Source of the DNA: Acidimicrobiales bacterium
GTDB lineage: Bacteria > Actinomycetota > Acidimicrobiia > Acidimicrobiales > Aldehydirespiratoraceae
DNA length: 64,000 nt
Direction: 5' to 3'
Assembly (NCBI GenBank): GCA_040219515.1
Contig: JAVJSI010000011.1
Span: 1-64,000 of the forward strand
Shown here: piece by piece, positions 1-64,000 of the stretch
Position numbering within the stretch: the stretch's first letter is position 1
Layout of the letters: the number at the start of each line of letters is the position of its first letter
Program-made: the position numbers and the translations under genes
Notes under the pieces: generated by a model
Database searches by the model: none
What the model was told of the DNA's origin: nothing
The model's input: the letters and a program-made list of their open reading frames with translations, nothing else

Positions 1-113
1 GTCTGGACCTTCTCCGCCGCGGCCTGCACCACCGCACCCGGCAGCAGCGCATAGTCGACCTTCGCCGCCAGTCCTATCGCTTCGCCAAGGTCGTCCAGCT
101 CCGAAACTTCCAT
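1..113 (-). CDS. N-terminus of an unidentified protein, cut by window edge
   Basis: Only the first 37 codons are inside the window, beginning MEVSELDDLGEAIGLAAK. I do not recognise the family; the piece is acidic and probably helical. The ATG is supported by a TATGTT hexamer ending 6 nt upstream, the spacing expected for a leaderless transcript. A perfect inverted repeat overlaps this promoter. Confidence 0.5.
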   Translation of the reverse strand, partial: MEVSELDDLGEAIGLAAKVDYALLPGAVVQAAAEKVQ

Positions 114-119
114 ACACGA

Positions 120-125
120 AACATA
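120..125 (-). promoter_or_regulatory. -10 element TATGTT, leaderless start
   Basis: TATGTT on the minus strand is followed by 6 nt and then the ATG at 113, so transcription should begin at or next to the start codon. No convincing -35 is visible. Confidence 0.5.
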
Positions 126-138
126 CCGAGAGGGTATG
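122..138. repeat. Inverted repeat CATACC-N5-GGTATG over a promoter
   Basis: Two perfect 6-nt arms are separated by GAGAG. One arm overlaps the -10 hexamer of the minus-strand gene at 113, so a protein bound here could block RNA polymerase. The regulator is unknown. Confidence 0.45.
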
Positions 139-208
139 ACAGCCAACATCAGCGCCGGTGCCATCGATGGAACGCTCCGTGGACCGCCGACCGGTTGCCT
201 CGGGTGGG

Positions 209-583
209 TCAGGGCATGCGGGAGTGCCAGTAGCGGCGGCGGTCCTTTCCGTCGGGCAGGACACTCTCCAGATGGTCGAGGAGCTCGTCACGTAGCTGGC
301 TGCGCCCCTGAAACTCGACACCGAACTCGGTGTGACTGCTGTTGGTGTATCGGACCTTCACCACGGCGTGCCGGTCGCCGCTACGTAAGACGACTTCGTC
401 GCCACGGCGTCGCGGGTCCGGTCGAGACGTGCGGACGAGGGCTCCAGCGACTGAAAGGTCGATGATCTCGGCCTCGATGTAGGTCTCCCGTCGGCGAAGG
501 GCGCGCCGGCGTACGTTCCAATTGCAGAAGATCGGGGACGGGAGCAGCCATCGGCCAACGATGCGCTTGTCGTGAGAATCCAT
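209..583 (-). CDS. PilZ-domain protein, predicted c-di-GMP receptor
   Basis: A 124-aa soluble protein. Both PilZ c-di-GMP-binding signatures are visible: an arginine-rich RxxxR stretch (RRRALRRRE, near residues 25-33) and a DxSxxG motif (DLSVAG), followed by the beta-rich body of the domain. The ATG at 583 is preferred because TACTTT lies 8 nt upstream; an in-frame GTG at 625 would add 14 residues. The gene lies downstream of rnpB. A GGDEF-EAL gene 2 kb away could make or destroy the ligand. The output is unknown because there is no second domain. Confidence 0.75.
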   Translation of the reverse strand: MDSHDKRIVGRWLLPSPIFCNWNVRRRALRRRETYIEAEIIDLSVAGALVRTSRPDPRRRGDEVVLRSGDRHAVVKVRYTNSSHTEFGVEFQGRSQLRDELLDHLESVLPDGKDRRRYWHSRMP

Positions 584-591
584 GGCCGGCC

Positions 592-597
592 AAAGTA
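592..597 (-). promoter_or_regulatory. -10 element TACTTT for PilZ gene
   Basis: TACTTT is followed by 8 nt and the ATG at 583, the usual leaderless spacing in this window. Confidence 0.4.
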
Positions 598-679
598 CCC
601 GGCGGCAGCGCATTCGAGAAACCACGCGGGGGACTCGGACTCACCCCGAGTGGCGACGTGTTTCGACTCTTTTCCAGGT

Positions 680-1050
<371 letters not shown>

Positions 1051-1056
1051 CGGACG

Positions 1057-1062
1057 AGTCTA
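1057..1062 (-). promoter_or_regulatory. -10 element TAGACT of rnpB
   Basis: The hexamer lies 6 nt before the RNase P RNA 5' end inferred from helix P1. It overlaps the TAG stop of the upstream membrane-protein gene. It independently calibrates the TAnnnT hexamers seen elsewhere in the window. Confidence 0.65.
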
Positions 1063-1464
1063 CGGCCGGCGCGAGGGGTAGCGGGCCGCCCAGCGGGCGC
1101 CGAACCAGGCCCCGAAGGTGCCGAACGAGGCGGCGAGCAGGCCGTTGAAGACCAGGGCGATGAGGTTGACGTCGTCGCCGCGGGTGAGGCGCAGGATGAT
1201 GCCGGCGGCCTGGATGATGACGAAGGCGAGCAGGGTTGCGGCGGCACCGTTGGTGAAGGGCATCGTCGGCTCGGCCCGCCCGGCCAATGCGCCGCCCAGC
1301 AGGTAGGCGATGACGATCGCCAGCAGGGCGAGCAGGGTCCAGTTGGACTCGTCGGTGGCGCCGTCGTCGGACAACCATGCGGTGACGATTGCTGCGGGCA
1401 CCGCGATCAGCAGCGTCATCATGGCGCCGGCCATCACCACGGATCGGTTCAACGATTCGAGCAC
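1060..1464 (-). CDS. Small integral membrane protein, unknown function
   Basis: A 134-aa protein with about four hydrophobic helices (roughly residues 9-30, 44-62, 72-92 and 100-122) joined by short charged loops. I do not recognise the family. The start is a GTG 6 nt after TAGCAT on the minus strand, so the transcript is probably leaderless. It is divergent from trpD with only 34 nt between start codons, and its stop codon is part of the rnpB -10 element. Confidence 0.7.
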   Translation of the reverse strand: MLESLNRSVVMAGAMMTLLIAVPAAIVTAWLSDDGATDESNWTLLALLAIVIAYLLGGALAGRAEPTMPFTNGAAATLLAFVIIQAAGIILRLTRGDDVNLIALVFNGLLAASFGTFGAWFGARWAARYPSRRP

Positions 1465-1470
1465 GAGGCG

Positions 1471-1476
1471 ATGCTA
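1471..1476 (-). promoter_or_regulatory. -10 element TAGCAT, membrane-protein gene
   Basis: TAGCAT is 6 nt upstream of the GTG at 1464. It lies back to back with the trpD promoter. Confidence 0.5.
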
Positions 1477-1485
1477 CCGGCGCGC

Positions 1486-1491
1486 TACGGT
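1486..1491 (+). promoter_or_regulatory. -10 element TACGGT of trpD
   Basis: TACGGT is 7 nt upstream of the trpD ATG, predicting a leaderless mRNA with no room for a leader peptide or attenuator. Confidence 0.5.
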
Positions 1492-1498
1492 CCTTCGA

Positions 1499-2527
1499 AT
1501 GACGACACTCGACGCCCACGGCGGTTGGTCGGAGATTCTCGGCACGCTCGCGAACGGCGACGACCTCTCGGCCGGGGCGACTCGGGCCGTGCTCGCCACC
1601 ATCCTGAGCGGCGACGCCACCGATGCCCAGATCGCCGCGTTCATCGTCGGCCTGCGGATCAAGGGCGAGACCGTCGAGGAGCTGACCGGCCTCCAGGGAG
1701 CGATGATCGACGCCGCCACGCCGCTCTCGGTGCCCGAGAACACGATCGACATCGTCGGGGTGGGCGGCGCACCGACCCGCCGGAAACATGCCCTGAACGT
1801 GTCGACCATGGCCTCGTTCGTTGCTGCGGCCGCCGGGGCCACCGTCTGCAAGCACGGCAACCGCAAGGCGTCGTCGACCTCGGGCAGCTTCGACCTGCTC
1901 GAGGAGCTCGGCATCGATGTCGACGTGGCGCCCGACGCGCTCGAGGCGCAGGTGCGCGACCACGGCGTGGGGTTCGCCTTCGCCCGCACGTTCCACCCGG
2001 CGATGCGCCACGTCGGACCGGTGCGAGCCGAGTTGGGGATCCCCACGGTGTTCAACATCCTGGGACCGCTCAGCCACCCGGGCCGCCTCTCACGACAGGT
2101 GATCGGGGTGGCCGACTGGTCCATCGCCGAACGGATGATCCGGGTGCTCGAGGCCACCGGGTCCACCCGCGCACTCGTGGTGCACGGCGAGGGCGGCCTC
2201 GACGAGCTGACCACCACCGGGCCGTCGAAGATGCTCTCGCTACGAAACGGTGAGATCACGGAGCTGAGAGTGGATGCCATCGACGTCGGCCTGGCTCGGG
2301 CCACCACCGACGACCTCGCCGGGGGTGACGCGAAGGTGAATGCCGAGATCGCCCGGCGCGTCTTCGCCGGCGAGCCGGGTCCGAAGCGCGACATCGTGGT
2401 CCTGAATGCGGCCGCCGGTCTCGTGGCGGCCGGCCTGGTCGAGGACCTTCCGGCCGGGGTCGAGGCCGCTGCTGCAGCGATCGACAACGGCCGCGCGGCG
2501 GCGAAGGTCGCGGCACTGGCTGCGTGA
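1499..2527 (+). CDS. trpD: Anthranilate phosphoribosyltransferase
   Basis: TrpD transfers phosphoribosyl from PRPP to anthranilate, the second step of tryptophan synthesis. The 342-aa length is normal. Family blocks are present: KHGNR (118-122) followed by a Ser/Gly-rich loop, the FNILGPL block, HGEGGLDELT, and AGGDAKVNAEIA near the C-terminus. The usual GTGGD-x-NIST phosphate-binding loop is altered: GVGG (87-90) is followed by APTRRKHAL before NVST, so the Asp is missing and about three residues are added. The start is set by TACGGT 7 nt upstream. It stands alone, without other trp genes. Confidence 0.88.
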   Translation: MTTLDAHGGWSEILGTLANGDDLSAGATRAVLATILSGDATDAQIAAFIVGLRIKGETVEELTGLQGAMIDAATPLSVPENTIDIVGVGGAPTRRKHALNVSTMASFVAAAAGATVCKHGNRKASSTSGSFDLLEELGIDVDVAPDALEAQVRDHGVGFAFARTFHPAMRHVGPVRAELGIPTVFNILGPLSHPGRLSRQVIGVADWSIAERMIRVLEATGSTRALVVHGEGGLDELTTTGPSKMLSLRNGEITELRVDAIDVGLARATTDDLAGGDAKVNAEIARRVFAGEPGPKRDIVVLNAAAGLVAAGLVEDLPAGVEAAAAAIDNGRAAAKVAALAA

Positions 2528-2579
2528 ACACGGGCCGTTCAGCCCCTCCAGATCAACGAACCGCCGCCGATGGGATCTT

Positions 2580-4133
2580 GTGGTCCGCTGGCTCCTGCTT
2601 TCTCCGACGATCGTGTCGCTCGTCGCGATGCTCGGCGGCGTGGCTGCTGCGCTGGTGATCTTCGAGTCGCGCGCCGAGGGCGTGATCATCGGCGCCGGCA
2701 CCGCGGCGGTTCTGGCCGGCGGCGTCTCGTTGCTGCAGCGCACGTTCGGTCGTTCGACCGTCTCTCATCTCGAAGAGAGCGAGTATCGGGCCCGCCACGA
2801 CCCGTTGACCGGTCTGCTGAACCGCTCGGGCCTGATGGAGGCGCTGTCGCAGGCGATCAGCCGGGCGAAGTCCAGCCACACCTGCGTCGGTGTCGTGTTC
2901 TCCGACCTCGATCGCTTCAAGGTCGTGAACGACAGCCTGGGCCACACTGCCGGTGACGATCTGCTCATTGCGGTGGCGGACCGGCTGCGCGACTCGGTGC
3001 GGACCGCCGACGTCGTCGCCCGTTTCGGCGGCGACGAGTTCGTCGTGATCTGCCATGGGCTGATGGAACCCGAGTCGATCTCCCGTGTGGCCGAGTCCAT
3101 GTTGGCCGCCTTCGGCGAGCCGTTCTCGGTCGACGGCGGCGATCTGGCGATCCTGCCCAGTATCGGCGTGGCGATCTGGGATCCTTCGATCGACACGTCG
3201 GTCACGGCCGAGGACCTGGTGCGAGACGCCGACGCGGCGATGTACGAGGCCAAACGGACCAAGTGCCGGATCTCGGTCTTCGACACCGGCGTGCGGTCGA
3301 ACCTGCTCGCCCAGCTGAAGATCGAGCAGTCGCTCTCGGCGGCGTTCGATTCCGAGCTCGTGGTGCACTATCAGCCCGTGATCGACACCCAGCGCAAGGC
3401 GCTGTACTCGACCGAGGCGTTGGTGCGCTGGCAGCACCCCGAACACGGTTTGCTCTTTCCGAAGGACTTCCTCGCCGTGGCCGAGGAGGCCGGCCTCATG
3501 GGCCGGATCGGGGACACGGTGTTGCGGGAGGCGTGCGCGCAAGCGGCGGAATGGAACTTGCTCGATCCCCGCTGTCGGGACATGAGCATCAACGTCAACA
3601 TCTCCGAGCACCAGCTGCTCGATGCGTCGTTTCCGGGCCGGGTGGCCGACACGCTCGCCTGGGCGCGGCTCCCGGCCCGTCAACTGTGCCTGGAGATCAG
3701 CGAGGACCTGGTCACCGAGCACCTGACGGGCTCGCTGCCCGTCCTCGAGCAGATCGCCGAGATGGGGGTGCGTCTGTCGCTCGACGACTTCGGCACCGGC
3801 CGCACGACGATGTCGCATCTGAAGCGTCTGAACGACGTCGTGCACCAGGTGAAGATCGATCGGGTCTTCGTGACAGAACTGCCCTCTGACGCCATCGACC
3901 AGGCGGTGGTCGAGGCGGTCTCGCGCATCGCGTCCGCGGCCGGCCTCGTGGTTGTCGCCGAGGGCGTCGAGACCTCGTGGCAGGCCGACAAGCTGATCAG
4001 CCTCGGCATCCACTATCACCAGGGGTTTCTCTACAGCTGCGGCGTGGAGGCGGAACGTCTCACGAAGGTGTTCGTCGAGTCCGCGAAGTCGCCCCAGCGG
4101 CCGGGGCCGCGAGCCCAGTTCGTGGGCGCCTGA
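2580..4133 (+). CDS. Membrane-anchored GGDEF-EAL c-di-GMP enzyme
   Basis: A 517-aa protein with two N-terminal hydrophobic helices (about 4-29 and 34-52), a GGDEF diguanylate-cyclase domain and an EAL phosphodiesterase domain. The GGDEF motif is intact (150-154) and is preceded by an inhibitory-site RxxD (RTAD, 141-144). EAL is intact (279-281), and NVN, LEI, DDFGTG, KID and AEGVE are all present, so both activities are possible. There is no separate sensor domain. The GTG start is chosen to keep the first helix whole; an ATG 17 codons on is an alternative. The last 74 nt overlap the convergent exonuclease gene. Confidence 0.85.
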   Translation: MVRWLLLSPTIVSLVAMLGGVAAALVIFESRAEGVIIGAGTAAVLAGGVSLLQRTFGRSTVSHLEESEYRARHDPLTGLLNRSGLMEALSQAISRAKSSHTCVGVVFSDLDRFKVVNDSLGHTAGDDLLIAVADRLRDSVRTADVVARFGGDEFVVICHGLMEPESISRVAESMLAAFGEPFSVDGGDLAILPSIGVAIWDPSIDTSVTAEDLVRDADAAMYEAKRTKCRISVFDTGVRSNLLAQLKIEQSLSAAFDSELVVHYQPVIDTQRKALYSTEALVRWQHPEHGLLFPKDFLAVAEEAGLMGRIGDTVLREACAQAAEWNLLDPRCRDMSINVNISEHQLLDASFPGRVADTLAWARLPARQLCLEISEDLVTEHLTGSLPVLEQIAEMGVRLSLDDFGTGRTTMSHLKRLNDVVHQVKIDRVFVTELPSDAIDQAVVEAVSRIASAAGLVVVAEGVETSWQADKLISLGIHYHQGFLYSCGVEAERLTKVFVESAKSPQRPGPRAQFVGA

Positions 4134-5853
4134 GCGAGTCCACGCCGGTGCGATCGGTGGTCCGCCGGGCCGGGCTCTTCCCCTGCGGTGCATAGGACGG
4201 AAGGCGGGGGAGCGGCTCGACCAACACGCCGCTGACCGAGTCGAGCCGGACGTCGGCCGCGTGGCGGTCGAGCCACGCGACGATCGTGAGGAGCTCGTCG
4301 GCCTCGTCGCGGCCGGGCACGGGGAGGCGGCCCGATCTCGGCGGCGGTGCGTGGGGAGGGGCGATGGCCAGTCCCTCGTGCCACAGCGACGGTTGCCGGC
4401 CGTGGGCGCCACACGCCACCAGGAGCCCTCGGTCGAACTCGGCCCACGCCTCGCCGATCGACACCCGCACGCGGCCGGCCCGCCGCAGGAGATCGAATCG
4501 CCGGGTGCGGCGCAGGACCCCCGCCAGAGCCTCGGCTCGATCGCGCACGTCGGCGGCCTCCTCGTAGCGCTCGGCTGCGGCCAGCATCTCGATCCGCTCG
4601 TCGAGTGGCGCCAGCAGCCGGCCCGGGTCTTTCGTCAGCGTGTCGACGAGGTCGTCGACGACCCGGGCGTAGTCGTCGTCGCTGATCGCACCGGAGCAGG
4701 GGCAGGCGGCCACGCCGATCTGGGCCGGCGCGCACGTGGGTCGTGAGGTCGACCGGGTCGATCGGGCGGTGCAGCGCCGGATCGGCACGGCCGACTCGAT
4801 CGCCTCGATCACCCGCTTGGCCCGTTTCGTGGACGAGACCGGTCCGAGATAGAGCGCGCCGTCGTCTTTCACGGCGCGGACCACCGACAGCCGGGGAAAT
4901 CGCTCGTCGAGGGTGAGCTTCACATACGGGTACTTGCTCGATCGGGTGCCCTGGCGGTTGAAGCGGGGGAGATGGCGGTGGATCAACCGGAGCTCGAGCA
5001 CGGCGGCCTCGAGCCCGTTGCGGCACACGTGGTGGTCGATGCGCCGGGTCTCGCGCAGGAGCTGGCCCACCTTGCGACGCTCGTCGGTGGAGAAGTAGCT
5101 GCGGACCCGCGACCGCAGGTTGGCGGCCTTGCCGACGTAGAGCACCTCGCCCCGGCTGTCGATGAACAGGTAGACGCCGGGGGCGCGCGGGAGATCATCG
5201 GTGAGGGGGAGCTTCTTGGCGTGGGCGCTCCCCGCCATCTTCGGCAGGAGCAGAAGATCGTCGAGGCCGGTGACGCCAAGGGACCCGGCGCGCTCGAGCA
5301 GAGCGTGGAGCAGATCACCGGTGGCCAGGGCGTCGTCGAGGGCCCGATGGCTCGGGCGGTGCGACAGCCGAAGGCGATCGGCGAGGGTGCCGAGCTTGCA
5401 GTTGGGCACCTCGTCACGCAGGAGACGACGGGCCAACGCCAGTGTGTCGACCGATCGCTGGGTGAGCCGCGGTCGGTCCTGCTGGGTCAGAGCGGCGTTG
5501 AGAAACCCCAGGTCGAAGCGGATGTTGTGGCCGACGACGATCGCGTCGCCGATGAATTCGAGCAGCGACGGCATCACCGCTTCCATCCGCGGCGCCCGCA
5601 TCACCATCGCCTGGGTGATGCCGGTGATCACCGTGATCTCGGGAGGAATCGCCCGGCCCGGGTCGACCAGGGTCTGGTAGGTGCCGAGGCACTCGCCGCC
5701 GCGCAGCTTCACCGCGCCCACCTCGGTGATGGCGCAGGTTTCGGCCGATCCGCCGGTGGTCTCGAGGTCGATCACCACGAAGGTGACGTCGTGCAATGCG
5801 GTGCCCAGGTCGTCGAAGCTTCGTTGGGTTCCGACGAACGTCTGTTCGGGCAT
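4060..5853 (-). CDS. DEDDh exonuclease / GIY-YIG / UVR fusion
   Basis: A 597-aa nuclease combining a DnaQ-like 3'-5' exonuclease with a UvrC N-half. Exonuclease motifs are DLET (29-32), HNIRFD (109-114) and HRALDD (169-174). The GIY-YIG motif is GVYLF...YVGKA (226-243). A cysteine group (361, 374, 384, 386) and a UVR helical hairpin (about 415-445) follow. The second UvrC nuclease domain and HhH are absent, so it resembles an exonuclease-linked Cho-type incision enzyme, as known in mycobacteria. Its Arg/Thr-rich tail is read opposite the end of the GGDEF-EAL gene. Confidence 0.85.
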   Translation of the reverse strand: MPEQTFVGTQRSFDDLGTALHDVTFVVIDLETTGGSAETCAITEVGAVKLRGGECLGTYQTLVDPGRAIPPEITVITGITQAMVMRAPRMEAVMPSLLEFIGDAIVVGHNIRFDLGFLNAALTQQDRPRLTQRSVDTLALARRLLRDEVPNCKLGTLADRLRLSHRPSHRALDDALATGDLLHALLERAGSLGVTGLDDLLLLPKMAGSAHAKKLPLTDDLPRAPGVYLFIDSRGEVLYVGKAANLRSRVRSYFSTDERRKVGQLLRETRRIDHHVCRNGLEAAVLELRLIHRHLPRFNRQGTRSSKYPYVKLTLDERFPRLSVVRAVKDDGALYLGPVSSTKRAKRVIEAIESAVPIRRCTARSTRSTSRPTCAPAQIGVAACPCSGAISDDDYARVVDDLVDTLTKDPGRLLAPLDERIEMLAAAERYEEAADVRDRAEALAGVLRRTRRFDLLRRAGRVRVSIGEAWAEFDRGLLVACGAHGRQPSLWHEGLAIAPPHAPPPRSGRLPVPGRDEADELLTIVAWLDRHAADVRLDSVSGVLVEPLPRLPSYAPQGKSPARRTTDRTGVDSLRRPRTGLAAPAAGATSRTRRTPS

Positions 5854-5896
5854 CGGCCAAGAATGGACGAACGCGCGTTCGTCGTCAAGTACGCGG

Positions 5897-7495
5897 CTAG
5901 AGCAGTTCGGCCTTCAGATGATCGGCGAGTCGGACCGCGAGGGCCACCAGGGTGTAGGTGGGCGTGGCGACACCGCCGGTGGCGAACACGCTGCTCCCGC
6001 CGATCCAGAGGTTCTCGACCTCGTGCATGCGGCAGTCGGGGTCGACCACGCCCTCGGCCGGATCGGCGGCCATGCGGGTCGTGCACATGTGATGGAACCC
6101 CATGCCGATCGGAAAGTTCTCCTCGTCGATGGCCGCGGCCGACGCGCTGTAGGCCGAGACGAGTTCGTCGCGCACGAGATTGTCGAGGGCATCGGGGTGC
6201 ACCCCGCCGGGCACGAGCTGCACCCGGCCGAGGCCGGCCGCGCCGATCGCCTCCGCCGCGACTCGGAAGCCGTCCAGGGCCCGCCGCCGGTCGGCCTGGC
6301 TGTAGCGCCAGTCCAGCATCACCCGCCGCATGCCCAGGGCGTCACGGGTGGTGTCGAGCATCACGCGACTCTCGGGGTCGAGTGCCTGTTCGGCCAGACC
6401 CTGCACGTAGGCGGTCGCCCCGAACTCGCGTCCTTCGGCGCGCAGCAGCGCGTCGATGGCCTGGATGGGCGTGCCGTCGCGATAGACGGGAACTCCGTCG
6501 GGGTAGGTGCCGATCGAGAGCTGGATCTCGAGCCCCGTGGTCGCCTCATCCCGCACATGGCTGTCGGTGAGGCCGAGGGCGAACTTCGCGCCGTGGTTCG
6601 TTCCCGCGTGGCGACCGGTCTCGATCGTGTGATCGGTGCCGGTGAAGCCGGGGAGGGCGGGATGGTCGTCGAGCAGGGCGAAGCCGGCGTAGATCTGGAG
6701 GTGCTCGGCGAAGTAGCGGCCGACCATGTCGTTGCCGTTGCCGAGCCCGCCCGGGTCGGCATCGGTCGAGGCGAGCAGCACGCGGGCGTTCTCGATACCG
6801 CCCGTGGCGAGCACGTAGGCGGTGGCCGTGGCCTCGATCTGCACGCCGTCGAGGGTGCGGATGTCGACCCGCTCGACGCGGCGCCCGTCGGTGGACGCGA
6901 GGTTGACCACGCTCGCGTGGGTGAGCACCTCGACATCGGTGGCCGACTCGAGGTCGGGTCCGTAGAGCTCGCCGAACTTGGTCGGGAACGTGACCTGGTA
7001 GACGGTGGTCTCCACCCGGTCGGATCCGAGCTCCCACGAGGGCAGGCCCATCCTCGGCACCCAGGTGTCGAGCGAGAAGTCGGGCCCGCCGATGCGGACC
7101 CACTCGGCCGCCCGCTCCAGATAGGGCGTGAGCTCCTCGGGGCCGAAGGGCCATCCCGACACGGCGAGGTGGTCGCGTACCTCGAAGTCGACGGGCGAGA
7201 ACGGGCGACAGAACCCGGCCCAGTGGTTGGTGGTGCCGCCCAGGTAGCGCAGCCGGGTCTGGTCGAGACGCACCGGGCTGTCGAGCGTGGTGCTCGGACG
7301 ACCGATGTTCTCGCCGGCGTTGAGGTCCTGGTAGGCGGGGTCCTGCTCCCGGCCGCCCGACTCGATGAGCAGCACGTCGAGTCCGCTCCCGTGCAGCTCG
7401 AGGGCCAGGGTGATGCCGGCGGCGCCGCCACCGATGACGCAGACGTCGGCCTGGCGGCTGGTGCCGGACGGCAGCGTGCGGGCGTCGGTCAGCAC
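5897..7495 (-). CDS. GMC-family flavoprotein oxidoreductase
   Basis: A 532-aa FAD enzyme of the glucose-methanol-choline family; the substrate is unknown. The Rossmann motif GGGAAG is near residue 24, a GGTTNHWAG block follows, and the C-terminal catalytic block GFHHMCTTRM precedes IGGSSVFATGG. The usual NPT before the last helix reads TPT, so the common second catalytic Asn is replaced. The GTG start overlaps the preceding gene's stop by 7 nt, indicating translational coupling with the Tat-exported protein. No export signal of its own is visible, so it could be carried out by the partner. Confidence 0.85.
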   Translation of the reverse strand: MLTDARTLPSGTSRQADVCVIGGGAAGITLALELHGSGLDVLLIESGGREQDPAYQDLNAGENIGRPSTTLDSPVRLDQTRLRYLGGTTNHWAGFCRPFSPVDFEVRDHLAVSGWPFGPEELTPYLERAAEWVRIGGPDFSLDTWVPRMGLPSWELGSDRVETTVYQVTFPTKFGELYGPDLESATDVEVLTHASVVNLASTDGRRVERVDIRTLDGVQIEATATAYVLATGGIENARVLLASTDADPGGLGNGNDMVGRYFAEHLQIYAGFALLDDHPALPGFTGTDHTIETGRHAGTNHGAKFALGLTDSHVRDEATTGLEIQLSIGTYPDGVPVYRDGTPIQAIDALLRAEGREFGATAYVQGLAEQALDPESRVMLDTTRDALGMRRVMLDWRYSQADRRRALDGFRVAAEAIGAAGLGRVQLVPGGVHPDALDNLVRDELVSAYSASAAAIDEENFPIGMGFHHMCTTRMAADPAEGVVDPDCRMHEVENLWIGGSSVFATGGVATPTYTLVALAVRLADHLKAELL

Positions 7496-8004
7496 GCGTC
7501 GGCACCCTCGCCCGTGCACAGCAGGTGGAGCACTGCGGCCGCGCGCGCCTCGGACGCGGCCAGCACCCAGCCGTCGACCACGATGGTGTCGCCGGCGAGG
7601 AAGTCGTCGCGCACTCGGGCGGCGGCGCGTTCGAGCGGATCGACCCTGCCTGCACCGACACTGTTCGAATCAGCACTGCCGGAGGGGAGCAGCGCGAGCA
7701 GGGTCGCCACGTCGCGCTCGCCCGTGACCGCCACCACCCGTTCGCCCAGCGCCACGATCGAGCCGTCGACCGCGCCGACCCCGGGGACGGCCACGGGCGC
7801 GGTGCTCGTGGGCGCAGTCGTCGGCGTCGCCGGGAGCGACGTGGCCGGCGTCAGGGCGTCGATGGCGAGGCTCGGCTCTGAGGTGGACCCGCCGCGACGG
7901 TCGAGCCATCCGGCCCCACCGCCGAGGACGAGGGCGAGTGCGCCCCCGGAGCCGACCTTCAGCGCGGCGCGCCGAGAAACCGGGGGCGGCGAGGGGGCGG
8001 GCAC
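7489..8004 (-). CDS. Tat-signal protein, probable GMC partner
   Basis: A 171-aa protein beginning with a twin-arginine signal: SRRAALK followed by a Gly/Ala/Leu hydrophobic run. A Thr/Pro/Ala-rich linker (about 45-72) leads to a small helical domain with no cofactor motif that I can see. It directly precedes the GMC gene and overlaps it, resembling known pairs in which a small Tat-exported subunit escorts a flavin dehydrogenase. That role is inferred from position. GTG start with TAGATT 6 nt upstream. Confidence 0.72.
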   Translation of the reverse strand: MPAPSPPPVSRRAALKVGSGGALALVLGGGAGWLDRRGGSTSEPSLAIDALTPATSLPATPTTAPTSTAPVAVPGVGAVDGSIVALGERVVAVTGERDVATLLALLPSGSADSNSVGAGRVDPLERAAARVRDDFLAGDTIVVDGWVLAASEARAAAVLHLLCTGEGADAC

Positions 8005-8010
8005 GCGAGG

Positions 8011-8016
8011 AATCTA
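8011..8016 (-). promoter_or_regulatory. -10 element TAGATT, Tat/GMC operon
   Basis: TAGATT is 6 nt from the GTG at 8004, a leaderless spacing. Confidence 0.5.
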
Positions 8017-8037
8017 GTGGGTGTCACACCCCATTCG

Positions 8038-8043
8038 TAGGGT
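8038..8043 (+). promoter_or_regulatory. -10 element TAGGGT, Cys-rich protein gene
   Basis: TAGGGT is 7 nt before the ATG at 8051, back to back with the Tat/GMC promoter. Confidence 0.5.
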
Positions 8044-8050
8044 GCGTCGC

Positions 8051-8332
8051 ATGGCACTTCCCTCCCACCTCCGCCTCGTCCCCGACCTTCCGCACGACCT
8101 GCTCCCCGGGCCCGAACCCTCGGCTGACGACGCCGCGTGCACGATCGACTGTGCCGTGTGCGAGGTGCGCGACACCGATGCGTGCGACGACTGCGTCGTC
8201 AGCTATCTCGTGGGGCACGAGGCCGGCACGCCGGTCGTCCTCGATGCCGAGGAGAAGCGCGCGGTCGAGCTCCTGGCCGACGCCGGGCTGGTGCCGGCCA
8301 GCCGTTTCACCCCGCGGCCGGGCGTCGCCTGA
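8051..8332 (+). CDS. Small cysteine-rich protein, possible metal site
   Basis: A 93-aa protein with five cysteines spaced C-x3-C-x2-C-x7-C-x2-C (about residues 30-48), then a Val/Leu segment and a conserved-looking LLADAGLVP tail. The cluster could bind zinc or an iron-sulfur centre. No named family is recognised; similar short proteins are known as actinobacterial hypotheticals. It is separated by 35 nt from queG. Leaderless start inferred from TAGGGT. Confidence 0.65.
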   Translation: MALPSHLRLVPDLPHDLLPGPEPSADDAACTIDCAVCEVRDTDACDDCVVSYLVGHEAGTPVVLDAEEKRAVELLADAGLVPASRFTPRPGVA

Positions 8333-8367
8333 GCGGGAATTCGCGTCGGGCGTGCCACGATGGCGAG

Positions 8368-9498
8368 GTGGTCGCCACCCTTGCCGCACTCGAAGCCATC
8401 GGACTCGGCGCCGGCCTGTGTGCGGTCGGGGCCACCAGCGCGGCGCCGTTTCCCTCGGCACGGGCCGATCTCGAGGAACGAAAGTCTCGCGGGCTCGATG
8501 CGGGGATGCAGTTCACCTATCGCAACCCGGCCCGCTCGACCGACCCGGATCGGTCGCTGCCGGGGGCCACCACGCTGATCGTCGGTGCCTACGACTACCA
8601 ACGGCTGGCGCCACGTCGACCGGACGGACAGCCGGCGGGACGAGTCGCCGCCTACTCGTGGGAAGACCACTACGCGGCCCTGCGCGACGGGCTCGAAGCG
8701 ATGGCGGCCGTGCTGCGAGCCGACGGCAGTCGGGCCATCGTGCTGGCCGACCAGAACCATCTCGTCGATCGGGCCGCCGCGCACCGGGCCGGCATCGGCT
8801 GGTGGGGCAAGAGCAGCAACGTGCTCGTGCCCGGGGTGGGCAGTCTCGTCGTGCTCGGGTCGGTGCTCACCGACGCGCCGGTCGAGATCGTTGAGGCCCC
8901 CGTGGTCGACGACGGTTGCCGCACCTGCACCAAGTGCCTCGAGGGCTGTCCGACCGGTGCCATCATCGAGCCGGGTGTGATCGATGCCGCCCGTTGCCTG
9001 GCGTGGCTTCTCCAGACCGACGGCGACTTCCCGGTCGATTTCCGCATCGCCCTGGGCGACCGCGTCTACGGCTGCGACGACTGCCAGGACGTGTGCCCGC
9101 CGAACCAGATCCGCCGCCGCCGACCCTCCGGCGCGGGCGACGACGGCGCCTGGGTCCCCCTGCTCGAGGTGTTGGCGCTCGACGACGACGCCCTCATGTC
9201 CCGGCTGGGCCGCTGGTACATCCCCGATCGCGACCCCGCCTACCTGCGCCGGAACCTGCTCGTCGTGCTCGGCAACATCGGCCGAGGCGACGATCCACGG
9301 GTCGCGGCGGCGTTGGGCGACGCCCTCGCCGACCCTCGACCGGTCGTGCGGGCCCATGCCGTGTGGGCGGCCCGTCGCCTCGCCCTCGACCCGCTGCTCG
9401 CGGCCGTGGCCGACGACACCGCCGACATGGTGCGGGTCGAACTCGAGCGCGACGTCGTCCCGCTCGCCGACGCGCGCTCGGGCCCGTCGACGGCGTAG
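8368..9498 (+). CDS. queG: Epoxyqueuosine reductase
   Basis: QueG reduces epoxyqueuosine to queuosine in tRNA, using cobalamin and two [4Fe-4S] clusters. The ferredoxin-like block has CRTCTKCLEGCP and then CDDCQDVCP. HRAGIGWWGKSSN matches the family's GWxGK segment. A HEAT-like repeat closes the protein (376 aa), typical for the family. The start is taken as the GTG at 8368; the frame is open further upstream but overlaps the preceding gene. No other queuosine gene is in the window, so the precursor must be made elsewhere or salvaged. Confidence 0.88.
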   Translation: MVATLAALEAIGLGAGLCAVGATSAAPFPSARADLEERKSRGLDAGMQFTYRNPARSTDPDRSLPGATTLIVGAYDYQRLAPRRPDGQPAGRVAAYSWEDHYAALRDGLEAMAAVLRADGSRAIVLADQNHLVDRAAAHRAGIGWWGKSSNVLVPGVGSLVVLGSVLTDAPVEIVEAPVVDDGCRTCTKCLEGCPTGAIIEPGVIDAARCLAWLLQTDGDFPVDFRIALGDRVYGCDDCQDVCPPNQIRRRRPSGAGDDGAWVPLLEVLALDDDALMSRLGRWYIPDRDPAYLRRNLLVVLGNIGRGDDPRVAAALGDALADPRPVVRAHAVWAARRLALDPLLAAVADDTADMVRVELERDVVPLADARSGPSTA

Positions 9499-9501
9499 GG
9501 T
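9496..9501 (+). promoter_or_regulatory. -10 element TAGGGT, pimB-like gene
   Basis: TAGGGT overlaps the queG stop codon and ends 8 nt before the GTG at 9510, so the mannosyltransferase group may have its own leaderless promoter. Confidence 0.45.
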
Positions 9502-9509
9502 CCGCCGCT

Positions 9510-10640
9510 GTGGTGCGTCATCTCCTCGTGACCAACGACTTCCCGCCGAAGGTCGGCGGGATCCAGAGCTACCTCTGGGAACTCTGGCGTCGACTGCCGC
9601 CCGACGATGTCGTGGTCCACACCACGCCCTATGCGGGCACCGACGACTTCGACGCCGCCCAGGACTTCACCGTGATCCGCAGCAAGGAGCCCTGGCTGCT
9701 GCCCCAGCCGGTGCTGACCCATCGGGTCAACACGCTGGCCCGCGAGTACGACGCCGAGCTCGTGATCCTCGATCCGGCGGTGCCCGTCGGGCTCATCGGC
9801 CCCCACCTGGACCGGCCCTACGGCGTCGTGCTCCACGGCGCCGAGGTCACGATCCCCGGCCGCCTTCCCGGCACCCACACGCTCCTGAACCGGGTGTTGG
9901 GCTCGGCCACCGGGGTGATCGCCGCCGGCGGCTATCCGGCGGCCGAGGCCGAACGGTCGCTCGGCCGGAGCCTTCCCACCACCGTGGTGCCGCCGGGCGT
10001 CGACGCCGCGCGGATCGTGCCCCTCGACGACGCCGGCAAGCAGGCCGCCCGTGCCCGGCTCGGTCTTCCCGTCGACGGCCCGCTCGTCACCTCGGCGAGC
10101 CGGTTGGTGCCCCGCAAGGGCATGGACGTGCTGATCCGGGCCTCGCTCGTCGTGCGCGACCGTCACCCCGACGTGCACGTCGCCATCTCCGGCGGTGGTC
10201 GGGATCAGCGTCGGCTCCAGCGCCTCGTCGACGAGCTGGACGCTCCCGTCACGCTGCTCGGCCGGCTTCCCGATGCCGACATGCCGGCGCTCTACGCCTG
10301 CGGCGACGTGTTCGCGATGTTGTGCCGCACCCGGTGGGGAGGGCTCGAACAGGAGGGCTTCGGCATCGTGTTCGTCGAGGCGGCCGCAGCCGGCGTGCCC
10401 CAGGTCGCCGGGCGCAGCGGTGGGGCCCACGAGGCGGTTGCCCATGGTGAGACGGGCCTGGTGGTCGACGACCCCACCGACGAAAGGGGCGTGGCCGGCG
10501 CCATCGCCGACCTGCTCGACGACCCCGACCGTCGGCGATCGATGGCGGCGGCCAGCCGTCGCCGAGCGGAAACCGAGTTCAGCTACGACGTCCTCGCTGA
10601 CCGTCTCCGATCGGCGATCGATGCGATGGTGGACGGGTGA
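9510..10640 (+). CDS. pimB: GT4 glycosyltransferase, PimB-like mannosyltransferase
   Basis: A 376-aa GT-B fold glycosyltransferase resembling PimB', which adds the second mannose to phosphatidylinositol mannosides from GDP-mannose. Features are the opening LLVTNDFPPKVGGIQSYL, a central SRLVPRKGMDVLI block and the donor-site EQEGFGIVFVEA with two Glu spaced seven residues apart. The start could be GTG 9510 or 9513. Downstream order (membrane protein, then an SRPBCC protein) recalls the mycobacterial pimB' neighbourhood, where Rv2185c is an SRPBCC protein. The exact acceptor lipid is inferred. Confidence 0.78.
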   Translation: MVRHLLVTNDFPPKVGGIQSYLWELWRRLPPDDVVVHTTPYAGTDDFDAAQDFTVIRSKEPWLLPQPVLTHRVNTLAREYDAELVILDPAVPVGLIGPHLDRPYGVVLHGAEVTIPGRLPGTHTLLNRVLGSATGVIAAGGYPAAEAERSLGRSLPTTVVPPGVDAARIVPLDDAGKQAARARLGLPVDGPLVTSASRLVPRKGMDVLIRASLVVRDRHPDVHVAISGGGRDQRRLQRLVDELDAPVTLLGRLPDADMPALYACGDVFAMLCRTRWGGLEQEGFGIVFVEAAAAGVPQVAGRSGGAHEAVAHGETGLVVDDPTDERGVAGAIADLLDDPDRRRSMAAASRRRAETEFSYDVLADRLRSAIDAMVDG

Positions 10641-11068
10641 ACGGCGTCGGTTCCTCCCTGATCAGGGCCTCCTGGGCCGGCACCGCGGTGTTCGCGGTCG
10701 TGGCCGTGATCGCCACCATCGACCCCGACGAACTCGGCGCGCCTGCGGTGATCGTCTCGCTGATCCTGTTCGCGGGGGGAAGCACGGCGATGTTCTGGGC
10801 CTTCCTCATCGCGGTGCAACGCAGCCGAGAGGTCGCCATCGGTATCGGCGGCCTCTACTTCGGCGCCGGATCCGCGCCGCGTGACGTGCAGCGCCATCTC
10901 ATGGGATCGCTGGCCGTGCAGGTCCTGGTCGCACTGGTCACCGCCTCGATCCGAGTGTTCACGAGTCTGGCCTTCGGCATCCTCGTGCCGGTGTGGGGAC
11001 TCGGTCTCGCCGGGCTGTGGTGTGCTCGTCACGGCGAGTTCGCTCCCCGGACCGACGCGGCCCGGTAG
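10637..11068 (+). CDS. Four-helix membrane protein next to pimB
   Basis: A 143-aa membrane protein with hydrophobic stretches at about 8-26, 33-56, 90-107 and 108-128. It starts with a GTG that overlaps the glycosyltransferase stop (GTGA), so the two are translationally coupled. The family is not recognised. Position suggests a role in envelope lipid glycosylation, but nothing in the sequence proves it. Its TAG stop forms part of a TAGGGT hexamer. Confidence 0.7.
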   Translation: MNGVGSSLIRASWAGTAVFAVVAVIATIDPDELGAPAVIVSLILFAGGSTAMFWAFLIAVQRSREVAIGIGGLYFGAGSAPRDVQRHLMGSLAVQVLVALVTASIRVFTSLAFGILVPVWGLGLAGLWCARHGEFAPRTDAAR

Positions 11069-11071
11069 GGT
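11066..11071 (+). promoter_or_regulatory. -10 element TAGGGT with ribosome-binding site for SRPBCC gene
   Basis: TAGGGT is followed about 28 nt later by the ATG at 11100. A GGGAGG ribosome-binding site sits just upstream of that ATG, so this transcript would have a short leader. Confidence 0.4.
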
Positions 11072-11099
11072 CTGTCCGCCCGCCGATTGGGAGGTTCCG

Positions 11100-11552
11100 A
11101 TGGTCGATCAGACAACCGAGAAGACGACGGTGACCGCATCGCCGGACGCGTGTTACGACGCGGCGATCGACTTCGAGCGCTATCCGGATTGGGCGACCGA
11201 CATCAAGATGGCGAGGATCCTGTCGCGAGACGACGACGGCCGCGCCGTCGACGTCGAGTTCCGGGCCGCAGCCATGGGCCGCAGCACCACCTACACCCTT
11301 CGCTACTTCTACGGCGCGAACCCCCGTCGGCTCGCCTGGCGGCTCCAGCGCGGTGACGTCACCCGGCGCCTCGACGGCGAATACGAGTTCCTGCCGGTGG
11401 CCTCCGATTCCGGCGCCACCGAGGTGGTCTACCACCTGGCCGTCGATCTCTCGGTTCCGCTTCCCGGTTTCGTCAAGCGGCGGGCCGAGGCCCGCATCGT
11501 GCGCACCGCGCTCGACGATTTCACCCGCTACGTGGAGTCTCGCGGCGGGTGA
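11100..11552 (+). CDS. SRPBCC (START-like) ligand-binding protein
   Basis: A 150-aa cytosolic protein of the polyketide cyclase/START-like fold. Typical features are the opening TTVTASPDACYDAAIDFERYPDW helix-turn region, written here only in part (FERYPDW), a long curved beta-sheet and a C-terminal helix ending ALDDFTRYVESRGG. These proteins bind lipids or other hydrophobic ligands. It matches mycobacterial Rv2185c in type and position near pimB'. The ATG has a clear GGGAGG site. The next gene's GTG overlaps the stop. Confidence 0.75.
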   Translation: MVDQTTEKTTVTASPDACYDAAIDFERYPDWATDIKMARILSRDDDGRAVDVEFRAAAMGRSTTYTLRYFYGANPRRLAWRLQRGDVTRRLDGEYEFLPVASDSGATEVVYHLAVDLSVPLPGFVKRRAEARIVRTALDDFTRYVESRGG

Positions 11553-11791
11553 ACGAGCCCGATGACCTCCCGGCGGACGAGTCCCCGCTCGACGAGGTCC
11601 GAGAGGCGGCGGGTGCGGTCATCGCCTCGCTCCGGCGCCTGCTCGAGGTGACCGAACGAGTGGTCGAGGACCCGAACGCGTTCGCCGAGGTCGTGGAAGG
11701 CGGTCGGGCCTTCGTCGAGGGCTTCGTGGGCGGATTCGCGGCGACGGCCGATCCGAACGCCCATGGTGGGGAAGCGGACGCGGAATCCTGA
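11549..11791 (+). CDS. Small acidic helical protein
   Basis: An 80-aa, acidic, mostly helical protein with no cysteine and no membrane segment. The GTG start overlaps the preceding stop (GTGA). No family is recognised. Co-translation with the SRPBCC gene suggests a shared process. It ends 44 nt before the coiled-coil gene. Confidence 0.6.
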   Translation: MNEPDDLPADESPLDEVREAAGAVIASLRRLLEVTERVVEDPNAFAEVVEGGRAFVEGFVGGFAATADPNAHGGEADAES

Positions 11792-11835
11792 TCCGAGCCA
11801 CTTGATCGCTCACGGTGCGTGCCGATAGGTCCCCG

Positions 11836-13830
11836 ATGCGCTTCGTCGAACTGCGACCGACTCCTCTGGGATTCCCGCTTCCACTTCACCCTCGAATCAC
11901 GTGGCTGAAGGGCCTCGACCCGGCCTCGCGCGTGTCGGTGGTCGGCCTCGTCCACGACGTCGCCCTCGGCCTCCGTCCCGATTGGGAGGGCATCATCGAG
12001 ATCGACGGTCGGCGTTCCGATCTCGGTGACACGGTCGCCGACCTCGGTGAGACGGCCGACTCGGCCCTGATCATCGATGCGGCGAGCCTGCCCGAGGTCC
12101 CCGCCGACCCCGATCTTGCAGGCACGCGCCATCAGCCGGACCCGGCCGCCGATCGGGCCAACCTCGACGCCGCGCAGCAGAAGCTGGCCGTGCTGGACGA
12201 GCGCATCGCCGAGTTGGCTGCGGAAATCGACGCGAGCGGCAAGGTCCGCGCCGAGATGACCGCCAACCTCACATCGGCGCTGGCCCAGGTGGAGACCTCG
12301 GCCTTCGACGCCCTGGACACGGCCGACGGCCTGCTCGGGCGCGCCGCTCGACTTGCCGGTCGACCCGACCCGTGGACGGGAATGCGCGACACCCCCGATC
12401 GCATCGCGGCCCTGAAAGCGCTGGTCGAGGAATTCGACGAACGCCTCGCCGCCCTGCCGACCGGCGACCGCCCGGCCCTCGCCGCGGCGGTGGCCACCGC
12501 CCGTGCCGGTCTCGTGACGGGTTCGGTGCCGAGCCCCGAAGCGATGGCCCTGGCCCAAGCCTGGTCCTCGTTGCACCAGCGACTGCGGGGCCTCGAGTCA
12601 CGCGTCGAAGCCGCGGCCGGTGGAACCGAAGCCGTGGCGACGCGTCTCGACGAGGCCCGCGCGGCGGCTCGCCGGGCCGAGGACGCCGCCGTGCCGCGGA
12701 AGGTGACGGAGCAGGAGGCCGCCGAGCTCGAGCGACTCCACGACGAGATGATCACCGCCGAGCAGAAGGCGGGCCGGGGTGTCCGTCGCAGCGCGGGGCG
12801 CGCCTCCTTCGAAGAGGCCGCCGACGAGCTCCAGCAGGCCCTCGAGCCGCTCGGGTACCCGACGTGGGCGGCCTTCCGCATGGGCAACGGTCTGGCGCAG
12901 GTGCCCGACGAGGTCATCGCCGAGTACGAGCAGGCTCAAGCCGCACTCGAGATCGCGGAGACCGAGTGGACGATGCTCATGGCCCGCATCGAGCAGGACT
13001 CAGAACTCCAGGACGTCCTGACCGCCATCGATCGGGCGCTCGAACATGCGGTCGAACTGCTCGGCGAGGATCCTCTCGCGAGCGGTGAGGGCACCGACGA
13101 AGAACTGGTGATGGCGGCGTTGCAGGCCCATCGTGTGGACGCCGCATCGGTCGGCGTGGCCCGAGCCGCCGGCGTGCAGCACCTGCGTGACGCGCTGGGC
13201 ACCGCCGGTGCCGCCGGCCACAACGAACTCACCAGCGACATCGCCATCGTGGCGCTCGGCGATTCCTGGATCCAGGTACTCGCGGCCGCCGACGAGCTCG
13301 CCGTGCGTCTGCTCCGGGACCGTGAACGAGCCATCGACGAGCTCCAGGCGCTCGAGCTGCTCGGGGACGGCTCCCGCGTCGATCGCCTCGACGGCGAACG
13401 CGAGGCGGTGCGACAGGCGGAGATCGCCGTCGCCCGCACCCGAGATGCCCTCGGCCAGGTCGTCAACGCCCGGCTGCGGCTCCATGTGCTCGCGGCCACC
13501 GAGCTCAGTCTCGCCGAGGAACACGACGACCGGCTCGTACGTCGCGAGAGCGCGCAGGTGCTCGTCGATCTCGCCGCCCGGCGCGTGGACGGACACGCCG
13601 ATGTCGATGCCGCGGCCGCGCTGGCCGACCGGGTGCCACGTGGCGCGGCCGGGCCCGTGCCGGTGGTCATCGTGATGGGCGACTCGCCCGCCGAGTTGCT
13701 CGATCGGCTCGTGGCCCTGCCCGAGGACGTGCAGATTCTCGTGATCGGCGACGGACGCGGGATGGATGAGTGGCTGGCCGCCGTCGGTCCTGCGTGCGCG
13801 GTGGAACTCGACACCGGAACTCTCGTCTAG
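11836..13830 (+). CDS. Large coiled-coil protein with degenerate SMC-like ends
   Basis: A 664-aa protein. Residues about 110-560 are rich in Ala, Glu, Leu and Arg with heptad-like spacing. The N-terminal ~90 residues are beta-rich, with a segment (WLKGLDPASRVSVVGLV) that sits where SMC/Rad50-type proteins have a strand leading to Walker A, but no GxxxxGK is present. The C-terminal ~60 residues have a hydrophobic strand (VPVVIVMGDSP) where Walker B would be, then DVQILVIGDG, again without the acidic pair. I read it as a possible SMC-like scaffold that lost ATPase residues. An in-frame GTG at 11815 is an alternative start. Confidence 0.6.
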   Translation: MRFVELRPTPLGFPLPLHPRITWLKGLDPASRVSVVGLVHDVALGLRPDWEGIIEIDGRRSDLGDTVADLGETADSALIIDAASLPEVPADPDLAGTRHQPDPAADRANLDAAQQKLAVLDERIAELAAEIDASGKVRAEMTANLTSALAQVETSAFDALDTADGLLGRAARLAGRPDPWTGMRDTPDRIAALKALVEEFDERLAALPTGDRPALAAAVATARAGLVTGSVPSPEAMALAQAWSSLHQRLRGLESRVEAAAGGTEAVATRLDEARAAARRAEDAAVPRKVTEQEAAELERLHDEMITAEQKAGRGVRRSAGRASFEEAADELQQALEPLGYPTWAAFRMGNGLAQVPDEVIAEYEQAQAALEIAETEWTMLMARIEQDSELQDVLTAIDRALEHAVELLGEDPLASGEGTDEELVMAALQAHRVDAASVGVARAAGVQHLRDALGTAGAAGHNELTSDIAIVALGDSWIQVLAAADELAVRLLRDRERAIDELQALELLGDGSRVDRLDGEREAVRQAEIAVARTRDALGQVVNARLRLHVLAATELSLAEEHDDRLVRRESAQVLVDLAARRVDGHADVDAAAALADRVPRGAAGPVPVVIVMGDSPAELLDRLVALPEDVQILVIGDGRGMDEWLAAVGPACAVELDTGTLV

Positions 13831-13847
13831 CGACGGAATCGCCTGGC

Positions 13848-13853
13848 TAGCCT
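13848..13853 (+). promoter_or_regulatory. -10 element TAGCCT of alaC
   Basis: TAGCCT is 6 nt before the ATG at 13860. It lies inside a short direct repeat, GCCTGGCT twice with one base between (13841-13857). Confidence 0.55.
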
Positions 13854-13859
13854 GGCTCG

Positions 13860-15038
13860 ATGGATTTCCGTCGAATCAACGGGCTGCCGCCCTACGTCTT
13901 CACCATCATCGACTCGCTCAAGATCGAGGCCCGTCGAGCAGGTGAGGACGTCATCGACCTCGGCTTCGGAAATCCCGACCTGCCGTCACCGGAGATCGCG
14001 GTCGACAAGCTCGTCGAGGCGGCCCGCAACTCCCGCAACCATCGCTACTCGTCGAGCCGGGGCATCCCGAAGCTGCGCGAGGCGGTCGCCAGGCTCTACG
14101 ACCGGCGCTTCGGCGTGGCGCTGGACCCCGAGACCGAGGTCATCAACACGATCGGTGCCAAGGAGGGGTTCAGTCACCTCATGTGGGTGCTGCTCCAGGC
14201 CGGCGATTCGGTACTCGTGCCGGCGCCGTCGTATCCGATCCACCTCTTCGCCCCGCTCTTCGCGGGTGCCAACGTGCGGGAGATGCCGGTCACCAACGAC
14301 CAGGACGAGTTCCTGGCCACCCTCCAGGAGCGTTTCGAGTACTCCTGGCCACGGCCCCGGGTGATCGTGCTCTCGTTCCCGCACAACCCCACCACGATGT
14401 GTGTCGACCTCGACTTCATGCAGAAGGTCGTCGACTTCGCTCGTGAGAAGGACGTCATCCTCGTCCACGACTTCGCCTACGCCGACCTCGGCTACGACGG
14501 CTACATGCCGCCCTCGATCCTGGAGGCCGAAGGAGCCAAGGAGGTCGCCGTCGAGCTCTACTCCATGACGAAGAGCTTCTCGATGGCCGGCTGGCGGGTG
14601 GCGTTCATGGTGGGCAACCCCGAGATCGTGGCCGCTCTCCAGAAGCTGAAGAGCTATCTCGACTACGGCACGTTCCAGCCCGTACAGATCGCCGCCACGG
14701 TCACGATGAACGAGGCGCCGGAATATCCCGATCAGGCCCGGGAGATCTACGAGAGCCGCCGAAACACGCTCATCGACGGCCTGGCCCGCATCGGGTGGGA
14801 CATCGAACCGCCGCGCGGCACCATGTTCACGTGGGCGCCGATCCCCGAGCAGTACCGCGAGATGGGCAGCGTCGAGTTCGCGTCGATGCTCGTGCGCGAG
14901 GCCCACGTGGCATTGTCGCCGGGCGTCGGCTTCGGGCCGGGCGGCGAGGGCCACGTGCGGTTCGCGTTGATCGAGAACGAGCAGCGGACCAATCAGGCCA
15001 CCCGCAATCTCGGGCGAGCGCTCACCCGGCTGGGCTGA
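13860..15038 (+). CDS. alaC: Class I/II aminotransferase, AlaC-like
   Basis: A 392-aa PLP enzyme of fold type I, most like the glutamate-pyruvate aminotransferase AlaC, which makes alanine. The PLP lysine is in SMTKSFSMAGWR; FPHNPTTMC contains the conserved Asn-Pro, and the C-terminal substrate-binding Arg lies in VRFALIENE. Length and the starting MDFRRINGLPPY are typical. The leaderless start is set by TAGCCT. It converges on glpK with 18 nt between stops, bridged by a hairpin. Confidence 0.85.
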   Translation: MDFRRINGLPPYVFTIIDSLKIEARRAGEDVIDLGFGNPDLPSPEIAVDKLVEAARNSRNHRYSSSRGIPKLREAVARLYDRRFGVALDPETEVINTIGAKEGFSHLMWVLLQAGDSVLVPAPSYPIHLFAPLFAGANVREMPVTNDQDEFLATLQERFEYSWPRPRVIVLSFPHNPTTMCVDLDFMQKVVDFAREKDVILVHDFAYADLGYDGYMPPSILEAEGAKEVAVELYSMTKSFSMAGWRVAFMVGNPEIVAALQKLKSYLDYGTFQPVQIAATVTMNEAPEYPDQAREIYESRRNTLIDGLARIGWDIEPPRGTMFTWAPIPEQYREMGSVEFASMLVREAHVALSPGVGFGPGGEGHVRFALIENEQRTNQATRNLGRALTRLG

Positions 15039-15046
15039 GCCCGTGC

Positions 15047-15066
15047 CCTCGACGACTCAGTCGAGG
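15047..15066. terminator. Hairpin between convergent alaC and glpK
   Basis: CCTCGAC and GTCGAGG pair perfectly across a 6-nt loop containing the glpK stop codon. The position between two converging genes suits a bidirectional terminator, though no T-tract follows. Confidence 0.4.
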
Positions 15067-16538
15067 TCCCATTCGAGCGAACGCTCCACAGCCCGCCGCC
15101 AGCGCGCGTAGTCGGCGTCGGCCCGTGACCGGTCGGCGGCGGGGGAGAAGGTGCGGTCGGCGGTCCAGTTGGCGGCCACGTCCCCGGTGCCGCTCCACAC
15201 GCCCTCGGCGATGCCGGCCAGATAGGCCGCGCCGAGCGCCGTGGTCTCGGGCACCGCGGCGCGGATGACCGGCACGCCGAGCTGGTCGGCCTGGATCTGC
15301 AACAGCAGGTCCATGACCGACGCGCCGCCGTCGACGCGGAGGTCGGTGGGGCCGGTGCCGGCGGCCGCCGCCATGGCGTCGACGACGTCGCGACTCTGGA
15401 ACGCGATCGACTCGACGGTGGCCCGGGCGATCTCGGCGCGACCGGTACCCCGGGTGAGGCCGATGATCGTGCCGCGGGCGCGAGGGTCCCAGTGTGGGGC
15501 GCCGAGCCCGGCCAGGGCGGGAACGAAGACCACACCGCCGGTGTCGTCGACCGAGGCGGCGAGCGGTCCCGTCTCGGCGGCGTCGTCGATGATCTTCAGG
15601 CCGTCGCGCAGCCACTGAATCGCCGCGCCGGTGGCGAAGATCGCGCCCTCGTAGGCGTAGGTGGTCTCGAGTCCGGTGGGGCCGTCGATCGTCCATGCAA
15701 CGGTGGTGAGCAGGCCCTCGACCGGTTCGGGGCACGTGGTGCCCACGTTCATCAGTACGAACGACCCGGTGCCGTAGGTGTTCTTCGCCTGGCCGGGGGC
15801 GAAACAGGCCTGGCCGAACAGGGCGGCCTGCTGGTCGCCGGCGATGCCGCTGATCGGTACGCCCGCTCCGGTCGGAATGTCGGCGGTGGTGACACCGAAG
15901 CGGCCCGACGAGGGTCGGATCTCGGGAAGAATGCCCGGCGGCACGTGCAGCAGATCGCACATCTCGGGCGACCAGTCGTTCGTGCGGATGTCGTAGAGCA
16001 TCGTCCGGCTGGCGTTGGAGCCGTCGGTCGCGTGGACCCCGCCGGTGAGGTTCCACACCAGCCACGAGTCGATCGTGCCGAAGGCGAGATCGTCGTCGAC
16101 CCCGACGCCGCCCTCGCGCAGCAGCCACTCGACCTTCGTGCCCGAGAAGTAGGGGTCGAGCACGAGTCCGGTGGTCGAGCGCACGCGGTCGAGCGCGCCC
16201 TGGGCCGCGAGCTCCTCGCAGCGGGCGGCGGTGCGGCGGTCCTGCCACACGATCGCCCGGTGCCGAGGTCGGCCGGTGGCCTTGTCCCAGAGCACGACGG
16301 TTTCCCGCTGGTCGGTGATGCCGATGGCGGCGATCGGCTGGTCCACGGTGGCCACGAGTTCGGCCAGCGTTGCGATGACGGCATCCCAGATCTCGTCGGC
16401 GTCGTGTTCGACCCAGCCCGGTCGCGGAAAGTGCTGTTCGAATTCGCGATAGGTGTAGCCGAGCGGATTCCCCCGCTCGTCGATGGCGAACGACCGCACA
16501 CCGGTCGTGCCCGCGTCGATGGCGATGACGATTCCCAT
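15057..16538 (-). CDS. glpK: Glycerol kinase
   Basis: GlpK phosphorylates glycerol with ATP to sn-glycerol-3-phosphate. The 493-aa FGGY-family protein has the N-terminal DAGTTGVRSF phosphate loop, GITDQRETVVLW, KVEWLL, a GDQQAALFGQ block, YGTGSFVLMN and the C-terminal RVDGGAS and ALGAAYLAG segments. Length is normal. The ATG at 16538 lies 8 nt from TAACGT on the minus strand. It is divergent from pfkA by 73 nt, placing two entry points to triose-phosphate metabolism side by side. No glycerol facilitator or glpD is adjacent. Confidence 0.93.
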   Translation of the reverse strand: MGIVIAIDAGTTGVRSFAIDERGNPLGYTYREFEQHFPRPGWVEHDADEIWDAVIATLAELVATVDQPIAAIGITDQRETVVLWDKATGRPRHRAIVWQDRRTAARCEELAAQGALDRVRSTTGLVLDPYFSGTKVEWLLREGGVGVDDDLAFGTIDSWLVWNLTGGVHATDGSNASRTMLYDIRTNDWSPEMCDLLHVPPGILPEIRPSSGRFGVTTADIPTGAGVPISGIAGDQQAALFGQACFAPGQAKNTYGTGSFVLMNVGTTCPEPVEGLLTTVAWTIDGPTGLETTYAYEGAIFATGAAIQWLRDGLKIIDDAAETGPLAASVDDTGGVVFVPALAGLGAPHWDPRARGTIIGLTRGTGRAEIARATVESIAFQSRDVVDAMAAAAGTGPTDLRVDGGASVMDLLLQIQADQLGVPVIRAAVPETTALGAAYLAGIAEGVWSGTGDVAANWTADRTFSPAADRSRADADYARWRRAVERSLEWDLD

Positions 16539-16546
16539 GGCGGGCG

Positions 16547-16552
16547 ACGTTA
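16547..16552 (-). promoter_or_regulatory. -10 element TAACGT of glpK
   Basis: TAACGT is 8 nt before the ATG at 16538, a leaderless spacing. Confidence 0.45.
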
Positions 16553-16579
16553 CCCCGACCCTGCTGTCCGTCGGGTCGC

Positions 16580-16585
16580 TACGAT
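16580..16585 (+). promoter_or_regulatory. -10 element TACGAT of pfkA
   Basis: TACGAT lies 26 nt before the pfkA ATG, with a GAGGGAGAA ribosome-binding site between them, giving a short leader. Confidence 0.45.
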
Positions 16586-16611
16586 CCGTTCTCAGTCACG
16601 AGGGAGAACCC

Positions 16612-17640
16612 ATGAAAGTCGGAGTGCTGACCGGTGGCGGCGATTGCCCGGGTCTGAACGCGGTCATCCGGGGTGTCGTGCGCAAGGCCGAACGGGAGTA
16701 CGGCGACGAGGTCGTCGGGTTCCTCGACGGCTACCAGGGCCTGCTCGAGGACCGGTGGCGGCCGCTCGATGTCGAGGCCTGTCGCGGCATCCTGCCCCGT
16801 GGTGGCACGATCATCGGCACCACCCGGATGACGCCCTACATGGTCGACGACGGTGTCGAGAAGGTGAAGGCGACGATGGCCGCCACGGGGGTGGAAGCGC
16901 TGATCGTCATCGGCGGTGAAGGCACGCTGTCGTGTGCGAATCGGCTGCACGAGGACGGGGTGCCCGTCGTCGGGGTGCCGAAGACGATCGACAACGACAT
17001 CGGCGGCACCGAGATGACGTTCGGTTTCGACACCGCCGTACAGATCGCCACCGACGCGATCGACCGGTTGCACACCACCGCCGAGTCGCACAACCGGGTG
17101 ATGGTGGTCGAGGTGATGGGGCGTCACGTCGGTCACATCGCAACCTGGGCCGGCATCGCCGGCGGTGCCACGGTCACCCTGGTGCCGGAGGAACCGTTCG
17201 ACATCCAGCAGGTGTGCGACTCGCTGTTGCGGCGCCATGCCAAGGGACGGTTCGCCTCGATCGTGGTGGTCGCCGAGGGTGCCCTCCCGGCGCCGGGCAC
17301 GATCGAGATCCCCGCACCGTCGGTCGACGAGTACGGCCATCAGCGATTGGGCGGTATCGTCAACGTGGTCGCCTCGGAGATCGAGGCCCGCACCGGCTTC
17401 GAGACCCGGGTGACCGTGCTCGGCCACGTGCAGCGGGGCGGCACCCCGACGGCCTTCGATCGGGTGCTGTCCACCTGGTACGGCGTGGCGGCCATGGATG
17501 CCGCCCACGATCGTGACTTCGGCACGATGGTGGCGTTGCGCAGTGGCGAGGTGGTCCGCACCCCGCTGGCCGAGAGCATCGCCGAACTCAAATACACCCA
17601 TCCGGCCCTGCTCGATGCGATGAGGACCTTCTTCGGCTGA
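16612..17640 (+). CDS. pfkA: 6-phosphofructokinase, ATP type
   Basis: PfkA converts fructose 6-phosphate to fructose 1,6-bisphosphate. The 342-aa protein has GGEGT at 101-105 and KTIDND at 124-129. In E. coli numbering, Gly104 marks ATP-dependent enzymes (Asp104 marks PPi-dependent ones), and Lys124 marks the actinobacterial mixed-substrate group, so an ATP enzyme like that of Streptomyces is predicted. MGRHVGHIA and the C-terminal VLGHVQRGG are present. A strong GAGGGAGAA site precedes the ATG. Confidence 0.92.
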   Translation: MKVGVLTGGGDCPGLNAVIRGVVRKAEREYGDEVVGFLDGYQGLLEDRWRPLDVEACRGILPRGGTIIGTTRMTPYMVDDGVEKVKATMAATGVEALIVIGGEGTLSCANRLHEDGVPVVGVPKTIDNDIGGTEMTFGFDTAVQIATDAIDRLHTTAESHNRVMVVEVMGRHVGHIATWAGIAGGATVTLVPEEPFDIQQVCDSLLRRHAKGRFASIVVVAEGALPAPGTIEIPAPSVDEYGHQRLGGIVNVVASEIEARTGFETRVTVLGHVQRGGTPTAFDRVLSTWYGVAAMDAAHDRDFGTMVALRSGEVVRTPLAESIAELKYTHPALLDAMRTFFG

Positions 17641-17645
17641 CCCGG

Positions 17646-18311
17646 CTACCCGTCGCCCGGCGGCACGGTGGTGGTGCTCGTGCTCGACGACGTCGACGTG
17701 GTCGCCTCGGTGCTGGCGTCGTAGAGACCGAAGTCGGTCGTGCGTACCGGCGCCTCGGTGGCCGACCCTCCATTGGTGGTGCTGAGGGCCTTCGGGAGTC
17801 CGTCGATGTTGATGAGCATCGCCTCGATGCCGTCCTCGCCCGTGAGCGTCCAGACGAGCTGCGCGGCAACGTCTCGCAGCGCCGTGTCGCCCGGTACGTC
17901 CTCGAGCGTTTCGAGGAACACCGTGGCCACGCCGTCGTCGACGGTCACATTGACGATGTCGTACTGCGTGACGGTGTTGAGCAGGGTGTCGTCGGCACCG
18001 ATCGAGGCCCGGAAGCCCTCGGTGTCCATGGGATCGATCGCCTCGAAGGGGGAGTTCGCGGTGATGGGGACGACCACCTGCTGAACGACGCGTTGGTCGG
18101 TGCCCTCGCGGTTCGCCAACAGGTAGTAGGCGAAGTCGCGGGACGCGGCCGGCGGCTGGGTGGTGGTGATGGTCGTCGTCACGTTCTGGAGCGACGGCGA
18201 GAGTTCTTCCTGGTCGATGATCTGGGCCGAGTCGTCGGTCGGCAGCGAGCAGGCGGCCGCGCCCACGGCGAGCGCAGCGACCCATGCGACTCTCCTCACC
18301 AAAGTGGTCAC
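17646..18311 (-). CDS. GerMN-domain lipoprotein (LpqB-like) of the mtrAB operon
   Basis: A 221-aa probable lipoprotein. The N-terminus has a positively charged start, a hydrophobic run and AAACS, a plausible lipobox with Cys near residue 21. A GerMN-like beta/alpha domain follows (about 58-190), then a Thr/Ser-rich tail. In other actinobacteria mtrA-mtrB is followed by lpqB, a larger lipoprotein with a GerMN domain that modulates MtrB; this one is much shorter and lacks the C-terminal propeller region. GTG start 8 nt after the mtrB stop. Confidence 0.75.
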   Translation of the reverse strand: MTTLVRRVAWVAALAVGAAACSLPTDDSAQIIDQEELSPSLQNVTTTITTTQPPAASRDFAYYLLANREGTDQRVVQQVVVPITANSPFEAIDPMDTEGFRASIGADDTLLNTVTQYDIVNVTVDDGVATVFLETLEDVPGDTALRDVAAQLVWTLTGEDGIEAMLINIDGLPKALSTTNGGSATEAPVRTTDFGLYDASTEATTSTSSSTSTTTVPPGDG

Positions 18312-18319
18312 GTGGTCAG

Positions 18320-19738
18320 CTACTCCAGGTCATCCGGCAGGTTCTCGTCGACCGGGAGGAGAATGACGAAGCGGGCGCCCTCTCGGCCATCGAGGCGGTC
18401 TTCGACAAAAACCGTACCGCCGTGCAGACCCACATGTTCCGCGACCAGCGCGAGGCCCAGACCGCTGCCGGTGTCGTAGCCCCGACGACCACCCGCCGCG
18501 CCGCGACTGAACCGATCGAAGATCACCGCCCGCTCGGTTTCGGGCACGCCGGGGCCCTCGTCCTCGACCGCGATGAAGAGGGTGTCGAAGTAGCGAGAGA
18601 TCTCGACGGTGATCTCTCCGGCCCCGTACTTGTCGGCGTTCTCGATCAGATTCGTCATGACCTGGGCGAGGCGGCGCTTGTCGGCCACGAGGACGAGATC
18701 CTCGACATCGGGTGGGGCGCTCACCGTGGTGTCGGGTCGGGTCGAGTGGCCCACGGCCTGGCGGAGGAACTCCACCACGTGCAGCGGTTGGCTCTGCAAC
18801 GAGGCGGTACCGACGTCGAAGCGGCTGATCTCGAGCAGGTCCTCGACGAGTTGGGTGAAGCGCTTCACGTCGTCGTTGAGCAGGCTGAGCGCCTGCTGGC
18901 TTCGCTCGGGCATGAGCTCGCGACTGTTGTTGAGCACTTCCACCGAGGCGCTCAGCGTCATGAGCGGGGACCGGAGTTCGTGACTCACTTCGGACGCGAA
19001 TCGGGCGTCGCGTTCGATGCGGTCCTCGAGTGACGCGGCCATGCCGTTGAACGACGATGCCAACGACGCGAGATCGTGGTCTGCCGGGGTGTCGAGGCGG
19101 GTGTCGAGTTCGCCGGCGGCCAGCGATTCGGCCGCCAGCCGCACATCACTGACGGGGGACAGGGCCCGGCGGGCGGCCCAGACACCGAGCGATGCGGCGA
19201 GCAGGGTGGTGGCAACACTGGCCCCGAGGAGGACTGTTCCGAGCGAGGAGAGGGTGTCCTCGACATCGTCGAGCAGCAGCGCCTCGAAGTAGTCCGCGTC
19301 GCGGGGACTGTTGACGAGACGGATGCCGCTGACGATCGCCGGCACGCCGTCGATCTCGGTGCGGATGGTGCCGGCGTTGCCGCCGACTACGTCGAGCAAC
19401 TCGGCCGGCACGTGGATCTCGCCGAATCGGGTGGTGTTGCGGCCGATCCAGAGGTCGTCGACCCGCAGGAGCTGGAACCCGCCCCGAGTCGAGGACAACA
19501 CATCCTCGATGATGGTTCGAATTGCCTCGGCGTCAGCGTCCTCGGTGAGCTGTTCCTGTGCGTTGCGGGCGTTGGCGTTGAAGCTCTCGAAGGCGTCGGC
19601 ATCGCGCTGTTCGAGCAACGTCTGGCGGGTGAAGGTGAGAGTGGCCACCGAGATGATGACCGACAGCAGCAACGCCCCGAACGCGAACACGAGTGCCACG
19701 CGGGCCCGCAGGCCCAGGCGCTCCCATCTCGATCGCAC
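18320..19738 (-). CDS. mtrB: Sensor histidine kinase MtrB
   Basis: A 472-aa membrane kinase. Two membrane helices (about 14-36 and 165-187) flank a ~130-residue external domain. HAMP (188-240), a dimerization domain with phospho-acceptor His253 in EVSHELRSP, and an ATPase domain with N-box (NLIENADKYG), DEGPGV and GSGLGLALV follow. All catalytic motifs are intact. The gene sits between mtrA and the GerMN lipoprotein, which identifies it as MtrB, controlling cell-wall and division genes. The GTG start is 5 nt past the mtrA stop. Confidence 0.88.
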   Translation of the reverse strand: MRSRWERLGLRARVALVFAFGALLLSVIISVATLTFTRQTLLEQRDADAFESFNANARNAQEQLTEDADAEAIRTIIEDVLSSTRGGFQLLRVDDLWIGRNTTRFGEIHVPAELLDVVGGNAGTIRTEIDGVPAIVSGIRLVNSPRDADYFEALLLDDVEDTLSSLGTVLLGASVATTLLAASLGVWAARRALSPVSDVRLAAESLAAGELDTRLDTPADHDLASLASSFNGMAASLEDRIERDARFASEVSHELRSPLMTLSASVEVLNNSRELMPERSQQALSLLNDDVKRFTQLVEDLLEISRFDVGTASLQSQPLHVVEFLRQAVGHSTRPDTTVSAPPDVEDLVLVADKRRLAQVMTNLIENADKYGAGEITVEISRYFDTLFIAVEDEGPGVPETERAVIFDRFSRGAAGGRRGYDTGSGLGLALVAEHVGLHGGTVFVEDRLDGREGARFVILLPVDENLPDDLE

Positions 19739-19743
19739 GGGCG

Positions 19744-20424
19744 TCAGGCCTGGAGCTTGTAGCCCAGGCCCCGCACGGTGACGACGTAACGCGGGTTGGC
19801 CGCATCGGGTTCGATCTTCGTGCGCAGTCGGCGGATGTGGACATCGACCAGCCGACCGTCGCCGAAGTAGCCGTAGCCCCAGACCCGTTCGAGGAGTACC
19901 TCGCGGGAGAACACCCGACCGGCGTTGGAGGCCAGCTCGACCAGGAGGCGGAACTCGGTCTTGGTGAGGTGGACTTCCTCGGCGCCGACCCGCACGACGC
20001 CCTCGTCGGGAATGATCTCGAGCTCGCCGAAGAGCAGCTGACGTGAACCCGGTTCGGAGGGGCGGACCCGGCGCAAGAGGGCGCGGATGCGGGCCGAGAG
20101 CTCCTTGGGCGCGTGGGGCTTGGTGAGATAGTCGTCGGCCCCGGCTTCGAGACCGGCGACGACGTCGTGGGTGTCGGCACGCGCGGTGACCATGACGATG
20201 GGGACGTCGGAGATCTTGCGGATGGCCCGGCAGACCTCGAATCCGTCCATGCCCGGCAGCATGATGTCGATCAGCACGACGTCGGCGGGCTGTTGACCGA
20301 ACGCGAGAAGCGCGTCCTCACCGGATTCGGCCTCGACGACGTCGTAGCCCTCGTCCTCGAGCGCGAGGCGAACCGAGGTCCTGATGCGCTCGTCGTCCTC
20401 AACGGTCAGAATTCGGCTTCCCAC
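19744..20424 (-). CDS. mtrA: Response regulator MtrA
   Basis: A 226-aa OmpR/PhoB-type regulator. The receiver domain has the acidic pair EDD (9-11), phospho-acceptor Asp53 in LIDIMLPGMDG and the switch Lys in LTKPHAPKE. The winged-helix domain ends with VDVHIRRLRTKIE and VRGLGYKLQA. Length matches MtrA (about 228 aa). The GTG at 20424 is chosen because MGSRILTVEDD is the natural N-terminus. It is followed by mtrB and a GerMN lipoprotein, the conserved actinobacterial order, and preceded by an inositol phosphatase gene 56 nt away. Confidence 0.9.
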   Translation of the reverse strand: MGSRILTVEDDERIRTSVRLALEDEGYDVVEAESGEDALLAFGQQPADVVLIDIMLPGMDGFEVCRAIRKISDVPIVMVTARADTHDVVAGLEAGADDYLTKPHAPKELSARIRALLRRVRPSEPGSRQLLFGELEIIPDEGVVRVGAEEVHLTKTEFRLLVELASNAGRVFSREVLLERVWGYGYFGDGRLVDVHIRRLRTKIEPDAANPRYVVTVRGLGYKLQA

Positions 20425-20480
20425 GGTGCCTGATGCTGCCAGATTCTCGGGCCCGATGGGCGCCACTCGCCCGATTCTGT

Positions 20481-21266
20481 TCAGGCCGTGTGTCCGCCGG
20501 CTGCTTCGACGAGGGTGAAGAACCCGTTCGCGACGCCCGGCGTGGCCACGACCAGCCCGCCGCCGGTCGCCGTCCGGTCGTCGATTCTCGCACCGGCCTC
20601 TGTCGCGATGAGGGCCCCGGCGGCGGAGTCCCAGGGGCTCAGTCCGCGCTCGTAGTAGGCATCGGCGCGGCCGCAGGCGACCGCGCACAGGTCGACGGCC
20701 GCGCCCCCGAGGCGGCGGATGTCGCGCACCTGCGGGAGCAGGGTGACGAGTGCGGTGGCCTGCGCTCGTCGCCGATCGGCGTCGTAGGAGAAGCCGGTTG
20801 CCACCAGCGCAGTGGCGAGTTCGGTCGTCGCGCTCACCGAGATCGGTTTGCCGTCACGCGACGCACCGCCCCCGATCGTGGCCCGGAAACGTTCGTCGCG
20901 CACGAGATCGTGCACCACTCCGACATGCACCTCGCCGTCGACCTCGGCGGCGATGGACACCGAGCAGCCCGGAAGGTCGTAGACGAAGTTGGTGGTGCCG
21001 TCGATCGGATCGATCAGCCAGACCACCCCGGTGGTGCCGTCGACGCGGGCGCCCTCCTCGCCGAGGAATCCGTCGCCCGGCCGCGCTGCGGTGATCGACG
21101 CGACGATCGTCGTCTCCGACCAGCGATCGAACTCGGTGACGAGGTCGGTCGAGCTCGACTTGGTCTCCACCCCGTGGTGGGTGTCACGCAGTGCCTCGCG
21201 AAGCCGCGGCACGACGAGATCGGCTGCGGCATCGGCGACCGCCAGCAAGTCGCCGGCGTCGATCAT
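20481..21266 (-). CDS. Inositol monophosphatase family protein
   Basis: A 261-aa Mg-dependent sugar phosphatase. Metal-binding motifs are present: GEEGA (first Glu), WLIDPIDGTTNFVY, and the C-terminal WDSAAGALIATEAG. Candidates are inositol-1-phosphatase (SuhB) or histidinol-phosphatase (HisN); motifs alone do not decide. The ATG overlaps the stop of the upstream membrane-protein gene (ATGA), and mtrA follows in the same direction, so inositol dephosphorylation and MtrAB may share a transcript. Confidence 0.82.
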   Translation of the reverse strand: MIDAGDLLAVADAAADLVVPRLREALRDTHHGVETKSSSTDLVTEFDRWSETTIVASITAARPGDGFLGEEGARVDGTTGVVWLIDPIDGTTNFVYDLPGCSVSIAAEVDGEVHVGVVHDLVRDERFRATIGGGASRDGKPISVSATTELATALVATGFSYDADRRRAQATALVTLLPQVRDIRRLGGAAVDLCAVACGRADAYYERGLSPWDSAAGALIATEAGARIDDRTATGGGLVVATPGVANGFFTLVEAAGGHTA

Positions 21267-21547
21267 GCCTCGTGGGCTCGCCGCCGGGTTTCCTTCTCGT
21301 TCCATTCGGCCATGGCCCGCAGCGAGAGCACTGCGACGATCGCGACGCCGATGGCGCACCCGATGGCGCTGAGCAGGCCGACGATGCTCGCCGTGCCGGT
21401 GCACGAGTCGTTGCACGACACATCGGTGAAGGCGAAGCCGATCAGTCCGCCGCAGAGCCCGCCGATGAGAATCGCGAGCACGGCGAGGACTCGGGCGATC
21501 AGCGGGGGCGCCGATGTCTGCGGGGTGCTCGACGAGGGGGAATCCAC
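21263..21547 (-). CDS. Small membrane protein, first gene of the mtrAB transcript
   Basis: A 94-aa protein with a short Ser/Thr/Pro-rich head, two or three hydrophobic helices (about 17-40 and 54-76), two cysteines in the loop between them (DVSCNDSCTGT) and a charged tail. The family is not recognised. GTG 21547 is chosen because TAGAGT lies exactly 7 nt upstream; a GTG at 21556 overlaps that box. The stop overlaps the phosphatase ATG. Confidence 0.6.
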   Translation of the reverse strand: MDSPSSSTPQTSAPPLIARVLAVLAILIGGLCGGLIGFAFTDVSCNDSCTGTASIVGLLSAIGCAIGVAIVAVLSLRAMAEWNEKETRRRAHEA

Positions 21548-21554
21548 GTTTTGC

Positions 21555-21560
21555 ACTCTA
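21555..21560 (-). promoter_or_regulatory. -10 element TAGAGT, mtrAB-operon side
   Basis: TAGAGT is 7 nt from the GTG at 21547. The same hexamer drives the divergent gene, 8 nt from its start. Confidence 0.5.
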
Positions 21561-21620
21561 CCGAGCAGCATCCGACGAGAGGAAGAGAAGACGAACGCGT
21601 GACCGAGGCGGCGCGACCTC

Positions 21621-21626
21621 TAGAGT
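21621..21626 (+). promoter_or_regulatory. -10 element TAGAGT, ppm synthase gene
   Basis: TAGAGT is 8 nt before the GTG at 21635 and supports that start over the GTG at 21599. Confidence 0.45.
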
Positions 21627-21634
21627 TCCCGACG

Positions 21635-22357
21635 GTGCGTGCTCTGGTCGTTCTTCCGACATACAACGAGGCGGTGAACATCGGGGAGGTGCTTCGCCTG
21701 CTCCGCGACGCCTGTCCGGACGCCGGCGTGCTGGTCGTCGACGACGGTTCGCCCGACGGCACCGCCGATCTCGCCGAAGCCATGGCCGACGAGATCGGCA
21801 ATGTCGAGGTGATGCGGCGCCCGTCGAAGTCGGGTCTCGGGTCGGCCTATCGCGACGGCTTCCGGCACGGTCTCGTCAACGGCTACGACATCATGGTCGA
21901 GATGGACAGCGATCTTCAGCACGACCCGGCCGCGCTGCCGTCGTTGCTGGCGGCGGTCGAGGGCGGTGCCGACCTGGCCATCGGCAGTCGCTATGTCCCC
22001 GGTGGCTCGATTCCCGATTGGACCTGGCATCGCCGGGCGCTCTCCAAATGGGGCAATCGCTATGCGGCGACCGTACTGGGCTTCCGGGTGAACGATGCCA
22101 CCAGCGGCTATCGCGCCTACGCCGCCGAGGCGCTGGCGAAGATCGACTTCCAGACCGTCCGCGCCGACGGCTACGGCTTCCAGATCGAGATGGCCCATCG
22201 GGTGCTCCAGACGGGCGGGAAGGTCGAGGAAGTGCCCATCCGGTTCGCCGACCGGGTTCGGGGCACCTCGAAGATGTCGAGTCGCATCGTGGTGGAGGCG
22301 CTCGTGCTCGTGACGTGGTGGGGCGTGCGTGACCGCGTGCTCAGGTTCCGCCGCTGA
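21635..22357 (+). CDS. ppm1: Polyprenol monophosphomannose synthase
   Basis: A 240-aa GT2 enzyme of the dolichol-phosphate mannose synthase family, which transfers mannose from GDP-mannose to polyprenyl phosphate for later lipoglycan or protein mannosylation. It opens ALVVLPTYNEAVNIGE, with VVDDGSPDGT, a metal-binding MDSDLQHDP block and RADGYGFQIEM. No N-acyltransferase domain is fused, unlike mycobacterial Ppm1. Start GTG 21635 is supported by TAGAGT 8 nt upstream; GTG 21599 would add 12 residues. With the PimB-like gene it indicates mannosylated envelope lipids. Confidence 0.87.
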   Translation: MRALVVLPTYNEAVNIGEVLRLLRDACPDAGVLVVDDGSPDGTADLAEAMADEIGNVEVMRRPSKSGLGSAYRDGFRHGLVNGYDIMVEMDSDLQHDPAALPSLLAAVEGGADLAIGSRYVPGGSIPDWTWHRRALSKWGNRYAATVLGFRVNDATSGYRAYAAEALAKIDFQTVRADGYGFQIEMAHRVLQTGGKVEEVPIRFADRVRGTSKMSSRIVVEALVLVTWWGVRDRVLRFRR

Positions 22358-22374
22358 GTGCCGATTCGTGGGGT

Positions 22375-23076
22375 ATGGACCCGACCACGACTCTCGTACC
22401 GCCGCGTCGCCTGGGCACCCTCCTTCGCGAGGCCCGCGTGGCCGCGGGCCGGGAACTCACCGACCTGACCACACCGTCCGGGCTCACCGTGGTCGAACTC
22501 GACGACATCGAGCACGGCCGGCGATCCCTCGACGAATCGACCCTCACCGCACTGGTGGCGACCTACGGCATCGACCACGCCGAGATCGTGCCCGCTCGCT
22601 CGCAGCTCGTGATCGATCTCGACGAGGGCCGGATCGCCGTCGAGAACAGTGCCGTCGATGTCGACACCACCTATGGCGCCGACGCCGTGCTCACCCGGTA
22701 TCTCTCCCTCGTGTACCGACTACGCGCCGTGCCGCTCGGCACCGAAGTGTCGTTGCGTGACGTCGATGTCGAGGTGCTCGGCTCCGCCCTGTCGCTGGCG
22801 GACGGCGACATCGAGGCGCGCCTTCACCGGCTGATGGCGACCCAGGAGGACATCGAGCGGGATCAGCGCCGCATCCGTCGCCAGTTGCTGCTGCCACTCG
22901 TCGGCGTCGTGATCGCCGCGACCGGACTCGGCACGCTGGTGCTGGTCGCCGACCCGGGCAGCGATCCGACCGTGGTTCCGGGGGCGACGCAGATCGGCAC
23001 CCCGGCCATCGAGGAACCCGGCATCATCACCGACCTGGGCCCGGGCGGCGCGATCGAGATCAACTCGCCCGACTGA
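22375..23076 (+). CDS. HTH protein with single membrane anchor
   Basis: A 233-aa protein with an XRE-like helix-turn-helix (about 12-66, LGTLLREARVAAGRELTDL...), a central helical region and one hydrophobic helix near the C-terminus (about 165-187), then a short acidic Gly/Pro-rich tail that would face outside. This HTH-membrane order recalls RodZ, but clear similarity stops there. Function unknown. The ATG is 17 nt past the ppm synthase stop, so they are probably co-transcribed. Confidence 0.62.
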   Translation: MDPTTTLVPPRRLGTLLREARVAAGRELTDLTTPSGLTVVELDDIEHGRRSLDESTLTALVATYGIDHAEIVPARSQLVIDLDEGRIAVENSAVDVDTTYGADAVLTRYLSLVYRLRAVPLGTEVSLRDVDVEVLGSALSLADGDIEARLHRLMATQEDIERDQRRIRRQLLLPLVGVVIAATGLGTLVLVADPGSDPTVVPGATQIGTPAIEEPGIITDLGPGGAIEINSPD

Positions 23077-23143
23077 GTCGCCCGGAAACACTGTCTCCAC
23101 AACACCCTCCCCAGAACCAGTGCTCGGCTGGCATGCTGGCTCC

Positions 23144-23635
23144 ATGCGCCAGTGGAAGGTCGCCGGAGGCCTGATCACCAACGATCAGGGCCTGCTCCTC
23201 GTCGCCAACCGGCGCCGCGACGGCCGTATCGACTGGTCCACTCCCGGTGGGGTGATCGACGCCGGTGAGACGCCGCTCGTCGCGCTCAGCCGCGAGGTGC
23301 AGGAGGAGACCGGACTGGCCGTCGCCGACTGGTCCCGGATGTGTTGGACCACCGAGGTGCACTTCGTGGACATGGAGATGCACCTCGCCGTCGAGGTCCA
23401 TCTGGCCGCCGCCCACACCGGCTCCATCCGCATCGGGGACCCCGACGGCATCGTGGTCGAAGCCCACTTCCTCGACACGGCGACCGTCGATGCCCGTCTC
23501 GACACCAGCCCGCCGTGGGTGGCCGAGCCCATGCGGCACTGGCTCGACGAACCGTGGGACGACTGCCGCCACTTCGAGTACCGGGCAGTCGGGCGATCGC
23601 CGGACGAGATGACCAGCGAACGCCTCCAGCCGTGA
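23144..23635 (+). CDS. Nudix hydrolase
   Basis: A 163-aa Nudix-fold pyrophosphohydrolase. The 23-residue Nudix box is complete (about 39-61): GGVIDAGET, then REVQEETGL with the REUxEE metal ligands. The substrate, perhaps a damaged nucleotide, cannot be read from sequence. The ATG lies 6 nt after CATGCT, a near match to the leaderless -10. The dinB GTG overlaps the stop (GTGA), so this hydrolase and a lesion-bypass polymerase are translated together. Confidence 0.85.
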   Translation: MRQWKVAGGLITNDQGLLLVANRRRDGRIDWSTPGGVIDAGETPLVALSREVQEETGLAVADWSRMCWTTEVHFVDMEMHLAVEVHLAAAHTGSIRIGDPDGIVVEAHFLDTATVDARLDTSPPWVAEPMRHWLDEPWDDCRHFEYRAVGRSPDEMTSERLQP

Positions 23636-24942
23636 GCGAGGCCACCGGTCGGCCGCCCGACGGCACCCTCGGCTTCGTCCACGTCGACATGGACGCGTTC
23701 TTCGCGTCGGTCGAGTTGCGGCGCCGGCCCGAGCTGCGCGGCCAGCCCGTGGTGGTGGGCGGCACCGGTGACCGTGGTGTGGTCGCGGCCGCGAGCTACG
23801 AGGCCCGGCGCTTCGGGATCCATTCGGCAATGCCGTCCACCAAGGCCCGCCGGTTGTGCCCGCACGCGGTGTTCCTCCCCGGCGACCATGCCCACTACGG
23901 CGAGGTCAGCGCCGAGGTCATGGCGATCCTGCACGACGTCACGCCGCTGGTCGAGCCTCTCTCGCTCGACGAAGCGTTCCTCGACGTGCGCGGCGCGTTG
24001 CACGGCGAGGACCGCGCCGCACTGATCGGTGATCAGATCCGGGCCCGCGTGCTCGAGGAGCAGCAGCTGACCTGTTCGGTGGGGGTGGCCACCAACAAGT
24101 TCCTGGCCAAGCTCGCAACCGAACGAGCCAAGCCGACGCCGTCGCCGAACGGCCCGGTCTTCGGGCGAGGGGTCTTCGTCGTCCCGGCGGGCGGTGAGAT
24201 CGAGTTCCTCCGTCCGATGCCGGTGACCGAACTCTGGGGAGTCGGCCCGGCGACGGCGCGCCGACTCTCGAGCCTGGGCATCGAGACGGTGGGCGACCTC
24301 GCTGCACAACCCCGCCGGCGGATCGAGGCCGGCATCGGCAAGGCGGCCGGGGCTCACCTGCACGCCTTGGCGCACGCTCGAGACGAGCGCCCTGTCGTCA
24401 CCGGCCAGGAACTGAAGTCGATCGGCCACGAGGAGACGTTCGCCCGCGATCTCTGCACCCACGAGGCGCTCCGCCCCCAGCTGCTGCGCATGGCCGACGC
24501 CGTGGCCTCCCGCCTCCGCGCCGGATCGGTGCTCGGCCGCACGGTGACCATCAAGGTCCGGTTCGCCGACTTCACGACCATCACCCGGTCGAGCACCGTG
24601 CCCGAGCCGCTCGACGGCGCCCGGGCCATCGCGAGCGAGGCCGAGGCGATGTTGCGCAAGCTCGATCCCACACCCGGGGTCCGGCTGCTCGGCGTCAGCC
24701 TCTCCCAGTTGGTCGACGGGTCGGTCCGTCAGCTCTCGCTCGACGACATCGACGGACCGGCATGGGGTGACGCCGACTCGGTGGTCGACGAGATCCGCGA
24801 ACGATTCGGCTCGACGGCGATCGGGCCGGCCGCCCTGGCGAGCCGCACAGGGGGTATCCGTCGCTTCGAGGTCGGCCAACAACAGTGGGGCCCCGACCGG
24901 AACGAGAGCGCGCCGGACGAGCCCGGCCGAAGCGAGCGGTGA
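23632..24942 (+). CDS. dinB: DNA polymerase IV
   Basis: A 436-aa Y-family translesion polymerase. Catalytic acids lie in HVDMDAFFASVE and in the SLDEAFLDV segment. AASYEARRFGI is the fingers motif, and TCSVGVATNKFLAKLA and VTELWGVGPATARRL follow. The little-finger domain precedes RQLSLDD, a plausible beta-clamp motif of QxSLF type. The GTG overlaps the Nudix stop. No SOS box is evident upstream in the noncoding part. Confidence 0.92.
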   Translation: MSEATGRPPDGTLGFVHVDMDAFFASVELRRRPELRGQPVVVGGTGDRGVVAAASYEARRFGIHSAMPSTKARRLCPHAVFLPGDHAHYGEVSAEVMAILHDVTPLVEPLSLDEAFLDVRGALHGEDRAALIGDQIRARVLEEQQLTCSVGVATNKFLAKLATERAKPTPSPNGPVFGRGVFVVPAGGEIEFLRPMPVTELWGVGPATARRLSSLGIETVGDLAAQPRRRIEAGIGKAAGAHLHALAHARDERPVVTGQELKSIGHEETFARDLCTHEALRPQLLRMADAVASRLRAGSVLGRTVTIKVRFADFTTITRSSTVPEPLDGARAIASEAEAMLRKLDPTPGVRLLGVSLSQLVDGSVRQLSLDDIDGPAWGDADSVVDEIRERFGSTAIGPAALASRTGGIRRFEVGQQQWGPDRNESAPDEPGRSER

Positions 24943-25035
24943 GAGATAGTTGGCGCTCGCGCTCGCCGCGCGTTGTCCAGGGGTGGCGGCTGTGCGAGAA
25001 TGAACTCCAGAGTCAAGGGCTGGAGGAGTACGTCG

Positions 25036-25422
25036 GTGCCGCTTTCCGAGGACGAACAACGGATCCTCACCGAGATCGAGGATCACCTCTACGAGTCCGA
25101 TCCCGCGCTCGCCCGCGAGGTCGCGCAGACCACGATCTACACCCATGCTTTCCGGAATCTGAAGTGGGCCACCGCCGGCTTCGTGTTTGGCGCGGTGCTC
25201 ATGGTGATCCTGCTGTCGACGTCGTTCATTCTCGCCTTCGGCGGATTCCTGCTGATGCTGGCCAGCCTCCTGTGGTTCGAGAACAACGCTCGCAAGCTGG
25301 GTCGCGCCGGTCTCGAGCAGATGACGGAGAACTTCCGGTCCGGCGGTTTCGGTGATGCCATCGGTGGTGCCGGGTCGCGGATGCGTGAGCGCTTCCAGCG
25401 TCCTGACGACATGGACCGCTGA
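25036..25422 (+). CDS. DUF3040 membrane protein
   Basis: A 128-aa protein: a conserved N-terminal segment (PLSEDEQRILTEIEDHL, ~1-20), two adjacent membrane helices (about 46-62 and 63-84) and a Gly/Arg-rich tail. It matches DUF3040, often found beside dinB and mraZ in actinobacteria (for example Rv2169c near mraZ). The GTG is chosen because GGAGGAG lies 8 nt upstream and the domain begins there; the frame is open further upstream. Here the mraZ link is broken by a 7-kb insert. Confidence 0.8.
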   Translation: MPLSEDEQRILTEIEDHLYESDPALAREVAQTTIYTHAFRNLKWATAGFVFGAVLMVILLSTSFILAFGGFLLMLASLLWFENNARKLGRAGLEQMTENFRSGGFGDAIGGAGSRMRERFQRPDDMDR

Positions 25423-25425
25423 CAA

Positions 25426-25451
25426 GCGCTGACAAGCACTGACGTCAGCGC
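25426..25451. terminator. Hairpin between convergent DUF3040 and tgpA
   Basis: GCGCTGAC and GTCAGCGC are perfectly complementary around a 10-nt loop, spanning the tgpA stop. The left side overlaps a direct repeat of GCTGACAAGC (25419-25438). A bidirectional terminator is likely; there is no T-run. Confidence 0.45.
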
Positions 25452-27793
25452 ATCGAGAGTGGCGCGGGTGCCGGCAGCAACAGGGTGCGGGGGTCCATGG
25501 TGTCGCCGATCAGGCGGGCTCGGCTGACCTGCGCACGGCAGCGGCGCACGATGTCGGCTGATGCCGCGTGGGCGGCCAGTGCGTGGTCGGTCGCCTCGTC
25601 GCCGGTCGAGTACCGCAGCGCGGTGACATGGTCGGCCAGTTGGCGAATCGGACCCAGTTGACGATGGGAGCGTTCGACGACGGACGCGAACTCGTGCGGC
25701 GTCTGGGTGGGTTCGTTGACGAGGGCGAGCAGGCGTAGGGCCCGGACCGCGTCGTCCCACGCCACCTCGCCCTGGCCGACGGGGTCGGCGGACACGCGGG
25801 CCATCCGGCGCCGGCGCCGGAGGTACTGCACTCCGGGCACGAACCCGAGGACGAGTATCGCCAGCCCGAGGACGATCAGCGCGAGCCGGAGGGCGCCGCC
25901 GGGGCCATCGGTGTCGTCACCGGGTCCCGCCCCGCCGGGTGCGCCGAGGATCGGTGGCGTGGTCGTGGAGGGAGGACGGGCCGGACCCGGGGTGAGGTTG
26001 CCGGGTTCGCTGTCGGGGTCGGGTGCCGCAGTGGTCGTGGTACTGGGCAGGTTCTCGCCTCCTGCGAGATCGCCGTCCTGCTCGGGCACCGGGAGCTGGG
26101 TGATGTCGGCATCGAGACCGCGGCTGCGGCCCGGCGTGGGGTCGAAGACGACCCATCCCACGCCGGCGAAGTACACCTCGGGCCAGGCGTGGGCGTACTT
26201 CCCGGTCACCACGTAGGACTGGCGAGCCTCGTTCCACTCGCCCCAGGTGAACCCCACGGCGACACGGGTGGGAATGCCGAGCGAGCGGGCCATGGCCGCG
26301 AACGTGGAGGCGAACTGTTCGCAGTAGCCCTCGCCGATCGCCAGGAAGTCGGTCATCGAGTCGATGTCGTGCTCGAGTCGGACATCGAGGTTGTAGGTGA
26401 ACCGATCGGGGTCGAGGAAGAACCGCTGGAGGGCGAGAACCCGCTCGTGGTCGGTGGTGGCCCCGGCGGTGATCTCGGCGGCCAGATCGCTGATCTCCGT
26501 CGGCCAGCAGCCGGTGTCGGCGCTGGACTCGCCCGGCTCGCAGGTCGGCGGGAGTTGGGTGTGCGCCGCGACGAAGCCCCCGTCGAGTCCCTCGTCGGCA
26601 TCGGCGGGGAGATCCGTGGGTGAGTAGTCGGGGACCTGTGATTCGATCGTGTAGGTCAGCCCTCGTGGGATCTCCTCGAGCCCCCGCTCGACGACGAGGG
26701 CGCCGGTGGCGACCTCGTACTCGAGTCGGACGCCGCCGTCGTCGACGATCTCGCTGACCTCGTAGGCCGCCGGCAGGTAGATGTTGCCGAGGTCGGCGAT
26801 GGTGATCTCCTGGGTCACGGCGTCGGTGGGAACGGTGGCATCGATGTCGCTGTCGACCGGGCCGCGCGCGTCGTCGAAGTTCGAGCTCCGTCGCCAGATC
26901 TCGTCCTCGAAGGTGGTGAGCGCCATGAGCCGCCAGTAGTCCTGCTGCGATCGCTCGACCCGCACCGAGAACAGTTCCGTGTCGGACTGGCTGACGAGCG
27001 AGGCCGAGATCTCCACCAGTGGACTCAGTACCGACCGGGTGTCCGGTCCGTCGTTGATGGTGGTGATGTCGACGAGGGGTTGGGCCGTCGCCCCGGGGAC
27101 CTGCGGCGCGACCATGGCGGCGAGGATCACGGCCGCGACGCCGGCCGCCGCCCCGACCCGCAGTGTGGTGCGGACGCCATCGGCGGCACCGCTCGCCACC
27201 CAGACTTCTTCGCGGACCTGCCGCTCGGCTCGCAGCGTGAGGAGCACGGCGAGCAGACCGGCGGCGAACAGCGCACCGTGGGCGACCTCGTGACGGTCGA
27301 GGCCCAGCAGCGAGGCGAACACGAACACGGCGCCGGCCGGGGCGACGGCCTCGAGCGGGGAACGGAGCCGAAAGGCGGCCCAGTCGGCGAGGAACACCCC
27401 GTACCAGATCAGCACGGCGGTGGTGACCAGGAAGCCCCGGAGCGGCGGGACGGGCGCGGCCTCCTCGCCGAACACCCGCCACGCCTCGCGGAGGTCGTCG
27501 CCGAGCACCGTCAGCGTCTCGCCGGTGGGGACGATGAGCGCCGACACGTCGGGGTAGAAGACCGCGGTGCCCAGCACGATCAGGGCCACGCCGCTGACCA
27601 GGGTGGACCACAGCATCGAGAGCTCGGCGCGGCGACACACGGCGGCGACGACGTGGGAGCCGATGACCAGGACCAGGAGGTCCCGAAGGAACGTGGTGTC
27701 GAGGAAGAGGCGTTCGAGCGAGATCGTGACGATGATCGTGAGCGTCGCGAGCGCGACTTCGGCGCTGAGCAGCACGCGGCGACGCAGCTCCAT
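25445..27793 (-). CDS. tgpA: Membrane transglutaminase-like protein (TgpA/DUF3488)
   Basis: A 782-aa membrane protein with about six N-terminal helices (to ~230), an external transglutaminase-like domain, a Pro/Thr/Gly-rich linker, one more helix (~640-660) and a cytosolic tail. The catalytic triad is visible: Cys491 (GYCEQF), His535 (YAHAWPEV) and Asp551 (VFDPTPG). The family acts as a peptidase or transamidase at the envelope. It is the last gene of a moxR-DUF58-tgpA operon, a conserved trio; its ATG abuts the DUF58 stop. Confidence 0.87.
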   Translation of the reverse strand: MELRRRVLLSAEVALATLTIIVTISLERLFLDTTFLRDLLVLVIGSHVVAAVCRRAELSMLWSTLVSGVALIVLGTAVFYPDVSALIVPTGETLTVLGDDLREAWRVFGEEAAPVPPLRGFLVTTAVLIWYGVFLADWAAFRLRSPLEAVAPAGAVFVFASLLGLDRHEVAHGALFAAGLLAVLLTLRAERQVREEVWVASGAADGVRTTLRVGAAAGVAAVILAAMVAPQVPGATAQPLVDITTINDGPDTRSVLSPLVEISASLVSQSDTELFSVRVERSQQDYWRLMALTTFEDEIWRRSSNFDDARGPVDSDIDATVPTDAVTQEITIADLGNIYLPAAYEVSEIVDDGGVRLEYEVATGALVVERGLEEIPRGLTYTIESQVPDYSPTDLPADADEGLDGGFVAAHTQLPPTCEPGESSADTGCWPTEISDLAAEITAGATTDHERVLALQRFFLDPDRFTYNLDVRLEHDIDSMTDFLAIGEGYCEQFASTFAAMARSLGIPTRVAVGFTWGEWNEARQSYVVTGKYAHAWPEVYFAGVGWVVFDPTPGRSRGLDADITQLPVPEQDGDLAGGENLPSTTTTAAPDPDSEPGNLTPGPARPPSTTTPPILGAPGGAGPGDDTDGPGGALRLALIVLGLAILVLGFVPGVQYLRRRRRMARVSADPVGQGEVAWDDAVRALRLLALVNEPTQTPHEFASVVERSHRQLGPIRQLADHVTALRYSTGDEATDHALAAHAASADIVRRCRAQVSRARLIGDTMDPRTLLLPAPAPLSMR

Positions 27794-28957
27794 CTAGCCC
27801 ACCACCGCGGTGGTTCGGTTCCGGTCGAGACGCCAGAGTGCGCCGAGTTGGCCCGGCCCGGTGAGGTGGAGCCAGTCGCCCGTGGAGTGGCCGCCGGTGT
27901 CGGCGCCCCACACGGTCGCATCGCACGTGATCACGATGCGGGCCCGCAGGCGCTGGGCGAATGCCACGCGGGCGACCGGATCGCGGGCGATGGCCGGGTC
28001 GGTGGTGACGGCCACGACGGTGCCGGCCTCGCTCGGCACCGCGGGATGGATGTGCGTGTTGCCGTTCTCCAGGAGGGCGAGAAACTCGAGGACCTGGTCG
28101 AGTTGCGCGTTGCCGTGCACGAGCGGTGTGGACCGGCCGTCGGTGGTCTCCACCCGGGTTGCGTCGCCGGCGGCGAGCACCGACGCCGCCACCGACGCGG
28201 CGATCGACGTGGTGATGTCGAGGGCATCGGCGGTGTCGCCCGGCGGTCGGGTGTCGATGGCGACGGTGAGTCGGCCGTGGCGGGGCGGACGGAACTGGCG
28301 GACCTGGAGCTCACCCTGACGCGCCGACGACGGCCAGTGGATGCGGCGGAGGTCGTCGCCGGGGGCGTAGGGCCGAAGTCCGTCGAACTCTTCGTCGCTC
28401 AGTCCGAGCGACTGCCGGAGTTCCTCGCCGAGCAGCGGGTCGTCGCCGGACGGCACCCGTCGCACGGGGATCTGCTCGATGATCGGGTGGACGATCAGGC
28501 GGACGGTGGATTCGAGCAGGTGGGAGCGGTGGGCGAGCCCGAGCGGGTCGACGTCGTCGATCCGCGTCGGGCCGAGGGCGATGACGCCGCGGCGGGTGGT
28601 GGGCAGCCGGTACGCGCCCCGGGCGGAGCCCTGGGCCGGAAGGGCCGCGATCGAGAGGTGCACGCCGTGGGTGCCGGTGACGGCATCGTGCAAGCGGAGC
28701 AGGGGAGAGCGCGAGGCGGCACGATTGATGATCTCGATGTCGACCCGGGCCGGATCGCCGGCCGGCACCCGGGGCGGCGCGAGCTGCTTGGCGACGGCGA
28801 TGCGCGAGGGTCGGAGCCGGCGAACGGCGACGGCACCGGCGACGGCCAGCACGGCGGCCGCGCCGGGGATCATGAACTCGAGACCGCCGACCAGCCGACC
28901 GGTGAGCAGCAGCACGATCCCACCGGCGAGGACCCCCCAGCCGGCTCGGGTGGGCAC
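27794..28957 (-). CDS. DUF58 protein
   Basis: A 387-aa protein with two N-terminal membrane helices (about 5-20 and 28-45) and the DUF58 signature YAPGDDLRRIHWPSSARQG (about 197-215), followed by a von Willebrand A-like region in which the MIDAS motif is not obvious. DUF58 proteins are partners of MoxR ATPases and transglutaminase-like proteins. GTG start 1 nt after the moxR stop; TAG stop directly joined to the tgpA ATG. Confidence 0.83.
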   Translation of the reverse strand: MPTRAGWGVLAGGIVLLLTGRLVGGLEFMIPGAAAVLAVAGAVAVRRLRPSRIAVAKQLAPPRVPAGDPARVDIEIINRAASRSPLLRLHDAVTGTHGVHLSIAALPAQGSARGAYRLPTTRRGVIALGPTRIDDVDPLGLAHRSHLLESTVRLIVHPIIEQIPVRRVPSGDDPLLGEELRQSLGLSDEEFDGLRPYAPGDDLRRIHWPSSARQGELQVRQFRPPRHGRLTVAIDTRPPGDTADALDITTSIAASVAASVLAAGDATRVETTDGRSTPLVHGNAQLDQVLEFLALLENGNTHIHPAVPSEAGTVVAVTTDPAIARDPVARVAFAQRLRARIVITCDATVWGADTGGHSTGDWLHLTGPGQLGALWRLDRNRTTAVVG

Positions 28958-28958
28958 G

Positions 28959-29993
28959 TCAGCTCGACTCGGGCCGCGGAACGGGCACGCCGTCGAGGAT
29001 CTCGGCGACGACGTCGGAGGGTTTGACGCCGCGCATCCGGACTTCGGGGGTGACGAGGAGCCGGTGGGGCATGACCACCCGTCCGAGCGCCTTCACGTCG
29101 TCGGGTGTGGCGTAGGTGCGGCCCTGCGATGCGGCCTGGGCCCGGGCGACCCGCTGGAGCGCGAGGACGCCCCGGGGGGAGAGCCCGAGCGACAACGAGC
29201 CGTGGCGACGGGTCGCCTCGGCGAGGTCGAGCAGATAGGACCGCAGCGCCGGTGCGACGTAGATGTTCTCCAGCGACTCGGACATCTCACGGATTTCGGC
29301 GGCAGTGACCACCGGCCGGAGGCTGTCGACCATCTGGGCCACGCCGCCCTGGCGTTCGAGGATGACCTGCTCGGCCTCGCGGGCGGGGTAGCCGATGCTC
29401 AACCGCATGAGGAACCGGTCGAGTTGGGCCTCGGGCAATGCGTAGGTGCCCTCGTGTTCGATGGGGTTCTGGGTGGCGATCACCATGAACGGCGAGCCGA
29501 CCTGATGCGTGACCCCGTCGGAGGTGACCTGCCGCTCGGCCATGGCTTCGAGGAGCGCCGACTGCGTCTTCGGCGAGGCCCGGTTGATCTCGTCGGCGAG
29601 GAGCACGTCGGAGAAGATCGGACCGGGCCGGAACTCGAACGTCTCTGCCGATCGGTTCCACACCGACATGCCCGTGACATCGGTGGGAAGCAGGTCCGGG
29701 GTGAACTGCACGCGGCCGAACTTGCCGTCGACGCTGCGAGCGAGGGCCTTGCCGAGGCTGGTCTTGCCGACACCAGGGACGTCCTCGACCAACACATGGC
29801 CGTCGCACACGAGCGCGAGCACGAGCAGGTGGATGACGTCGGTCTTGCCCCGTACGACCTGTTCGATGTTGTGACGGATGGAGGTGAACCGTTCGGCGAA
29901 GCCCTCGGAGGCACCATGGCGGGCCGTTGTGGACTCCCGGAGGGTCACCGACCCGATGGCACCGTCGTCGGGATGGTCGTCAGTCGCTGTCAC
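28959..29993 (-). CDS. moxR: MoxR-family AAA+ ATPase
   Basis: A 344-aa AAA+ chaperone. Walker A is VPGVGKTSLGKAL (near 60-72), Walker B LLADEINRA, sensor 1 IATQNPIE, and the lid domain contains LGLSPRGVLAL. MoxR ATPases help fold or assemble metal- or disulfide-dependent complexes with their DUF58 partners. GTG 29993 is chosen for its GGAGG ribosome-binding site 5-9 nt upstream. It is first in a three-gene operon, divergent from a ROK kinase by 104 nt. Confidence 0.9.
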   Translation of the reverse strand: MTATDDHPDDGAIGSVTLRESTTARHGASEGFAERFTSIRHNIEQVVRGKTDVIHLLVLALVCDGHVLVEDVPGVGKTSLGKALARSVDGKFGRVQFTPDLLPTDVTGMSVWNRSAETFEFRPGPIFSDVLLADEINRASPKTQSALLEAMAERQVTSDGVTHQVGSPFMVIATQNPIEHEGTYALPEAQLDRFLMRLSIGYPAREAEQVILERQGGVAQMVDSLRPVVTAAEIREMSESLENIYVAPALRSYLLDLAEATRRHGSLSLGLSPRGVLALQRVARAQAASQGRTYATPDDVKALGRVVMPHRLLVTPEVRMRGVKPSDVVAEILDGVPVPRPESS

Positions 29994-30085
29994 AGAGCCT
30001 CCGGCCGCCGTTCCTGTCGGCGCAAAGCGTAGGACGTATCCGGCGGCTCCGGACAGCGGGACACCGTTGCGCCGCGACCACGCTC

Positions 30086-30091
30086 TATGTT
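30086..30091 (+). promoter_or_regulatory. -10 element TATGTT, ROK kinase gene
   Basis: TATGTT is 6 nt before the GTG at 30098, indicating a leaderless start. Confidence 0.5.
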
Positions 30092-30097
30092 GACCCC

Positions 30098-30985
30098 GTG
30101 GTTGTTGCTCCGATGCCCCCGGCGCTCGCGCTCGACGTGGGCGGCACCAAGTTCGAAGTGGCCCTCGTCGACTTCGACGGGCGGATCCGCGAGCGCCGTC
30201 GCGTGGCATCGAGTGGCGCGACCGATCCCGATGAGCTCTTCGCCCGCATCGAGGCGATGATCGAGCCGATGGCACTCGAGGGCGTAGCCGTCTGCGGCGT
30301 CGGGTCGGGTGGCCCGATGCGCGCCGGTGGGTCGGCGGTGTCGCCGCTCAACATCCCGGCATGGCGTGACTTTCCGCTGCACGGTCGTATGGCCGCGCTC
30401 ACGGGTCTCGAGACGTTCGTCGACAACGATGCGAAGGCCCTCGCCCTGGCCGAGGGGTGGAAGGGCGCGGCGCGCGGTGTGCGCAACTATCTCGGCATGG
30501 TCGTCTCCACCGGTGTCGGCGGCGGCATCGTGCTCGACGGGCGGCTGCTCGACGGCGACGAGGGCAACGCCGGCCACATCGGCCACGTCGTGGTCGAGCC
30601 GGAGGGGACACCGCTCCCGGGGCACATCAGGGGTGTGCTCGAGGCGGAGGCCAGCGGCACCGCCATCGCGTTTCGCACGGGCAGACCGGCCGAGGACGCC
30701 GACGAGGCAGAGCGCATTCGGGCGGGCACGATGGTCGGCCGGGCCGTGGGCTCGGTGGCGAACCTGCTCGATCTCCAGCTCGCCGTGGTCGCCGGGTCGG
30801 TGGCCCTGGGTTTCGGCGAGGTCTTCTTCGCCGCCGCGCAGAGGGAGGTCGATCGCGTGGCGACACTGCAACACTCGAAGGGCACCCGGATCCGGCCGGC
30901 CGAACTCGGCGCCGACGGTCCGTTGATCGGGGCCGCGGCGGTCGGCTTCGCCGGGCTCGGTCACGATCTCCTGGACCGACGGTGA
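30098..30985 (+). CDS. ROK-family sugar kinase lacking the zinc motif
   Basis: A 295-aa ROK kinase, glucokinase-like. The ATP loop DVGGTKFEVALVD (13-25), the catalytic Asp in VDNDAKALAL (108-117) and the STGVGGGIV phosphate motif are intact. The zinc-binding CGCGxxGCxE that follows GH in most ROK proteins is absent: the stretch after H160 (about 165-184) has no cysteine. It may be a zinc-free glucokinase. An in-frame ATG at 30113 is an alternative start. The next gene overlaps its stop (GTGA). Confidence 0.82.
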   Translation: MVVAPMPPALALDVGGTKFEVALVDFDGRIRERRRVASSGATDPDELFARIEAMIEPMALEGVAVCGVGSGGPMRAGGSAVSPLNIPAWRDFPLHGRMAALTGLETFVDNDAKALALAEGWKGAARGVRNYLGMVVSTGVGGGIVLDGRLLDGDEGNAGHIGHVVVEPEGTPLPGHIRGVLEAEASGTAIAFRTGRPAEDADEAERIRAGTMVGRAVGSVANLLDLQLAVVAGSVALGFGEVFFAAAQREVDRVATLQHSKGTRIRPAELGADGPLIGAAAVGFAGLGHDLLDRR

Positions 30986-31245
30986 GGGCGGCGATGCTGC
31001 TCCGCGGGGCCCGGGCCGTGGCCGGGCATCCACCGCTGTGGGGCACCGCGCTCGTCGAGTTCCGCCGGATGCTGCCCGACGACTGGTGGCGTCGACCGCC
31101 CTTCCTCCCCGTGCCCGATGCCGCAATGCTGGCGTTCCGGGCGACGACGCAGTACGGCGACGGCAGTCGTGCCCCCGAGCCACACGATCTGGTCGCCTGG
31201 CTGCGATGGTGCAAAGCCGAGAACCGCCGGGACCGGATTCGGTAG
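30982..31245 (+). CDS. Small conserved-type protein after ROK kinase
   Basis: An 87-aa basic protein rich in Trp and Arg (DDWWRRPPFLPVPD, then LVAWLRWCK). The GTG overlaps the kinase stop, so it is translationally coupled. No known domain is recognised. The proline-rich PPFLPVPD and the WLRWCK end look conserved rather than random. It ends 9 nt before the HNH gene. Confidence 0.6.
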   Translation: MRAAMLLRGARAVAGHPPLWGTALVEFRRMLPDDWWRRPPFLPVPDAAMLAFRATTQYGDGSRAPEPHDLVAWLRWCKAENRRDRIR

Positions 31246-31248
31246 GTT
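31243..31248 (+). promoter_or_regulatory. -10 element TAGGTT, HNH gene
   Basis: TAGGTT overlaps the preceding stop codon and is 6 nt before the ATG at 31255. Confidence 0.5.
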
Positions 31249-31254
31249 CTTGCG

Positions 31255-31761
31255 ATGGCCGGGGTCCTCGTTCTCAATGCGACGTTCGAGCCCCTTGCCG
31301 TCGTCCCCACCCGCCGAGCGATCTGCCTGATCCTGGCCGAGAAGGTGGAGATGCTCGAGCACTCGGGACGCCTTGTCCGTTCGGAACGACTGTCCGTCGA
31401 CGAACCGTCGGTCGTGCGGCTCAGCCGCTACGTCCACGTGCCCTATCCCACGCACCGCTCGCCCAATCGGCGGGGTGTGCTGGCCCGAGATGCGCACCAG
31501 TGTCAGTACTGCGGTGGTCTCGCCGAGACGATCGACCACGTCGTGCCGCGGAGCCGTGGTGGCGGCCACACCTGGGACAATGTCGTCGCCGCGTGCCGTC
31601 GCTGCAACGGCGGCAAGCGCGATCGCCTGGTCGGTGAGACGACCATGCGGCTTGCTCGTCCCCCGGGCCCGCCGCCGCCGAGCACGTGGATCGAGGTCGC
31701 GGCCGGGTCGGTTCCCCACACGTGGACGCCCTACCTCACTGCGGATCGCCGCAGCGCGTGA
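31255..31761 (+). CDS. HNH endonuclease-family protein
   Basis: A 168-aa HNH nuclease-like protein of a type widely kept as a single chromosomal copy in actinobacteria. CQYCGG and CRRCNGGKR form the zinc-binding knuckles around IDHVVPRSRGG, which holds the catalytic His, and the Asn follows in WDNVVAAC. An N-terminal ~75-residue region (VLVLNATFEPLAVV...) is characteristic of this subgroup. Its biological target is unknown. The lipoate-ligase-like gene overlaps its stop (GTGA). Confidence 0.85.
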   Translation: MAGVLVLNATFEPLAVVPTRRAICLILAEKVEMLEHSGRLVRSERLSVDEPSVVRLSRYVHVPYPTHRSPNRRGVLARDAHQCQYCGGLAETIDHVVPRSRGGGHTWDNVVAACRRCNGGKRDRLVGETTMRLARPPGPPPPSTWIEVAAGSVPHTWTPYLTADRRSA

Positions 31762-32456
31762 TCGACGATCTCTCCTGGCACTGGGCGATGCGTCATGGCC
31801 GCGCCGCCGATCTCCACGATCCGGCGCCACCGACACAGGCGACGCGCACCGTGTGGGACATGCGGGTGAGCGAGCCGAGCCTGGTGCTCGGCAGCACTCA
31901 GGCCTCGGAGGACGTCGATGCGGCGGCCGCCGCCGCGGCCGGTATCGCGGTCGGTCGCCGTCGTAGTGGCGGGGGAGCAGTGCTGCTGATTCCCGACGAG
32001 CACCTGTGGCTCGACGTCTGGTTGCCCGCCGCGGACCCGTTGTGGCTCGACGATGTGGGTCGGGCGGCCGACTGGCTGGCCGCGGTGTGGGTCCGGGCGC
32101 TGCGCTCCCTCGGCACCACGGACCTCCACGTGCAGACGGGACCACTCGAACGCGGGGCCTGGGGCCGCCAGGTGTGCTTCGCCGGGATCGGACCGGCCGA
32201 GGTGACCGTCGGAGGACGAAAGCTCGTGGGCATCAGTCAGCGCCGCACGCGGGATTGGGTCCGGTTCCAGTGCCTGGTCCACGAGCGCTGGGATGCCGCA
32301 ACGACCTTCGGGTTGCTGACCCGACCCGGCGCCGCCGTGGCCGGTACCGACTGGGCGGACCGTGTCGGCACCGCCGAGGCGTCGCCCCTGCGGTCGGCGT
32401 TCACCACGGCGCTGTCGGCGGCCGCACCGGCGATCGAAACGCCCGTCGAGCGCTGA
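31758..32456 (+). CDS. Lipoate-protein ligase A-fold protein
   Basis: A 232-aa protein of the biotin/lipoate A-B ligase fold. RRSGGGAVLL is the lipoyl-AMP-binding RRxxGGGxV motif, and the conserved Lys is in GRKLVGISQRRT. It is shorter than LplA and lacks the C-terminal domain, so it may act as a lipoyl/octanoyl transferase of LipM/LipL type or a ligase needing a partner. GTG start overlaps the HNH stop. Confidence 0.78.
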   Translation: MIDDLSWHWAMRHGRAADLHDPAPPTQATRTVWDMRVSEPSLVLGSTQASEDVDAAAAAAAGIAVGRRRSGGGAVLLIPDEHLWLDVWLPAADPLWLDDVGRAADWLAAVWVRALRSLGTTDLHVQTGPLERGAWGRQVCFAGIGPAEVTVGGRKLVGISQRRTRDWVRFQCLVHERWDAATTFGLLTRPGAAVAGTDWADRVGTAEASPLRSAFTTALSAAAPAIETPVER

Positions 32457-32571
32457 CGCCGGCGGCCGCACCACCAGCCGGTCGAGCGGAAACTCACGCA
32501 GTGTGGCCACCGGCGGGCCCACGCGCGCTCGTGGTGGGGTCTTTGGCGAACGCCTGTTCGTTCGCGCTCAT

Positions 32572-32615
32572 CGTGGAGGAAAGGGGGAGGAAATGCTTGC
32601 CATGGTGGGGGGAAA
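32572..32615 (+). promoter_or_regulatory. Candidate MraZ-binding repeats
   Basis: Two adjacent 11-nt units (32572-32582 and 32583-32593) read CGTGGAGGAAA and GGGGGAGGAAA. After one degenerate unit, a related GTGGGGGGAAA occupies 32605-32615, still on the 11-nt register. MraZ binds helically phased TGGGN or GTGG-type repeats before its own gene, and these lie upstream of the mraZ -10. The assignment is by pattern and position. Confidence 0.5.
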
Positions 32616-32620
32616 GGGAG

Positions 32621-32626
32621 TAGCGT
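32621..32626 (+). promoter_or_regulatory. -10 element TAGCGT of the mraZ/dcw transcript
   Basis: TAGCGT predicts a start near 32633 and a leader of about 40 nt. A GGAAGGGGG ribosome-binding site sits just before the mraZ ATG. Confidence 0.45.
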
Positions 32627-32674
32627 GGAGCGACATGGAGTCCAGGGGACCGACAGTGAGGAAGGGGGCAGGCC

Positions 32675-33124
32675 ATGGCGGGAAACGCACGCTTCGTGGG
32701 AAACTTCGAGCACACGCTCGACGACAAGGGCCGGCTCATCCTCCCGTCCTCCTTTCGGGCGAAGCTGGCCGAGGGTGCGATCGTCACGGCGCTCGACCGC
32801 TGTCTGGCGATCCTTCCGGTCGAGGAATTCGACCGGATGGCCGACGCGCTCGAAGCGCGGGTGTCGGCCGGCGAGGTCGAGATGAATGCCCTTCGCGTGT
32901 TCTCGAGCAACGCCGACGAGGTCGTGCCGGACTCGCAGGGGCGAGTGCGCCTGCTTCCTCATCTTCGCGAGGCAGCCGGCCTCGACCGGGCAGTGGTCGT
33001 CACCGGTGTGCTGCGCCGCATCGAAGTGTGGGATCCCGAGCGCTGGGCGAACGTGTCGCCCGCCGGCTCCGAGAAGTTGGCCGACGCCATCGAGCGTGGC
33101 CACGGTGCGGCGGCTCGCACATGA
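32675..33124 (+). CDS. mraZ: Transcriptional regulator MraZ
   Basis: MraZ represses the dcw cluster by binding repeats in its own promoter. The 149-aa protein shows both SpoVT/AbrB-like halves with the signature DxxGR-x-P: LDDKGRLILPSSFR (about 15-28) and DSQGRVRLLPHLREAAGL (about 86-103). Length is normal. GGAAGGGGG precedes the ATG. It opens the cell-wall and division cluster and is separated from rsmH by a 173-nt region holding a strong RNA structure. Confidence 0.95.
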   Translation: MAGNARFVGNFEHTLDDKGRLILPSSFRAKLAEGAIVTALDRCLAILPVEEFDRMADALEARVSAGEVEMNALRVFSSNADEVVPDSQGRVRLLPHLREAAGLDRAVVVTGVLRRIEVWDPERWANVSPAGSEKLADAIERGHGAAART

Positions 33125-33189
33125 ACCGTCGCTCACCCATCGATGAAAGGAGCGTGCCGGGCCTCCAGGTCTGACCTTTGACGACTCGA

Positions 33190-33301
33190 TCATCTGCAGT
33201 CTTCCGACCGACAAATGGAAGACCCGTACTCCGCCCGCTTGCCATTAGTCCGACCGGGGAGAAATCCCGGCGGACGCCGTCGGTCGGGAGACTGCAGATG
33301 A
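33190..33301 (+). promoter_or_regulatory. Structured leader of rsmH (mraW RNA-like), start-site-sequestering stem
   Basis: The arms 33190-33212 and 33279-33301 form 23 consecutive base pairs, 22 Watson-Crick and one U-G. The right arm contains the GGGAG ribosome-binding site (33286-33290) and the rsmH ATG (33298-33300), so the closed stem would hide both. Inside are AATGG/CCATT (33214-33218 with 33242-33246), and GTCCG/CGGAC (33248-33252 with 33271-33275) topped by a GGGA-GAAA-TCCC tetraloop hairpin, making a three-way junction. A cis-acting mraW RNA motif upstream of mraW (rsmH) has been described in actinobacteria; identity with it is inferred from location. Confidence 0.65.
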
Positions 33302-34308
33302 CCGATGTCGACTCTTCAGTCGACCTCGACGGCGTTGGCGATTTTCTCATGTCCGACACGCCCACCGACGACCCCGCAGCGGGTTTCGCGCACGATCCGG
33401 TCATGCGGGCCGAGGTCGTCGCCGTGCTCGCCGATGTACCCGACGGGGTCGTCGTCGACGCCACCCTCGGTGGTGCGGGCCACGCACTCTCGCTTCTCGG
33501 CGCCAACGACGGCATCTCGCTGATCGGTCTCGATCAGGACCAGATGGCGCTCGACGCCGCCGGTACCCGGCTCGCTCCCCATGGCGACCGGGTCACTCTC
33601 CACCACCGACGATTCGATGCCATCACCGAGGTGGTCCGATCGCTCGGTGTCGATCACCTGTCGGGATGTCTGTTCGACCTCGGCGTCTCGTCGCCGCAGC
33701 TCGACACCGCCGATCGCGGATTCAGCTTCCGTCACAGCGGGCCACTCGACATGCGAATGGACCAGCGGAGTGCGACGACAGCGGACGAACTCGTCAACAC
33801 ACTCGACGAAGGCGCCCTCGCGTCGCTGCTGCGCCGCCACGGCGACGAGCCGCACGCCCGCCGTATCGCTCGCGCCATCGTGGCCGCCCGGCCGATCGTC
33901 ACGACCGCCGAGCTCGCCGATGTCATTCGCGAGGCGGTCCCCGCCGCGGTTCGCCGCAAGGGCGGGCACCCCGCCCGTCGCAGCTTCCAGGCGATTCGCA
34001 TCGAGGTGAATCAGGAGCTCGAGATCCTCGACGATGCCATCCGCCAGGCGATCGAACTGCTCGCCCCCGAAGGCCGATGTGCCGTCCTCGCGTACCACTC
34101 GGGCGAGGACCGGATCGTCAAGCATCGCTTCCGCGATGCGGCAGGGGAGAGGCCCCCGCCCCGTCACGATCTGCCGCATCCGCCCGGCTACGTGGCCGAG
34201 GTCCGACTGCTCTGGCGGGGCGCCCGCAAGCCGTCGGCCGAGGAAATCGCTCGCAATCCGCGCGCCGAAGCCGCTCGCTTCCGCGCCGTCGAGAAGCTGG
34301 CCGCCTGA
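33298..34308 (+). CDS. rsmH: 16S rRNA (cytosine1402-N4)-methyltransferase
   Basis: RsmH (MraW) methylates C1402 of 16S rRNA with S-adenosylmethionine. The 336-aa protein has the SAM loop VVDATLGGAGHALSLL, GLDQDQMAL, the signature FDLGVSSPQLD and GFSFR...LDMRMD, and the C-terminal VLAYHSGEDRIVKHRFR. The start at 33298 is supported by GGGAG 7 nt upstream; an ATG at 33349 has no such site and would remove 17 residues. The first codons also form a tight hairpin (33308-33323, TCGACT-CTTC-AGTCGA). The next ATG shares one base with its stop. Confidence 0.93.
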   Translation: MTDVDSSVDLDGVGDFLMSDTPTDDPAAGFAHDPVMRAEVVAVLADVPDGVVVDATLGGAGHALSLLGANDGISLIGLDQDQMALDAAGTRLAPHGDRVTLHHRRFDAITEVVRSLGVDHLSGCLFDLGVSSPQLDTADRGFSFRHSGPLDMRMDQRSATTADELVNTLDEGALASLLRRHGDEPHARRIARAIVAARPIVTTAELADVIREAVPAAVRRKGGHPARRSFQAIRIEVNQELEILDDAIRQAIELLAPEGRCAVLAYHSGEDRIVKHRFRDAAGERPPPRHDLPHPPGYVAEVRLLWRGARKPSAEEIARNPRAEAARFRAVEKLAA

Positions 34309-34787
34309 TGGCTGCGCCGACGAGCGCCCGCGCCACGGCTCGTCCGAGCCGGCGGTCGACCAGGGCCGAACCCGGGAAGGCAGACCTCCGCATCGTGCGG
34401 CCCGAGGATCGGGCCCGCACCGTCGGTGCGATCAGCACCATCGTCGCCTGCTTTTTCTTCGTGGTGTTGTTCGCGCTCGCCGGACTGCACGCCGTCGTGG
34501 TCCAGACCCAGGCCGAACTCGACGACATCAACGCCGACATCACCGCGCTCGAGGAGCTTCGGGTCGAACGTCAGGCGGACCTCGCGTGGGCGCAGTCGGC
34601 GGTGGGCCTGGAGACGACGGCGCTCGCGGCCGGTTACGTGCCCGCGGCCGACACCGTCATCCTCGCACCGGTTCCTCCCGGTGAGCTCACGCCACCGGCC
34701 TCGTTCGATCCGTTCGCGCCGGGCGCAGGCGCGGCAGCCGGGACCGACGCGGCGGAGACCGCCACACTGGCGGGGAACCCCGGGTGA
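34308..34787 (+). CDS. ftsL: FtsL-like division protein
   Basis: A 159-aa bitopic protein: a basic cytoplasmic head (~1-38), one membrane helix (~42-63), a short coiled-coil segment (QAELDDINADITALEELRVER) and a Pro/Ala-rich external tail. Sequence conservation in FtsL is weak, so topology and place between rsmH and ftsI decide. It should link FtsQ/FtsB with FtsW-FtsI at the septum. ATG overlaps the rsmH stop by one base; ftsI overlaps its stop by four. Confidence 0.8.
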   Translation: MAAPTSARATARPSRRSTRAEPGKADLRIVRPEDRARTVGAISTIVACFFFVVLFALAGLHAVVVQTQAELDDINADITALEELRVERQADLAWAQSAVGLETTALAAGYVPAADTVILAPVPPGELTPPASFDPFAPGAGAAAGTDAAETATLAGNPG

Positions 34788-36667
34788 CCGGCGGCCGACG
34801 GGGCACGAAGAGGGCGAGGAAGGTCGTCGCCGCTCGTCCCGCCGTGAGCAAGCCCCGCGTCTTCGCGCTGCTCGTCGTTCTCTCGCTGGTGGCCGGCGCG
34901 TTCAGTTGGCGACTCGTCGACCTGCAACTGACCCCCGACGCGGCGCTCGCCGACGAGGTGGGCAGCCAGGTGCGCAGCGACACGATCCCGGCCCCGCGAG
35001 GCCAGATCGTCGACCGCTTCGGGCGGCCGATCTCGTTCTCGCTCCCCCGACCGACGGTCGTTGCGAACCCCCGTCTCCTCCAGGCTGCCGACGTGGCCGA
35101 CGAGACCGTCGACCTCCTCGACGAGGCCGTCGCCTCGCTCGCCCCGCTCCTCTCCACCGACCCGGTCGAGTTGCGCGATCGACTCAGCCGCGACAAGGCC
35201 TACGTCAACCTCGAACGTCAGGTCGACCCCGAGATCGGCGAGGCCGTCGAGGCCCTGGCCATTCCCGGCGTCTACCTCGTCGAGGAGCAGCGCCGCGAAC
35301 ACCCGCACGGCGACTGCTCGGGCATCGCGGTCGTCGGCCGTGTCGACGTCGACCAGGTCGGGATCTCCGGGCTCGAGGAGACCTACGACGACCTGTTGAC
35401 GGGCGACGCCGGCACCGCCGTGCGACAGACCCAGGCCGGCGGCAGCGTGCAGATCCCCGGTGGTTTCCGCATCGTCGAGCCGATGGCACCGGGCACCGAC
35501 CTCGCACTGACCCTCGACCGCAGCGTGCAGTTCCGGGCCGAGGAACTCCTCCAGACCGCGCTCGACGAGGCCGGCGGCGATCGCGCCATCGCCATCGTCT
35601 CGGATCCCATCACCGGCGAGATCCTGACGATGGCCAACGTCACCCGCGATGACGAGACCGGGCTCGGACGGTGCACCACGACGAATCTCGCGGCCACATG
35701 GGCCTACGAGCCCGGCTCGATCATGAAGGCGCTCACCTTCGCGTCGGTGTTCGAGAACGACGCGTGGCCCGAGTTCCTGCCGATCGAGGTGCCGCGGGTT
35801 CTCAGGATCGATCTGGGGGCCGAGGGAACGTTCCCGTACACCGACATCAACATCCCCGGCGAGGCCGAGGAGCACACGCCCGAATGGGCGCTGGCCAAGT
35901 CGTCCAACAACGCCACGATCATCATGGCCCAGGAGGTCGGTCCGGACGCGCTCTACGACACGTTCGTCGACCTCGGCCTCGGCCGGCCCACCGGTCTCGA
36001 CCTCACCGGTGAGGCGAGCGGCATCCTCGACTCGCTCGACAGCAACGCACTCGAACTCAGCAACGCCGCCATCGGACAGGGCGTGGCCGTCACGCCGCTG
36101 CAGATGCTCATGGCCTACAACACCATCGCGGCCGGTGGCGTTCGGGTCGAGCCGACCCTCTTGGCGGAGCCCCTCGCGAACGGCGACGACATCGCGGTCG
36201 ACCGCGTGCTGTCGGCGGAGACCGCCGCCACGCTCATGCGCATGCTGACCGAGGTGGTCGACGGCGGTACCGGTCATCGGGCCGAGGTGGCCGGCTACAC
36301 CGTGTCGGGCAAGACCGGCACCGCGTGGCAGCCCTGCGACGTGGGCTACTTCTGTGACGACGGCACCAAGCACCGCACCGCGAGCTTCGCGGGGATCGTG
36401 TCCAACGACAGCGGTCCCGCGCTCAGTGCGATCGTCGTCGTCGACGGCATCGCCGATCCCGACGCAGGCGGCGGATCGGTGGCGGCACCGGTGTTCGCGG
36501 AGCTGGCGGCCTACGCCCTCCAGCAGATGCGAGTGCCGCCGTTGTCCGACGGCGAGGTGCCCGACCGGGTACGGGCGTCGGCCGCGGTGCCGGTCGTGGC
36601 GACCGATGCCGACGGGGCGACCGATGCAGCCGGGGCGTCGGAGACCGCCGCCCAAGAGTCACCGTGA
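34784..36667 (+). CDS. ftsI: Septal transpeptidase FtsI (PBP3)
   Basis: A 627-aa class B penicillin-binding protein that cross-links septal peptidoglycan with FtsW. One membrane helix (about 25-43) is followed by the dimerization domain (PRGQIVDRFGRPI) and the transpeptidase domain with Ser312-x-x-Lys315 (GSIMK), SSN at 373-375 and KTGT at 510-513. All catalytic motifs are intact. Cys178, Cys297, Cys518 and Cys524 lie in the external part. The C-terminal tail is Ala/Asp-rich. GTG start overlaps the ftsL stop (GTGA). Confidence 0.94.
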   Translation: MTGGRRGTKRARKVVAARPAVSKPRVFALLVVLSLVAGAFSWRLVDLQLTPDAALADEVGSQVRSDTIPAPRGQIVDRFGRPISFSLPRPTVVANPRLLQAADVADETVDLLDEAVASLAPLLSTDPVELRDRLSRDKAYVNLERQVDPEIGEAVEALAIPGVYLVEEQRREHPHGDCSGIAVVGRVDVDQVGISGLEETYDDLLTGDAGTAVRQTQAGGSVQIPGGFRIVEPMAPGTDLALTLDRSVQFRAEELLQTALDEAGGDRAIAIVSDPITGEILTMANVTRDDETGLGRCTTTNLAATWAYEPGSIMKALTFASVFENDAWPEFLPIEVPRVLRIDLGAEGTFPYTDINIPGEAEEHTPEWALAKSSNNATIIMAQEVGPDALYDTFVDLGLGRPTGLDLTGEASGILDSLDSNALELSNAAIGQGVAVTPLQMLMAYNTIAAGGVRVEPTLLAEPLANGDDIAVDRVLSAETAATLMRMLTEVVDGGTGHRAEVAGYTVSGKTGTAWQPCDVGYFCDDGTKHRTASFAGIVSNDSGPALSAIVVVDGIADPDAGGGSVAAPVFAELAAYALQQMRVPPLSDGEVPDRVRASAAVPVVATDADGATDAAGASETAAQESP

Positions 36668-38070
36668 GCGCGCGACTCGACGCCGTCGCCGAACGGCTCG
36701 GCGTGACGCTCTCGGCGCGCGACTCCATCGTGGTGGTCGACGATGTCGAGCACGACTCGCGTCGGGTGCGGCCTCGCTCGCTCTTCTGCTGTGTGGTCGG
36801 TGAACGCAGCGACGGTCATGACCATGCCGCCCAGGCGGTTGCGGCCGGCGCGGTGGCGCTCGTGGTCGAGCGACCGCTCGGCCTGGGCGTTCCCGAGTTG
36901 TTGGTGCCGACGGTGCGACGGGCCATGGGTCCGGCGTCCTCGATCGTGCATGGTGACCCCAGCACCGACATCGCCGTGGTGGGGGTCACCGGCACCAACG
37001 GCAAGACGACCGTCGTGCGCCTCGTTGCCTCGATCCTCTCGGCGATGGGGGTGCGGGCCCGCGAGATCGGCACGCTCACCGGGACCCGCACCACCCCCGA
37101 GGCGCCCGAACTGCAGCGGCTCTTCGCGGAGGCCCGGCGGGTCGGCGACCAGGTCGTGGCGATGGAGGTGTCGTCCCACGCCCTCGACCAGCATCGGGTC
37201 GACGGCACCCATTTCCGGGTGGTGGGGTTCACGAACCTCGGCGTCGACCATCTCGACCACCACGGCACGATGGACGACTACTTCGACGCGAAGCGTCGTC
37301 TGTTCATCGACAAGTTCGCCGAGTTCGCGGTGATCGACACCCGCACGGTGTGGGGCCGGACGCTGGCCTCGACGGTCGAGATCCCCCATGCGATCGTCGA
37401 CGACGCCCATCTCGTGGACGCCGAGACTGGCCCGTTGGCGTCCAGCTTCACGTGGCGGGACGTGCGGGTGGAACTTCCCCTGGCCGGCATCTTCAATGTC
37501 GCGAACGCGATCATGGCCGCGGAGATCGTGCACGGGCTCGGCCATTCCCCGGCCGACATCGCGGCCGCACTGGCGAGCGCACCGACGGTGCCCGGTCGGT
37601 TCGAGACGATCGACGAGGGCCAGGAGTTCTCGGTGGTGGTCGACTACGCCCACACCCCCGACGGGTTGGAGGCCGTGTTGTCGGCCGCGCGGGCGGTCAC
37701 CGAACGGTCGCTGGTCGTGGTCTTCGGCGCGGGCGGTGACCGGGACCGATCGAAGCGGCCCAAGATGGGCGAGGTCGCCCGCCGTCTCGCCGACCGCGTC
37801 GTGGTCACCAGCGACAACCCCAGGAGTGAGGCTCCCGAGGTCATCATCGCGGGCATCGTGTCGGGCATGGACGACCCACCTGAGCTGGTCGAAGTCGATC
37901 GCCGCACGGCGATCCGCCACGCACTGGCCGGCGCACGCAAAGGTGATGTCGTGTTGATCGCCGGCAAGGGTCACGAATCCACCCAGACCATCGGTGACGA
38001 GGTCGTCGACTTCGACGACCGTGACGTCGCTCGTGACGAGCTGCGTCGACTCGGAGGCCGGCGTCCGTGA
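36664..38070 (+). CDS. murE: UDP-MurNAc-tripeptide synthetase
   Basis: MurE adds the third amino acid to UDP-MurNAc-L-Ala-D-Glu. The 468-aa Mur ligase has GVTGTNGKTT at 107-116, EVSSHALDQHRV, NLGVDHLDHHGTMDDYFDAKRR in part, the second-domain FNVANA motif and DNPR at 384-387. DNPR is the signature for meso-diaminopimelate, so the cell wall should contain meso-DAP. GTG start overlaps the ftsI stop. The gene runs straight into mraY with no murF between them. Confidence 0.94.
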   Translation: MSARLDAVAERLGVTLSARDSIVVVDDVEHDSRRVRPRSLFCCVVGERSDGHDHAAQAVAAGAVALVVERPLGLGVPELLVPTVRRAMGPASSIVHGDPSTDIAVVGVTGTNGKTTVVRLVASILSAMGVRAREIGTLTGTRTTPEAPELQRLFAEARRVGDQVVAMEVSSHALDQHRVDGTHFRVVGFTNLGVDHLDHHGTMDDYFDAKRRLFIDKFAEFAVIDTRTVWGRTLASTVEIPHAIVDDAHLVDAETGPLASSFTWRDVRVELPLAGIFNVANAIMAAEIVHGLGHSPADIAAALASAPTVPGRFETIDEGQEFSVVVDYAHTPDGLEAVLSAARAVTERSLVVVFGAGGDRDRSKRPKMGEVARRLADRVVVTSDNPRSEAPEVIIAGIVSGMDDPPELVEVDRRTAIRHALAGARKGDVVLIAGKGHESTQTIGDEVVDFDDRDVARDELRRLGGRRP

Positions 38071-39098
38071 CCCGTCTGCTCATCGCCGCGGCGATCTCGA
38101 TGATGGTGTCGCTGTTCGGCACCAAGTGGTTGATCAGGTGGCTGACCGAACATCGCATCGGGCAACCGATCCGCGACGACGGCCCCGAGGGTCATCACCT
38201 GAAGGCGGGCACGCCCACCATGGGCGGGATCACCCTCGTGCTCGGCGTGGTCGCCGGCTATGTCGTGTCGGACATCGTCGGCGGCGGGGTCTACACGCGA
38301 CGAGGAATTCTCGTCGTCCTGGCAATCATCGGGGGTGGCGCCGTCGGGCTGATGGACGACTGGATCAAGGTCGTGGCAGCCCGCAACCTCGGGCTGAGCA
38401 AGCGGGCCAAGATGCTCGGACTCCTGATCGTCGCGGTCAGTTTCGCCTTCCTGATGTCGGAGTTCACCGAAGTCGACTACTCGATCTCGTTCACCCGGTT
38501 CGACAATCCCGACTGGGAGATCGGTCGTTGGCTCTGGATGGGCTGGGCCGTCCTGCTGATCGCCGGCACGACCAACGCCGTCAACCTCACCGATGGGCTC
38601 GACGGTCTGGCCTCCGGTGCGGCCGCACTGTGTTTCGCGGCGTTCACCGTCATCGGCTTCTGGCAGTTCCGTCACTTCGACACCTACAACAACACCGCAG
38701 CGCTCGACCTCGCGGTCGTGGCGGCCGCGATGGTCGGGGGCATCGTCGGCTTTCTGTGGTGGAACGCGCCACCGGCGCAGATCTTCATGGGCGACACCGG
38801 TTCGCTGGCGATCGGCAGTGGGCTCGCGGCCCTGGCCCTCGCGACCGAGACCCACCTGCTGCTGCCGGTCGTCGGCGGGCTCTTCGTGATCGAGACGCTC
38901 TCGGTGATCCTCCAGGTGATGGTGTTCAAGCGATTCAACGGTCGCCGGCTCTTCCGCATGGCGCCGATCCATCATCACTTCGAGCTGAGCGGGTGGCCCG
39001 AGACGACCATCCTCATCCGACTCTGGATCATGTCGGGCCTGTGCACCGCCGTCGGACTCGGACTCTTCTACGCCGACGCGATCGCGGAGAACCTGTGA
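38067..39098 (+). CDS. mraY: Phospho-MurNAc-pentapeptide translocase
   Basis: MraY makes lipid I from UDP-MurNAc-pentapeptide and undecaprenyl phosphate at the inner membrane. The 343-aa protein has about ten helices. The catalytic loops are VGLMDDWIKV (DD pair), NAVNLTDGLDGLA, and FMGDTGSLAIG, plus the C-terminal MAPIHHHFELSGWPE with the His cluster. GTG start overlaps the murE stop, GTG of murD overlaps its own. Confidence 0.95.
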   Translation: MTRLLIAAAISMMVSLFGTKWLIRWLTEHRIGQPIRDDGPEGHHLKAGTPTMGGITLVLGVVAGYVVSDIVGGGVYTRRGILVVLAIIGGGAVGLMDDWIKVVAARNLGLSKRAKMLGLLIVAVSFAFLMSEFTEVDYSISFTRFDNPDWEIGRWLWMGWAVLLIAGTTNAVNLTDGLDGLASGAAALCFAAFTVIGFWQFRHFDTYNNTAALDLAVVAAAMVGGIVGFLWWNAPPAQIFMGDTGSLAIGSGLAALALATETHLLLPVVGGLFVIETLSVILQVMVFKRFNGRRLFRMAPIHHHFELSGWPETTILIRLWIMSGLCTAVGLGLFYADAIAENL

Positions 39099-40420
39099 GC
39101 ACGAACCTCACCGCCGGTCCGCGTCGCGCCCTCCTCGTGGGCATGGGCATCACCAACCGCGCCGTCGCCGGGGCCCTGATCCGCCGTGGCCACTCGGTCG
39201 TCGCGGTCGACGACAACGTCGACGATGTCCTCCGCTCGGCCGCCGCCGACCTCGGTCTCGAACTCGTCGAAGCACCTGAGGCCGAGGTGCTCACCGATCT
39301 CGCCGCCGACGCCGACTTCGTCGTGCCCGCGCCCGGTCTGCCCGAGAGCCACCCGGCCTTCGCGCTCGCCATCCCGATCCTGAGCGAGCTCGATCTCGCA
39401 GCGGCGTGGGACCAGCGACCGATCGCGGCGATCACCGGCACCAACGGGAAGACGACCGTCGTCGAACTCTGTGTCGCGGCGCTCGAACGAGCGGGCATCC
39501 GTGCGGTCGCCGCGGGCAACACCGACGTGCCGCTCGTGGCGGCCATCGATCAGCCCGACATCGAGGTGTTCGTGGTCGAGGCGTCCTCCTTCCGGCTCGC
39601 GAAGTCCGGCGACTTCATCTCGCAGGTGGGCACCTGGCTCAACTTCGCGCCGGATCACCTCGACATCCATCGCGACCTCGACAGCTACGAGCAGGCCAAG
39701 GCCCAGGTCTTCCGCACGATCGCACCGGGCGGCACTGCGGTGGCCAATGCCGCCGACCCGGTGGTCATGCGCCACGTCCCGACCGACCGCACCGTCGTCA
39801 CGTTCGGCGGACCCACGGCCGACTGGCGGGCCGAGGGCGACACCCTCATCGGCCCCGACGGACCGTTCACCACCACGGATCGCATGTGGCGGTCGCTGCC
39901 CCACGACGTCGAAGACCTGCTCGCCGTCGCCGCCACCGTGGCACCATTCGGTGCGCCGGCATCGGCGGTCGCGGCCGCCGCCGCCACCTTCTCCGGACTC
40001 CCGCACCGCGTCTCGCCCGTCGCCCAGATCGGCGGTTCGACCTACTTCGACGACTCGAAGTCGACCACTCCCCACGCCACCGTCTCCGCCCTGCGAGGGT
40101 TCGACAAGGTGGTGCTGATCGCCGGAGGACGCAACAAGGGCCTCGACCTCACCGAACTGACCGAGGGCGCCGAGCACGTGCATGCCGTGGTCGCCATCGG
40201 CGACGCCGCGGCCGAGATCACTGCGGCCTTCGAGTCGACCCACACGGTGGTCCAGGCCGACTCGATGGATGCCGCCGTCGCCGCGGCCCGCGTGCTGGCG
40301 TTCGGGGGGTGTCCCGTGTTGTTGAGCCCGGCCTGTGCATCATTCGACTGGTATCGCAACTACGGCGAGCGGGGCGACGACTTCATCCGAGCGGTGCGGA
40401 AGCTGGAGACCGAATCATGA
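39095..40420 (+). CDS. murD: UDP-MurNAc-L-Ala:D-Glu ligase
   Basis: MurD adds D-glutamate to UDP-MurNAc-L-alanine. The 441-aa ligase has an N-terminal Rossmann-like domain (LLVGMGITNRAVAGAL), ITGTNGKTTVVEL (about 112-124), EASSFRLA, FAPDHLDIH, and the C-terminal DDSKSTTPHAT and IAGGRNKGLD motifs. The KST...HAT pair is typical of MurD. Coupled on both sides by 4-nt overlaps. Confidence 0.94.
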   Translation: MSTNLTAGPRRALLVGMGITNRAVAGALIRRGHSVVAVDDNVDDVLRSAAADLGLELVEAPEAEVLTDLAADADFVVPAPGLPESHPAFALAIPILSELDLAAAWDQRPIAAITGTNGKTTVVELCVAALERAGIRAVAAGNTDVPLVAAIDQPDIEVFVVEASSFRLAKSGDFISQVGTWLNFAPDHLDIHRDLDSYEQAKAQVFRTIAPGGTAVANAADPVVMRHVPTDRTVVTFGGPTADWRAEGDTLIGPDGPFTTTDRMWRSLPHDVEDLLAVAATVAPFGAPASAVAAAAATFSGLPHRVSPVAQIGGSTYFDDSKSTTPHATVSALRGFDKVVLIAGGRNKGLDLTELTEGAEHVHAVVAIGDAAAEITAAFESTHTVVQADSMDAAVAAARVLAFGGCPVLLSPACASFDWYRNYGERGDDFIRAVRKLETES

Positions 40421-41616
40421 CGGCAACCGAGAACCGCCCGCGGCGGCAACAGAAGGTGGCCGCTCGCGGCCGCCACCCCGCGTCGCGGGTCGCGGCGGAT
40501 GGCCGCGGCCCCCGGCGACCGGTCGGCCGCCGCACCGGACCGTTCCTGGTCCTTTTCCTGGCCGTGACCGCGCTCGTGCTGCTGGGCGTGGTGATGACGC
40601 TGTCCGCGTCGGCCGTCGTCAGCATCAACACGTCCGACAGCGCATGGAGCCTCTTTCGACGTCACGTGATGTGGACCTGCATCGGTGGATTCTTCCTCTT
40701 CGCCGCGATGCGCGTCGACTACCGCCGCCTCCGTGTGCTGTCCACCCCGGCGGTCGTGGGTTCGCTCGTCCTCTTGTTGGTGGTCCTCGTGCCGGGCTTC
40801 GGGGTGAACGTCTATGGCGCCACTCGGTGGATCGCCGTCGGTCCTCTCTCGTTCCAGCCGTCAGAACTCGCGAAGCTGGCGCTGGTCCTCTTCGCGGCCG
40901 ACATCCTCAGTCGTCCGTCGCGCGACATCGAGAACACGGCCACGACACTGCGGCCGGTCGTGGCGGTCACCGTGCTGTTCATCTTCCTCCTGATGCTCCA
41001 ACCCCACCTCGGCAACTCCGTCGTGATCGCGATCTCGGTCGGGAGCATGTTGTTCCTGGCGGGTACGCCGCTCCTTCATCTCGGCGGGCTCTCGGTGATC
41101 ACCGCGGTCGGGCTGTTCGGCGCGATCGCCGGCACCTCGTGGCGTCGCCATCGCTGGGACGTGTTCATCGATCCGTGGCGTGACCCGGGCGGGCTGGGCT
41201 ACCAGCCGCTGCAGTCGCTCCACGCCATCACCGTCGGTGGGCTCACCGGCGTCGGTCTCGGTGCCAGCAAGGCCAAGTGGGGGTTCCTGCCCTTCGCCCA
41301 TTCCGACTTCATCTTCGCCATCATTGCCGAAGAGCTCGGGCTGCTCGGCGCCGGGGCGGTGGTGCTGCTGTTCATCATCATCGGATTCGCCGGTGTCGTG
41401 GTCGCCCTGCGTGCCCCCGATCGTTTCGGCATGCTGCTGGCCCTGGGCATCACCATGTGGATCGTCTCGCAGGCGTTCCTCAACATCGGCTCGGTCACCA
41501 AGGTCGTGCCGGTGGTGGGGGTCACCCTGCCGTTCCTCTCGTTCGGTGGCACCTCGCTCGTGGTCACGCTGGCCGCCGTCGGCGTGTTGCTCAACATCGC
41601 TCGCCAAGGTCGCTGA
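40417..41616 (+). CDS. ftsW: Septal glycosyltransferase FtsW
   Basis: FtsW is the SEDS polymerase that builds glycan strands at the septum with FtsI. The 399-aa protein has a basic N-terminal tail (~1-40) and about ten helices. Conserved segments are GATRWIAVGPLSFQPSELAKLALV, written here in part (FQPSELAKLA), the long external loop with GGLGYQPLQSLHAI, AHSDFIFAIIAEELGLLG, and the final PFLSFGGTSLV. ATG overlaps the murD stop. Confidence 0.94.
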   Translation: MTATENRPRRQQKVAARGRHPASRVAADGRGPRRPVGRRTGPFLVLFLAVTALVLLGVVMTLSASAVVSINTSDSAWSLFRRHVMWTCIGGFFLFAAMRVDYRRLRVLSTPAVVGSLVLLLVVLVPGFGVNVYGATRWIAVGPLSFQPSELAKLALVLFAADILSRPSRDIENTATTLRPVVAVTVLFIFLLMLQPHLGNSVVIAISVGSMLFLAGTPLLHLGGLSVITAVGLFGAIAGTSWRRHRWDVFIDPWRDPGGLGYQPLQSLHAITVGGLTGVGLGASKAKWGFLPFAHSDFIFAIIAEELGLLGAGAVVLLFIIIGFAGVVVALRAPDRFGMLLALGITMWIVSQAFLNIGSVTKVVPVVGVTLPFLSFGGTSLVVTLAAVGVLLNIARQGR

Positions 41617-41619
41617 TCG

Positions 41620-42762
41620 ATGGTCGAGACAGGCCGTCCGTGGGCGGCGATCGCCGGTGGCGGCACCGCCGGACACGTGTCGCCCGGACTCGCGGTGGCC
41701 GAGGAGATCGTGCGTCGTGGGGCCGAGCGGTCCGATGTGGTGTGGATCGGTTCCTCACGCGGGCTCGAGGCCCGCCTGGTGCCCGACGCCGGCTTCTTGC
41801 TCACGGCCCTCCCCGGTCGGGGAATCCAGCGGCGACTCACGCCGACCAACCTCGTGTCGATCGCCGGCCTCGTCACGGGTGTCGTCCGGGCTGTCGTCGG
41901 ATTCGCCCGTCATCGTCCCTCCGTGCTGGTCGCCCTGGGTGGCTACGCCTCGGTCGCCGGCGTGATCGCCGCGGTTGTGTGGCGGGTGCCGATCGTGCTC
42001 ACCGAGCAGAACGCGGTGCCGTCGGTGGCCAACCGGCTCGCGTCCCGGTTCGCCAAGGCCTGTGCGACGCCGTTCCCCGACGTCGACCTGCCGAACGCCA
42101 CGTGGACCGGTAACCCGGTGCGCCCGGAGATCGTCGCAGTGGATCGCGCGGCCCAGCACGACGACGCCTGCACGACCCTCGGGATCGACGCCGGCCGGCG
42201 GGTGTTGCTGGTCATGGGCGGATCGCTGGGCGCCCGGCGTATCAACCATGCGCTCTTCGATGTGTTGCCGGCCTGGCGTGAGCGCGAGGACCTCGCCGTC
42301 CACCACATCGCCGGGGCGAGAGATCACGACGAACTCGCGGCCCGTGTCCCGATCGACCCCTCCGACCCCCTCGACTACCGACTCGTCCGCTACGAAGGCG
42401 ACATGGCATCGGTCTACGCCGCCACTGATCTCGTGCTCTGTCGCGCCGGAGGCAACTCCGTGGCCGAACTGGCGGTCGTGGGGCTGCCGTCGATCCTCGT
42501 CCCGCTGCCCGGCGCCCCCGGCGATCATCAGACGGCGAACGGCCGGGCCCTGGCCGACGCGGGCGCCGCCGTGCTGGTCGCCGACGATCAACTCGACGCG
42601 GCTCGCCTGCGGGCCGAGGTCGAGTCGCTGCTGGACGACGCCGACCGTCGTACCCGGATGGCCGAGGCCGCGGCGGCCATCGGACGTCCCGATGCGCCCG
42701 CTGCGATCGTCGATCTCGTCGAGGCCCACGCCCGTCGCCCTCTTCCCGGAAGTTCACGATGA
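41620..42762 (+). CDS. murG: Lipid II synthase MurG
   Basis: MurG transfers GlcNAc from UDP-GlcNAc to lipid I. The 380-aa GT-B protein has the N-terminal GGGTAGHVSPGLAVAEE loop, LTEQNAVPSVANRL, GGSLGARRIN at the domain junction and the donor-site RAGGNSVAEL with PLPGAPGDHQTANG. The ATG follows the ftsW stop after only 3 nt; murC overlaps its stop. Confidence 0.95.
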   Translation: MVETGRPWAAIAGGGTAGHVSPGLAVAEEIVRRGAERSDVVWIGSSRGLEARLVPDAGFLLTALPGRGIQRRLTPTNLVSIAGLVTGVVRAVVGFARHRPSVLVALGGYASVAGVIAAVVWRVPIVLTEQNAVPSVANRLASRFAKACATPFPDVDLPNATWTGNPVRPEIVAVDRAAQHDDACTTLGIDAGRRVLLVMGGSLGARRINHALFDVLPAWREREDLAVHHIAGARDHDELAARVPIDPSDPLDYRLVRYEGDMASVYAATDLVLCRAGGNSVAELAVVGLPSILVPLPGAPGDHQTANGRALADAGAAVLVADDQLDAARLRAEVESLLDDADRRTRMAEAAAAIGRPDAPAAIVDLVEAHARRPLPGSSR

Positions 42763-44132
42763 CCCCCGATCTCAGCTCTCCCCGACGCATCCACGTGGTC
42801 GGCGCCGGCGGTGCCGGCATGGGCGCCATCGCCTCGGTCCTGCACCGAATGGGTCACCGCGTCACCGGCACCGACCTGAAGGACGGCCCGGTCGCCGAAC
42901 GTCTCCGCGCCGACGGCATCGAGATCGCGATCGGCCACGACGCCGACCATGTCGGCGACGCGGAGATGGTGGCCATCAGCACCGCGATCCCCGACCACAA
43001 CCCCGAGGTGCGGGCCGCTCGTGAACGAGGGCTCGAGGTCCTGCGCCGAGCCGACATCCTTCCGGCGATCTCCGCCGAACGACGGACCATCGCCGTGGCG
43101 GGCACACACGGCAAGACCACCACGAGTTCCATGCTCGCGCTGGTGCTGGTCGAGGCCGAGCTGCGCCCGTCGTTCATCATCGGTGGCGACGTCAACGAGA
43201 TCGGATCCGGTGCGGTGTGGGACGACGGTGAGTGGTTCGTGATCGAGGCGGACGAATCCGACCGGACGTTCCTGTCGCTCGGCGCCGAGATCGCCGTGGT
43301 CACCAATGTCGAACCCGACCATCTCGAGACCTACGGCAACGACCCGGCCGTGCTCGCGGCCGCGTTCGAGGAGTTCGCCGGTGCCGCCCGCGCCGCGGTG
43401 CTGTGTGCTGACGACGCCGGGTCCGCCGCCCTCGCCGCGACGGTCGGCGGGGTCACCTACGGCACCAGCGAGTCGGCCGACTATCGCATGACCGATGTCG
43501 AGCGGCATCGGTCGTCCATCGCCTTCACGCTGCGCCACGAGGGCGTGGAACTGGGCCGGATCAACCTGCCCACACCCGGCCTGCACAACGCCCGCAACGC
43601 GGCGGCCGCCGCCGTCACGGGGTTGCAGCTCGGCGCACCGATGGATGCGGCGATTCGCGCGCTCGGTCGCTTCGGCGGCGTCGCCCGCCGATTCGAGTTC
43701 CGGGGCGAGGCCGATGGTGTGGTCTTCGTCGACGACTACGCCCACCTGCCGACCGAGGTGGCCGCCGCGGTCGAGGCGGCCCGGGACGGCGATTGGGATC
43801 GGGTGGTCTGTGTCTTCCAGCCCCATCGCTACAGCCGCACGGCCGCGCTGTGGCAGGACTTCGCCGATTCGTTCGCCGCGGCCGATCTTCTCGTGCTCAC
43901 CGATGTGTATCCGGCCGGCGAGACGCCGCGCCCGGGCGTCACCGGGAAGCTCCTCGTCGATGCGGTGCTCGACGCCCACCCCTGGGCCAACGTCGCCTAC
44001 ATGCCCCGGCTCGACGACGTGCAGGACTGGCTGGCCGATCGTCTGCGACCCGGTGACCTCTGCCTCACGCTCGGCGCCGGCGACCTCACGAGCATCCCCG
44101 ACGTCGTCATCGAACGACGTCGAGCCTCGTGA
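42759..44132 (+). CDS. murC: UDP-MurNAc:L-Ala ligase
   Basis: MurC adds L-alanine to UDP-MurNAc, the first peptide step. The 457-aa ligase begins with VVGAGGAGMGAIA (nucleotide-sugar loop). AVAGTHGKTTTSSM is the ATP loop with His in place of Asn, typical of MurC. EADESDRTFL, NVEPDHLETYG, a VDDYAHLPTEV block and FQPHRYSRT follow. ATG overlaps the murG stop, and the murB GTG overlaps its own. Confidence 0.95.
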   Translation: MTPDLSSPRRIHVVGAGGAGMGAIASVLHRMGHRVTGTDLKDGPVAERLRADGIEIAIGHDADHVGDAEMVAISTAIPDHNPEVRAARERGLEVLRRADILPAISAERRTIAVAGTHGKTTTSSMLALVLVEAELRPSFIIGGDVNEIGSGAVWDDGEWFVIEADESDRTFLSLGAEIAVVTNVEPDHLETYGNDPAVLAAAFEEFAGAARAAVLCADDAGSAALAATVGGVTYGTSESADYRMTDVERHRSSIAFTLRHEGVELGRINLPTPGLHNARNAAAAAVTGLQLGAPMDAAIRALGRFGGVARRFEFRGEADGVVFVDDYAHLPTEVAAAVEAARDGDWDRVVCVFQPHRYSRTAALWQDFADSFAAADLLVLTDVYPAGETPRPGVTGKLLVDAVLDAHPWANVAYMPRLDDVQDWLADRLRPGDLCLTLGAGDLTSIPDVVIERRRAS

Positions 44133-45103
44133 CCGACGACCTCGCCGCGGCGGTCGACGCCTTGCGCGCCGGCCCGCTGGCCGCCCGCCTGGAGATCGAC
44201 GCGCCCATCGGCGCCCGTACCACCTACCGCGTCGGCGGCCACGCGGCGGCGCTGGTGACGCTCGAGTCGTTCGACGACGTCGACGCCCTCGCCGAGGTGC
44301 TTCGCGGTCGGGACGTCGCCGCACTCGCCCTCGGTCGTGGGAGCAATCTCCTGGTGAGCGACGACGGTTTCGCCGGCATCGCCATCGTTCTGGGCAACGG
44401 GTTCGCGGCGATCGAGATCGACACGTCAGCGACCGGCACGGGCTCCGACCCTGCCGCGCTCGTCGTCTGCGGGGCCGCGGCGAAGCTCCCGGTGGTCGCA
44501 CGGACCACCGTGCAGGCGGGCCTCACCGGGTTCGAATGGGCCGTCGGTGTGCCGGGATCGGTCGGGGGCGCGGTACGAATGAACGCGGGCGGTCACGGCG
44601 CGGAGATGGCCGACTCGCTCGTCGACGCCGAGGTGCTCGATCTGCGGACCGGATCGCTCGCCGTCCGGTCGCGAGCTGAACTGGATTTCGGGTACCGGCG
44701 CGCCGCCGTGCGGCCCTGGGATCTCGTGCTGCGTGCTCGGCTCGGACTCGACGAGGGCGATGCCGCCGCCGGCAAGGCCCAAATGCTCGAGATCGTGCAG
44801 TGGCGGCGGGATCACCAGCCCGGTGGACAGAACGCCGGATCGGTCTTCAGCAATCCCGAGGGTGACAGTGCCGGTCGACTCATCGACGCGGCCGGTCTGA
44901 AGGGCCTGCGTATCGGCACCGCCGAGGTGTCCGAGAAGCACGCGAACTTCATCCAGGCCGATGCCGACGGCCGCGCCGCCGATGTGCGGGCCGTGATGCT
45001 GGCGATCCAGCGGGTCGTGCTCGATCGCCACGGTGTGGCGCTGCAGCCCGAGACACATCTGGTCGGTTTCCCCGACGACGGGGCGGCGCACCATGGCGAT
45101 TGA
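44129..45103 (+). CDS. murB: UDP-N-acetylenolpyruvoylglucosamine reductase
   Basis: MurB reduces enolpyruvyl-UDP-GlcNAc to UDP-MurNAc with NADPH and FAD. The 324-aa protein has the FAD-binding GRGSNLLVSDDGF segment, VGVPGSVGGAVRMNAGGHG, the catalytic Ser in QNAGSVFSNPEG, and SEKHANFI near the C-terminus with the conserved His and Asn. It lacks the extra tyrosine-loop domain of E. coli MurB, so it is a type II enzyme. ftsQ starts 11 nt before its end. Confidence 0.94.
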   Translation: MTDDLAAAVDALRAGPLAARLEIDAPIGARTTYRVGGHAAALVTLESFDDVDALAEVLRGRDVAALALGRGSNLLVSDDGFAGIAIVLGNGFAAIEIDTSATGTGSDPAALVVCGAAAKLPVVARTTVQAGLTGFEWAVGVPGSVGGAVRMNAGGHGAEMADSLVDAEVLDLRTGSLAVRSRAELDFGYRRAAVRPWDLVLRARLGLDEGDAAAGKAQMLEIVQWRRDHQPGGQNAGSVFSNPEGDSAGRLIDAAGLKGLRIGTAEVSEKHANFIQADADGRAADVRAVMLAIQRVVLDRHGVALQPETHLVGFPDDGAAHHGD

Positions 45104-45905
45104 CCCCCGGATACGAGCTCGCCGCACCGCGGTGCGGCGCGCCGAAGGGCGGCGACGGCTGCGCTTCCTGCTGGTCGCCGTGGGCTTCGTGGCGTGCGCC
45201 GTCGGTGCGTGGGCGCTCACCCGTACCCCGTTGCTCGACCTCGACCATGTGCACTACGACGGCGTGACGGGATCCGACGCCGAGCAGGTGGTCGACGCCG
45301 CCGCGCTCGCGTCCGGCACCGCCATGTTCGACCTCGATCTCGGTGCCGTCGAGCGTGACGTGGCCGCACTGCCGTGGGTGGAGACCGCGACGGCCGAGCG
45401 CGAGTGGCCCGGCACCGTCCGGGTGACCGTCCAACCCCGCACGCCGGTCGCCGTGATCGGCCTCCCCGGCCGCGAATCCGTGCTCGTCGACGCGAGTGGT
45501 GTCCTCGTTCGTCCCGCGCCCGAGGTCACGACCCTTCCCCGTGTGGCCATCGAACCGAGCGTGGGGCTCGGCGAGGTCGACGAACCCGCCCGTCCGGGCA
45601 TCGCCGTGGCGCTGGCGCTGCCCGAGGATCTCCAGCCGTGGGTCGAGGCCGTCACTCTCGCCGACGGTCGGCGCAGCGACGGCCGGGTCGTTCTGGGCCT
45701 CGACCTGCTCGGGTCGGCCTCGGTGCACCTCGGCGCCGGTGACTTCGTGGACGACAAGTTGGCCGCGGTCAGGTCGGTTCTCGAGGGTGTCGATCTCTCG
45801 TGTGTCGAGGTGATCGACGTCGCCGTGGCCGATCTCCCGACGGTGACACGTGGCGATCTGTGCGCCGACGAGACCTCCGCCGAGACGGGGAACGGCGATG
45901 CGTGA
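45093..45905 (+). CDS. ftsQ: Division protein FtsQ
   Basis: A 270-aa bitopic protein: a basic cytoplasmic head (1-25), one membrane helix (~26-43), a POTRA domain ([21 protein letters not shown], given in part) and the FtsQ beta domain with [20 protein letters not shown]-like strands around 90-115. It links early and late division proteins at the septum. The ATG lies inside the end of murB (11-nt overlap). It is the last gene before a 125-nt gap that contains the ftsZ promoter. Confidence 0.88.
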
Positions 45906-45951
45906 GCCGTCCGCTCGTGCGAGCGTCCGCCCAAAACGCCCGTTTCTCGTA

Positions 45952-45957
45952 TACCGT
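45952..45957 (+). promoter_or_regulatory. -10 element TACCGT of ftsZ
   Basis: TACCGT in the ftsQ-ftsZ gap predicts a start near 45964 and a leader of about 67 nt. It would allow ftsZ expression independent of the upstream wall genes. Confidence 0.45.
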
Positions 45958-45969
45958 CGGCCCCCGATT

Positions 45970-45986
45970 CGCACGTTCGTCGTGCG
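45970..45986 (+). promoter_or_regulatory. Hairpin at the 5' end of the ftsZ leader
   Basis: CGCACG and CGTGCG pair perfectly over the loop TTCGT, starting a few nt after the predicted ftsZ transcription start. Such a 5' hairpin can stabilise the mRNA or affect translation; the role is unproven. Confidence 0.35.
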
Positions 45987-46030
45987 GCGGTCGGCTTCCC
46001 AACCGCTCACTCAACGAGGATTCGTTTCCG

Positions 46031-47134
46031 ATGTCTGATCCGCAGAACTACTTGGCCGTCATCAAGGTCGTCGGCGTCGGCGGCGGCGGTGTCAACGCCG
46101 TCAACCGGATGATCGACGCGGGCCTCAAGGGCGTCGAGTTCATCGCCGCCAACACCGACGCCCAGGCGCTGCTGATGAGCGACGCCGACGAGAAGCTCGA
46201 CATCGGTCGGGACCTCACCCGTGGGCTCGGCGCGGGCAGCGATCCCGAGGTCGGCCGGCAGGCCGCCGAAGAACATCTCGACGAGATCCGCGAGGCCATC
46301 CGAGGCGCCGACATGGTGTTCATCACCGCCGGCAAGGGTGGCGGCACCGGCACGGGCGCGGCGCCGGTCATCGCCGAGGTCGCCAAGTCCGAGGGGGCCC
46401 TGACCATCGGTGTGGTCACCCGGCCCTTCGCCTTCGAGGGCCGACGTCGTTCGGTGCAGGCCGAGCAGGGCATCCAGAAGCTGAAGGAGAAGGTCGACAC
46501 CCTCATCGTCATCCCCAACGACCGACTCCTCACGGTGGCCGACAACAACACCTCGGTCCTCAATGCGTTCAAGATGGCCGACGAGGTCCTGCTGCAGGGT
46601 GTGCAGGGCATCACCACGCTGATCACCACACCGGGTCTGATCAACACCGACTTCGCCGACGTGCGCACGGTCATGACCGACGCCGGCAGCGCCCTCATGG
46701 GCATCGGCCAGGGCACCGGCGAGGGCCGGGCCATCACCGCCGCTCGCGCCGCCATCTCCAGTCCTCTGCTCGAGGCGTCGATCGAGAACGCCCGCGGCAT
46801 CCTCCTCAACATCAGCGGCGGTCCCGACCTCGGTCTGCTCGAGGTCAACGAGGCCGCCGAGATCATCCACGCGGTGGCCCACCAGGACGCCAACATCATC
46901 TTCGGTGCCGTCATCGACGACGAGATGGGCGACGACGTGCGGGTCACGGTCATCGCCGCCGGCTTCGATCGTTGGGACGACAGTCCCCGTTCCTCCACCT
47001 CGGTGTCGAGCGGTCCGTCGTCCGACCCCGGCGAGCCCACCGGCGAGGTGCCCATCGCCGACGTCTTCGCCGGTGACGACGACGATCTCGACCTGGGCGA
47101 CGACGACTTCGACGTGCCCTCCTTCCTCAAGTAG
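46031..47134 (+). CDS. ftsZ: Tubulin-like division GTPase FtsZ
   Basis: FtsZ polymerises with GTP into the Z-ring. The 367-aa protein has [13 protein letters not shown] (15-27), the tubulin signature GGGTGTG at 103-109, and the synergy-loop segment [17 protein letters not shown] (in part). An acidic linker ([12 protein letters not shown]) leads to the conserved C-terminal peptide DFDVPSFLK, which binds SepF, whose gene is 1.4 kb downstream. No ftsA is present. The ATG has a GAGG site upstream. Confidence 0.97.
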
Positions 47135-47139
47135 CGGCG

Positions 47140-47817
47140 ATGATCGAGCGGCGCCTCCCCGCAGGGCCGCACCACGAGGTCCGGGTGCGGTGCAGCTCCC
47201 GAGCGGACGGCGACTTCCACATCGACCGTCCGGCCGCCGAGCTCGCGTCTCGTCGCGCCGCCTTCGCGCCGGCGCCGTGGACATGGCTGCGCCAGGTCCA
47301 CGGTCCGCGGGTCGTGACGGTCGACGCGCCGGGTGAGCACGCCGGCGCCGAGGCCGATGCCGGCGTCACCACCACGACGGGCGCGGTGCTCGCCGTGCAG
47401 ACCGCCGACTGTGTGCCGGTGGTGCTGGCCGCCGCGGGTGGTCTGGCGGTCGCCCACGCCGGCTGGCGGGGTGTCGTGGAAGGGGTGATCCCCGCGGCGG
47501 TCGAGTCGCTGCGGACGCTCGCCGACGGCGAGATCACGGCCTTCGTCGGCCCGCGTATCGGCGTGGGCCACTACGCGTTCGGTGACGACGATCTGGCCGA
47601 GGTGATCGCCGTCGCCGGTCCGTCGGCGCGGGGACGGACGGTCGAGGGCCACACCGCGCTCGACATGACCGCCGCCGTGCTTGCCGTGCTGGCGGATCTG
47701 GGTGTCGGGTCGGTCGATGTTCTCGACGCCGACACCGCCGACGACGAGTGGTTCTCCCATCGGGTGCGGGGCGACGCCGAGCGTCAGGTCACCGTGGCGT
47801 GGATGGTCGAGCGATGA
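47140..47817 (+). CDS. pgeF: Laccase-domain protein PgeF/YfiH
   Basis: A 225-aa multicopper-oxidase-like protein; family members include purine nucleoside phosphorylase/adenosine deaminase LACC1 and the muropeptide-editing PgeF of E. coli. The zinc ligands are present: His54 (RQVHG), Cys91 (TADCVPV) and His106 (AHAGWRG). It lies 5 nt after ftsZ, the usual actinobacterial place, and yggS overlaps its stop. Confidence 0.9.
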   Translation: MIERRLPAGPHHEVRVRCSSRADGDFHIDRPAAELASRRAAFAPAPWTWLRQVHGPRVVTVDAPGEHAGAEADAGVTTTTGAVLAVQTADCVPVVLAAAGGLAVAHAGWRGVVEGVIPAAVESLRTLADGEITAFVGPRIGVGHYAFGDDDLAEVIAVAGPSARGRTVEGHTALDMTAAVLAVLADLGVGSVDVLDADTADDEWFSHRVRGDAERQVTVAWMVER

Positions 47818-48467
47818 TCGACCCCGGCGAGGTCGCCGAGCGCCTCGAGGTCGTGCGTGCCCGCCTCCGCCAGGCCGGCGGTGAGGCCGTGAGGGTCGTC
47901 GCGGTGACCAAGGGATTCGGGGCCGACGCCATCGAGGCTGCGGTATCTGCGGGTCTGCACGACGTGGGCGAGAGCTACGCGCAGGAGGCCGTGGCCAAAC
48001 TGGGCGAGGCCGACGTCGGCGCGAATCCCATCGTGCATTTCATCGGTGGTCTCCAACGCAACAAGGTCCGCAGGCTGGCCGGCGTCGTCGACGTGTGGCA
48101 GAGCGTCGACCGGGTCGCCCTCGTCGACGAGATCGCTCGCCGCTCGCCGGGTGCGCGGATGATGGTCCAGGTCGACATCTCCGGCGAGGAGGCGAAGGGG
48201 GGATGTCCACCCGACGAGGCCGGCGGCCTCGTCGACCACGCAGCTGCGGCCGGCCTGGTGGTGGAGGGACTGATGGGAATCGGACCCGTCGGTGAACCGG
48301 CCGCCGCCCGACCGGGTTTCGGCCGGCTCCGCCGGCTGGTCGACGACCTCGGGCTCGCCGAGTGTTCGATGGGGATGACCGACGATCTCGAGGTGGCGGT
48401 GGGGGAGGGCAGCACCATGATCCGGGTGGGAACCGCGCTCTTCGGTCCGCGCCCGCCCCGGTCGTGA
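47814..48467 (+). CDS. yggS: PLP homeostasis protein YggS
   Basis: A 217-aa alanine-racemase-like PLP-binding protein that balances pyridoxal phosphate pools. The PLP lysine is in VAVTKGFGADAI (~35). HFIGGLQRNKVR, QVDISGEEAKGG and SMGMTDDLEVAVGEGSTMIRVGTALFG (in part) are the family blocks. The usual GENY motif reads GESY. ATG overlaps the pgeF stop. Confidence 0.92.
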   Translation: MIDPGEVAERLEVVRARLRQAGGEAVRVVAVTKGFGADAIEAAVSAGLHDVGESYAQEAVAKLGEADVGANPIVHFIGGLQRNKVRRLAGVVDVWQSVDRVALVDEIARRSPGARMMVQVDISGEEAKGGCPPDEAGGLVDHAAAAGLVVEGLMGIGPVGEPAAARPGFGRLRRLVDDLGLAECSMGMTDDLEVAVGEGSTMIRVGTALFGPRPPRS

Positions 48468-48500
48468 GCGGGATGCCCGTTTCTGGCGGCCCGGGGCGAC

Positions 48501-48506
48501 TAGCCT
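48501..48506 (+). promoter_or_regulatory. -10 element TAGCCT of sepF
   Basis: TAGCCT predicts a start about 16 nt before the sepF ATG, with an AGGTAGGAG ribosome-binding site in the leader. Confidence 0.45.
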
Positions 48507-48528
48507 CAGACCAAGGTAGGAGCTGATC

Positions 48529-49137
48529 ATGTTGAAGAAGGCGCTGATCTATCTCGGGCTCGGTCCCGACGAGGAATACGAGCAGTACGACGACTTCTCC
48601 CCGTCGCGTTCCGCAGAGGGTGGCGCGAGCGCGGAGCGGCCGCCCGTGCGGTCGGTGAGCGACGCACCTCCGGTCCGGCCCGCGAGTTCCACGGTGCGGC
48701 CGGTGCCGGCCACGCCGGCGATGCCGACCTCGCAGCCGTCCACGGTGCGCGTCGTGCCGATCGAACCGTCCGCCGCGGCGGCGCCGGCGCCCAAGACCCG
48801 ACCGGCGGCGCCCGGGTCCCGGTCGGGTGGACCGTCGACCGTCGACGGTGCCTCGGCCATTCGCATCGTCGAGAGCGCTCCCAGCAAGCCCCACGCCGTC
48901 ACACCGACGAGCTTCAACGAAGCCCAGTCCATCGGCGACCGGTTCAAGGCCGGGCAGCCGGTCATCGTGAACCTCCAGGGCGTCGAGCGCGATCTGCGCC
49001 GTCGTCTCGTCGATTTCGCCAGCGGGCTCTGCTACGCGCTCGGCGGGAAGATGGATCGCGTGGCCGATCAGGTGTACCTGCTGATTCCGGCCGATGTCGA
49101 GGTGTCCTCGGACGACACCCGGCGCGCCCTCGACTGA
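48529..49137 (+). CDS. sepF: Cell division protein SepF
   Basis: SepF tethers FtsZ to the membrane in bacteria without FtsA. The 202-aa protein has the N-terminal amphipathic membrane helix (MLKKALIYLGLG), a long Pro/Ala/Ser-rich linker (about 28-115) and the globular SepF domain (about 122-195) with VIVNLQGVERDLRRRLVDF and a conserved Gly-rich GLCYALGGKM turn. The linker is longer than usual. AGGTAGGAG precedes the ATG. Confidence 0.94.
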   Translation: MLKKALIYLGLGPDEEYEQYDDFSPSRSAEGGASAERPPVRSVSDAPPVRPASSTVRPVPATPAMPTSQPSTVRVVPIEPSAAAAPAPKTRPAAPGSRSGGPSTVDGASAIRIVESAPSKPHAVTPTSFNEAQSIGDRFKAGQPVIVNLQGVERDLRRRLVDFASGLCYALGGKMDRVADQVYLLIPADVEVSSDDTRRALD

Positions 49138-49151
49138 CGCGCGCCTTCTCG

Positions 49152-49403
49152 ATGGAACTCCTCTGCTTCGCGCTGACGATCTATGTCGTGTTGATCCTCG
49201 TACGGATCGTGCTCACCTGGTTTCCGCTCGACCCCGATGGGGCGATGGCCACGGTGGCCGGCCTGCTGTTCATCCTCACCGACCCGGTGCTGGGACCCCT
49301 GCGACGTGTCCTGCCGCCCGTTCGGCTCGGGTCCGTCGCCCTCGACCTGTCGCCCATCGTGGCGCTGATCGGCATTCAGATCCTGCAGGGCTTCATCTGC
49401 TGA
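49152..49403 (+). CDS. yggT: YggT-family membrane protein
   Basis: An 83-aa protein with two membrane helices (about 3-23 and 65-82). The connecting segment has FILTDPVLGPLRRVLPP, the family signature. YggT proteins accompany sepF and divIVA and are linked with envelope or osmotic functions; the molecular role is not settled. It starts 14 nt after sepF. Confidence 0.87.
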   Translation: MELLCFALTIYVVLILVRIVLTWFPLDPDGAMATVAGLLFILTDPVLGPLRRVLPPVRLGSVALDLSPIVALIGIQILQGFIC

Positions 49404-49455
49404 CCCCGGGATTCGCGTGGCGCCGAGGCTCCCCGTTCGCGGCGCCGACGGCGTC

Positions 49456-49461
49456 TACGAT
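49456..49461 (+). promoter_or_regulatory. -10 element TACGAT of divIVA
   Basis: TACGAT is 6 nt before the ATG at 49468, supporting that start and a leaderless divIVA transcript. Confidence 0.55.
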
Positions 49462-49467
49462 CGGCTC

Positions 49468-50883
49468 ATGGACGAACTCTCACCACTGTTCCAGGAGATC
49501 GAGTTCCACGAGCGCTACCGCGGCTACGACCCCGACGAGGTCGACGCGTTCGTCGATCGTGTCGCTCGTGCCGCCGCGGTCATGCGTGGACGCATCACCG
49601 AATTGCACGAACGTGTCGACGCCGCGGAGTCACGCGGTGGCGGTGCGTCGCACTCCGAAGCGGAGGAGACACTCACCCGCACCCTCGTGCTGGCGCAGCG
49701 CACGGCCGATGCGGCGATCGCCGAAGCACGCGAAGAGGCCGATCGGGTCACCACCGAAGCAGCCACGAGCGCGCACGCCATCCTTTCGGCATCGGAAGCC
49801 GAAGCCCAGTTGGCGTTGCGCGAAGCACAGGCCGAAGCCGAGCGGACCCGCCGAGAGGCGCAGGAGCATGCGTCGCGGCTGAGGGCCGAGGCCGAGACCG
49901 ACCGTCGGACCATGGTGGCCGAGGCAGAGTCGATCGCGTCCGAGGCCGCCGCCGCCGAACGTGAGCGACTCGTTGCGGAGGTGGCGGAGCTCCAGGAGTA
50001 CCGGACGTTCCTGGCCGACGACATCGAGATCCTCGAGCGTCACCTCGCCGAGGAGCGCCATCAGTTGAGTGCGTCGGTCTCGGCCCTCACCGACCTGCTC
50101 GAATCGCCCGAGGCGTTTCGTGTGGCCCGGCCGCCTGCCACCAGTGGCGTCGAGGTCGATGCCGCCGCGCTCCAGTCGGCAGCCGACGTCTCGGTCCCCG
50201 AGACTGCGGGGTTCGAAGAGGAGTTCGTCGACGACGAGATCACGGGCCACGACGGATTCGAGGTTCTCGAGGCGCCCGACGAGGTGGAGGCGGTCACGGC
50301 GATCGCCGAGGAGACAGTCGAGGAGCATCCCGACGAGATCGACGAGATCGACGAGTTCGACGCCGCCCCCGTCGACTCCGACGACGATGGTGCGACCATC
50401 GATCTGGTGGCCGCCGAAGCGGTCGAACCGACAGAATCTTCCGCCGACCCGGACCCCTACGTCGACGATCCCGATTCGGACCCGGACGCCGACCCCGGGC
50501 GTGGCAGCGAGCCCGCCTACGCAGGGATGAGCGAGCGATTCGTCGAGTCCCGCCAGGGCGAACCCTCGCCGCCCCGACTCGTCACGGTGGCCGATCTCGA
50601 ATCGGCACCGGACACCGCCGGGCGACCGGGTTTCGAGACCTCGATGTTCGACCGCTCCTCCGACGACGGCGGGCCGATCACCGAAGCGGTGCCGGCGATG
50701 CAGGAGGGCACGCTCTTCCTCGATCCCGAGGTCGACGATGATGACGACGATCCCTTCCTCAGCCAGTTGCGCGATGCGATGGACGGCGAGCCCATGCCCG
50801 CGACCGACGACGACGCACTGACCGCGTTCTTCGATCAGGAGGACGAGGAAGCCAGCCGTTCGTGGTTCGGGCGTCGACGCTGA
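49468..50883 (+). CDS. divIVA: Polar growth and division protein DivIVA (Wag31-like)
   Basis: A 471-aa DivIVA. The N-terminal membrane-curvature domain is clear (FHERYRGYDPDEVDAFVDRV, about 13-32). A long Ala/Glu/Arg coiled coil (about 40-205) follows. The remaining ~265 residues are acidic and low in complexity, including tandem DEI repeats encoded by GACGAGATC copies (50332-50349), and end in a basic SWFGRRR. The tail makes it much longer than Wag31. The start is fixed by TACGAT. An upstream GTG at 49417 would add 17 residues without a site. Confidence 0.88.
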   Translation: MDELSPLFQEIEFHERYRGYDPDEVDAFVDRVARAAAVMRGRITELHERVDAAESRGGGASHSEAEETLTRTLVLAQRTADAAIAEAREEADRVTTEAATSAHAILSASEAEAQLALREAQAEAERTRREAQEHASRLRAEAETDRRTMVAEAESIASEAAAAERERLVAEVAELQEYRTFLADDIEILERHLAEERHQLSASVSALTDLLESPEAFRVARPPATSGVEVDAAALQSAADVSVPETAGFEEEFVDDEITGHDGFEVLEAPDEVEAVTAIAEETVEEHPDEIDEIDEFDAAPVDSDDDGATIDLVAAEAVEPTESSADPDPYVDDPDSDPDADPGRGSEPAYAGMSERFVESRQGEPSPPRLVTVADLESAPDTAGRPGFETSMFDRSSDDGGPITEAVPAMQEGTLFLDPEVDDDDDDPFLSQLRDAMDGEPMPATDDDALTAFFDQEDEEASRSWFGRRR

Positions 50884-50938
50884 CACCGCCTTTCGTGCCT
50901 TCTCACCGAGGATCCGCGTCATCGGTGGGACTTCTGTC

Positions 50939-50944
50939 TAGACT
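50939..50944 (+). promoter_or_regulatory. -10 element TAGACT, DksA-like gene
   Basis: TAGACT lies 57 nt before the ATG at 51001; the leader contains AAGGAG about 10 nt before the start. The hexamer is identical to the rnpB -10. Confidence 0.4.
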
Positions 50945-51000
50945 CTGCGCTTCGAACCGGGGCGACGGCCTCGTTTCGAGGGGCAAGGAGCCTTTTCATC

Positions 51001-51618
51001 ATGGCGACCGCGAAGAAGGCAACGAAGAAGTCGGCCAAGAAGCCGGCGGCCAAGAAGGCAACGAAGAAGTCGGCCAAGAAGCCGGCAGCCAACAGAGCCG
51101 CAGCGAAGAAGGCCGCCCCGAAGAAAACCACCCCGAAGAAGGCCGCCGCCGCGAAGAAGCCGGCGGCGAAGAAATCTCCCCCGTCCAAGTCCCCCGCAAA
51201 GAAGGCACCTGTGGCCAAAGCCGTGAAGAAGGCGGTCAAATCGCCTTTCGGCAAGAAGTTCGTCGACGAGATGAAGGAACGCCTCATCACCGAGCGAGCC
51301 AAATACCTGCATTCCGCCGAGGAGTACCGCCTCGAAGCCGATGCCCTCATCGAGGGGCGTGAGCCGGGCGACGTGCAATTCGACGAAGAGTCGGGCGAAG
51401 GCGACACCCTCGCGGTCGAGCGGGAGCGCGATCTCGCGCTGTCCGCTCAGGCCCGCGGTGCGGTCGAACAGATCGACGCCGCCCTCGAACGCATCGAGGC
51501 GGGCACCTACGGTGTCTGCGTCCAATCCGGTCTGGCGATCCCCCAGGAGCGGCTCCGGGCGATCCCGTGGGCCGCGGAGCGAGTGGAATACAAGGTCGGC
51601 GGTCTCGGTCGGCGCTGA
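51001..51618 (+). CDS. DksA/TraR-like protein with Lys-rich tail and broken zinc finger
   Basis: A 205-aa protein. Residues 1-80 are a histone-H1-like tail of KK, AA and P; a 13-residue unit is present twice. Then come a coiled-coil hairpin (about 85-165) and the C-terminal finger of DksA/TraR proteins, recognisable from GTYGVC and IPQERLRAIPWA. Of the four zinc cysteines only Cys173 remains; the other places hold Ser176, Arg194 and Tyr197, so zinc cannot bind in the usual way. Relatives lie in the same divIVA-lspA-rluD neighbourhood in other actinobacteria. DNA or RNA polymerase binding is inferred. Confidence 0.75.
   Translation: MATAKKATKKSAKKPAAKKATKKSAKKPAANRAAAKKAAPKKTTPKKAAAAKKPAAKKSPPSKSPAKKAPVAKAVKKAVKSPFGKKFVDEMKERLITERAKYLHSAEEYRLEADALIEGREPGDVQFDEESGEGDTLAVERERDLALSAQARGAVEQIDAALERIEAGTYGVCVQSGLAIPQERLRAIPWAAERVEYKVGGLGRR
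51013..51090 (+). repeat. 39-nt tandem duplication in the Lys-rich tail
   Basis: Units 51013-51051 and 51052-51090 match at 38 of 39 positions; the single difference is G to A at the third base of an Ala codon near each unit's end. Each encodes KKATKKSAKKPAA. The near identity, including synonymous sites, points to a recent duplication. Confidence 0.9.
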
Positions 51619-51643
51619 GCCGGCCCGGCCGGCGGTTGCCGCC

Positions 51644-52564
51644 ATGCGTCGCGACATCGACGAGATCATCCCGGCTGCACTGGACGGGGAGCGAGTCGAC
51701 CGCGCCGTCGCGCTCGTGAGCGAACTCAGCCGGTCGGCGGTCGTCAAGCTCATCGACGGCGGGTCGGTGCGCCTCGACGCTCGCCGGATCACCTCGGCCT
51801 CGGAGCGGGTCCACGAGGGTCAGCAGCTCGAGGTGACCATGCCCGACGAGGTCGACCCGAGACCGGCCCCCGATCCGGCGGTCCTGTTCGAGGTTCGTCA
51901 CGAGGACGACCACATCGTGGTGATCGACAAGCCCGCCGGCCTGGTCGTGCATCCGGGGGCCGGCAATGCCGACGCCACACTCGTGAACGGGCTCGTGCAC
52001 CGTTTCCCGGAACTGGCCGACGTCGGCGAGGTCCACCGGCCGGGCATCGTCCACCGGCTCGATCGGGGTACGTCGGGTCTGCTGGTCGTCGCCCGCACGG
52101 CCGAGGCCCACGCCGAATTGGTCCGGCAGATGTCGGCCCACGAGCCCGAACGCATCTACACGGCATTGGCATGGGGGCATCTCGAGCACGACAAGGGGAC
52201 GATCGACGCGCCGATCGGGCGTTCGCCGCGCCAACCCACCCGGATGGCGGTGAGCGATCAGGGTCGGCGAGCGGTCACCCACTACACCGTCGACGAACGT
52301 TTCGATCTGCCCCGGGCGACCACGCTGGTCACCTGCCGGTTGGAGACCGGGCGCACCCACCAGATCCGCGTGCACCTACGCGCCATCGGCCACCCCGTGG
52401 TCGGCGACCGCGACTACGACGGCGGCCGTCCCGGACTCGACCCCGGACGTCCGTTCCTGCACGCCGGCGAACTCCGCTTCGTGCATCCGGCCACCGGGGC
52501 GCCCGTGGCGATCACCTCACCGCTGCCACCCGACCTGGTCGACTGTCTGGCCCTGTGTTCCTGA
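51644..52564 (+). CDS. rluD: 23S rRNA pseudouridine synthase, RluD type
   Basis: A 306-aa RluA/RluD-family enzyme. An S4-like RNA-binding domain (about 14-66) precedes the catalytic domain with HRLDRGTSGLLVVA; Asp140 is the nucleophile. ETGRTHQIRVHL and the C-terminal LHAGELRF block complete it. Normally lspA lies just upstream; here only 25 nt separate it from the DksA-like gene. It converges on the Rrf2 gene with 4 nt between stops. Confidence 0.92.
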   Translation: MRRDIDEIIPAALDGERVDRAVALVSELSRSAVVKLIDGGSVRLDARRITSASERVHEGQQLEVTMPDEVDPRPAPDPAVLFEVRHEDDHIVVIDKPAGLVVHPGAGNADATLVNGLVHRFPELADVGEVHRPGIVHRLDRGTSGLLVVARTAEAHAELVRQMSAHEPERIYTALAWGHLEHDKGTIDAPIGRSPRQPTRMAVSDQGRRAVTHYTVDERFDLPRATTLVTCRLETGRTHQIRVHLRAIGHPVVGDRDYDGGRPGLDPGRPFLHAGELRFVHPATGAPVAITSPLPPDLVDCLALCS

Positions 52565-52568
52565 TCGC

Positions 52569-53015
52569 TCAGGTCTCGTCGAGCGAGGGCCACGGTGCCC
52601 GGCCACCGGCCATCTCGGCGATGTCGCTCAACGTGAACGAATCGAGGAAGGTCCGCATGTGGGTGCCGGCTGCTCCCCAGATCGTGAGCAGTACGCACTG
52701 ACCCTCGTGGTCGCAGGCGCCGTCGGTGTGGGGCTCGCCGAAGTCGCCGGCGGTGATCGGACCGTCGACGGCCCGCACGATCTCGGAGAGCCGAATCGCG
52801 TTGGGCTCGCGGGCAAGGACGTAGCCGCCGCCGACGCCTCGCTTCGAGCGAACGAGACCGGCGCCCTTCAGGGCGAGCAGGATCTGTTCGAGGTAGGGCT
52901 GCGGGAGTCCGGTGCGCTCGGCGATCTCCCGCACGGAGGTCGGGGCGGCTTCGGTGTGGAGCGCGAGCGACAGAAGGGCTCGGGCCGCATAGTCACCTCG
53001 GGTTGAGACACGCAT
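52569..53015 (-). CDS. Rrf2-family transcriptional regulator
   Basis: A 148-aa winged-helix regulator. The N-terminal VSTRGDYAARALLSLAL, the recognition helix PQPYLEQILLALKGAGLV and the wing SKRGVGGGYVLAR are typical. Cys101 and Cys107 (CDHEGQC) are present but the third cysteine of IscR-type [2Fe-2S] clusters is not, so any cluster would need another ligand. Targets are unknown. The ATG lies 7 nt from TAGGCT. Confidence 0.87.
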   Translation of the reverse strand: MRVSTRGDYAARALLSLALHTEAAPTSVREIAERTGLPQPYLEQILLALKGAGLVRSKRGVGGGYVLAREPNAIRLSEIVRAVDGPITAGDFGEPHTDGACDHEGQCVLLTIWGAAGTHMRTFLDSFTLSDIAEMAGGRAPWPSLDET

Positions 53016-53022
53016 CGCCGCG

Positions 53023-53028
53023 AGCCTA
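53023..53028 (-). promoter_or_regulatory. -10 element TAGGCT, Rrf2 gene
   Basis: TAGGCT on the minus strand is 7 nt before the ATG at 53015. Confidence 0.5.
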
Positions 53029-53123
53029 GAACCTTCCTCGGCAATCTGACGGACGGCGGGGTCGTCGTCGGGCGAGGAAGGCGCGAGACTGGACGGGCAA
53101 CGCCCTCTGCCGATGGATCCACG

Positions 53124-54233
53124 ATGACCGACGACGAACCGACGTTGCCCGCCTACGGGCGCGGTTGCGTCACCGATCTGATCCCCGCCATTCTCGAACC
53201 GAGCGACGATCCGTCGAGCGACGCGATCGTCGGCCCGGAGATCGTCGACGCGCCATCCGTGGTGGTGCTGGTGCTCGACGGCCTCGGCTGGAACCAGCTC
53301 CAGTCCCGGGCTGCGATCGCGCCCACGCTCGCGTCGATGGCCGGTGGCCCAGTCACCACCGTGGCACCCTCGACCACCGCCACCGCCCTGACATCCATCA
53401 GCACGGGCACGACCCCGGGCCGACACGGCGTGGTGGGCTATCGCATCGACGTCGACGGCGAAGTGCTCAATGCGTTGCGCTGGACCACCCCGCGTGGCGA
53501 TGCCCGGCAACGCATCGTGCCCGGCGAGTTCCAGCGCGAGCCGGCGTTCCTGGGCCACCGACCGCTCGTGATCACGATGGCCGGCTTCGAGGGCACCGGG
53601 TTCACGATGGCGCATCTCGCCGACGTGCGGCATCGGGGGTGGCAGACGCTGCCCGGTATCGCGGTGAACATCCGCCAGGCCGTGGCGGCCGGCGAGCCGT
53701 TCGTCTACGCGTACTACGACGGCATCGACAAGACCGCTCATGTCTACGGCTTCGGTGAGCACTACGACGCCGAACTGGTCGCGTGCGACCGCCTGGTCGC
53801 CGACCTGATGATGGCGCTGCCCCGGGGCACGGCGATCGTGGTCACGGCCGACCACGGGCAGGTCGACTGCCTGGGTCACGGCGTGGCCCTCGCCGACGAG
53901 GTCGATCGTCACGTCGAACGGCAGAGCGGCGAGGCCCGGTTCCGGTGGCTGCACGCCGAAGCGGGTCATCGTCGCGACCTCCTCGACGCGGCAGACGGCG
54001 CTCACGGCGACACGGCGTGGGTCCGCTCGGTCGACCAGGTCATCGACGAGGGCTGGTTCGGTCCTGTGGTCACCGACGCCGCTCGCGCCCGGCTCGGCGA
54101 TGTGGCCGTCGTGGCGAAGGGACCGCACTACTTTCTCGACTCGGCCGACGCCCCACGTATCGAACTGGTCGGTCGGCATGGTTCACTGACCCCCGACGAG
54201 ATGCTCGTGCCGATGCTGAGCTTCGCCAGCTGA
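53124..54233 (+). CDS. Alkaline-phosphatase-superfamily phosphodiesterase
   Basis: A 369-aa protein of the type I phosphodiesterase/nucleotide pyrophosphatase family. The metal and nucleophile motifs are VVLVLDGLGWNQL (Asp) and PSTTATALTSISTGTTPGRHG (in part; the Thr in STTATAL is the likely nucleophile), then YYDGIDKTAHVYG and VTADHGQVD (Asp-His) near 250. No signal peptide is seen, so it may be cytosolic. Substrate unknown. It lies upstream of bpa. Confidence 0.83.
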   Translation: MTDDEPTLPAYGRGCVTDLIPAILEPSDDPSSDAIVGPEIVDAPSVVVLVLDGLGWNQLQSRAAIAPTLASMAGGPVTTVAPSTTATALTSISTGTTPGRHGVVGYRIDVDGEVLNALRWTTPRGDARQRIVPGEFQREPAFLGHRPLVITMAGFEGTGFTMAHLADVRHRGWQTLPGIAVNIRQAVAAGEPFVYAYYDGIDKTAHVYGFGEHYDAELVACDRLVADLMMALPRGTAIVVTADHGQVDCLGHGVALADEVDRHVERQSGEARFRWLHAEAGHRRDLLDAADGAHGDTAWVRSVDQVIDEGWFGPVVTDAARARLGDVAVVAKGPHYFLDSADAPRIELVGRHGSLTPDEMLVPMLSFAS

Positions 54234-54235
54234 CG

Positions 54236-54265
54236 CCTGCTTGCCGAAACCCTGCTTGCCAAAAC
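54236..54265 (+). repeat. 15-nt tandem repeat before bpa
   Basis: CCTGCTTGCCGAAAC and CCTGCTTGCCAAAAC lie head to tail between the phosphodiesterase stop and the bpa ribosome-binding site, differing at one position. Confidence 0.85.
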
Positions 54266-54277
54266 CCTGGAGCCACC

Positions 54278-54799
54278 GTGACCGACGCCCCATCCTCCGA
54301 GACGCCGGAACTGCTCGAGCACCCCGAGGTGCTCGAGGTCGCCGACCACGACACCGCCACCGATGAGGACGACGGCATCGACGAGACGATCGATCATCCG
54401 GCGAAGGTGATGCGGATCGGCACGATGATGAAGCAGTTGCTCGAGGAAGTGCGGGCGGCCACGCTCGACGAGCCGTCCCGCGACCGACTCCGCGAGATCT
54501 ACGACACCTCGATCACGGAGGTCGGATCGGCGCTCTCGCCCGATCTGCGCGAGGAGCTCCAGCGGCTCGCCTCACCGTTCACCGATGGTCAGACCCCCAC
54601 GAGCGCCGAGCTCCAGATCGCCCAGGCCCAACTCGTGGGATGGTTGGAAGGCCTGGTGCAGGGCATGCAGGCGATGCTCTTCGCTCAACAGATGGCTGCG
54701 CAGCAGCAGCTGCAGAGCATGCGGGGCCAGCTCGGTCCCGGGGGCCCGAACCCGGCCGCGCCCCACCCGACCGACGAACGAGCCGGCACCTACCTCTGA
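54278..54799 (+). CDS. bpa: Bacterial proteasome activator Bpa
   Basis: A 173-aa protein matching Bpa (Rv3780 type), an ATP-independent ring that opens the 20S proteasome. Family blocks are PAKVMRIGTMMKQLLEEVR, LSPDLREELQRLASPFTDG and AQLVGWLEGLVQGMQAMLFAQQMAA (in part), forming a four-helix bundle. The C-terminal GTYL matches the GQYL motif that inserts into the proteasome alpha ring. GTG start with TGGAG upstream. It implies 20S proteasome genes elsewhere in the genome. Confidence 0.9.
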   Translation: MTDAPSSETPELLEHPEVLEVADHDTATDEDDGIDETIDHPAKVMRIGTMMKQLLEEVRAATLDEPSRDRLREIYDTSITEVGSALSPDLREELQRLASPFTDGQTPTSAELQIAQAQLVGWLEGLVQGMQAMLFAQQMAAQQQLQSMRGQLGPGGPNPAAPHPTDERAGTYL

Positions 54800-54847
54800 A
54801 CCGGAAGTCGCGAGAGCGAGCGCTGGCGCGTCCGCCGGGGGCGCGGA

Positions 54848-54853
54848 TAGGGT
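54848..54853 (+). promoter_or_regulatory. -10 element TAGGGT of dnaE
   Basis: TAGGGT lies 97 nt before the dnaE GTG and just upstream of three TCCACA boxes, so the boxes would be in the early transcribed region. Confidence 0.4.
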
Positions 54854-54872
54854 CGAATCACAGCCATGTGAT

Positions 54873-54904
54873 TTGTCCACAGGGCGTCCACAGAGCGGTC
54901 CACA
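54873..54904 (+). promoter_or_regulatory. Three phased DnaA-like boxes before dnaE
   Basis: TTGTCCACA (54873-54881) matches the actinobacterial DnaA box. Two further TCCACA cores end at 54892 and 54904, giving 11- and 12-nt spacing, about one helical turn. They lie between the dnaE -10 and its start codon. Confidence 0.55.
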
Positions 54905-54950
54905 GCCGCCGCTCTCGCACCGAATCCATCCCGAACCAGTAGGGGAGCCC

Positions 54951-57900
54951 GTGGGGGACTCGTTCACCCATCTCCACGTCCACACCGAGTACTCGATGCT
55001 CGACGGTGCCTCGCGTCTCGACGACGTGATCCATGCCGCGGTCGTCGATGGCCAACCCGCCCTCGGGATCACCGACCACGGCAACATGTACGGCGTCCTC
55101 GACTTCTACCGGGGCTGTCGGGACCAGGGCATCAAGCCCATCATCGGCACCGAGATCTATCTCGCCCACGAGTCGCGGGCCGAGCGGCCGAGCCGCCGCG
55201 GCAAGGCCGATGACTCCGGCGGCGACACCGGCGGCGGCCAGAAGCTCTACTACCACGCGATCCTCCTGGCCGAGAACGACGTCGGCTACAAGAACCTGAT
55301 CCAGCTCTCGAGCCAGGCATTCCTGTCGGGCTACCACTACAAGCCCCGGGCCGACTGGGAACTGCTCGACAAGTACCACGAGGGACTGATCATCACCTCG
55401 GGCTGCCTCGGTGGTCATGTGCTCCAGAGCCTGATGCAGGGCCAGGAACAGGTCGCGTTGGAGCAGGCCGCTCGCTTCCAGGAGATCTTCGGACGCGACA
55501 ATTTCTTCATCGAGATCCAGGACCACGGGATCCCCGAACAGCGCCAGACCAACCCGATGCTGCTCGACATCGCCAGGAAGATCCAGGCACCGGTGTTGGC
55601 CACGAACGACAGCCACTACACCCACCAGCACGATGCCGAGGCCCACGACGCGCTGCTGTGCGTGCAGACGGGCTCGCTCCTGGCCGACACCGATCGGTTC
55701 AAGTTCCACGGCGACCAGCACTACCTGAAGAGCGCGGGCGAGATGCGCCGGCTCTTCAGCGAGGTGCCGTCGGCATGCGACAACTCGCTGTGGATCGCCG
55801 AGCGAGCCGACGTCACCATCGAGTTCGGCAAACCCCAGCTTCCCGAGTTCCCGCTCCCCGAGGGTTTCGAGAGCGACACCGCGTATCTCCGTCACCTCAC
55901 CTACGAAGGCGCCGAGCGACGCTGGGGCAAGAGCCTTCCCGAGCACATCGTCGAACGGCTCGACTACGAGCTCGGGGTCATCGACGACATGGGGTTCTCG
56001 GCGTACTTCCTCATCACCTGGGACCTCATCAAGTTCGCCCGCGACCGCGACATCCGGGTGGGCCCCGGCCGTGGTTCGGCCGCCGGTTGCGCGGTCGCCT
56101 ACACGCTCTGGATCACCGACCTCGACCCGATCAAGTACGACCTGCTGTTCGAGCGATTCCTCAACCCGTCGCGGGTGTCGATGCCCGACATCGACATGGA
56201 CTTCGACACCCGCTACCGCGACAATATGATCCGTTACGCAGCCGAGAAATACGGCCGCGACAATGTCGCCCAGATCGTCACCTTCAGCCAGATCAAGGCG
56301 CGGGCGGCGGTGCGCGACGCGGCCCGGGTGCTCGGCTATCCCTACGCCGTCGGCGACAAGGTCGCCAAGGCGATGCCACCGCTGATCATGGGTCGCGACA
56401 CCCCGCTGAAGTACTGCTTCGAGGAACACCCGAAGTACATCGACGGCTACAAGGCGGCCGGCGAACTGCGCGACATGGTCAGCGCCGACGCCGACATCAA
56501 TCGGGTTGTCGAGGTGGCCAAGGGGCTCGAGGGTCTCCGCCGCCAGGACGGCATCCACGCGGCCGCGGTGGTGATCACCAACGAACCACTCACCGAGTAC
56601 CTGCCCATCCAGCGCAAGCCGGAAGCGGGCAAGTCCATCGAGGAGGCCCCGGTCGTCACCCAGTACGAGATGCACGGGGTCGAAGACCTGGGCCTGCTCA
56701 AGATGGACTTCCTCGGCCTGCGAAACCTCGACGTGATCTCGGACTGTCTGCAGCTCATCGCGCAGACCCAACACGTCGCTCTCGACATCGACGCGGTGGC
56801 CCTCGACGACGAGGCCACGTTCGACCTGTTGAAGAAGGGCGACACGATCGGCGTGTTCCAGCTCGAATCGGGTCCGATGCGGGCGCTCATCCGGTCGCTG
56901 GCCCCCGACTCGTTCGACGACGTCGCCGCTCTCGTCGCGCTGTATCGGCCGGGCCCGATGGCGGCCAACATGCACAACGACTATGCCGATCGCAAGAACG
57001 GCCGCAAGCCCGTCGAGTACATCCACCCCGATGCCGAGGAACTCCTCGGCGACACCTACGGCCTGATGATCTATCAGGAGAGCGTCATGCGGATGGCGCA
57101 GAAGTTCGCCGGCTACTCACTGGCCGAAGCGGATTCGTTGCGCAAGGCGATGGGCAAGAAGATCCGCGAGGCGATGGAGAAGGAGCGCCAGAAGTTCACC
57201 GACGGCGTGGTGGCCAACGGCTACGAGCAGTCGCTGGCGGTCGAGATGTTCGACATCATCGCCCAGTTCGCCGACTACGCGTTCAACAAGAGCCATTCCT
57301 ACGGCTACGGCTACGTGGCGTACCAGATCGCCTATCTCAAGGCGAACTTCCCGGTCGAGTACCTGTCGGCCCTGCTCACCAGCGTCAAGACCAAGCTCGA
57401 GTCGGCCGCCGTCTACCTCAACGAGTGCCGGCTCATGGGCATCGAGGTCGAGGTGCCCGACATCAATCGTTCCGAGTCCGACTTCACGCCCGTCCCCGAC
57501 CTCCAGTGGCGTACGGCCGCCGCCGGCCGGGCCGACCCGTCGACCGACGCGAGTCCGGCGCATGCCGGGACGAACAGAGCTGCCACACCCGGCAACATCA
57601 TCTTCGGGCTGTCGGCGATCCGCAACGTCGGTGTCGGCTTCGTCGAGAAGGTGCTCCACGAACGCAATGCCAACGGCCCGTTCGCGTCATTCGTCGACTT
57701 CGTCGAGCGGGTCGAACTCGATGCGCTCAACAAGCGCACGATCGAGTCGTTGATCAAGGGCGGTGCCTTCGACTCGCTGGGCCACCCCCGCAAGGGCCTG
57801 TTGCAGGTCCACGAGCAGATCATCGATCTCACGGTGCAGCGGCGCAAGGAACACGACATGGGGGTCATGTCGCTGTTCGGCGAGCTCGACGACGGGCCGA

Positions 57901-58553
57901 GCTTCGACGAGCGTCCGGCCATCCCCGACACCGAGTTCGAGAAGATGCCCAAGCTGGCCCACGAGAAGGAGATGCTCGGGCTCTACATCTCCGATCATCC
58001 GCTGCTCGGTTTCGAAGGTCATGTGCGACGCAAGACCGACTGCACGCTCGGTGAGCTCGCCGATGGCGAGGACGGCGCGATCAAGAAGGTGGGCGGCGTC
58101 ATCACCAACCTCCAGCGCAAGTGGACCCGCAAGGGCGACCTCATGGCCGTGTTCGAGCTCGAGGATCTCGAGGGTTCCGTCGAGATCATGGTGTTCCCCC
58201 GCACGATGCAGGAGCACGGTCCCAAACTCGAGGACGACAAGATCGTGCTGGTGCGCGGTCGGCTCGAGAACGACGGCGATCTGCCCAAGCTGTTCGCCCA
58301 GGACATCGAGGTCATCGAGGACCTGGGCGACAATCAGCCGGTGCGGGTGCGGCTCGACCCGTCGGGTGGCTCCGAGAGCAAGCTGGCCGAGCTGAAGAGC
58401 ATCCTGAGCGCCCATCCGGGGGATTCGCCCGTCGAACTCCACCTCAGCGATCGGCGGGTGATCCGGCTGCCCGACGACTTCGCGGTGAACAACGCGAACG
58501 GCGTCGTTGCAGAGCTGCGGGTGCTTCTCGGACCCGATTCGATCCTGGTCTGA
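54951..58553 (+). CDS. dnaE: DNA polymerase III alpha subunit
   Basis: The replicative polymerase, 1200 aa. It has an N-terminal PHP domain (THLHVHTEYS, then GITDHGN), the polymerase palm with PDIDMDFD near residue 413 supplying catalytic Asp, GPGRGSAAGC, the tandem HhH region, and a C-terminal OB domain (GGVITNLQRKWTRKGDLMAV, in part). Its PHP metal residues look intact, so it may proofread as other actinobacterial DnaE1 enzymes do. A Thr/Ala/Pro-rich insert (about residues 845-880) separates thumb and HhH parts. GTG chosen because GGGGAG lies 4-9 nt upstream and the PHP domain begins at once. Confidence 0.95.
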   Translation: MGDSFTHLHVHTEYSMLDGASRLDDVIHAAVVDGQPALGITDHGNMYGVLDFYRGCRDQGIKPIIGTEIYLAHESRAERPSRRGKADDSGGDTGGGQKLYYHAILLAENDVGYKNLIQLSSQAFLSGYHYKPRADWELLDKYHEGLIITSGCLGGHVLQSLMQGQEQVALEQAARFQEIFGRDNFFIEIQDHGIPEQRQTNPMLLDIARKIQAPVLATNDSHYTHQHDAEAHDALLCVQTGSLLADTDRFKFHGDQHYLKSAGEMRRLFSEVPSACDNSLWIAERADVTIEFGKPQLPEFPLPEGFESDTAYLRHLTYEGAERRWGKSLPEHIVERLDYELGVIDDMGFSAYFLITWDLIKFARDRDIRVGPGRGSAAGCAVAYTLWITDLDPIKYDLLFERFLNPSRVSMPDIDMDFDTRYRDNMIRYAAEKYGRDNVAQIVTFSQIKARAAVRDAARVLGYPYAVGDKVAKAMPPLIMGRDTPLKYCFEEHPKYIDGYKAAGELRDMVSADADINRVVEVAKGLEGLRRQDGIHAAAVVITNEPLTEYLPIQRKPEAGKSIEEAPVVTQYEMHGVEDLGLLKMDFLGLRNLDVISDCLQLIAQTQHVALDIDAVALDDEATFDLLKKGDTIGVFQLESGPMRALIRSLAPDSFDDVAALVALYRPGPMAANMHNDYADRKNGRKPVEYIHPDAEELLGDTYGLMIYQESVMRMAQKFAGYSLAEADSLRKAMGKKIREAMEKERQKFTDGVVANGYEQSLAVEMFDIIAQFADYAFNKSHSYGYGYVAYQIAYLKANFPVEYLSALLTSVKTKLESAAVYLNECRLMGIEVEVPDINRSESDFTPVPDLQWRTAAAGRADPSTDASPAHAGTNRAATPGNIIFGLSAIRNVGVGFVEKVLHERNANGPFASFVDFVERVELDALNKRTIESLIKGGAFDSLGHPRKGLLQVHEQIIDLTVQRRKEHDMGVMSLFGELDDGPSFDERPAIPDTEFEKMPKLAHEKEMLGLYISDHPLLGFEGHVRRKTDCTLGELADGEDGAIKKVGGVITNLQRKWTRKGDLMAVFELEDLEGSVEIMVFPRTMQEHGPKLEDDKIVLVRGRLENDGDLPKLFAQDIEVIEDLGDNQPVRVRLDPSGGSESKLAELKSILSAHPGDSPVELHLSDRRVIRLPDDFAVNNANGVVAELRVLLGPDSILV

Positions 58554-58560
58554 GCTGCGT

Positions 58561-58578
58561 CGTCGGCGGCGACCGACG
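58561..58578 (+). terminator. Hairpin after dnaE
   Basis: CGTCGG and CCGACG pair perfectly over a 6-nt loop, 8 nt after the dnaE stop. No T-tract follows, so the terminator role is tentative. Confidence 0.35.
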
Positions 58579-58659
58579 GCCGGACACGCTGCGGCGCGAC
58601 ACGTTCACCGAACGTGAGGTTGCGATTCGCGCGTTCACCCTGAAAACTAGGTCGGTCCG

Positions 58660-58698
58660 ATGTTACGCGAGTGGGGGCCGGCAGCCGATGGCGATTGA
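58660..58698 (+). CDS. Possible 12-codon leader ORF
   Basis: ATG 58660 opens a 12-residue frame (MLREWGPAADGD) ending in a TGA that overlaps the downstream gene's start region by 11 nt. TAGGTC ends 6 nt before this ATG, near the leaderless pattern seen elsewhere. It could couple translation to the gene at 58688. Coding status is uncertain. Confidence 0.25.
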   Translation: MLREWGPAADGD

Positions 58699-59356
58699 AG
58701 TCGAAACGAAGGATTGCACGGCGGTCAGCGATGCCGAACTCGCGGAGATGGCAGACCTGTGCACGGAGTCGCCCAACGCATTCGAGGTCGGCCTTCTGTC
58801 CAAGCAGTGCGAGGCCTGGGTGCTCGTCACCGTCGCCAGCGAGGGCGGGAAGATCCGCGGCTACTCGTTCTGCACGCTCGAGCGCATCGGCGGCACCCCG
58901 AGTCTGTTGATCGGTGCGGGCCACATCTGCCGCAACACCAAGCGCGACACGGTGCTGCGCGCCATCATGACCGATCAGCTGCGCCGCAGCGTGCTGGCCT
59001 TCCCCGACGAAGACGTGCTCGTCGGTTCCCAGATCAACGATGCGGGCGCGTTCGAGGCCTACAAGTCGCTCGACGACATCGTTCCCCGGCCCGGCCACAA
59101 GGCCTCCGGCGAGGAGCGGGCCTGGGGTCGCCGTCTCGCCAAGCGCTTCGGCATCGACTCCGGCAGCTACGAGGACCGGGCCTTCATCAGCCGGGGTGGC
59201 GGTACCCAGCCGGTGCTGCTCGACCACTCGAGCGCCAAGCCCGAGAAGATCGACGCCGAAGTGGCCGCCCAGCTCGACGATCTCGACATCGCCGCCGGCG
59301 ACACACTGATCGCGTTCGGTTGGGCGATGGCCGAGGACCTCGAGAAGCTCCTCTGA
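58688..59356 (+). CDS. Conserved-type protein, possible acyltransferase fold
   Basis: A 222-aa soluble protein, unrecognised. The first ~130 residues alternate strands and helices in a way that resembles a GNAT acyltransferase (GKIRGYSFCTLERIGGTPSLL, in part, then DQLRRSVLAF), but the acetyl-CoA loop is not evident. The second half has SGEERAWGRRLAKRFG and a C-terminal acidic helix. The nitroreductase gene overlaps its stop. Confidence 0.6.
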   Translation: MAIEVETKDCTAVSDAELAEMADLCTESPNAFEVGLLSKQCEAWVLVTVASEGGKIRGYSFCTLERIGGTPSLLIGAGHICRNTKRDTVLRAIMTDQLRRSVLAFPDEDVLVGSQINDAGAFEAYKSLDDIVPRPGHKASGEERAWGRRLAKRFGIDSGSYEDRAFISRGGGTQPVLLDHSSAKPEKIDAEVAAQLDDLDIAAGDTLIAFGWAMAEDLEKLL

Positions 59357-59973
59357 ACGACACGCCAGGCGAGCCCACGTTCGCCGAGGTCGTCCGCCGC
59401 CGGCGGATGACGCGATCGTTCGAACCCACGGCCGTCGCCACGACCGTCGTCGATCGTCTGCTCGACCAGGCCCGCCGGGCCCCGTCGGCCGGCAACACCG
59501 CGGCCACCGAGTTCCTGGTGCTCGAGACCCCCGACGCGGTCGACCGCTACTGGGCGACCACGTTGAGCGACGAGCGGCGGGCCGCCTTTCCGTGGCCCCA
59601 GCTGTTGCGTGCGCCGCTGCTCATCGTGCCCTGGGTCGAACCCGCGGCCTACGTCGCCCGCTACGGAGAGGCCGACAAGGCCCACACCGGTCTCGGCGTC
59701 TCGGCCGGCGCGTGGCCCGTGCCCTACTGGTTCGTCGACGGCGGTGCCGTGGCGATGGCGCTGCTGCTCGCGGCCGAGGCCGAGGGTCTCGGCGCACTGC
59801 TGTTCGGCCTGTTCGAGCACGAGGCGGCGGTGCGGGAACGATTCGGCGTGCCCGAGGGTCGGCGTGCCGTCGGCACGATCGCACTCGGGCATCGGGCGCC
59901 CGATCGGCCGTCGGCCTCGGCAGCACGGCCCCGCCGGCCGCTCGCCGAGGTCGTCCATCGCGGCACCTGGTGA
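59353..59973 (+). CDS. Nitroreductase-family flavoprotein
   Basis: A 206-aa FMN-dependent oxidoreductase. The phosphate-binding start FAEVVRRRRMTRSFEP and RAPSAGNTAATEFLV are typical, as is GLGALLFGLFEHEAAVRE near the C-terminus. No conventional start precedes the conserved FAEVVRRRR segment closely; a CTG at 59353 would overlap the preceding stop (CTGA), mirroring the GTGA overlaps in this window, while ATG 59407 would cut into the conserved region. A TTG about 36 nt further up is another option. Substrate unknown. Confidence 0.75.
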   Translation: MNDTPGEPTFAEVVRRRRMTRSFEPTAVATTVVDRLLDQARRAPSAGNTAATEFLVLETPDAVDRYWATTLSDERRAAFPWPQLLRAPLLIVPWVEPAAYVARYGEADKAHTGLGVSAGAWPVPYWFVDGGAVAMALLLAAEAEGLGALLFGLFEHEAAVRERFGVPEGRRAVGTIALGHRAPDRPSASAARPRRPLAEVVHRGTW

Positions 59974-60028
59974 CCCGGGGGAATCCCGCAGGGCCACGGT
60001 GGGTTGGTGCGAAAGTACAGCCCGCCAC

Positions 60029-60034
60029 TACCCT
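60029..60034 (+). promoter_or_regulatory. -10 element TACCCT, OB-fold/thiolase operon
   Basis: TACCCT lies 35 nt before the ATG at 60069. The leader ends with a GGAGG ribosome-binding site. Confidence 0.4.
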
Positions 60035-60068
60035 CGGCGCTGTCCCACAGTCCCGAACCGGAGGCACG

Positions 60069-60554
60069 ATGGCCGCCAAGAAGTCGGTTGCGAAGAAGCG
60101 CACCGCCAAGAAGCCCGCGAAGAAGTCAGCGACCGCGAAGAAGGCAGCATCCAAGAAGACTGCGGCCCAGGTGCCGCTGGTCGACTACCTGCGGCTCGGC
60201 GCCCGCCCGTATCTCTCGGCCAACGAGTGCACCAACTGCGGGGCTCGGTTCTTCGACCGTCGCAACGCCTGCGCCAACTGCGGCCAGCGCGAGTTCAAGA
60301 AGGCCCGGGTGCGCAACGGCGCCAAGCTCAAGGCTTTCACCATCGTGCACCGGGCGGCGCCGGGCATCCCGGCGCCCTACGTGTCGGCCATCGTCGAGAC
60401 CGACGACGGCACCACGGTTCGCTCCAACGTGGTGAACTGCGACCCCACGCCCGAGGCCGTCAACCTCGGCATGAAGCTGAAGCTGACCACCTATCCGATC
60501 GGCAAGGACGACGAGGGCACCGAAGCCGTCGCGTTCGGCTACGAACCCGTCTGA
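60069..60554 (+). CDS. Zn-ribbon/OB-fold (DUF35) protein with Lys-rich tail
   Basis: A 161-aa acyl-CoA-associated protein. Residues 1-34 are a Lys/Ala tail (repeated AKK). Then a rubredoxin-like zinc ribbon follows (CTNCG and CANCG, about 55-75) and an OB-fold. DUF35 proteins pair with thiolases of the SCP2 type and help form the acyl-CoA site, for example in side-chain degradation of steroids. The thiolase gene follows after 22 nt. The tail is not part of the family. Confidence 0.87.
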   Translation: MAAKKSVAKKRTAKKPAKKSATAKKAASKKTAAQVPLVDYLRLGARPYLSANECTNCGARFFDRRNACANCGQREFKKARVRNGAKLKAFTIVHRAAPGIPAPYVSAIVETDDGTTVRSNVVNCDPTPEAVNLGMKLKLTTYPIGKDDEGTEAVAFGYEPV

Positions 60555-60576
60555 CGGCCCAGAAAGGCACCTGAAC

Positions 60577-61857
60577 ATGGCTCCCACAAGCACAGTGAAG
60601 AAGAAGCCGGCGGCGAAGAAGCCCGCACCGCGCAAGAAGACGACGGCGTCGAAGATCGACGACAACAGCGTCTGGCTCATCGGCACCGACATGACCGCGT
60701 TCGGTCGCTACCCCGACAAGGACGCCGTCGACCTCGCCTCCGGCGTGTCGATGAACGCCCTCGACGACGGTGGCGTCACCATCCACGACATGGACGTGCT
60801 GGCGGCGGGCACGCTTTTCCAGGCCTCGACCGGCATGGGTCAGCGCATCCAGAAGCAGATCGGCCAGACGGGCATCCCCGTTTTCAACGTGGCCAACGCG
60901 TGCGCCACCGGCGCCACCGCGCTGCGCACCGTCTACCTCTCGATCAAGGCGGGCGAGGCCGACATGGGTCTGGCCGTCGGTGTCGAGCAGATGGGCAAGA
61001 TGGGCATGCTCACCGGCGCCACGAAGAAGGAGAGCAACGTCTACGAGCCCGACGGTCGCTATGGCGCCGTCACCGGCGTCGACGGCTACCTCGGCACCGA
61101 GGGCATGCCGGGCGTGTTCGCCCAAGCGGGCATGGAGTACGCCAACGACTACGACGGCGTGGGCTTCGAACAGTTCGCCAAGGTCGCCTACAAGAACCAC
61201 CTCCACTCCACGCTGAACCCGCTTGCGCAGTACCGCAAGGAGTTCTCCATGGAGGAGATCATGGGTGCGCCCACGATGAGCTATCCGAACACGCTGCTCA
61301 TGTGCTGCCCCACCGGCGACGGCGCGGCGGCGGCCGTGCTCGTCTCGGGCTCGCGGTTGAAGAGCATGCCGAAGAAGGTGCAGAAGCGGGCCGTGAAGAT
61401 CTCGGCCTCGGTCCTCACCTCCGACCCCTACACCGAGTCGGCCCAGGTGCAGCCCGACGTCAACACCCTCACCCGCAACGCCGCCAACCAGGCCTACGAC
61501 ACGGCCGGCGTCGACCCGAAGGACCTCGATCTCGTCGAGCTCCACGACTGCTTCGCCACGGCCGAGCTCATCCACTACGACAACCTCGGCCTGTGTGAGA
61601 AGGGCGGTGCCGGCGACTTCATCGACTCCGGTGCCCCGTTCCGCGACGGTTCCACCCCGGTCAACGTGTCGGGCGGCCTGATCTCCAAGGGTCATCCCAT
61701 CGGCGCCACCGGTGTGGCCAACGTCTACGAGGTCGCCACCCACCTTCGTGGCGAAGCCGGTGACCGTCAGATCAAGGGCGCCAAGGTCGGCCTGGCCCAC
61801 GTGATCGGGCTCGGCTCGGCGTGTGGCATCCACGTCCTGGAGAAGTCGGGCCTCTAG
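60577..61857 (+). CDS. SCP2-type thiolase with Lys-rich tail
   Basis: A 426-aa thiolase-superfamily enzyme. Residues 1-26 are Lys/Pro/Ala-rich (KKKPAAKKPAPRKK) and outside the fold. The nucleophile is Cys109 (NVANACATGAT); His323/Cys325 (ELHDCFATAE) and His373 (GHPIGATGV) complete the SCP2-thiolase site. With the preceding DUF35 protein it should cleave or form 3-ketoacyl-CoA or act as an aldolase; the chain is unknown. Confidence 0.87.
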   Translation: MAPTSTVKKKPAAKKPAPRKKTTASKIDDNSVWLIGTDMTAFGRYPDKDAVDLASGVSMNALDDGGVTIHDMDVLAAGTLFQASTGMGQRIQKQIGQTGIPVFNVANACATGATALRTVYLSIKAGEADMGLAVGVEQMGKMGMLTGATKKESNVYEPDGRYGAVTGVDGYLGTEGMPGVFAQAGMEYANDYDGVGFEQFAKVAYKNHLHSTLNPLAQYRKEFSMEEIMGAPTMSYPNTLLMCCPTGDGAAAAVLVSGSRLKSMPKKVQKRAVKISASVLTSDPYTESAQVQPDVNTLTRNAANQAYDTAGVDPKDLDLVELHDCFATAELIHYDNLGLCEKGGAGDFIDSGAPFRDGSTPVNVSGGLISKGHPIGATGVANVYEVATHLRGEAGDRQIKGAKVGLAHVIGLGSACGIHVLEKSGL

Positions 61858-61868
61858 TCCGGTTTCGC

Positions 61869-62348
61869 ATGAACGAACCGCTGCGGGCACGGCCCGGCTC
61901 CGTGGGAGCCTGGGACCGTGCCCGTCGCGCGTACGTCGCCATGCTCGGTGATGCCGATCCGGCCGCGGCCCTGGTCGCCGCCGGCGCGCTCGATCTCCGG
62001 CTCGGCCATGACAGTCACGTACCGGGCAGTCATGTATTCGAGATTCAGGAGCCGAGGGTCCGGATCTTCTCGGCCCCCGACGACCTCCGCGAGCTGCGAG
62101 AGATCGTCGAGACGGCGACCGGTGTGGGTACCTGGCCGGCGGCCGCGCCGGTGTCCGGTGAGCCCATCGAGCGCCGGATCGAGCTCTTCTCGGCCGCGCC
62201 ATTGCTCGCCCTGCTGGTGGCGATGGACGGTCTGATCGAGCGGCGGAGCCCGTGGGGTCGGTGGCGCACGATGGTCGACACGATGGCGTCACGGGTCGGT
62301 GAACTCGACGCCGTCACGGTGAGCCTGGTGGTGCAGGAACCGACCTGA
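61869..62348 (+). CDS. Unidentified soluble protein
   Basis: A 159-aa protein with no recognised domain. It has helices at both ends and a central beta-containing part ([18 protein letters not shown], about 56-73). It starts 12 nt after the thiolase stop at an ATG preceded by TAGTCC, a weak -10 match. It could be co-transcribed with the thiolase or separate. Confidence 0.55.
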
Positions 62349-62415
62349 GAGAAGACCGGCGAGAGCACCCGCGAGAAGGTGCCGCGCGATGCGCGCGGGC
62401 CCCGGAACGCGCGTC

Positions 62416-62421
62416 TAGGTT
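62416..62421 (+). promoter_or_regulatory. -10 element TAGGTT of purL
   Basis: TAGGTT is 7 nt before the GTG at 62429, indicating a leaderless start. Confidence 0.5.
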
Positions 62422-62428
62422 CAGCGCA

Positions 62429-64000
62429 GTGACGCTACGCATCGACGTGATCGCCTCCGACGACCCCGACGGCTCGCGGGTGGTGGGCGCGGCGCCGCTT
62501 GTCGGTGTCGACGGCCTGACCGCCTGCCGGGTGGCGCGCGTCTACCACCTGGCCGGTGACATCAGCGCCGACGAGGTCGAGCAACTGTGCGCGTCGGTAC
62601 TGGTCGACCCGGTCGTCGACCGCCACACCGTGGGTGCGCCATCGCACCCCGAGGGCCGGGTGGTCGAAGTCGCGCCGATGGCCGGGGTCACCGATCAGGA
62701 CGCCCGCGAGCTCGAACGGGCGGCGCAGGAGCTGGGGCTGCCGGCGATCCAGGTGTCGACGGCCCGCCGCTACGACCTCGTCGGCGACCTCGACGACGCC
62801 GACGTGGCCACGCTGACCCGCCGCCTGCTGGCCAACGACACGATCGAACGGTCGATCGAAGGCGAGCTCGCCCCCGTGTTCGCCGGCGAAGCCGCGGTCG
62901 ACGCCCGGGTCGAGTCCGTGGTCCTCGCCGGGCTCTCCGACGACGAGCTGCTCGCATTGAGCCGCGACCGGGTGCTGTCGCTCGACGTCGAGGAGATGCG
63001 GGCGATCCAGCAGCACTTCGCCGGCGAAGGACGGCCGCCCCACGACGCCGAACTCGAGACGCTCGCCCAGACCTGGTCCGAGCACTGTGTGCACAAGACC
63101 TTCCGGGCGCGGATCGAGCTCACCCACACCGCGGCCGACGGCACGGCCACGGTCACGAACCACGACGGGCTGTTGCCGGCGCTGCGAGAGGTCACCGAGG
63201 AGCTCGATCCGTGGTGGCTGCGTTCGGCGTTCGTCGACGACGCCGGCATCATCGCCTTCGATGACGAACTCGATCTCGCATTCAAGGTCGAGACCCACAA
63301 TCACCCGTCGGCCCTCGAACCGTTCGGCGGCGCCAACACCGGCGTGGGTGGCGTGGTCCGCGACATTCTCGGTGTGTCGGCCCGCCCCATCGCCTGCACC
63401 GACGTGTTGTGTTTCGGACCCAGTGACCTGCCCGACGATCGGCTGCCGGTCGGCGTCTTGCACCCTCGGCGTATTCGAGACGGTGTCGTCGCCGGCATCG
63501 GCGACTACGGCAACAAGCTCGGTCTGCCCACCGTCAACGGCGCCGTCATTTACGACGAGGGGTATGTCGGCAACCCGCTGGTCTACTGCGGTGCGCTCGG
63601 TCTTCTGCCCCACGGATCTCATCCCACCCAGGCCCGGGTGGGAGATCGGGTCGTGTCCATCGGCGGGCGAGTGGGGCGCGACGGCGTCCACGGCGCCACG
63701 TTCTCCTCCGCGGGCATGGATGCGACCACCGTCGACACCGTGGGTTCTGCGGTGCAGATCGGCGATCCGATCACCGAGAAGGGCTGTATCGAGGTCGTCG
63801 AGCGGGCCCGTGACGCCGGGCTCTACACCGCCATCACCGACTGCGGCGCCGGTGGATTCTCGTCGGCAGTGGGGGAGATGGGTGAAGAGCTGGGCGTGCA
63901 CATCGATCTCGCCGGAGTGCCGCTGAAGTATCCCGGCCTCCAGCCGTGGGAGATCTGGATCTCCGAGGCGCAGGAACGCATCGTCCTCGCCGTGCCGCCG
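62429..64000 (+). CDS. purL: PurS-PurL fusion, FGAM synthase (cut by window edge)
   Basis: Phosphoribosylformylglycinamidine synthase, step four of purine synthesis. 524 codons are inside the window and the frame is open at the edge. Residues about 1-150 contain two PurS-like segments ([20 protein letters not shown]), so PurS is fused to the N-terminus. The PurL part shows [35 protein letters not shown] (in part) and [17 protein letters not shown]. The glutaminase PurQ would be separate or lie beyond the edge. Confidence 0.9.

Follow-up and report, generated by a model that had tools for sequence, protein, structure and literature searches.

The mraZ-rsmH locus

The stretch of DNA considered here (the window) spans 64,000 nucleotides of contig JAVJSI010000011.1 of an Acidimicrobiales bacterium. 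It carries mraZ and rsmH (mraW), with a leader RNA located between them (Table 1). Downstream of rsmH, at the position of ftsI, lies a gene for a penicillin-binding transpeptidase (PF00905, PF03717), for which no NCBIfam ftsI-type model scores above its cut-off, followed by murE (TIGR01085, 450.3 bits against a cut-off of 257.3). Upstream of the mraZ-rsmH cluster is a gene for an HNH endonuclease (31255-31761; PF14279, PF01844). The minus strand at 684-1041 encodes a bacterial class A RNase P RNA (245.5 bits), the sole match to an Rfam family above cut-off in the window.

Table 1. Genes and leader features of the locus. Unpaired probabilities were computed for the fold of the window; A4 and the short form are the sets of 100 and 28 leaders described in the text.
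Feature	Positions	Strand	Basis or remark
mraZ, upstream gene	32675-33124	+	PF02381, E 9.5e-25; TIGR00242, 93.6 bits, slightly below its cut-off of 98.35
P1 left arm, 26 nt	33187-33212	+	pairs with 33279-33304; unbroken over 33190-33212; covariation in A4
P2 hairpin	33214-33246	+	stem 33214-33221 with 33238-33246; all 8 pairs with two-sided changes in A4
P2 loop core ACUCCGCCCG, putative conserved recognition loop	33228-33237	+	conservation in A4 and in the short form
C in register with 16S C1402, candidate pseudo-substrate base	33234	+	invariant in 100/100 and 28/28 leaders; register from the 16S profile match
P3 hairpin with purine loop	33248-33275	+	10 of 11 pairs with two-sided changes in A4; usual in the order of the window, absent from the short form
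P1 right arm	33279-33304	+	pairs with 33187-33212
GGGAG, Shine-Dalgarno sequence within P1	33286-33290	+	sequence (own 16S end GGATCACCTCC); mean unpaired probability 0.0005
ATG within P1, most likely start of rsmH	33298-33300	+	in frame with rsmH; mean unpaired probability 0.0005
rsmH (mraW), 16S rRNA (cytosine-1402-N4)-methyltransferase	33298-34308	+	TIGR00006, 286.7 bits (cut-off 154.3); PF01795, E 9.3e-100
Small hairpin in the first rsmH codons	33308-33325	+	partial conservation, judged from the folds of six leaders of the genus
Alternative in-frame ATG	33349-33351	+	51 nt downstream of the P1 ATG; no visible Shine-Dalgarno sequence

A long stem over the translation start

The leader is organized around a long stem, P1, which in the window encloses the hairpins P2 and P3. 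Its unbroken 23 bp (33190-33212 with 33279-33301) include a single G.U pair (33203/33288), and when extended to 33186-33212 and 33279-33305 the arms show 93% complementarity over 27 nt. The fold of 33180-33330 has a computed energy of -82.7 kcal/mol, against -49.04 +/- 3.76 kcal/mol in 200 shuffled sequences, none of which equals it (z -8.95), and this confirms the unbroken 23-bp stem that an earlier sequence-only reading of this DNA had picked out. The same reading had placed a GGGAG and an ATG in the right arm, and both the sequence and the computed pairing bear this out: the two elements are almost never unpaired in the computed ensemble, and forcing 33283-33302 open is computed to cost about 32 kcal/mol. 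Matches of microRNA families to the long stem (mir-727 and mir-341; mir-4529 in locus L018) lie far below their cut-offs and were discarded as artefacts of the kind that any long hairpin yields.

A tight hairpin had further been proposed at 33308-33323, in the first codons of rsmH. It is present in the window, and its conservation is uneven among six leaders of the genus, the window included: one (L003) has a similar hairpin, two (L002, L004) a weaker one and two (L006, L178) a different one.

Covariation and phyletic distribution

In a search for rsmH in 41 genomes, namely that of the window and 40 relatives, 38 gave matches and 30 loci were taken. Twenty-five of these entered a plain MAFFT alignment, A1; left out were L010, L015, L017 and L029, which are without the core, and the variant L030. 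The structure tested comprises 45 pairs drawn from the fold of the window (the 26 bp of P1, together with P2 and P3). In A1, 22 of the 45 pairs change on both sides and 92.1% of the cells are paired, and none of 500 shuffles does as well on any of the five measures used. A covariance model, R1, was used to search genomes of the order, the class and the phylum. In the order of the window, 199 of 298 genomes have a match (E up to 0.001), as do 132 of 198 in the class (E up to 0.01) and 17 of 296 in the phylum sample, the last made up of 10 from the order (the genome of the window included), 5 from the class and 2 others. Where a genome has a second match among the phylum and class matches listed, this is always the same site read on the opposite strand. 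The two others, weak matches in other classes (L099, L100), were rejected as false positives: they are simple long hairpins that lack the core, and no mraZ or rsmH match accompanies them in the loci examined.

From 124 loci with strong sense-strand R1 matches, 100 were brought together in a second alignment, A4. The 24 omitted belong mostly to families already represented; seven weaker class or phylum matches and one other were also excluded, and some loci (L022, L065, L071) were not among the candidates. In A4, which was fitted to the model and is hence biased toward it (A1 and A5 being plain MAFFT alignments), 42 of the 45 pairs show two-sided changes, including 24 of the 26 pairs of P1, in which 92.2% of the cells are paired. 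The covariation value of A4 is 0.485; shuffles give 0.211 and slid controls no more than 0.145, and no shuffle equals the observed value on any measure. The third alignment, A5, holds 28 leaders of a shorter form, picked by eye from the folds of 40 loci of the class; the 12 loci with a third hairpin (L214, L224 and L231-L240) were left out of it. Here, two-sided changes occur at 28 of 41 pairs, 84.5% of the cells are paired and no shuffle reaches the observed value, save 1 of 500 for further pair types. Covariation, the absence of which the sequence-only reading had named as evidence against a structured leader, is thus very strong in all three alignments. Together with the computed pairing, it supports the proposal of a structured RNA whose long stem conceals the Shine-Dalgarno sequence and start codon of rsmH. 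We regard it as nearly certain that the leader is a structured cis-acting RNA.

By the test used, rsmH lies downstream of 99 of the 100 A4 leaders, the exception being L131, in which the rsmH alignment begins inside P1, and mraZ lies upstream of all 100. In the class set of 40 leaders, rsmH is downstream in 40 and mraZ upstream in 36. Out of 80 labelled loci 33 were examined, and six of these carry the leader RNA; their labels are Acidimicrobiales (two), Actinomycetota (two), Ferrithrix thermotolerans (one) and Bifidobacterium breve (one, a metagenome bin with a doubtful label). A search for rsmH across the phylum matched 118 of 119 genomes and returned 30 loci, of which 28 were new and were read. 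The motif CUCCGCCC occurs in just two of them, L245 and L246, which are the two that carry the leader RNA; among the other 26 (three of the same order and 23 of other classes), three have looser C-rich matches (L252, L260, L264).

Among the loci read, the leader is missing where rsmH closely follows mraZ: in L010, L015, L017, L029, L242 and L243, the mraZ stop and the rsmH alignment are separated by 51, 50, 9, 3, 15 and 6 nt, respectively. This is as expected if the leader takes the place of simple coupling between the two genes. A counter-case is L244, from the same order, which has a gap of 164 nt and yet no core.

Two forms with a common loop

For P2, two-sided changes are seen outside the fitted alignment as well: in A5, which is a plain alignment, the corresponding helix has them at 9 of 14 pairs. 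The P2 loop is the most constant part of the RNA in sequence. Across the 100 leaders of A4, the bases at 33229-33236 are kept in 98, 98, 100, 100, 93, 100, 98 and 94, respectively; CCGCCC is kept in all 28 short-form leaders of A5, and CUCC[GA]CCC is found in 37 of the 40 class leaders from other orders. The mean unpaired probability of the loop in the window is 0.79, with lower values at 33232 (0.45) and 33233 (0.12), where a two-pair helix forms with 33225-33226. RNAalifold applied to A1 recovers P1 and P3 and draws P2 otherwise, with three invariant GGA/UCC pairs that use the UCC of the loop.

The P3 loop reads GGGGAGAAAUCCC in the window and GGGGAGACAUCCC, GGGGACAAAUCCC or other sequences in relatives; hence, the GAAA tetraloop described from the sequence is one register of a purine loop, and a GNRA loop is not conserved among the relatives. 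The three-way junction, which had been likened to a sensor, is usual in the order of the window. However, judging from the folds, 28 of the 40 leaders from other orders of the class have P1 and P2 without P3. Therefore, the three-way junction is not the common core of this RNA, and what the two forms share is P1 and the P2 loop ACUCCGCCCG. A joining stretch, CCAGCGC, occurs on the 3' side of P2, between it and P1, in 20 of the 28 short-form leaders by our own count in A5. We also considered a kissing interaction in which CUCC of the P2 loop would pair with GGAG of the P3 loop, and do not claim it: the P2 loop hardly varies, so no covariation is measurable, and P3 is absent from the short form.

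The start codon of rsmH

Start codons were classified in 99 of the A4 leaders (L131 being excluded, as its rsmH alignment starts inside P1). At the place in P1 occupied by the ATG of the window, 78 of the 99 have a start codon: 49 are in frame with rsmH (43 ATG and 6 GTG) and 29 are in another frame. The remaining 21 have none at this place; their likely start lies downstream and is partly open, with a median computed openness of 0.40 in the 19 that have such a start. Thus, concealment of the start by P1 is the rule without being universal. In the short form, an in-frame start is found in P1 in 26 of the 28 leaders; it precedes the conserved protein start by about 9-54 nt in 25 of them and by about 171 nt in the other. 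In several families, for example those of L078, L102, L105 and L116, the P1 start is the only start codon ahead of the conserved part of RsmH. Initiation at the P1 ATG is thus well supported. In the window, this ATG has a good Shine-Dalgarno sequence, and the one at 33349 has none that is visible.

In 11 of the 29 leaders with an out-of-frame start, a count for which no null was computed, the frame runs up to a possible rsmH start, its end falling 1 nt after or 2 nt before the first base of that codon; this is a usual sign of translational coupling. In ten loci (L016, L021, L063, L069, L090, L101, L113, L138, L147 and L160), the P1 start opens a short frame ending at a possible rsmH start, a layout that resembles a leader-peptide arrangement instead of a direct start. 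One relative, L027, is unusual in having about 700 nt between the leader and rsmH (812-1500), made up, by eye, of repeated units of the type GTGCTCAGTCTCCCGAACG.

Likeness of the P2 loop to the target site of RsmH

RsmH is described as methylating C1402, within the stretch C1400-G1405 of 16S rRNA (PMC5053481). In the genome of the window, the 16S rRNA around C1402 reads ACACACCGCCCGTCAC, and the P2 loop ACUCCGCCCG agrees with the 16S segment ACACCGCCCG at 9 of 10 positions, an alignment that puts the invariant C33234 in register with C1402. Profiles of the loop made from A4 and from A5 both find their best match at the C1402 segment when run over the 16S rRNA and a 4.6-kb stretch with the 23S rRNA, scoring 12.2 bits against 8.0 for the next best in one alignment and 13.6 against 7.8 in the other. 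Profiles with permuted columns reach the observed score over C1402 in 62 of 20000, 187 of 50000 and 124 of 50000 cases (about 0.003), in a test with a single target, which was set by the known function of the gene but conceived after the loop had been seen. With a longer window of the profile (positions 41-53), 280 of 20000 permuted profiles do so.

Several comparisons temper this likeness, which is a statistical one only. The segment around C1402 is rich in C, and as many as 2407 of 20000 profiles with permuted columns (12%) also place it first in the 16S rRNA, so that the top rank alone is weak evidence. With the profile of the whole P2 hairpin (positions 28-60), the C1402 register ranks only 18th, and when whole leader interiors are matched to the 16S rRNA without gaps, the best match includes C1402 for only 8 of 100 leaders. 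Untargeted scans of the 16S rRNA with 12-mer profiles give, for the C1402 site, p of about 0.02 at best in A4, which is about what chance would yield given the number of windows, and 0.11 in A5. Moreover, when 66-nt stretches are drawn at random from the window, about 3% contain a 10-mer that matches the C1402 segment at 9 of 10 bases.

Two further resemblances to 16S rRNA were set aside. The P3 profile (model positions 65-86) has its top match at the A1492 region, with 25 of 20000 permutations reaching its score, as though P3 mimicked the 3' strand of helix 44; we do not claim this, as shorter P3 profiles give 370 and 475 of 20000 and score higher elsewhere, and P3 is absent from the short form. 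A stretch of the short form, GGUGCCAGC, resembles the 16S rRNA at 1095 (12-mer scans, p about 0.02) and is treated as chance.

The human enzyme METTL15 is homologous to RsmH. It is the mitochondrial enzyme for the matching site in 12S rRNA, and it is reported to bind short helix 44 RNAs at 0.8-2.3 uM and to bind polyA as well (PMC10828496). E. coli RsmH, for its part, is reported to require the 30S subunit and not protein-free 16S rRNA (PMC5053481). The binding of helix 44 RNAs by METTL15 speaks for the proposed mimicry; its non-specific RNA binding and the requirement of E. coli RsmH count against mimicry by sequence. The likeness of the loop to the C1402 site would point to RsmH or to the decoding centre, rather than to a metabolite, as what the loop is read by.

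A possible autogenous switch

On balance, the reading that we favor, to which we give a probability of about 0.4, is that the leader is an off-switch for translation by which RsmH represses its own gene, the RNA mimicking the substrate of the enzyme. The parts of this reading differ in strength. Direct control of initiation by P1 is probable, judging from the pairing of the Shine-Dalgarno sequence and start codon. That the ligand is RsmH itself, or another factor reading the C1402 region, is a tentative suggestion that draws on the loop. More specifically, the likeness of the loop to the 16S site suggests that RsmH may control its own production, and the most explicit version, in which it would do so by binding, and perhaps methylating, C33234 as a mimic of C1402, is doubtful as things stand.

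In the proposed mechanism, the cis-acting leader would by default keep the translation of rsmH off, the Shine-Dalgarno sequence and start being paired in P1. The P2 loop ACUCCGCCCG would mimic the surroundings of C1402 on the 5' strand at the top of 16S helix 44, such that free RsmH could bind the loop, lock the closed fold and repress its own translation. Unmethylated 30S subunits would draw RsmH away, upon which the RNA would be opened, or P1 would fail to close, and rsmH would be translated. Given the computed cost of opening, P1 cannot be expected to open unaided; therefore, timing during transcription, a helicase or RNase III would have to take part. The UCC of the loop paired with the GGA of P2 in the RNAalifold structure speaks against this reading, as do the 21 of 99 leaders whose P1 has no start codon at the usual place and the 26 phylum-search rsmH loci without this RNA, of which only three have the core, in looser form.

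Among the alternatives, two are about equally improbable. The first dispenses with a ligand: the leader would sense ribosome methylation, a start hidden in a stem being translated well only by ribosomes methylated by RsmH, with P1 reporting their state. It draws on the concealment of the Shine-Dalgarno sequence and start by P1 and on a 2026 preprint according to which MraW-modified ribosomes of B. subtilis favor mRNAs with stem-loops over the early codons or start (PMC13317604). However, this would leave the invariant P2 loop unexplained and would mean positive feedback; P1 is also far too stable for passive opening. The second keeps a ligand and replaces RsmH with another reader of the decoding-centre strand, such as an initiation or assembly factor, RsmI or some C-rich-binding protein. 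RsmI, too, has C1402 as its target (PMC5053481), and the P2 loop is C-rich in both halves, whereas the position of the examined leaders ahead of rsmH favors self-control.

A small-molecule riboswitch, as the sequence-only reading had proposed, with P2 and P3 forming an aptamer for, say, SAM or a wall precursor, is somewhat less probable than either of these. The three-way junction with conserved loops in the order of the window speaks for it, but the aptamer core is not kept over the class: P3 is absent from 28 of the 40 leaders of other orders while P1 and the P2 loop persist, and a lone C-rich hairpin loop would, in our judgement, make a poor aptamer. Further, no Rfam riboswitch family matches the leader. 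Least likely of all is that P1 serves mainly as a processing site for RNase III, for which about 26 bp of highly paired stem is enough, or as an insulator between mraZ and rsmH: the 21 leaders without a start codon in P1 would suit it, but it leaves unexplained the invariant loop and the usual presence of the Shine-Dalgarno sequence and start codon in the stem.

Autogenous repression by RsmH, if true, would explain how the level of this enzyme is set and would couple the maturation of the ribosome to the division and cell-wall operon, with the expression of rsmH, the transpeptidase gene and murE linked to the amount of unmethylated 30S subunits. Apart from mechanism, what is new is a widespread and strongly covarying leader RNA, absent from Rfam 15, that precedes a highly conserved rRNA-modification gene, together with a concrete candidate for its ligand.

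Comparison with known systems

A comparable case is the ermC methylase, an rRNA methyltransferase said to repress its own message because the latter resembles the rRNA target of the enzyme. It differs from the present case in being a resistance gene with a target in 23S rRNA and with additional control by a leader peptide, whereas RsmH is a housekeeping enzyme. Closer to RsmH itself are the cmpA and isp mRNAs of B. subtilis, in which, similarly, a stem-loop over the start or early codons is tied to RsmH activity (PMC13317604). These are other genes, and the available text of that source yields no likeness to C1402; the terms 'autoregul', 'feedback', 'leader' and 'own mRNA' are likewise absent from it. 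In the open-licence literature searched, we found no report of the present RNA or of self-control by RsmH, which is weak evidence of absence.

In architecture, the nearest parallel is with the autogenous leaders of ribosomal proteins, such as those of S15, in which a structured leader likewise takes in the ribosome-binding site, and for which several unrelated RNA designs, each bound by the product of the gene itself, are described across phyla (PMC4137082). In contrast, the gene here encodes an rRNA methyltransferase, and the binding of RsmH is only proposed.

In position, the counterpart is mraW RNA (RF01746), described as a structured leader upstream of mraW/rsmH in Actinobacteria with unknown function (Weinberg 2010, PMC2864571; PMC5640933). 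The sequence-only reading had taken the present leader for an example of this motif, an assignment that does not hold. The RF01746 model gives no match to the leader of the window at its gathering cut-off (50 bits) or at any E-value up to 10, and none to five other leaders like that of the window. Among the genomes of the order, 59 were searched with it; none has a match above cut-off and 14 have weak ones, that of the window's own genome lying on another contig (strict filters). The same model finds Mycolicibacterium (66.5 bits), scores 34.3 bits, below cut-off, in Streptomyces griseus and passes the cut-off in 11 of 246 genomes of the phylum sample. No family of Rfam 15 matches the leader of the window or the relatives tried. 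The hairpins and loops also differ: mraW RNA is one long hairpin with the loop ACUUCCCC, whereas here P1 encloses P2 (and P3), with the loop ACUCCGCCCG. The mraW RNA loop CUUCCCC (L040, L044 and L046-L049) is complementary to GGGGAAG, a sequence close to GGGGUGAAG, which belongs to the 3' strand of 16S helix 44; this may be chance. The two RNAs thus share a place and not a model; if the proposed self-control by RsmH is true, it would hint at a possible role for the orphan mraW RNA of other Actinobacteria, which might then have met the same need independently.
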